Virus record (IMG/VR): IMGVR_UViG_3300049856_000469
Coordinates: 1 to 20,360 of that record
DNA: 20,360 bases
Reading direction: 5' to 3' (one strand)
Source of the DNA: a virus
In this document: one piece after another, positions 1-20,360 of the stretch
Position numbering within the stretch: the first letter of the stretch is position 1
Layout of the letters: each line of letters opens with the position of its first letter
The notes under the pieces: model-generated
Seen by the model: the letters and a program-made list of their open reading frames with translations, nothing else
What the model was told of the DNA's origin: nothing
The model's database searches: none
Position numbers and translations under genes: made by a program

Positions 1-18
1 AGGGACGACCTCCTGTGA
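1..18 (+). CDS. 3' end of an upstream tail or head gene (partial)
   Basis: Reading from base 1, the frame gives Arg-Asp-Asp-Leu-Leu and then TGA at 16-18. The TGA overlaps the GTG start of the next gene as GTGA, the same junction used repeatedly in this genome. The product cannot be named from five residues. By position it would be a head-tail connector gene. Confidence 0.45.
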   Translation, partial: RDDLL

Positions 19-560
19 GTGCCGTCGCCATCACCGTCGAGTACCAGGTGGGCCAGCAGACGGGCGAGCAGGTGCTCGAGCGCATGGCCGTCGCCTTCGA
101 GCGGGCGGGGGCCGAGTGCGCCGACTTCGGCAAGCACATCTTCCCGGAGCTGGTGCCCGTCATGGAGGCGGGCGTGAAGCGGCAGTTCGACGCCGAGGGG
201 AGCGGGCCGAACGCTGGCCCGTGGGCGCAGCTCTCCGAAGCGTACGCTGCGTGGAAGGCGGGCGCGCACCCCGGCGAGCCGCTCCTCGTCGCGACTGGCG
301 CGCTGCGTGACGCCCTCACCGTCGACGGCAGCACGCACGCGCTGCGCGACTACTCGTCGAGCCAGTTCAACTTCGGCACGCAGGGCCTCGACTACGCCAG
401 CTTCCACCAGACGGGCACCGCGTCGATGCCCACTCGGCCGCCGTTCGATTTCGGCGCCGACTTCGAGCGCGAGCTGCTGCGCGCGGCTGCTGCGGGCGTA
501 CGGGCCGCCGTGAAGGAAGCCACCCTCGACGAGTACGCCACTATGAGCGGGGAGGGGTGA
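15..560 (+). CDS. Phage tail completion / virion morphogenesis protein (gpS / HK97 gp10-like)
   Basis: This 181-residue protein resembles the phage virion morphogenesis family (P2 gpS, HK97 gp10), which acts at the head-tail joining region. Seen directly: a central Trp-x-x-Leu-Ser-x-x-Tyr-x-x-Trp-Lys segment (residues ~70-81), a Leu-x-x-Thr-Gly-x-Leu-Arg turn (~92-98), and a Tyr-Ala-x-x-His-Gln-x-Gly followed by Met-Pro-x-Arg-Pro near residues 126-141, all typical of the family. Length fits. It starts at GTG 15, overlapping the previous stop, and ends two bases before the next GTG. Its position ahead of the tail terminator and major tail protein agrees with a connector or tail completion role. 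Confidence 0.8.
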   Translation: MSAVAITVEYQVGQQTGEQVLERMAVAFERAGAECADFGKHIFPELVPVMEAGVKRQFDAEGSGPNAGPWAQLSEAYAAWKAGAHPGEPLLVATGALRDALTVDGSTHALRDYSSSQFNFGTQGLDYASFHQTGTASMPTRPPFDFGADFERELLRAAAAGVRAAVKEATLDEYATMSGEG

Positions 561-561
561 C

Positions 562-1338
562 GTGCCGCTGAGTCTGCCGCCATCGTCAGGCCTCGCGCTG
601 CACCTCGCGGCGTGGGAGCCGAACGGGAACGAGGGCGCCGGCATCGAGTCGGGCGCGTACATGTCGGCGTGGAAGAACCGCGGCTCCGGCGTCGCCGATG
701 CCTCGCAGGCTACGCGCACGCATCAACCGCAGTGGAAGGCGGCGCGCAACCGCTGGCCCGCGGTGCAGTTCGACGGTGTCTCGGACCGGCTCGACATTCC
801 GTCGAGCGACTCAACGCTGAAGTTCATCCACGAGACAGGCGTCTTCGACATCTTCCTCACGCTGCGCGGGGGCGTGAATAAGTACGGCGCCGTCATCGGC
901 AACAGCTTCAACGTGGGCGATCTCGGCTTCTACGTCGAGCGCGTGCACAACGTCGCCGGCGCACCGCTGACGTTCTACTTGTTCCTCGGTCCCGGCACGT
1001 ACCGCTCCATCGCCACTTCCACCTACTTCGTACCGACGGCCCCGTCCTTCGAGCCCGGCCGCGCGAACAAGCTACTCTTCCGTGCGGCAGGTGTTGGGTC
1101 TCGCCTTCAGGCCTCGGGAGACTTCTCACTCTTCTACTCAACGACGGGTGGAGGCGCGGGGGCTGTGCTGCCGACGCTGTCAGTCGGGAACGCGACGCTG
1201 GTGACGCAGGTAGGGGCAGCTGGTTCGAACTACTTCTTCGGCGGGGAGATTCTCGACGTCGCCATTTACAACCGCAACCTCAGCGCAGGCGAGCTCACCA
1301 CCATGGGGACGTACCTCTCAGAAAGGTACGGCGTCTGA
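562..1338 (+). CDS. LamG-like (concanavalin A-like) lectin-domain protein
   Basis: This 258-residue protein begins at GTG 562. Nearly the whole chain looks like a LamG/concanavalin A-like jelly roll: a Trp-Pro-Ala-Val-Gln-Phe-Asp-Gly strand with Asp-Arg-Leu-Asp-Ile following (~69-80), alternating hydrophobic strands, and a closing Gly-Gly-Glu-Ile-Leu-Asp-Val-Ala-Ile-Tyr-Asn-Arg signature with a short helix ending in Leu-Ser-Glu-Arg-Tyr. Such domains bind glycans in tail fibres and surface proteins. No signal peptide or membrane segment is visible. The stop overlaps the start of the SGNH hydrolase gene (TGATG), so the two are probably co-translated and may form a host-surface recognition and trimming pair. 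A receptor-binding or capsid/tail decoration role is inferred. Confidence 0.7.
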   Translation: MPLSLPPSSGLALHLAAWEPNGNEGAGIESGAYMSAWKNRGSGVADASQATRTHQPQWKAARNRWPAVQFDGVSDRLDIPSSDSTLKFIHETGVFDIFLTLRGGVNKYGAVIGNSFNVGDLGFYVERVHNVAGAPLTFYLFLGPGTYRSIATSTYFVPTAPSFEPGRANKLLFRAAGVGSRLQASGDFSLFYSTTGGGAGAVLPTLSVGNATLVTQVGAAGSNYFFGGEILDVAIYNRNLSAGELTTMGTYLSERYGV

Positions 1339-2813
1339 TGGCCACCCCGACGACGTTCCCCGCAGGCAAGGGCATCGTCTGTTTCGGCGACAGCATCACG
1401 CTGATGGCCGCGACGCGGGCAGACCGCGGCTACCCCAGCATCCTCGACGAGCTGCTCTTCGACCGCGGCGTGTCCGTCGGGAACAACGGCGTCAGCGGCG
1501 GCGGCTTCCAGAACGCACAAGACGCGTACGACTTCTTTCACAAAAGCCGCGGCCTATGGGGTGCGTGCGTTCTCGTCGGTGTGAATGACATCGCGGCGGG
1601 CCTCGACGCGGCCACCATCTTCACGGGCATCAACAAGCTGGTGACGACGCTCCTCGCCGACGGGCTGCGCGTCGTCATCTCGACGGTCCTTCCATGGAAG
1701 AACGGTGGCGGCTGGACATCACCTCGGCAGACCATCACCGAGGCCGTCAACGTCAGCATCAGGGCGCTCGCAGGCACTCACCCCAACCTGCGCGTCGTCG
1801 ACGGCTACGCCGAGTTCGGCCAGGTGGACGACCCGCAGCTCCTCCAGCGCGGCCTGCAGGAGGTGACGCCTGACTTCCTCCACCTCGGCAGCTACGGCGC
1901 GCAGGCCTTCGCCCGGTTGATGGCTGTTGGTGTCGGCGATCTCCTCAGCGCTGCATCCGGCACGCTCGCCCCGTCCGTCGGCATTCAGCCCGAGGCGCTG
2001 GCTGCACGCGCGCTGCGCGACTACCTCTTGCGCTGGCTGCCCGCGAAGGTGGCCCAGCTGAACGCCCTCCGCGGCGCTGTCGTGAAGTCGGCCGCCGTCG
2101 GGCCCTTAACCATCGCGTCAGGCGCCCTCGTGCTGGCGTCCGCACGCGAGGGCGCGACGACGTCCGTCACGCTGCCGACCGGCACCGTCACCGCGGCGGC
2201 CATCGCCACGGCCATCAACGCCGCTGCCGTCCCGGGCGTCACCGCCTCGGCCGACGGGGAAGGGCGGCTCGTCCTCACCGGCGCAGCGCCGACGGAGGGC
2301 GTCCTCTCGTGCGTCAGCGTGCGCGCGGCCGCGAACAACCTCCTCTTCGGCTGGCCTGAGGAGGGCTGCTACGACGTCGTCCCGGCCATCACTGCGCCCA
2401 CCTTCAAGGGCGTCATGGACGGTGGCCCCGCGACCATCCCTGACTTCGGCAGGACGTTCGCCGTCGTCATCGGCGACAGGTCCGCCGTCGAGGTGGGCGG
2501 CAGTCGCGCCGACATGCACGCCGTCACCCTCGACGTCTCCGTGTGGGTCGCCGACAGAGCCAGCGGCGGACACCGCACCCGCGAGACGCTGCAGGCCTGC
2601 GTGCGCGCCGTGCGCGAGCTGCTCGACAGCGACGACGGGCGCACCCTCGGCCGCGGCACCGTCGGCGACATTCTCCGCGTGCAGACGGCCGCGAAGCTGA
2701 AGGGCACGCCGTTCCAGGTCTTCGACCAGGCGAAGGTGCTCGTCGCCTCAGGCGAAGTCGCCTCACTCACCGTCACGGTGAAGACGTTCCACCGTCCCTC
2801 TCTCGTTCCCTAA
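1338..2813 (+). CDS. SGNH/GDSL hydrolase fused to probable tail terminator domain
   Basis: Residues 1-~205 of this 491-residue protein form an SGNH hydrolase. Block I is Phe-Gly-Asp-Ser with catalytic Ser19. Asn-Gly-Val-Ser-Gly-Gly supplies the oxyanion Gly, Gly-Val-Asn-Asp the Asn83, and Asp-x-x-His the Asp179/His182 pair. The family deacetylates or de-esterifies polysaccharides and lipids. Residues ~215-345 form a Thr/Ala-rich beta region of a kind seen in structural virion proteins. Residues ~350-491 resemble a tail terminator: alternating strands, a helix with Arg-Glu-Leu-Leu-Asp and a final strand Ser-Leu-Thr-Val-Thr-Val. The position directly before the major tail protein is where the terminator normally sits. 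No internal start or stop separates the parts. The hydrolase call is firm; the terminator call rests on context. Confidence 0.75.
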   Translation: MATPTTFPAGKGIVCFGDSITLMAATRADRGYPSILDELLFDRGVSVGNNGVSGGGFQNAQDAYDFFHKSRGLWGACVLVGVNDIAAGLDAATIFTGINKLVTTLLADGLRVVISTVLPWKNGGGWTSPRQTITEAVNVSIRALAGTHPNLRVVDGYAEFGQVDDPQLLQRGLQEVTPDFLHLGSYGAQAFARLMAVGVGDLLSAASGTLAPSVGIQPEALAARALRDYLLRWLPAKVAQLNALRGAVVKSAAVGPLTIASGALVLASAREGATTSVTLPTGTVTAAAIATAINAAAVPGVTASADGEGRLVLTGAAPTEGVLSCVSVRAAANNLLFGWPEEGCYDVVPAITAPTFKGVMDGGPATIPDFGRTFAVVIGDRSAVEVGGSRADMHAVTLDVSVWVADRASGGHRTRETLQACVRAVRELLDSDDGRTLGRGTVGDILRVQTAAKLKGTPFQVFDQAKVLVASGEVASLTVTVKTFHRPSLVP

Positions 2814-2817
2814 GGAG
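2812..2817 (+). promoter_or_regulatory. Strong ribosome binding site of the major tail protein gene
   Basis: AAGGAG lies seven bases before ATG 2825 and overlaps the TAA stop of the preceding gene (2811-2813). It fixes the start at 2825 although the frame is open further upstream. A strong site fits a highly expressed structural protein. Confidence 0.8.
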
Positions 2818-2824
2818 CTGCACC

Positions 2825-3994
2825 ATGGCCGTCACTCCGATTCGGAAGTACCAGGCTCGCGTTCTCCCTGTCCTTGAGGCGACGTTCGGCACCGCCGTCG
2901 ACCCGGCCGCCGGGCAGTACGTCGAGGTGCGCAGCATCAACATGGGCCCCGTGTCGACGGGCGTCATTCGCCCGAAGATGGACCGGGCGCTCGGCCGCGG
3001 CATGCAGAACGACTTCGTCGAAGGCCGCAAGGTGCTGGTGCCGTGGAGCCTCGAGGCCGCCGTGATGGGCCGCTCGGCCGTCGACGCGGTGCCGAGTGAG
3101 GACGCGTACTACCGGGCCGGTGGGCTGGCGCGCACCATCAACGCCGCCACCAACGTCATCTACGCGACGCAGGGCAACCCGACGCTGACGGGCCTGACGC
3201 TGGACTGCGTCTCCGACACGGCCCTCAACGCGCAACTGGGCGAACGCGGGTACGGCGGAGCGGTCGAGTCGCTGGAGTGGACGGGCGGCGACGCCGAGCT
3301 CGAGCTCAAGGTCGCGGGCAAGTTCATCGACAAGGAACTGCGCGGGAAGCTGGACAGCGTGACGATGGCGTCGGGCGTCTCGACGACGCTCACCATCACG
3401 GCGGAGGAGTCCTACCGGCTCGGCCTCGGGTACTACTGGTGCGAGGCGGAAGTCATCCGCGTGACGGCCGTGACGCCGGGCGGCACCTCGGCCACCATCA
3501 CGCGCGCGCAGCTTGGCTCGTCGGGCGTCGCGCACACGGCCCAGCCGCTCGTGCCGTACACGCCGGCGTTGACCAACCCGACAGGCCGGCCGCTGCCGGA
3601 GTCGACCTCGACGTTCACGTGCGACAGCGTCGCGCTGCGGCTCCAGTCATGGGGCATCAAGATGGCGACGGGCATCGCGCACCTGCCGGGCGAGACGGGC
3701 TCTCAGCGCGTCCAGGGCTTGAAGGTCGTCCGCTACAACTTCGAGGTGACGGCGAAGGGCGTGCTCCATGAGGACTACGTCTCACTGCTGGGCAAGGCCA
3801 CGGCACGACGGACGTGCCCGCTCGTCATCGTGCAGGGCACGGGCACGGGCCGTGTCGCGACGTTCTCGCTGCCCACTACGGAGCTGGTGGCGGTGCCGGT
3901 GGCTGACAGCCGCGACGACGTGGCGATGGTCGACCTCTCGTGGCGCGTCCGAGACAACGCGGGCAGCGACTCCTTCACCCTCACCCTCACCTGA
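2825..3994 (+). CDS. Major tail protein (tail tube)
   Basis: This 389-residue protein starts at ATG 2825 behind a strong AAGGAG site. It is predicted to form the stacked rings of the tail tube. What shows this: position between the terminator and the frameshifted chaperone pair, the best ribosome binding site in the cluster, an N-terminal extended segment with Thr-Ala-Val-Asp-Pro, long alternating beta strands, and a paired symmetric layout of strand blocks as in duplicated tube proteins. The central part (residues ~195-265) is Thr/Ser/Gly-rich and reads like an inserted beta-sandwich decoration domain. The chain ends in a Phe-x-Leu-x-Leu strand. I do not recognise a specific family member, so the call rests mainly on gene order. 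Confidence 0.7.
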   Translation: MAVTPIRKYQARVLPVLEATFGTAVDPAAGQYVEVRSINMGPVSTGVIRPKMDRALGRGMQNDFVEGRKVLVPWSLEAAVMGRSAVDAVPSEDAYYRAGGLARTINAATNVIYATQGNPTLTGLTLDCVSDTALNAQLGERGYGGAVESLEWTGGDAELELKVAGKFIDKELRGKLDSVTMASGVSTTLTITAEESYRLGLGYYWCEAEVIRVTAVTPGGTSATITRAQLGSSGVAHTAQPLVPYTPALTNPTGRPLPESTSTFTCDSVALRLQSWGIKMATGIAHLPGETGSQRVQGLKVVRYNFEVTAKGVLHEDYVSLLGKATARRTCPLVIVQGTGTGRVATFSLPTTELVAVPVADSRDDVAMVDLSWRVRDNAGSDSFTLTLT

Positions 3995-4001
3995 GGCCGA
4001 C

Positions 4002-4436
4002 ATGAAGCTCGAGCTGACGCAGTGGGAGAAGTACTTCCCCGACATCGGGAACAACCGGGCGCTGCCAGCGGCGCAACGCGTGTACCTCGAGGTGGAGCGC
4101 GGGCTGTCGACGCGCGTGCGCGAGGGGTTCGCGAAGCAGCTGGCCGAGGTGTTCGCCACGGCCGAGGCGGACGGCTTCCTTCATCGGCTGGCGGCGGTGT
4201 TGTCGCTGCACGTGCGCTTCGGGACGGAGCCGCTGAAGCACGAGGGCGGCGAGGTGACGACGCTGGAGGGCTACGTCGAGTTGGTGTTCGACCTCGGGAG
4301 CCAGCGGTACACGGACGACCTCCTCGGCCTCGTCCGTCGGGCGAACTCCTTCGGGAAGCAGGACGCCGATTTTTTCGAGCGGCCCTCTGGTACGGCGCCT
4401 GGTACCAGCGATGGGCTACCCCCGGCGACGGTGTGA
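4002..4436 (+). CDS. Tail assembly chaperone, short form (gpG-like)
   Basis: This 144-residue protein starts at ATG 4002, seven bases after the major tail gene. It occupies the lambda gpG position: after the tail tube gene, before the tape measure, with a second overlapping frame downstream. It is mostly helical and acidic to neutral, as gpG-type chaperones are, and would coat the tape measure and recruit tube subunits. The zero frame leaves conserved-looking sequence at the slippery site 4370-4376 and continues only about 18 residues of Pro/Gly/Ser-rich text to TGA 4436. This is typical of the short product when most ribosomes do not shift. Confidence 0.75.
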   Translation: MKLELTQWEKYFPDIGNNRALPAAQRVYLEVERGLSTRVREGFAKQLAEVFATAEADGFLHRLAAVLSLHVRFGTEPLKHEGGEVTTLEGYVELVFDLGSQRYTDDLLGLVRRANSFGKQDADFFERPSGTAPGTSDGLPPATV

Positions 4437-4747
4437 CGCCGTGGAACCCGGGCCGCGTGTGGAAAGCCGACGCGAAGATGGGCTTCCTCGGGCGCAAGCC
4501 TGCGCGCAAGGGCGGCACGGCGCAGCCGCTGCACACGGGCGTGACTGTCGACCTCGAGGCGGCCTTGCGGGCGTCCGCACCGGCGCTGACGGTGTGGCGG
4601 GCGTCGGAGGCGACGGGCGGCGCTCTGCTGTACTCGGGCGGCGTCCTCGACGCGTGGCCGGCGTGGGTGGTTGAGGTGCTGCAGGTGGCACAGGCGGAGA
4701 TGGGCAGCATCAAGGCGTTCCTGATGACGGAGGCGAGCGATGGCTGA
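4002..4747 (+). CDS. Tail assembly chaperone, frameshifted long form (gpGT-like)
   Basis: The gene is read as 4002-4376 joined to 4376-4747 by a -1 shift, giving about 248 residues. The shared N-terminus runs to Ala-Asp-Phe-Phe and then continues Arg-Ala-Ala-Leu-Trp-Tyr-Gly in the -1 frame. The T-like domain is rich in Trp and helices and ends Ala-Ser-Asp-Gly. The -1 frame has no good start codon of its own near the junction. Its stop at 4745-4747 overlaps the tape measure start at 4740. In lambda, GT is needed in a fixed low ratio to G to load the tube protein onto the tape measure. Layout, heptamer and hairpin all agree; product abundance is inferred. Confidence 0.8.
4370..4376 (+). promoter_or_regulatory. 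Slippery heptamer T TTT TTC for -1 ribosomal frameshifting
   Basis: In the chaperone reading frame the codons are GAT-TTT-TTC. A one-base backward slip re-pairs both tRNAs as TTT-TTT, a full P-site match and a wobble A-site match. It is the only such run in the gene and lies just where the coding character passes from the zero frame to the -1 frame. Confidence 0.85.
4387..4408 (+). promoter_or_regulatory. Frameshift-stimulating hairpin
   Basis: A perfect 7-bp stem, CTGGTAC (4387-4393) with GTACCAG (4402-4408), encloses an 8-base loop. It begins ten bases after the slippery heptamer, slightly longer than the usual 5-9 base spacing but suited to pausing a ribosome near it. Confidence 0.65.
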
Positions 4748-5159
4748 TCTGCAGCTGCGCATCATGGGCGAGGACAACGCCTCGGCCGCTTTCTCGGGCG
4801 TCTCGTCCGCCGCAAGCGCAGCCGGGCAGGCCATCATCAGCTTTACTCGCGACTCGCTCAAAGCCTACGCCGAGTCCGAGCGCGCTCAGCGCCAGTTGTC
4901 GCTCGTCGCCAAGGGCCTCAGCGGCGCGTTTCAGGAGCAGGCCAAGGCTCTCGCCGAGACGAACCTCGTCAGCGACGAGACGGTGATGGGCCTGCAGACG
5001 ATGTTGTTGCGGTACGGCGAGGCGCCGGCCGCTGTCGAGGGCACCACACAGGCGATTCTCGACTACGCCGCAGCCACCGGGAACGACGCACGCGCCGCCA
5101 CCGACGCTCTGTGTCGAGGCAGGAACGGGACACTTCAAGGGCCTTGGCATCACCATTGA
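4740..5159 (+). CDS. Tape measure protein, N-terminal part (frame broken near 5110)
   Basis: The gene starts at ATG 4740, inside the end of the chaperone long form. The first ~123 residues have tape measure character: an N-terminal strand (Leu-Gln-Leu-Arg-Ile) followed by long Ala/Ser/Glu helices. Around 5109-5113 the coding character moves to another frame, and this frame ends in unlike text (Arg-Asn-Gly-Thr-Leu-Gln-Gly-Pro-Trp then three His) at TGA 5159. The piece that belongs with it continues as 5110-6279. Joined, the protein would be about 513 residues, predicting a short tail of roughly 75-80 nm at 1.5 angstrom per residue. A sequence error, a real deletion or, less likely, recoding would explain the break. 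Confidence 0.7.
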   Translation: MADLQLRIMGEDNASAAFSGVSSAASAAGQAIISFTRDSLKAYAESERAQRQLSLVAKGLSGAFQEQAKALAETNLVSDETVMGLQTMLLRYGEAPAAVEGTTQAILDYAAATGNDARAATDALCRGRNGTLQGPWHHH

Positions 5160-5184
5160 GGCCACCGGCAACAAGACGAAGGAC

Positions 5185-6279
5185 ATGGCTCTCGCCGTGG
5201 CCGCGCTCTCCGCGAAGTTCGGCGGCGCGGCTGGTGAAGACGCGAAGTCACTCAACGGACAGGCACGTGGCGCAAAGGAGGCCTTCGGCGAGTTGCAGGA
5301 GACCTTCGGCAGCTTCATCGCGTCGGTAGGCTCAAAGACTGGCGCGCTTGAGGCCGTGACGAAGGCGCTCCGCGACATGACGTCAGGCATGGAGCTGGCG
5401 TCGAAGATGTCATTGCGCTCGCTCATCTCGCAGGCCGGGCAAGACGGGATGATGTCGAAGACGCTCGGCACCGCGTCTGGCGGGTTGCTGCTGCCATCGA
5501 CGATGCTGGCCGATGCGCTGATGGCTGGCAGCAAGGAGACTCAGGACAAGGCCAACGCAGAGAAGGCCGCGCTCGTCTGGAAGGAGCTTCAGGACGAGGA
5601 GTCAAACAAGAAAGCCATCGCGTCCAACGGCGGGGTGAATGACTTCTCCGCATTCGAGATGGACCTGACGGGCGGGAAGAAGGGTGGCGGGGCTGGTGCT
5701 GGTGGCGGCGGCGGGGTGATGGACTTCAGCCGCTCCGAGATGGACCTGCGACCCGTGCAGGAGTTCGACCTCAACGACGTCATCAACACCGACTCCAAGG
5801 CCCGTGAGCGTCGCTTCGAGGAAGAGGCGAAGGCGCAGGCAGCCGGGCTGAAGAAGCACTTCGACGAGATGGAGCGCATGGCCTCGGCAGCTGCCAAGAC
5901 GCTCGCCGCGCAGCAGCAGCAGTTCGCCAAGGCAGGCGCGGACATCGGAGCCGCCTTCGTCAACAGCATCAGCGGCGCGCTCGAGTCGCTCGCCAGCGGC
6001 GGAGAGCAGGACGCTGGGAAGATTCTCGCGTCCATTCTCGCCGGCGTGCTGTCGACGGTCGGCAGCGTCGTCGGCAACCTCCTCCTGCCCGGCATCGGTG
6101 GGGCGCTCGGCGGCGCCATCGGCGGCCTCGCAGGCGCGGGCGTGCGCGCGGCAGCCAACGGCCCCAGCGTCACCGTCAACACGTTCGACTCGCGCAGCAC
6201 TCGTGAGTTCTTCGAGAACGACGGCGGCCGAGGCTTCTACAACGCGCAGCGCACCGGGCGCGGACAGGGAGGACGCTGA
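5185..6279 (+). CDS. Tape measure protein, C-terminal part
   Basis: The first ATG is 5185, but matching coding sequence in this frame runs back to about 5110 (Val-Glu-Ala-Gly-Thr-Gly-His-Phe-Lys-Gly-Leu-Gly), so it is best read as the continuation of the 4740 gene. The piece contains long helices, a Gly-rich linker (residues ~165-180), a coiled-coil stretch with Gln-Gln-Gln, and a membrane-like Gly/Ala/Leu segment near residues 280-320. It closes with Val-Thr-Val-Asn-Thr-Phe-Asp-Ser-Arg and a Gly/Arg-rich end, a C-terminus typical of siphophage tape measures. The hydrophobic segment fits a role in membrane passage of DNA. The stop overlaps the next start as TGATG. Confidence 0.75.
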   Translation: MALAVAALSAKFGGAAGEDAKSLNGQARGAKEAFGELQETFGSFIASVGSKTGALEAVTKALRDMTSGMELASKMSLRSLISQAGQDGMMSKTLGTASGGLLLPSTMLADALMAGSKETQDKANAEKAALVWKELQDEESNKKAIASNGGVNDFSAFEMDLTGGKKGGGAGAGGGGGVMDFSRSEMDLRPVQEFDLNDVINTDSKARERRFEEEAKAQAAGLKKHFDEMERMASAAAKTLAAQQQQFAKAGADIGAAFVNSISGALESLASGGEQDAGKILASILAGVLSTVGSVVGNLLLPGIGGALGGAIGGLAGAGVRAAANGPSVTVNTFDSRSTREFFENDGGRGFYNAQRTGRGQGGR

Positions 6280-7121
6280 TGTCTTACGCCTTCATTCCCG
6301 AGACGCGGAACCTCATCAGGGCGCTGGCGGCCACGGCCTTCACCGCGTCGCCAGGCCCTGCGGACTCCACGCGCTCGCGGCTCAACGACAAGCGCATCGA
6401 CAAGCCCTTCGTCATGGTGCCAGCAACGACAGGCATCACGCTCGCTGTCGACCTCGGAGTGGCCGCCAGCCCAAACACGGCAGCCCTGCTGAATCACAAC
6501 TTCGCCGGCGTCGGTACAACACGCAGCATCACCGTCGAGGGCGCTGATGACGCCGCGTTTTCGGTCAACCTCGTAGCCGCTGCCGTCGCTTCGCTCGACC
6601 CGGCATCGCCTCGACCCAAAGACACCAGCTTCTCGTGGGCGCCGTTCTCTCGGCGGTATTGGCGTTTCATCTTTGCCTGGACCGGCGGCGGCCTCGGAAC
6701 CATCTCCATCGGAGAGGTGGTGCTCGGCGTTGCCACGGTGCTGACGCGGGGCGAGCTCGACGGCAGCGGCGAGACGGAGCGCGTACGGGCGCCGATGGTG
6801 GAGCTGTCAAACGGCGCGGGCCGCAGCATCTTCATCGCGGGGCCTGTGCTCGAGCGCTCGCTCGTCTTCTCGGAGTTCACCGAGGCGCAACGCGACATCC
6901 TCCGCACGATGTGGCGCGACTGCCGAGGCTCTGCTGTCCCGTTGCTGTGGGTGGAGGACTGGGTCGCAACACCGACGCTCGCCGTCGTGACGGAGCCGCG
7001 CCAGCGATGCCTCTACGGGCACCTGCAGATGCCGGAGTTCAGCTGGAGGTGGAGCGACTGGCTGCTCGTGAAGCCGCCGGACATCGTTATCCGCAGCCAA
7101 GGCCGTGAGGTTGGCGCGTGA
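6279..7121 (+). CDS. Distal tail protein candidate (Dit-like)
   Basis: This 280-residue protein lies between the tape measure and the large hub protein, the slot of the distal tail protein in siphophages. The first half (to ~residue 150) looks like a galactose-binding-type jelly roll: Asn-His-Asn-Phe-Ala-Gly, then Arg-Tyr-Trp-Arg-Phe-Ile-Phe, then Ile-Gly-Glu-Val-Val-Leu-Gly. The second half is a beta-rich domain with Ala-Gln-Arg-Asp-Ile-Leu and a Trp-x-Glu-Asp-Trp segment. No signal or membrane segment is present. It is joined to neighbours by TGATG upstream and GTGA downstream. Role as the ring linking tube and hub is inferred from order; no enzyme motif is visible. Confidence 0.55.
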   Translation: MSYAFIPETRNLIRALAATAFTASPGPADSTRSRLNDKRIDKPFVMVPATTGITLAVDLGVAASPNTAALLNHNFAGVGTTRSITVEGADDAAFSVNLVAAAVASLDPASPRPKDTSFSWAPFSRRYWRFIFAWTGGGLGTISIGEVVLGVATVLTRGELDGSGETERVRAPMVELSNGAGRSIFIAGPVLERSLVFSEFTEAQRDILRTMWRDCRGSAVPLLWVEDWVATPTLAVVTEPRQRCLYGHLQMPEFSWRWSDWLLVKPPDIVIRSQGREVGA

Positions 7122-9442
7122 GCACCTTCGTCGAGCTCTGCGCACTCCCGACGCCAGGCGTGGCGATTCTCGTCGACGTCTCGACGGACAAGTTCGCTAC
7201 CGTCCTCACCGTGTCGGGCGTGCAGCAACGGTGGTCGACGGTGCCGGGCTTCTTCAACCTCCCCTCGAACAACTACTTCAACGGCGGCATCTCGAGCGTG
7301 GGCCGGCACCAGCGCGCGCTCGGGACGGAAGGCCTGCCGGCGGCCAGCACCATCAGCCTCATCCTCGACAACACCGACGGCGCCTTCGACTGGCTGACGT
7401 ACCCCTTCACCGTCGAGACGACCGTCTTCAAGTCGCGCTTCCGCGTGTACGTCGCAGTGTTCGACCCGGCCAACCCGAGCGACAACCAGGTGCAGGCGCT
7501 TGGCACCTTCCAGCCCCTCGACATGCCGTCACGCGACGAGTCGCGCGTCTACCTCGAGCTCGCCGACGACGTGATGGGCGAGGCGGCTGACTTGACGCTC
7601 TCGCCGTCGCTCAACTCGTGGCTGAAGAACGCCTCGACGAACAACGCCAACACGCCGTGGGCCGCGTCGTCCGGGGTACTGGGCGCGAGCGTCGAGTTCG
7701 CCGTCGACCCGGATAGGCCGCTACCGCTCGCCTTTGGCAACGGCAGGGTTCCGATGCTGCGGTTGGTGCGCGGGGATTTGCGCTACCACCCGTTCGCCGT
7801 GTGCTGCACCACCAACACGGGCCTGACAGCAACGTCGCCGGACTCGGGGTTGATTGGCCTCACGTTCCAGAACTTCGCCAACGTCCCACTCAACGCAGGG
7901 CTCTTCTTCTGGGACAGGAGTCCCTTCACCATCACGCGAGACGGGCGTAACTGGCGCATCTGGCTGGTGCAGTTCGACACCGTTGGCATGCTGAATTCGT
8001 CGTGGGTGATGAATGACGTCCTCGCTGGAGAGTTCGGCGGGCCCGGCTCTAACGGTACGGCCGTCGGCTTCCGCAAGGCTTTCGCCGACGCCTTCTTCTC
8101 GAAGGTGGGCCAGATGTACGCGACGGCTTTCCCGCTCTCGTCGCACACCTACCCGCCAGTGCCAACAGGCGGCACCATCGGCGCGGCTGCGCTGACGAGC
8201 GCCATCACATGCGTCAATGTCGCGCGCGACTTGCTCCAGCAGTACTGCCGCACCGGCGTCGTCGTTGAGACGACGAGCTTCGACGCCGTGTCTGCTGCCA
8301 GTCCGGCCAGCCGCGCATCCGTCTACGTCGGAGATGTCGGCTCGAGGGCAACGCGGAAGGCTGAGCCCACCATCGTCGGGGAGGCCGGGCAGATTCGGGG
8401 CATCCTGAGAGGCCTCAGTCAGGCGGGGAACTTCGACTTGACGACGCTCTCGGCCGGGCAGGTACGCGCCATCGCGTCGACGGCCACCAGCACGGCCTAT
8501 CTCGCAGCGGCCGGTGCCGCGTTGTTCCGCTTCGACGAGACACGAGTGGTGGCCGATTCGCTCCGCATGCGGACGCCCTCACAAGGCCAGCGATGGGCGC
8601 CGTACAATCGGGTGTTTTTGGAGATCGGCGAGTCCTCCGGGTGGCTTGCTCCTGGGCGACACGGGCCGTTCGACCACACCGCCAACCTTGCGGCATGGGG
8701 CCGCCCTTTCACGCGCCTCATTGACGCCACCTACGCCGACGTCAGCCAGGAGCTCGGCGACGCCTTCAAGGACTCGGGCGTGGGCTTCGCAACCGTCGAA
8801 AGGCAGTTCCCCGTCGAGTCGAAGATTCGGCCCGTCGTCTCGTTCCGCTACGGCCTCGAGGCGCTGCAGCTCGAGCTTGGCGACTACTTCACGATGTCAC
8901 TCACGCGCGGCGGACAGACGACGCTGGTGGATACGTACACCGACGCCATCTGGAAGGTGGAGGCGCTCAACTTCCTCCCCGAGACGGGGCAGGTGGAGGT
9001 CGAAGGCGTGTGGAGCAGCGACATCCTCACGGAGATTCCCTTCCTCCTCGACGATGACGCCAGCATCCTGCGCGTCGACTCCTCCACTCTCGTCGCGAGC
9101 GTCACCACGGCAGTCGGCAGTGACGTGGCCACCTTCTCGGCGGGCAGCCTGCTGACGGCTGGCGTCGTCGTGGGCGACATCCTCGTCCTGCAGAACGCGG
9201 CCGAAGCGACGGACGTGTTCAACCTCAACCGCGGCAACCGCATCACCGCTGTCACCGCGACGACGGCCACGGGAGCGGCGAAGTGGCAGGCAGTCGGGCC
9301 GACGTCGACGTGGAAAATCATCAAGGGCTCGACGACGACGCCAGCAACTCCAGCCGGGCGCCAGTTCGGCAAGGCCGCCGACTCGAAGACGGCGGGTGTC
9401 TTCTCCAGCGCCGCCGATGCCAACCGACTCAGGGAGGGGTGA
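7118..9442 (+). CDS. Large tail tip / hub protein
   Basis: This 774-residue protein starts at GTG 7118 in a GTGA overlap and is the largest in the window. It follows the Dit-like gene, where the tail hub (lambda gpJ / Tal-like) is expected. An early Leu-Asp-Asn-Thr-Asp-Gly-Ala-Phe-Asp-Trp segment (~85-94) occurs in hub-type tail proteins. The middle holds mixed alpha/beta sequence with a helix Ala-Arg-Asp-Leu-Leu-Gln-Gln-Tyr-Cys. The last ~140 residues are Thr/Val/Ala-rich beta repeats ending in a Gly/Ser/Ala linker. No hydrolase motif was seen. It probably closes the tube and binds the two small tip proteins encoded next. The general tail assignment is firm; the exact role is inferred. Confidence 0.65.
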   Translation: MSTFVELCALPTPGVAILVDVSTDKFATVLTVSGVQQRWSTVPGFFNLPSNNYFNGGISSVGRHQRALGTEGLPAASTISLILDNTDGAFDWLTYPFTVETTVFKSRFRVYVAVFDPANPSDNQVQALGTFQPLDMPSRDESRVYLELADDVMGEAADLTLSPSLNSWLKNASTNNANTPWAASSGVLGASVEFAVDPDRPLPLAFGNGRVPMLRLVRGDLRYHPFAVCCTTNTGLTATSPDSGLIGLTFQNFANVPLNAGLFFWDRSPFTITRDGRNWRIWLVQFDTVGMLNSSWVMNDVLAGEFGGPGSNGTAVGFRKAFADAFFSKVGQMYATAFPLSSHTYPPVPTGGTIGAAALTSAITCVNVARDLLQQYCRTGVVVETTSFDAVSAASPASRASVYVGDVGSRATRKAEPTIVGEAGQIRGILRGLSQAGNFDLTTLSAGQVRAIASTATSTAYLAAAGAALFRFDETRVVADSLRMRTPSQGQRWAPYNRVFLEIGESSGWLAPGRHGPFDHTANLAAWGRPFTRLIDATYADVSQELGDAFKDSGVGFATVERQFPVESKIRPVVSFRYGLEALQLELGDYFTMSLTRGGQTTLVDTYTDAIWKVEALNFLPETGQVEVEGVWSSDILTEIPFLLDDDASILRVDSSTLVASVTTAVGSDVATFSAGSLLTAGVVVGDILVLQNAAEATDVFNLNRGNRITAVTATTATGAAKWQAVGPTSTWKIIKGSTTTPATPAGRQFGKAADSKTAGVFSSAADANRLREG

Positions 9443-9445
9443 CGC

Positions 9446-10456
9446 ATGCCTTTCGTCTCCATGCCGGCTGCGGCCTACCTCAGCCCCTTCGGGCCTCAGC
9501 GCATCAACACGTGGCTGCAGAACCTCCAGTGGCTGCGCAGCGGCTTCGAGCGCCAGCACCTCCCGTCGACTGGCGAGCACAACGCCTTCGAGGTGCCGCG
9601 CGTCTGTCGGCGCATCAACCTCGCAGGCATCGTCTACTCGCTCGCTGACGCCTCGTCGGACATCACCGCCATCACCCGCGTTGCGGCGGGGCACGTCCGT
9701 CTGACGCTCGCGGCGTCACGCTTCACGACGGACATGCGGGTACAAATCAACATCGCAGGCAGCGGCTCCGAAGCAAAGCCATGGCTCCACCGCGTCGAGG
9801 TGACATCGGCCACGCAGATTGAGGTGTACCTGCACCAGCTCTCCTCGGCGCTCGGCGCTGGCAACACGTGGGCTGCCGCAGACATCGCATTCGACATCGC
9901 CATCCACTCGGCCCCGCTCGCGCAGACGGCGTGGGCAGCGTCGCCGTACGGCGGGCAGGCCTTCCCTCTAGGCTTTGCTCGAGGCCAGACGCTCGGCGCG
10001 CCCACTACGTCTTTCGCGACAGCGTCCGACTACAACGACGTCCTGTGGCAGACGGCGAGTCACCGAAATCAATTCCTCGTCGAGCACGACACCAACGGCC
10101 TGCACAACACGCGGCAGGTGGCGCGGCACTTCGTGCAGGGGCGCTTCAAGACGGCCGGCAGCTACGACATCATCGACCAGCTCGGGCCCATCAGCATTTC
10201 GCTGACGGAGCCGGCCGCGGGGCAGGTGACGGTGACGTTCGCCTCGGCGCTGACGGGCACCGGCATCAGCCCCTTCATCTGTCCCGACTGGACGCGGCAG
10301 GACGCGACGGTGGGCAGCTCGGGCGCGCTGGCCATCATTCACGCGAAGGTGGACTCGACGACGCAGACGACGCTGTGGATGTACCGGTACGACAGGCTCG
10401 CCAACACGTGGAGTCGAGCGCGCTCAGACTTCTGGGGCGTCTGGCACTCAGGGTGA
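9446..10456 (+). CDS. Tail tip protein with two repeated modules
   Basis: This 336-residue protein begins at ATG 9446 behind GGGAGGGG. I recognise no named family. Two parts resemble each other: residues ~44-90 (Glu-His-Asn then Pro-Arg-Val-Cys-Arg-Arg, then Ala-Ala-Gly-His-Val-Arg-Leu-Thr-Leu) and ~213-268 (Glu-His-Asp then Arg-Gln-Val-Ala-Arg-His, then Ala-Ala-Gly-Gln-Val-Thr-Val-Thr-Phe). A third copy lies in the next gene. The protein is soluble, beta-rich and has many Trp and Thr residues, as tail-tip or fibre subunits do. Its position after the hub suggests attachment to the tail tip and possibly host contact. Function beyond that cannot be read. Confidence 0.5.
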   Translation: MPFVSMPAAAYLSPFGPQRINTWLQNLQWLRSGFERQHLPSTGEHNAFEVPRVCRRINLAGIVYSLADASSDITAITRVAAGHVRLTLAASRFTTDMRVQINIAGSGSEAKPWLHRVEVTSATQIEVYLHQLSSALGAGNTWAAADIAFDIAIHSAPLAQTAWAASPYGGQAFPLGFARGQTLGAPTTSFATASDYNDVLWQTASHRNQFLVEHDTNGLHNTRQVARHFVQGRFKTAGSYDIIDQLGPISISLTEPAAGQVTVTFASALTGTGISPFICPDWTRQDATVGSSGALAIIHAKVDSTTQTTLWMYRYDRLANTWSRARSDFWGVWHSG

Positions 10457-10460
10457 CGAC

Positions 10461-10997
10461 ATGGCCTACGTGAAGCCGCAGCTGATGTGTCAGGACATGC
10501 CTCTGACGTTCCAGATGGTGAACCTCCTGCAGACCAACCTCGAGGAGGGGTGGCTCCGGTTCGGCCGCTGGCACGGCACGCGCGAGTACCAGGTGGGCAG
10601 CTTCGGCATCGCGACGACTCCGCCGCCGGGGTTGCTGTACGGCGCCCACAATGACAAGCGCATTCCCCGAGTGACGGCGCGCGCGTACGGCGTGTCGCTC
10701 TCGTCAGGCAGCATCTCGTCGCCGTCCTTCGTCTCGAATGTGCCGGGCGTACTGGGACAGGTGACGCGGCAGGCTGTCGGCGTCGTCGACGTGCGGGTGT
10801 TCCTCACGGACTACTACGCCGTCTGCACTCCATTCGGCTCGGGCCTTGCGGGGGCGCTGCGCTTCGTCGAGCCGACGGCCATCTACGCCAACCAGGGCGC
10901 AACGCCCGCGCTGCGCTTCGAGCTCTTTGAGATGGTGGGCGGGGCCTTCGTGCCGGCCGACTTCGACTTCGTGGCGCACATCTACGGCACGCCCTGA
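10461..10997 (+). CDS. Small tail tip protein, last gene of the tail cluster
   Basis: This 178-residue protein starts at ATG 10461, four bases after the previous stop. It carries one copy of the module in its neighbour: Ala-His-Asn-Asp-Lys-Arg-Ile-Pro-Arg-Val-Thr-Ala-Arg (residues ~62-74) followed by Gly-Val-Val-Asp-Val-Arg-Val-Phe-Leu (~107-115). It ends with a beta-rich section (Phe-Glu-Leu-Phe-Glu-Met-Val). No membrane segment is present. It is probably a structural partner of the 9446 protein. The gene ends one base before the stop of a convergent minus-strand gene, with no visible terminator between them. Confidence 0.5.
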   Translation: MAYVKPQLMCQDMPLTFQMVNLLQTNLEEGWLRFGRWHGTREYQVGSFGIATTPPPGLLYGAHNDKRIPRVTARAYGVSLSSGSISSPSFVSNVPGVLGQVTRQAVGVVDVRVFLTDYYAVCTPFGSGLAGALRFVEPTAIYANQGATPALRFELFEMVGGAFVPADFDFVAHIYGTP

Positions 10998-10998
10998 G

Positions 10999-11394
10999 TC
11001 AGAGGCAGGCGCCGGCGTCGTTGGCCGCGCCGTTCAGGCAACGAGCGCTGCGTGGGTCGCAGCAGCCGGTGCCGCATGACTGCGTGCAAGTCCACGGCTG
11101 AATGCAGCCGATGTTGAGCGGGTCGCGATACCCGCAGACCTGTGGGGCCTGGCACGCGACGCACCAGTTCCCGGCCGATGGGTCTGGAGGCTTGCAGTTC
11201 GAATCGGCCAGCGGCTCGATACACCGGCCATCTCGCGGGTCGCAGCAGCCGCGGCAAGTAGGCGAGCAGGTGACGGCGCCCGCATCCACCCCGGCATCAG
11301 TACCCGCATCGGCCGGACATGTCGGCCCTTCGCAGCGGTACCCGACGCCGCAGCCCATCAGGCCCAGGATGACGATCAGCGCGAGCGCCTTCAC
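10999..11394 (-). CDS. Cysteine-rich lipoprotein with duplicated Cys motif
   Basis: Starts at GTG 11394 in a GTGA overlap with the upstream 55-residue gene; 131 residues. The N-terminus is a type II signal (Ala-Leu-Ile-Val-Ile-Leu-Gly) ending in the lipobox Leu-Met-Gly-Cys, so Cys15 should be lipidated. An Asp-Ala-Gly-Thr-Asp-Ala-Gly linker (~29-39) follows. Then come two similar Cys blocks: Cys-Cys-Asp-Pro-Arg-Asp-Gly-Arg-Cys near 50-58 and Cys-Cys-Asp-Pro-Arg-Ser-Ala-Arg-Cys near 111-119. This style, with Asp-Ala-Gly spacers and disulphide-rich repeats, is common in myxobacterial surface lipoproteins. In a phage it could be an exclusion lipoprotein or an outer-membrane lysis partner. It runs against the surrounding genes, as carried accessory genes often do. 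Confidence 0.7.
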   Translation of the reverse strand: MKALALIVILGLMGCGVGYRCEGPTCPADAGTDAGVDAGAVTCSPTCRGCCDPRDGRCIEPLADSNCKPPDPSAGNWCVACQAPQVCGYRDPLNIGCIQPWTCTQSCGTGCCDPRSARCLNGAANDAGACL

Positions 11395-11558
11395 GAGCCC
11401 GCCTTCTTCCGGGCCTCGATGACGGCCTCGACGAAGTTCTTGTCGAGGTTGCGGAGCAACTCCTCGATGGCTGCGAGCCGAGACAGCACCCGCCAGGTGA
11501 TGAAGAGGGACACGACGAAGGCGCCGAACGCGACGGAGAGAAGGAAGAGCTCGCCCAT
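11391..11558 (-). CDS. Small membrane protein with amphipathic tail
   Basis: ATG 11558 gives 55 residues: a hydrophobic helix at ~4-24 (Leu-Phe-Leu-Leu-Ser-Val-Ala through Phe-Ile-Thr-Trp), then a charged heptad-like helix (Leu-x-x-Leu-Ala-Ala-Ile-Glu-Glu-Leu-Leu-x-x-Leu) to the end. The frame is open upstream to 11615, but the shorter start puts the membrane helix at the N-terminus. The stop overlaps the lipoprotein start (GTGA), so the two are co-translated. Membrane helix plus coiled coil followed by a lipoprotein recalls an inner/outer spanin pair, but 55 residues is short for an inner spanin. I recognise no family. Confidence 0.5.
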   Translation of the reverse strand: MGELFLLSVAFGAFVVSLFITWRVLSRLAAIEELLRNLDKNFVEAVIEARKKAGS

Positions 11559-11580
11559 TGCCGCCACCGTACCGTGCCGG

Positions 11581-11608
11581 CGTCCGCACGCGCCAGCGGG
11601 TGTGGACG
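11581..11608. promoter_or_regulatory. Inverted repeat between divergent genes
   Basis: The 129-base gap between the minus-strand pair and the plus-strand lysis genes holds a 9-bp inverted repeat, CGTCCGCAC with GTGTGGACG, around a 10-base centre. One position is G-T, which still pairs in RNA. It could be an operator or a leader hairpin of one of the divergent transcripts. I see no convincing -35/-10 pair in the gap. Confidence 0.35.
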
Positions 11609-11687
11609 GCGTCATAGAAATCGGGGTTGGGTCGACGCATGGCTCGAGGTGTAGAAGCGACTACCGGCAGCAGCGGACGGTGGCTCC

Positions 11688-12059
11688 ATGGTTGATGAGC
11701 CCGCACCTTCTGGCCCGACAACGGCTGAACAGCCCGTCACCAACCGCACGCTGCACAGCGAGTTCCTCGCCTTCTTTCGACGGCAATTCGGCGGGAACGT
11801 GTTGGCGCTCGTCATCGTCGGGGGTAGCGCGGTGCTCGGGGCGTGGCGAGCTGTGGCGGGCGAGGCTCGCGCCCAGGCTGACGCCGGCGTGCTGCCCGTC
11901 GCCATCAAGGTGGAGGACCTCGACCGACGCGTGAAGCGGGTGGAGGACCAGACCGTCGAAGTGCAAGCCGACATTCGAGCCCTCTACAAAGCAGTGATGA
12001 CGGGCCGCCCCCAGGAGCGGCTCGAGCAGCCCGCACCTCGCGGAGACGCTGGCCCGTGA
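11688..12059 (+). CDS. Single-span membrane protein with coiled coil, lysis cassette
   Basis: This 123-residue protein starts at ATG 11688. It has a Pro/Thr-rich N-terminus, a membrane helix at ~36-53 (Val-Leu-Ala-Leu-Val-Ile-Val-Gly-Gly), and then an Ala-rich and charged helix with heptads (Val-Glu-Asp-Leu-Asp-Arg-Arg-Val-Lys-Arg-Val-Glu-Asp, ~71-105). The predicted topology is N-in, with the coiled coil in the periplasm. Its GTGA overlap with the NlpC/P60 hydrolase gene puts it in the lysis block. It could be a holin, an inner spanin or a helper of the hydrolase; the sequence does not decide. Confidence 0.5.
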   Translation: MVDEPAPSGPTTAEQPVTNRTLHSEFLAFFRRQFGGNVLALVIVGGSAVLGAWRAVAGEARAQADAGVLPVAIKVEDLDRRVKRVEDQTVEVQADIRALYKAVMTGRPQERLEQPAPRGDAGP

Positions 12060-12631
12060 CGGCTGCCGAGTGGGCCAACGTCGCCGGCGCCTTTGAGCGT
12101 CGCGTGCTGCTGAAGGCAATGGGCCAGAAGGGCTTCCCCGGCGCGTCGACTCCGTACGTGTGGAAGGGGAAGGGCGACGTCGCGTTCGACGTGCAGAAGG
12201 GCCTGCGTCCGTGGCTGACGTCCGAGGTGCGGCCGGGCGGGAAGGCCTTCGATTGCTCTGGCTTCGTCCTCTGGGCGGCGCGAGAAGTGACGGCCATCGA
12301 CGTTCGCTCGAAGTGGAACGCGCAAGTCATCCTCGACGCTTGCCGTGAGTGGGAGTCGGCCGAGCCGCTGCATGCGACGCTGCGCTTCTACGGCGTGTCC
12401 CGGAAGGACATCACGCACGTGGCCTTCGGGTTGGTGGCGGCCCGCGATGCGATGCCGTGCCTCGTCCTCGAGGCGGCCGGCGCTGGCTCCGACGCCACCA
12501 GCGAGACGAAGGCGCGCGAACTCGGCGCAGAGGTTCGCTTCGTCGAGGACAAGCGCCCCGACTTCCGGTGCGACGTCCCCTTGTGGGCGCTCGGCGTCGG
12601 GCTGGGTCACCTCGCGAGGCCTGCGCTGTGA
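12056..12631 (+). CDS. NlpC/P60-family cell-wall hydrolase (endolysin candidate)
   Basis: This 191-residue protein starts at GTG 12056. It shows the NlpC/P60 core: Tyr-Val-Trp-Lys-Gly near 34-38, Phe-Asp-Cys-Ser-Gly-Phe-Val with catalytic Cys67, His121 in Thr-His-Val-Ala-Phe-Gly-Leu, and Leu-Glu-Ala-Ala-Gly-Ala near 138-143, where the family usually has its third polar residue. Enzymes of this family cut gamma-D-glutamyl-diaminopimelate or similar peptide bonds in murein. There is no signal peptide, so release would need a holin. Neighbouring membrane-protein genes support an endolysin role. The alternative, a tail-associated murein hydrolase, is less likely because it lies past the tail cluster. 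The stop overlaps the next start (TGATG). Confidence 0.75.
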   Translation: MTAAEWANVAGAFERRVLLKAMGQKGFPGASTPYVWKGKGDVAFDVQKGLRPWLTSEVRPGGKAFDCSGFVLWAAREVTAIDVRSKWNAQVILDACREWESAEPLHATLRFYGVSRKDITHVAFGLVAARDAMPCLVLEAAGAGSDATSETKARELGAEVRFVEDKRPDFRCDVPLWALGVGLGHLARPAL

Positions 12632-12744
12632 TGTCCTACGAGCTCGAGATGCGGCTGCTTCGACGGCGCGTCCGTCGGCTCCGGGCCGCTCTCCTCATCA
12701 TCGCCTTCGGCTCCACCGTCGGCCTGTGCCTCCTCACCCGCTGA
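12631..12744 (+). CDS. 37-residue single-span membrane peptide
   Basis: ATG 12631 lies in a TGATG overlap with the hydrolase gene. The peptide has a strongly basic N-terminus (Arg-Leu-Leu-Arg-Arg-Arg-Val-Arg-Arg-Leu-Arg) and one hydrophobic helix (Ala-Leu-Leu-Ile-Ile-Ala-Phe-Gly). By the positive-inside rule the N-terminus stays in the cytoplasm. Overlap and position support a real gene; a role as a small holin or antiholin is a guess. Confidence 0.5.
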   Translation: MSYELEMRLLRRRVRRLRAALLIIAFGSTVGLCLLTR

Positions 12745-12749
12745 AAGGA
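12744..12749 (+). promoter_or_regulatory. Ribosome binding site fixing the holin-candidate start
   Basis: AAAGGA lies six bases before ATG 12756. It marks this as the start, although the same frame is open for more than 400 bases upstream as a shadow of the hydrolase gene. Confidence 0.6.
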
Positions 12750-12755
12750 CTCACC

Positions 12756-13205
12756 ATGGACACCTCGAAGCCCCTTCTCTCTGGCCCCGCGGCCCTCATC
12801 GTCGGCACCATTGGCGGCCTCGCCGCGGCCGCGTCAGCCTTCGTCCCTGCGCCGTGGGGCGCGCTGGTGATGGTGTTGGGCTTCGTCGCCTGCGTCGTCG
12901 CGGGCGTCGCCAGCCCGATGCCCAAGTTCGCCGCGGGCAAGCCGGTGCTGCAGGGCACGGCGCTCGTCGGCGCGCTGGCCGTCTCCGGCCTCGTGGAGCA
13001 GCTCTACACGGTGCTGCCTGCTGGCTGGCCGCAGGGGCTCGCGCTCGGCGTGTCGGGGTTGCTGGCCTTCCTCACCGGCAAGGCGGCCCCTGGGCCTGCT
13101 GTGCCCGCTGGGCCGTCGCCTGTGGAACTGGGCTCGACGGCTGGCGGCGCGGTGGTGACGCTCTCGGACGCGGCGGAGACGTTCCGCAAGGGGCCGAACC
13201 CGTGA
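12756..13205 (+). CDS. Four-helix membrane protein, holin candidate
   Basis: This 149-residue protein has about four hydrophobic segments: ~13-31 (Leu-Ile-Val-Gly-Thr-Ile-Gly-Gly-Leu), ~34-53 (Trp-Gly-Ala-Leu-Val-Met-Val-Leu-Gly), ~67-85 and ~92-108. A Pro/Gly/Ala-rich cytoplasmic-type tail and a charged end (Phe-Arg-Lys-Gly-Pro-Asn-Pro) follow. Small multi-span proteins next to an endolysin gene are usually holins, which time lysis by opening the inner membrane. I do not recognise a specific holin family. Its stop overlaps the GTG of the Acb2-like gene. Confidence 0.55.
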   Translation: MDTSKPLLSGPAALIVGTIGGLAAAASAFVPAPWGALVMVLGFVACVVAGVASPMPKFAAGKPVLQGTALVGALAVSGLVEQLYTVLPAGWPQGLALGVSGLLAFLTGKAAPGPAVPAGPSPVELGSTAGGAVVTLSDAAETFRKGPNP

Positions 13206-13447
13206 ACGAGCCCATCTTGCAGTTCTTCAAGTTCGACCACCTGAAGGAGCCACTGCGCTCGGTGTCGATGCGCTTTTGCGACCTCGCGCAGCATGTCGTC
13301 GACACCCTCCCGCGCAACCCCGAGCGCACCGTCGCGCTGCGGAAGCTGCTCGAAGCGAAGGACGCTGCCGTGCGTGCGCGGCTCTTCGTCGAAGAGTCAC
13401 AGCCGAGGCCCATGCTGACCGGCGTTCCTCCGGGCCCAACGCCGTGA
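13202..13447 (+). CDS. Acb2/Tad1 hairpin-domain protein (candidate cyclic-nucleotide sponge)
   Basis: GTG 13202 in a GTGA overlap gives 81 residues. Residues ~6-62 match my memory of the Acb2/Tad1 helical-hairpin family: Phe-Phe-Lys-Phe-Asp-His-Leu, Pro-Leu-Arg-x-Val-Ser, a helix with Asp-Leu-Ala-x-x-Val-Val, then Leu-Pro-Arg-Asn-Pro-Glu-Arg-Thr-Val-Ala-Leu-Arg-Lys-Leu-Leu-Glu-Ala-Lys-Asp-Ala-Ala-Val-Arg. Known members such as phage PaMx33 Acb2 bind cyclic di- and trinucleotides and so block CBASS immunity. The Glu-Arg-x-x-Ala-Leu-x-x-Leu-x-x-Ala-x-x-x-x-Val/Asn-Arg/Ala pattern is the family's second helix. The C-terminal ~18 residues are Pro-rich. Assignment is by recalled motif only; ligand and activity are inferred. 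Confidence 0.65.
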   Translation: MNEPILQFFKFDHLKEPLRSVSMRFCDLAQHVVDTLPRNPERTVALRKLLEAKDAAVRARLFVEESQPRPMLTGVPPGPTP

Positions 13448-13779
13448 TCACCCGCGCCGCCGCCATCGTGCTCGCACTGCTGGCAGGGGAAGCGCGAGCC
13501 GATGACGGCGGCATCGAAGGCGAGGGGCTCGTGCTCGAGGTGCGCAGCGGTGTCGTCACCCTTCCGTCCGGCGCCGTGCGCAGCATCGACGCGGGCGTGT
13601 ACCTCGACGAGGTGGCCGCCGTGCGTGCTGCGCGAGAGTTGGCGTCAGCGCGGGCGGAACTGCTGGCGCGTCGCATGGTGCCCGTGCAGGCCGTCACGCC
13701 CGGCTACGTGACGCTGCTGGCGGCCCTGTCACTCGTCGGCGGGCTCGTCCTCGGGCTGTGGCTGCGCGGGCTGTGGTGA
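13444..13779 (+). CDS. Signal-peptide protein with C-terminal membrane anchor
   Basis: GTG 13444 overlaps the previous stop (GTGA); 111 residues. The first ~19 residues read as a cleavable signal peptide (Ile-Val-Leu-Ala-Leu-Leu-Ala, then Ala-Arg-Ala before Asp-Asp-Gly). A periplasmic part follows, with a short beta section (Leu-Val-Leu-Glu-Val-Arg-Ser-Gly-Val-Val) and an Ala/Glu/Arg helix of coiled-coil type (~55-77). A C-terminal helix at ~87-108 (Val-Thr-Leu-Leu-Ala-Ala-Leu-Ser-Leu-Val-Gly-Gly) would anchor it in the inner membrane. Last in the lysis cassette, it recalls a unimolecular spanin in layout but has no lipobox cysteine. I recognise no family. Confidence 0.5.
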   Translation: MITRAAAIVLALLAGEARADDGGIEGEGLVLEVRSGVVTLPSGAVRSIDAGVYLDEVAAVRAARELASARAELLARRMVPVQAVTPGYVTLLAALSLVGGLVLGLWLRGLW

Positions 13780-13789
13780 TTCGGAGCGA

Positions 13790-14473
13790 CTACTCCTGCC
13801 ATCCGTTCAAGTCCCATTCGCCGCGCTCGTCCTCTTCGGCGGGCGGCACATCGCTTCGGACGCTCACCGTCTGCGCGACAGTCGGCGAGTCGGCGTGTGC
13901 GACCGGTCGCTGGCCATCCCAGACGTGCGGCGTTGGGGGTAGCTCGGTTTCCAGCGTCGCAGAGAGTAGCGCCGCAGTTGGTCGCACGGGCACGCCGAGA
14001 AACGGAGCGCTGTACGTCAGCCGGCCGTGGTCGGCAGTGGCCAGCAACTCAGCGGCAGACCGTGCTGCTGCCTGCGCGGCGGTGATGTTCTCCATCGCGT
14101 AGATGTTGACTTCGGTCGCATTGAGCGGACTCGGGCCGAACGGCGGAATGTAGTCGAGCCCGAGTTCGTGCATCGGCCGCAGCCGACGCGGCGCCCAATG
14201 CGCAGCCCCGCCGTGCGCGCTGTTGACCTCCTCGCAGCTCCACTGCGCATCGAGTGCGTGGAGCGCCTCGGCCGTGGGGCACTTCCTGCCGTGAACCGAC
14301 CGGTGGCCGCAGTCGACACACCGCTCGGTCGACTCGCCAGCCGCCCACCGCGCCGCTGACAGCAGCGTCGCCCGGTGCCGCACGGCCGCCGCCGCCCACT
14401 CCAGCGCGTCGGCCAGCTCCTCGAGCCCGGCGCTGCGCACGGCGTCTCGGGCGACTTCGAGTTCGGTCTTCAC
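13790..14473 (-). CDS. Hypothetical protein with a Cys-x2-Cys-x9-Cys cluster
   Basis: ATG 14473 gives 227 residues, behind AAAGGTGAG that overlaps the stop of the upstream gene. The N-terminus is helical (Leu-Glu-Val-Ala-Arg-Asp-Ala-Val) with Ala-rich stretches. A Cys-Val-Asp-Cys-Gly-His then Gly-Arg-Lys-Cys cluster at ~52-65 could bind zinc together with the His. The middle has Asn-Ile-Tyr-Ala-Met-Glu-Asn and a second Ala-rich helix. The last 40 residues are acidic and disordered-looking, ending Trp-Asp-Leu-Asn-Gly-Trp. I recognise no family. It is the last gene of the minus-strand arm and ends 10 bases from the convergent lysis cassette. Confidence 0.6.
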   Translation of the reverse strand: MKTELEVARDAVRSAGLEELADALEWAAAAVRHRATLLSAARWAAGESTERCVDCGHRSVHGRKCPTAEALHALDAQWSCEEVNSAHGGAAHWAPRRLRPMHELGLDYIPPFGPSPLNATEVNIYAMENITAAQAAARSAAELLATADHGRLTYSAPFLGVPVRPTAALLSATLETELPPTPHVWDGQRPVAHADSPTVAQTVSVRSDVPPAEEDERGEWDLNGWQE

Positions 14474-14476
14474 GGC

Positions 14477-14713
14477 TCACCTTTCGGACGGGCAGCAGGA
14501 CTCCAGCAGGCCTCTCAGCGCCTGAGAAGCGGCACGCTCGGCCGCCTCCATCTCCGCCAACGCCGCGCGGTACCTCGCGCAGGCCGACGGGCTGCCGTCA
14601 TGGTGCGCCTGCAGCGTGGCGAACCACCGCGCGTTCTGCCGCGTCCTGTAGTTGGCGCCCGTTCGCAGGAGTTCGAGCTCCTCAGGCGCGTACGGCGTGG
14701 CTTCGTCACTCAC
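14477..14713 (-). CDS. Small hypothetical helical protein
   Basis: GTG 14713 gives 78 residues. The start lies inside the last codons of the upstream membrane-protein gene (8-base overlap). The chain is helical and Ala/Glu-rich (Glu-Glu-Leu-Glu-Leu-Leu, Ala-Ala-Leu-Ala-Glu-Met-Glu-Ala-Ala-Glu) and ends with Cys-Cys-Pro-Ser. No motif points to a function. Overlaps on one side and the shared ribosome binding site on the other support it as a real gene. Confidence 0.55.
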   Translation of the reverse strand: MSDEATPYAPEELELLRTGANYRTRQNARWFATLQAHHDGSPSACARYRAALAEMEAAERAASQALRGLLESCCPSER

Positions 14714-14900
14714 GGGGCACCTTCCCTTCGCGGAAGAGGTTGACGAGGCGCTGAGGGTCCTCGTGCGCCAGGCGCTGGGCCCAGTCGGCCGGGCGCTCGG
14801 GCTCGCGTTGGTCGTCGAGGAACTCCGCGTGCAGGCGTCCGCACGCGTACCCGGTGAAGGCGAGCGCCGCGATGGCGGCGCCGACGAGGAAGACGCTCAT
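14706..14900 (-). CDS. Small membrane-anchored protein
   Basis: ATG 14900 overlaps the stop of the HTH gene (ATGA). The 64 residues have one N-terminal hydrophobic helix (Val-Phe-Leu-Val-Gly-Ala-Ala-Ile-Ala-Ala-Leu) ending near Tyr-Ala-Cys, which does not make a good lipobox. A charged soluble tail with Trp-Ala-Gln-Arg-Leu and Leu-Val-Asn-Leu-Phe-Arg-Glu-Gly-Lys follows. Family unknown. Confidence 0.55.
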   Translation of the reverse strand: MSVFLVGAAIAALAFTGYACGRLHAEFLDDQREPERPADWAQRLAHEDPQRLVNLFREGKVPRE

Positions 14901-15157
14901 TCGACCTCCGAGTACCGCCGGCCGGTGACGACGTTCGAGACGGCCGTCCGACCGATGCCGAGCTGCTTCGCAATCTCCGATTGCGTGAGACCGAGCGCGA
15001 AGGCCTGGCGAATCGAGCGCACCGTCTCGTCCGTCAGCGGCTCGAGCCGGCCACCCGCCCTGCGCTTCGGGGCGTCGACTCTCAGACGCAGAGCCGTCGT
15101 GCCCTCGGCGTAGCGGGGAGCGCTCACGACGGACCTCCGCTCGCGCGCGTACGTCAT
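14897..15157 (-). CDS. Small helix-turn-helix DNA-binding protein
   Basis: ATG 15157 in an ATGA overlap gives 86 residues. The basic N-terminal half (Arg-Glu-Arg-Arg, Pro-Lys-Arg-Arg) is followed by a clear helix-turn-helix at ~45-80: Ile-Arg-Gln-Ala-Phe-Ala-Leu-Gly-Leu-Thr-Gln-Ser-Glu-Ile-Ala, turn Leu-Gly-Ile-Gly, then recognition helix Arg-Thr-Ala-Val-Ser-Asn-Val-Val-Thr-Gly-Arg-Arg. It resembles the domain used by small phage regulators and resolvase-type C-termini. It probably regulates transcription in this arm. No operator could be tied to it. Confidence 0.7.
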   Translation of the reverse strand: MTYARERRSVVSAPRYAEGTTALRLRVDAPKRRAGGRLEPLTDETVRSIRQAFALGLTQSEIAKQLGIGRTAVSNVVTGRRYSEVE

Positions 15158-15444
15158 CGCGGCACCTCGAAGTTGTCGCGGGTGGCGAGGTCGACGAGGA
15201 CCGGGCCGATGTGAAAGTCGAACTCGAGGTCGCACATCGTCGCGAACGCTGAGGCCATCTCCTCGGTTGGGAAAATCGCATCGGGAGGTCGCGAGTCCTC
15301 GCCACCCACCTGACGCCACAGCCCCCACATCACCAGATCCTCGAAGCGTTCGAGGTCGTGAACGCCCTCTCGAATCCACTGCGCAATGCGTGCCTTGCGG
15401 TCTTCTCGGGCCTCGATTGCTGCTTTGATGTTCGCGTCGCTCAT
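15154..15444 (-). CDS. Hypothetical protein, 96 residues
   Basis: ATG 15444 overlaps the stop of the ParB-like gene (ATGA) and its own stop overlaps the HTH gene (ATGA), so it sits in a tightly coupled run. It has a charged N-terminal helix (Ala-Ala-Ile-Glu-Ala-Arg-Glu-Asp-Arg), Trp-Ile-Arg-Glu-Gly, a central Phe-Glu-Asp-Leu-Val-Met-Trp-Gly-Leu-Trp-Arg, and an acidic/aromatic C-terminal half (Glu-Phe-Asp-Phe-His-Ile-Gly). Not recognised. Confidence 0.6.
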   Translation of the reverse strand: MSDANIKAAIEAREDRKARIAQWIREGVHDLERFEDLVMWGLWRQVGGEDSRPPDAIFPTEEMASAFATMCDLEFDFHIGPVLVDLATRDNFEVPR

Positions 15445-17021
15445 GCCGCCTTCTTCCCGGCCTTCTTCGCCTGGGCCTTGTCGGCCGCCTTGAGCTTCGC
15501 GTTCGTCTCGGCCGCCGGCGGGTTGAGCGCCGCCTTGCGGAGCGCATCGACGTCCAGCTTCACCAGCTTCGCGGCCGACTCGACGACGTCGGGGCCGTGC
15601 TCGAGCGCGTCGACGAGGAGAAGGGAGAGCCGCTGCTCGTCGGTCAGCTTCTTCGCGTCGACGGGGACGCCGGCGAGCTCGCGGAGGTCGTCAGCCCTCC
15701 AGCCGCCCTCGACGTGTGCCTGGAAAAGCAGCCCCATCACCTTGAAGATGTCGCCCTTCAGCTGCTTCAGCGCGGCCGCACGCACGGCATCGGCCACGGC
15801 CTTGTCAGCGGCCGCCTCCTTCTTCCGCTTGGCCTGCTGCTTCTTATAGGAGTCGTCGCCGTGGCGACCGTAGCTGCCGCCGTGAGGGCTCTTCGCGACG
15901 GCCTTCGCAGCCTTCGCCTCCGTCTTCGCCAGCAGCTTCGCGGCCGCCTTGCGCTCGACGTACGTGTGCGGCTTGCCTTCCTTGTCGAGGACGACGACGG
16001 CCGCCTTCTTGAAATCCTCCTTCGAGAGCAGCTGCTTCAGCGACTTCATGCCCGCGGGCTTCTCGGTGGGCAGCGCGTACTTCTCCTCTGCGCTGTACGT
16101 GAGGCTGCCGTCCCAGTTGGTGAGCGTCTTCGCCGCGTCGCCGGCCAGCACTGACAGGCCCTCTTCCTTCAGCTGGGCCAGCACGCGCGCCGTCGACTCG
16201 TTCTGCTTCGTCTGCCAGCACGCACCGTCGAGGCACGTGTCGGCCTTCACATCGGCGAAGGAGACCTTGTCCTGGCTGGTGCGCTTCGGGCACGACAGGC
16301 AGCTGCCGGCGACGCTGAAAAGCGTCACGTCCTTCGTGTCGAACGGCGCCTTCGCGATGACGCGGTTGAGTTCTCGGTCGAGCACGTCCTTCGCGTCGCG
16401 GTAGGAGAGGGTGCGCCAGTCCGACATCTGCCGCCTGTCGCCGCCACCCTTCTTCCAGGTGTCGCCGCAGCGATCCTCCAATCTCTCGACGGCCTCTTCC
16501 TGCGCGGCCAGCGTCGGCAGCCGGGAAAGCAGCTCGCCGATGCTGGCGTTGAGGCCGTGATCGAGCACGAGCTCGCGGGCGCGCCCCTGCAGCTGGGCCA
16601 GCTTCATGCGCGAGTAGATGACGGTGCGCGACTTGCCCGTCTTCTCGGCGATGCTGTCGGCCGTGTAGCTGTGCTCCTTCACCAGCTTCGCGTACGCCTC
16701 GCCCTCCTCGAGCGCGTTGATGTCGGCGCGCACGACGTTCTCCAGCAGCGCCAGCTCGAGCAGCTCGGCGTCGGTGGCCTCGCGCACCATGCACGGCACC
16801 AGCTTTAGCCCGGCGGCCTTGGCGGCCCGCAGGCGACGCGCGCCGGCGATGACTTCGTACCGCTGGGCAACGGGCCGAACGAGGAGCGGCTCGAGCACGC
16901 CGCGCTCTTCGATGCTGGCGGCCAGCTCGGCGAGCTTCGTCTTGTCGAAGTCCTTGCGTGGGTTGAGGGGCGACTCGTCGATAAGGGAGACGGCGAGAGA
17001 GGCGAACGTCGGTGCGGCCAT
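15441..17021 (-). CDS. ParB-like nuclease/CTPase-fold DNA-binding protein with Cys insert
   Basis: ATG 17021 sits behind GGAG (17027-17030) and gives 526 residues. Residues ~8-100 are a ParB/Spo0J N-terminal domain: Asn-Pro-Arg-Lys near 20-23, Gly-Ala-Arg-Arg-Leu-Arg-Ala at 60-66 (the ParB Gly-Glu-Arg-Arg box with Ala for Glu), and Glu-Asn-Val-Val-Arg-Ala-Asp-Ile-Asn-Ala-Leu-Glu-Glu at ~94-106. A helix-turn-helix follows at ~119-140. Cys241, Cys244, Cys263 and Cys268 form a possible zinc site. The C-terminal half is Lys/Ala-rich with a charged linker. No ParA and no parS-like repeat is in view, so a partition role is unproven. Phage ParB-like proteins also serve as regulators or nucleases. 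Confidence 0.8.
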   Translation of the reverse strand: MAAPTFASLAVSLIDESPLNPRKDFDKTKLAELAASIEERGVLEPLLVRPVAQRYEVIAGARRLRAAKAAGLKLVPCMVREATDAELLELALLENVVRADINALEEGEAYAKLVKEHSYTADSIAEKTGKSRTVIYSRMKLAQLQGRARELVLDHGLNASIGELLSRLPTLAAQEEAVERLEDRCGDTWKKGGGDRRQMSDWRTLSYRDAKDVLDRELNRVIAKAPFDTKDVTLFSVAGSCLSCPKRTSQDKVSFADVKADTCLDGACWQTKQNESTARVLAQLKEEGLSVLAGDAAKTLTNWDGSLTYSAEEKYALPTEKPAGMKSLKQLLSKEDFKKAAVVVLDKEGKPHTYVERKAAAKLLAKTEAKAAKAVAKSPHGGSYGRHGDDSYKKQQAKRKKEAAADKAVADAVRAAALKQLKGDIFKVMGLLFQAHVEGGWRADDLRELAGVPVDAKKLTDEQRLSLLLVDALEHGPDVVESAAKLVKLDVDALRKAALNPPAAETNAKLKAADKAQAKKAGKKAA

Positions 17022-17040
17022 GGGTTCTCCGAGGTGGACT

Positions 17041-17118
17041 GCGAGGAATACGGCGCGCGGAATCGAACCGCGCCAACTCCAGGGCCGCATCTACCAGGGG
17101 TGTTTCGCGTCAGCCGTA
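17041..17118 (-). other. tRNA T-arm-like hairpin in the ParB-gene leader
   Basis: Read on the minus strand, the segment has a perfect T-arm: CGCGG, loop TTCGATT, CCGCG. After it comes GCCGTA, which can pair with TACGGC of the last dipeptide-repeat unit about 71 bases upstream. A GGTAGA segment looks like part of a D-loop. Only about 13 bases are left for an anticodon arm, so a full cloverleaf does not form. It could be a tRNA remnant, an attachment-site fragment or a chance hairpin. The acceptor-like pairing is weak evidence because the repeat offers many TACGGC copies. Confidence 0.3.
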
Positions 17119-17430
17119 GCCGTAGCCGTCGCCGTAGCCGTAGCCGTAGCCGTCGCCGTAGCCGTCGCCGTCGCCGGAGCCGGAGCCGGAGCCGGAGCCG
17201 TAGCCGTAGCCGTAGCCGTAGCCGTAGCCGTCGCCGGAGCCGTAGCCGTAGCCGTAGCCGTCGCCGTCGCCGGAGCCGGAGCCGTAGCCGTAGCCGTCGC
17301 CGGAGCCGGAGCCGTAGCCGTAGCCGTAGCCGTCGCCGTCGCCGGAGCCGGAGCCGTAGCCGTCGCCGTCGCCGGAGCCGGAGCCGGAGCCGTCTGAAAT
17401 CGGCGCAACGCCGATCGTCGGCGACGTCAC
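17110..17430 (-). CDS. [Tyr/Asp/Ser]-Gly dipeptide repeat protein
   Basis: GTG 17430 overlaps the stop of the DUF6948-like gene (GTGA), the same coupling used by many genes here, giving 106 residues. Twelve unique residues (Val-Thr-Ser-Pro-Thr-Ile-Gly-Val-Ala-Pro-Ile-Ser) are followed by 47 dipeptides X-Gly with X = Tyr (20), Ser (14) or Asp (13), and TGA directly after the last unit. Gly is always GGC; X is TAC, TCC or GAC. The order is directional (Ser runs, then Asp, then Tyr). The protein would be acidic, Gly-rich and disordered or sticky, like silk or low-complexity linkers. Because the repeat lacks stops in all frames, the frame choice rests on the GTGA coupling and the clean stop. Confidence 0.55.
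   Translation of the reverse strand: MTSPTIGVAPISDGSGSGSGDGDGYGSGSGDGDGYGYGYGSGSGDGYGYGSGSGDGDGYGYGYGSGDGYGYGYGYGYGSGSGSGSGDGDGYGDGYGYGYGDGYGYG
17113..17394. repeat. Hexanucleotide tandem array, 47 units of GCCGNN
   Basis: The array has 47 uninterrupted 6-base units without a single indel. Only the last two bases vary: GCCGTA (20), GCCGGA (14) and GCCGTC (13). Each variant is one base change away from GCCGTA. Every unit starts in phase, and the array begins and ends sharply. Confidence 0.95.
17399..17423. promoter_or_regulatory. Two overlapping inverted repeats at the start of the repeat gene
   Basis: ATCGGCG-CAA-CGCCGAT (17399-17415, 7-bp stem) and CGCCGA-TCG-TCGGCG (17409-17423, 6-bp stem) share bases 17409-17415 and so cannot form together. 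They lie over codons ~3-11 of the dipeptide-repeat gene, next to the GTGA junction, and could control its translation or act as an operator. Confidence 0.4.
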
Positions 17431-17744
17431 GACTGCTTCGCGGCTTCCAGCGTCGCGCGCGCCTCGGCCGAGCAGGGGAACACGTTGACGATGCCCGTCA
17501 GCGTCGAGGGCTCCGACGTCGGAGCACCAATGCGCGAGTCGCCCGCGTTCGGCCCGCAGAGCCCGTACGCAGCGAGCGAGGTGATGCCGCCCGTCTTTCC
17601 GTACCAGCGAGCCACGTGCCTGCACTCACGCACGACGGCCACGCGCGTCACCGGGTCGTACGACTCCTCGATACCCGCGTAGATGCCGTACCGCTCATTG
17701 CAGAAAATCTTGTACTGCGGAGCCTGCTTCGTCTTCTTCGCCAT
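17427..17744 (-). CDS. DUF6948-like small protein
   Basis: ATG 17744, behind GAAAGG (17754-17759), gives 105 residues. It resembles the uncharacterised DUF6948 proteins of phages and mobile elements: a strand Tyr-Gly-Ile-Tyr-Ala-Gly-Ile, a second strand with Val-Val-Arg-Glu-Cys-Arg-His-Val-Ala-Arg-Trp-Tyr-Gly, then Gly-Gly-Ile-Thr-Ser-Leu-Ala-Ala-Tyr-Gly near 70-80, Ser-Arg-Ile-Gly-Ala-Pro, Leu-Thr-Gly-Ile-Val-Asn-Val-Phe-Pro-Cys and a short end helix with Glu-Ala-Arg-Ala-Thr-Leu. Function is unknown for the family. Its stop is fused to the start of the dipeptide-repeat gene, so the two are made together. The frame is open upstream to 17801, but that part overlaps the tRNA-like element. Confidence 0.65.
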   Translation of the reverse strand: MAKKTKQAPQYKIFCNERYGIYAGIEESYDPVTRVAVVRECRHVARWYGKTGGITSLAAYGLCGPNAGDSRIGAPTSEPSTLTGIVNVFPCSAEARATLEAAKQS

Positions 17745-17773
17745 GTTGTGTTGCCTTTCGGTGCTGCGGGTGA

Positions 17774-17845
17774 CGGCCCTGCCGCGAGTCGAACGCAGCA
17801 CTCCCGCGCACGTCTGCGCGGTCGCTCACCGAGAGCTTCAAGGCC
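17774..17845 (-). tRNA. tRNA-like cloverleaf with non-standard anticodon loop
   Basis: On the minus strand 72 bases fold into four arms. The acceptor is GGCCTTG with CAGGGCC (7 bp, one G-U). The D arm is GCTC/GAGC around TCGGT. The anticodon arm is CCGCG/CGCGG around an 8-base loop CAGACGTG (or 6 bp around 6 bases). Then come variable GAGTG and a T arm CTGCG/CGCGG around the canonical TTCGACT (one T-G pair). GG in the D loop and G53-C61 are present. Base 8 is A rather than T, position 33 is not T, and no CCA is encoded (GTCA follows). No amino acid can be assigned. It may be a degenerate tRNA, a tRNA mimic, or a leader structure. Confidence 0.45.
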
Positions 17846-17906
17846 AGAACCAGTCACCACGACGCGGGGGTCGTCGGGTGACCGGTGAAGCGCGATGCCC
17901 TGCGCC

Positions 17907-18440
17907 TTAGAAGGGAATGTCAGCGTCGCTGAGCGGCGGCGGCTCAGCTCCCTGCGGGCCGTTCGGCGCAGCGGCCTTCTTCGCCGCCGGTGCGGGCGTC
18001 CGCTTGCCGGCGGCGGCGTCGACCTTGCGGAACGCGGCCTTCATCTCGGCGGCGAAGGACTTCAGCTTGTCGCCCTCGAGGACCGTCTTCACCGAGAGGG
18101 CGCGGGGCTTGTTCACCCACTGGACCTTGGCGCTGTGCTTCACCTCGCCGCTGGTCTCGTCGGTGTACTCCTCGTCCTCCACCACCAGGTCGACCTCGAG
18201 CCGGTCGAGGCCGGTGAGGTCGCCGAGGTCGTCACCCTCGAAGCCCATGTGGCGCATCGCCTCGATGGTGCGGTCCATCGTGGCCTCCGTGAAGAAGCCG
18301 CGCCACGTCAGCGCCTTCACGTCAGCGCCCTCGGTAAGGACGTCGAAGAGCACCACGAGCATCGGCTTGCCCGTGCTGGCCTCCGACATCGTCCACTCCT
18401 TCGCCTTGCCTCGGTAGTACCGCTTGTTGATGCCAGCCAT
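17907..18440 (-). CDS. SSB-like single-stranded DNA-binding protein
   Basis: ATG 18440 gives 177 residues. It lies two bases past the Sak4-like stop, with a purine-rich site (GAGGAAGG) inside that gene's end. The first ~125 residues are alternating strands (Met-Leu-Val-Val-Leu-Phe-Asp-Val, Leu-Glu-Val-Asp-Leu-Val-Val-Glu) compatible with an OB-fold or a DUF669-type protein. A Lys/Ala/Pro-rich linker follows, and the chain ends Leu-Ser-Asp-Ala-Asp-Ile-Pro-Phe. The Asp-x-x-Pro-Phe acidic tip is the partner-binding tail of SSB proteins. Sak4-type recombinases are often encoded next to an SSB, which supports the call. It is not a close match to the E. coli SSB core. Confidence 0.65.
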   Translation of the reverse strand: MAGINKRYYRGKAKEWTMSEASTGKPMLVVLFDVLTEGADVKALTWRGFFTEATMDRTIEAMRHMGFEGDDLGDLTGLDRLEVDLVVEDEEYTDETSGEVKHSAKVQWVNKPRALSVKTVLEGDKLKSFAAEMKAAFRKVDAAAGKRTPAPAAKKAAAPNGPQGAEPPPLSDADIPF

Positions 18441-18442
18441 GA

Positions 18443-19435
18443 TCAGCCTTCCTCTTCCTGCGCGGCCTTCTCGGCCAGGCGCATGTTGATGCGGTTGTTG
18501 ATGGTGATGAGGGACGCGACGTTGCCCGCGGCCTTCGTGACGGTTTCGACGACCTTCGGCTCGAGCTCGGGGCCGAGCTCCTTCGCCTTGCGCAGCACCT
18601 CGGCTGTCAGCGAGGCCACGTCGACCTCTCGTTTCGTGGCTTCGTCGAAGTCGGCCCACGACAGCGGTACCGACTCCGTGAGGCCGAAGCGGTTCTTCGC
18701 GTCGTACGCAGCGCGACGTTCGACGCGCAGCAGGCGCGCGCCCGAGTCGAGGCCGCGAACCCGCTTCGAGTCTCCGGGCGCCTTCTTCTCGAACACCTCG
18801 AGCTGCGCGAAGAGCACGCAGTCGGCCCACTCCTTCAGGAGGCCACCGGCCTTTGTGTGGACCTTCAGCTCGTAGCGGTCGTACCCCTCACCCTCAGGGT
18901 TTTTGAAGTGCCGCACCTGGGAGTGGGCAAGGAGGATGACGTGCATGCCCCTCGTCGACTGGAGCGTCTCGAGCACCTTCAGCAGGGCACGCCAGTCCTC
19001 CAACGCCTTCTGGAAGCCCTTGCCCCACGGGTACGACTCGATGTCGCGAAGCGTCGGCTTGCCGTTCTTGTCCTTCACCTGGTCGCGGTCGATCATGTGC
19101 CGCCACAGCAGCGGCTCGGCCGCGTCGACGGTGTCGATGACGAGCGTCTGGTAGTCGTGAGCATCAACCGTCACCGCGCGCACGGCGTCGAGGATGTCCT
19201 TCCACGTCTCAGGCTTCGGGAACCTCGCGACGTCGAGGTGGTGGGAGCCTTCTTCGACGCCGACGAAGATGGGCTTCGGAGCATTCGCGCCGAACGTCGA
19301 CTTCCCGATACCCTCAGTCCCGTACAGCAGAATCCGATGCGGCTGCTGCTGCTTGCCCGTCGTCACCTTCGCCAGCGTCATGCGTGGCTGCGGTGGTGCT
19401 GCCGTCGACTGCGGTGCTGCCTGTGCTGCTGCCAT
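18443..19435 (-). CDS. Sak4-like RecA-fold ATPase (phage recombinase)
   Basis: ATG 19435 behind GAGGAGG gives 330 residues. After a Gln/Ala/Pro-rich leader (~1-30) comes a P-loop: Leu-Leu-Tyr-Gly-Thr-Glu-Gly-Ile-Gly-Lys-Ser-Thr (Walker A, Lys45). Walker B is Thr-Leu-Val-Ile-Asp-Thr-Val-Asp at ~97-104. A later strand, His-Val-Ile-Leu-Leu-Ala-His-Ser-Gln (~165-173), is typical of the Sak4 / phage AAA_24-type group. Members anneal or pair single-stranded DNA in phage recombination and repair, usually with an SSB, and one is encoded immediately downstream. Length fits. The C-terminal helix (Ala-Ser-Leu-Ile-Thr-Ile-Asn-Asn-Arg) is unassigned. The start lies 122 bases inside the end of the nuclease gene. 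Confidence 0.75.
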   Translation of the reverse strand: MAAAQAAPQSTAAPPQPRMTLAKVTTGKQQQPHRILLYGTEGIGKSTFGANAPKPIFVGVEEGSHHLDVARFPKPETWKDILDAVRAVTVDAHDYQTLVIDTVDAAEPLLWRHMIDRDQVKDKNGKPTLRDIESYPWGKGFQKALEDWRALLKVLETLQSTRGMHVILLAHSQVRHFKNPEGEGYDRYELKVHTKAGGLLKEWADCVLFAQLEVFEKKAPGDSKRVRGLDSGARLLRVERRAAYDAKNRFGLTESVPLSWADFDEATKREVDVASLTAEVLRKAKELGPELEPKVVETVTKAAGNVASLITINNRINMRLAEKAAQEEEG

Positions 19436-20360
19436 GTGGTGCCTCCTCTTTCGGCCCTTCGCCGACGGACCCAGCCAATTCCGGGTGAACGTCGGTGCTG
19501 CGTACGAAAAAGCGTGGGTCATCGATGGACGCCTCGCCGGCGCACACCGCGAAGTACGGGCACGTGCGGCCCGGCTGCATGCAGGCGTCGGGGTTGCGCG
19601 GGTACCTGTCCGCGAGCTGCTCCTCGCGCAGTGACTGGGCGAGCTGCCACGTGTCCAGGAGCGCGCCGCGCAGGTCGGCCTCGAGGCGGACGACGTCGCC
19701 CCGGCACCAGTAGCGCTGCGGGTCCGCACCGAGTTCCTCGACGAGGCGGGCCTTGTGCTCCTCGAGCGTCTCGGGCCGCGTCTGCAGCACGTAGCCGTCA
19801 GCCGTCGAGCCCGTCTCGCGCCACTTCCCCTTGGCCGTGCGCACGCGCTCGCCGTTCGCGTCGTGCACTACCTTCGTGCCGTGCTCGTCGACGACAGGCA
19901 CGGCCTTCAGCCCGTGGCGCGGCTTACCCAGCACGTCGTAGAGACAGCGGGCGGCCTCGTAGCCGAGGTGGCGGGCACCCTCGAAGTACGTCGAGACCTG
20001 CCCGTCCATGCGCAGCCGCTTCCAGTAGTCGGCGGTGGGGCTGATGTCCTCGCCCGACGTCTTGTGCTCGATGATGACGACTTCGCCCGTGCGGAGGTCG
20101 CGCACCACGACGTCGATTTTCCCGGCCAGCCGCCACGTGCGAGAGGAGGCGCCCGACACCGGGTTGCGCAGCGGGGCGTTGAACTCCACCTCGACGGCCA
20201 GCACCTCGTACGGCTCGTCGGCCCAGCGGAGGTGGTAGCCCATCATCATCACCTGCGCGTGCGCGAGGTCGAGCTCGTCCGCCTCCCGCTCGGCCAGCGC
20301 CGCCATCGCAGCCTGGTGCCACGCGTCCTTCGGCAGGCCAGCCTTCGCGGCCAGCCACCA
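19314..20360 (-). CDS. PD-(D/E)XK nuclease, RecB/Cas4-like (5' end outside window)
   Basis: The frame is open to the window edge, 18 codons upstream of the first Met (20306); at least 348 residues are visible. Numbering from that Met, the nuclease core is Ala-Gly-Lys-Ile-Asp65-Val-Val-Val, then Val-Val-Ile-Ile-Glu80-His-Lys82-Thr, the (D)...(E)XK triad. A C-terminal Cys-x6-Cys-x5-Cys (~243-256, Cys-Pro-Tyr-Phe-Ala-Val-Cys) resembles the iron-sulphur site of AddB/Cas4-type enzymes. Its fourth Cys would lie upstream, perhaps in the missing part. The family makes exonucleases that prepare ends for recombination, fitting the Sak4/SSB neighbours. The last ~60 residues are Gly/Ser/Thr/Ala-rich and overlap the Sak4-like gene by 122 bases. 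Confidence 0.75.
   Translation of the reverse strand, partial: WWLAAKAGLPKDAWHQAAMAALAEREADELDLAHAQVMMMGYHLRWADEPYEVLAVEVEFNAPLRNPVSGASSRTWRLAGKIDVVVRDLRTGEVVIIEHKTSGEDISPTADYWKRLRMDGQVSTYFEGARHLGYEAARCLYDVLGKPRHGLKAVPVVDEHGTKVVHDANGERVRTAKGKWRETGSTADGYVLQTRPETLEEHKARLVEELGADPQRYWCRGDVVRLEADLRGALLDTWQLAQSLREEQLADRYPRNPDACMQPGRTCPYFAVCAGEASIDDPRFFVRSTDVHPELAGSVGEGPKEEAPHGSSTGSTAVDGSTTAATHDAGEGDDGQAAAAASDSAVRD
19442..19448 (-). promoter_or_regulatory. Strong ribosome binding site of the Sak4-like gene
   Basis: GAGGAGG on the minus strand lies six bases before ATG 19435. It decides this start over later Met codons and implies that the ATPase is initiated inside the nuclease coding sequence. Confidence 0.75.

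Follow-up and report, generated by a model that had tools for sequence, protein, structure and literature searches.

The gene and its neighbours

The window, by which we mean the whole stretch of viral DNA analysed (20,360 nucleotides), contains at 13202-13447 of the plus strand an open reading frame of 81 codons with the product MNEPILQFFKFDHLKEPLRSVSMRFCDLAQHVVDTLPRNPERTVALRKLLEAKDAAVRARLFVEESQPRPMLTGVPPGPTP. A GTGA at the beginning of this gene combines its GTG start with the stop of its upstream neighbour (12756-13205), and a second GTGA at its end combines its own stop with the GTG start of its downstream neighbour (13444-13779). The genes in this part of the window are the following:

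12056..12631, plus strand: NlpC/P60-like protein, candidate endolysin (Pfam E 8.3e-4, 19.7 bits against a cut-off of 23)
12631..12744, plus strand: 37-aa ORF with a single TM segment, separating the NlpC-like gene from the holin candidate
12756..13205, plus strand: holin candidate with three hydrophobic segments; its stop and the start of the 81-aa gene overlap by 4 bases
13202..13447, plus strand: the 81-aa gene, whose product belongs to PHROG 1761/5120 and is a remote homologue of the Acb2/Tad1 hairpin and a candidate sponge for nucleotide signals
13444..13779, plus strand: spanin-like candidate of 111 aa, signal-like at the N terminus and with a TM segment at the C terminus; its start codon shares bases with the stop of the 81-aa gene

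An earlier note, made from the letters of this DNA, had described the 81-residue frame as an Acb2-like gene translationally coupled on both sides inside a lysis cassette. The frame is present, its GC3 (0.85) is in line with that of its neighbours and it belongs to a conserved family; the coupling is likewise confirmed, by 4-base overlaps with the holin candidate and with the downstream gene for an anchored-type protein. The lysis cassette is plausible, given holin-like, spanin-like and NlpC/P60-like neighbours, but it rests on weak matches: the NlpC/P60 similarity is below the Pfam cut-off, and the product of 12756-13205 is holin-like by its hydrophobic segments, yet it gave no family match.

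Two further observations concern other parts of the window. The tape-measure-like region (4740-6279) is divided between 4740-5159 and 5185-6279, ORFs that lie in different frames, possibly as a result of a frameshift, either programmed or from assembly. At about 17100-17420, a long simple repeat that translates as AVAVAVAGAGAG, or as RSRSRS in other frames, lies on the upstream side of the ParB-like gene at 15441-17090 (minus strand; PHROG 4715, E 1.4e-36).

A widespread protein family

This short gene of a soil-type phage falls in a very widespread, unnamed protein family. Its product directly matches PHROG 1761 (E 5.6e-24), PHROG 5120 (3.1e-16) and PHROG 1454 (0.0024), all three labelled 'unknown function'. 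A scan of IMG/VR yielded 551 related stretches and a scan of bacterial genomes a further 96, distributed over many phyla and mostly at loci with phage-like neighbours, while tblastn found relatives in 315 phage records, among them phages of Vibrio, Erwinia, Acinetobacter, Brevibacterium, Gordonia, Mycobacterium and Myxococcus. PHROG 1761/5120 spans phages of Proteobacteria, Actinobacteria, Myxococcota, Planctomycetes, Cyanobacteria and others. The family core, LPRNPERTVALRKLLEAKDAAVRA, is nearly invariant, and since the IMG/VR and genome scans start from exact motif patterns, part of this invariance is due to ascertainment, a bias from which the relatives found by tblastn are free. The 81-aa protein itself gave nothing in NCBIfam and PADLOC scans, no Pfam match and nothing in a phmmer search of the PDB with the single protein as query; a tblastn search with a guessed peptide as query also returned nothing.

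When the whole window was compared with phage records by megablast, a single match of 78 bases was obtained, located inside the 81-aa gene (13305-13382) and 84.6% identical to Myxococcus phage Mx4. It reflects extreme local conservation or recent exchange, and hints at a myxobacterial host. In the Acinetobacter phage records Ab1656-2, Acba_4, Acba_15 and Acba_16 the family gene is called 'occludin homology domain protein', a name that is a chance sub-threshold Pfam match (0.11-0.12 here) that has been propagated. One member (L228:5797-6189) carries an N-terminal extension of about 60 aa, GKFYTTRTGGVVGPVRAGPDGTYFWLGRTY..., which resembles a separate beta-rich domain; the top match in BFVD, in an Ochrobactrum phage, bears the name of an anti-TRAP domain. 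Domain fusions of this sort may be informative on function.

Position of the gene in phage genomes

The earlier note had regarded the lysis cassette as an unusual place for a defence antagonist, a view that the relatives contradict, as they are scattered over late operons, with terminase, portal, head, lysin or holin genes next to them. The family gene lies between TerS and TerL in Vibrio 1.066, upstream of portal in Vibrio martha, between the head morphogenesis and major capsid genes in Acinetobacter B1251, and between capsid and connectors in Gordonia Ruthy. On the lysis side, it follows the holin in Brevibacterium phage AGM1, adjoins the endolysin in Mx4 and, in Gordonia phage Jumbo, overlaps a lysin A gene at either end. 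The 113 immediate neighbours include members of the terminase, portal, sheath, head, endolysin and holin families. The lysis-side position of the 81-aa gene is one of several habitual late-operon sites and no anomaly. A tie of the family to lysis was considered and rejected, because lysin and holin genes were no more frequent among the neighbours than terminase, portal and head genes.

Two explanations other than defence antagonism could be drawn from gene position. The protein could be a regulator of lysis, such as an antiholin or a chaperone of holin or endolysin, coupled to the holin candidate with which its gene overlaps in the window; the arrangements in AGM1 and Jumbo would suit such a role. 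Most relatives, however, lie away from lysis genes, the 81-aa protein lacks a signal or TM segment, and a core that is near-invariant across phages of many phyla is ill-suited to a partner as variable as a holin, so that we regard this function as very improbable. The protein could instead be a structural or assembly accessory of the late operon (head, connector or lysis accessory) in which only a small helical hairpin is shared. The frequency of terminase, portal, head or lysis genes as immediate neighbours agrees with it, as do the tight 4-base overlaps, common in the family (39/125 upstream, 54/125 downstream). Against it, the gene is patchy in its presence and, unlike what would be expected of an assembly gene, moves freely among modules for head, tail and lysis and regions without structural genes; the sequence similarity to PF24729, far above that of shuffles, and the repeated Tad2-like neighbours described below also weigh against it.

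Remote homology to the Acb2/Tad1 hairpin

The Acb2/Tad1 hairpin pattern attributed to the protein by the earlier note could not be recovered with the curated profile, and it was recovered indirectly, through intermediate families, profile-profile comparison and structure prediction. The profile PF24729 (Acb2_Tad1_hairpin; curated cut-off 27 bits), whose search that note had proposed as a check, gave no match at E <= 1 for the 81-aa protein and none for 53 close relatives, while the positive controls T4 Vs.4 and PaMx33 Acb2 were detected at 7.1e-20 and 3.2e-18. Distant members of the family do produce sub-threshold matches, in the same part of the profile. The best is L249 from Brevibacterium sp. 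(E 3e-4, 21.4 bits), which is the sole PF24729 match at E <= 0.01 in the 4-Mb genome that holds it, followed by AGM1 gp27 (E 0.011) and the protein of Vibrio phage martha (E 0.057). A separate observation concerns Falsigemmobacter intermedius (genome G012), which also has a bona fide PF24729 gene (L290, E 3e-17) on a stretch absent from its family locus, L212.

The linking group is a clade of actinophage proteins that includes Mycobacterium phage Gage gp104 and Gordonia phage Bantam gp75, with 9ptq as solved relative, and whose tested representatives all pass PF24729, unlike the 81-aa protein, which falls under the cut-off. They have the same length, the same two-helix hairpin and the same order of features: F...H-P, a helix, and LP.G(R/P)E K/R..A L T/R K L. 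E A... A. The clade's M-F-W is K53-D54 and A55 in the family of the 81-aa protein, which differs from the clade also in R58. With hhalign, the broad alignment of the family (A3) matched that of the clade (A5) with a probability of 93%, E 2.8e-7 and a score of 41.3, to be compared with 11.2 for the reversed alignment and a maximum of 19.6 among 100 column shuffles. Searched against the window in six frames, the A5 profile had the 81-aa ORF as its best match (E 0.027); it matched 51 of 58 family members (Z=10000), and the reverse search 47 of 48. The same profile reached PDB 9ptq, 'Acb2 homolog 43', at E 4.7e-12 and the Tad1 structures at E about 5e-5.

Direct comparison of the family with canonical Acb2 (A2, the PaMx33/T4 sets) was not significant (hhalign probability 1.5%, E 0.035, inside the shuffle range). 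Nevertheless, A5 and A2, both accepted branches, reach only 66% with each other, and therefore the 81-aa family is no more remote from the actinophage clade than Acb2 is. The chain of significant steps, from the family to the clade and from the clade to 9ptq and Tad1, links the family to the superfamily; these comparisons support its placement as a remote member of the Acb2/Tad1-hairpin superfamily, connected through intermediate families. By test, the 81-aa protein is neither a curated PF24729 protein nor a canonical Acb2 or a Tad1. The family is likely a large unmodelled branch of the superfamily. A literature search on PHROG 1761/5120 found no paper, and an earlier description is possible in recent work on sponge diversity (Hadary 2025; Science 2026 eaea1761; Nat Commun 2026 TIR-caspase sponge).

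Predicted structure and conserved residues

The earlier note had held that a predicted fold lacking the helical hairpin and ligand pockets would tell against its proposal; AlphaFold2 does predict a two-helix hairpin for the 81-aa protein, with helices at residues 4-9, 16-35 and 40-66, a pLDDT of 88.7 and no strands. In the gene, the corresponding segments are:

13202..13246, plus strand: N-terminal segment, codons 1-15, with a short predicted helix (residues 4-9), conserved F9, an aromatic at 11 and invariant H13-L14
13247..13306, plus strand: hairpin helix 1, residues 16-35 (AlphaFold2)
13319..13399, plus strand: hairpin helix 2, residues 40-66, with ERTVALRKLLEAKDAAVRA; A45/A52/A56/R58 align to T4 Acb2

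The model of a control from the actinophage clade has helices at 13-36 and 41-64. The Acb2 monomer (Pseudomonas phage PaMx33 gp24; T4 Vs.4, PDB 7uq2) is built of the same elements, a short helix at the N terminus and two long ones that run antiparallel (PMC12043709). Tad1 (PDB 7uav, 8kbe) has a C-terminal hairpin of the same superfamily, related by way of the linking clade, preceded by an N-terminal antiparallel beta-sheet domain, in contrast to the strandless model of the 81-aa protein. Beyond close relatives, the named neighbours of the model in BFVD were repeatedly 'Acb2/Tad1 hairpin domain-containing' (ranks 7, 11-15, 19, 24, 25 and more). Foldseek and VIA-align searches of the PDB listed generic helical hairpins only and no Acb2 or Tad1; the actinophage control did have T4 Vs.4 (7uq2) listed first, but merely at E 2.8 and Z 7.1, and hence this search resolves small hairpins poorly.

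In T4 Vs.4, cGAMP is contacted by Y8, H11, K23, R79 and F82, and the hexamer involves L29, A66, A73 and A77 (PMC10097602). Ungapped alignment of helix 2 brings A66, A73, A77 and R79 of T4 onto A45, A52, A56 and R58 of the 81-aa protein, so that the three hexamer alanines and R79 are identical. Among 58 broad family members these residues are conserved in 47 (A45), 55 (A52), 56 (A56) and all 58 (R58). The hairpin is shorter than that of Acb2, the counterpart of F82 is L61, a non-aromatic residue, and there is no lysine at the position of K23. The K-x-K-G-Y motif of Acb2 with its stacking tyrosine (Y8/Y11) is absent from the 81-aa protein, whereas I8, G10 and Y11 are invariant within Acb2. Judging by the alignment, the N-terminal segment would be the counterpart of the Y8...H11 segment of T4 Acb2; position 11 is aromatic (Y/F/W) in 52 of the 58 members, and this aromatic and the invariant H13-L14 may stand in for Y8 and H11. 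Our reading of the residues is that assembly may have been conserved and the contacts with the ligand changed.

These residues bear on the more specific proposal that the protein is an anti-CBASS sponge of the Acb2 kind, putatively binding 3',3'-cGAMP and cA3. In favour of it are the remote superfamily homology, the correspondence of A45/A52/A56/R58 with the hexamer spine and R79, and the name, 'Acb2 homolog 43', of the best-named relative with a solved structure in the linking clade's searches. However, equivalents of the KGY motif, K23 and F82 are missing, the link to canonical Acb2 lacks significance, and the only anti-defence genes found co-localised with the family, the Tad2-like ones, are as much a pointer to Thoeris as to CBASS. 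We consider this specificity possible, though rather doubtful.

Tad2-like genes beside the family

Tad2 is a known signal sponge. A Tad2-like gene (PF11195, anti-Thoeris) appeared twice in the neighbour scan of family genes, and across 144 family-bearing records (79 viral or phage records and 65 whole genomes) it was present in 9, about 6%. Seven of the nine Tad2-like genes are less than 1.5 kb from the family gene, with gaps of 6, 239, 240, 279, 675, 919 and 1415 bp; of the 6 found in whole genomes, which span several megabases, 4 are within 300 bp of it. Three of these close pairs belong to related sphingomonad prophages, which brings the independent events down to about five. Tad2-like genes close to the family gene are found at L223:6186-6707, L227:6198-6746, L220:5684-5938, L246:1697-1975, L399:2822-3076 and L017:3128-3355, and at these six loci the two genes form small candidate anti-defence clusters in late operons. 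The Tad2-like protein has an unrelated fold and is a neighbour only. Acb4 (PF13876), another sponge family, was absent from 89 family-bearing records.

The wandering position of the family gene and its Tad2-like neighbours weaken both the structural-accessory and the lysis-regulator readings, and of the two we hold the former to be unlikely.

Proposed function

The interpretation that we favour is that of a divergent Acb2/Tad1-hairpin protein that probably sequesters a nucleotide second messenger of anti-phage defence. It is supported by the remote homology, the predicted hairpin fold, the counterparts of the hexamer alanines and R79, and the recurrent Tad2-like adjacency. The points against it are the nil result with PF24729, the E of 0.035 with canonical Acb2, the missing equivalents of KGY, K23 and F82, the PDB fold search that listed neither Acb2 nor Tad1, the share of family invariance due to ascertainment, and the small share of records with a Tad2-like gene, several of them related prophages. 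Signals of Thoeris or type III CRISPR are candidates on an equal footing with those of CBASS.

From what was computed, namely the gene, its wide conservation, its remote homology, its predicted fold and its co-localisation with Tad2-like genes, we infer an oligomer, ligand binding, timing of expression and an anti-defence effect, which can be combined in the following model. The two-helix hairpin with its short N-terminal helix would most likely oligomerize through the alanine face of helix 2. The putative sponge, expressed late together with the structural and lysis genes, would bind the nucleotide signal of a CBASS-, Thoeris- or type III CRISPR-type system. Sequestration of the signal would keep a suicide effector that is triggered late in infection inactive until lysis. 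Since the Panoptes decoy defence is triggered by Acb2-type sponges (PMC12657218), the 81-aa family could be sensed as well.

A broader proposal, which we put forward tentatively, is that PHROG 1761/5120 constitutes a major class of sponges whose invariant RKLLEAKD.AVR helix and F..H-L segment would read a signal unlike those of Acb2 and Tad1, possibly an undescribed messenger. With a sponge function, whatever the signal, one of the commonest small-gene families of 'unknown function' in tailed phages would gain a role that can be tested, and its near-invariant core would offer access to a signal shared by many bacterial phyla. If these proteins are sponges, far more phages would counter nucleotide-signalling defence than present models detect.
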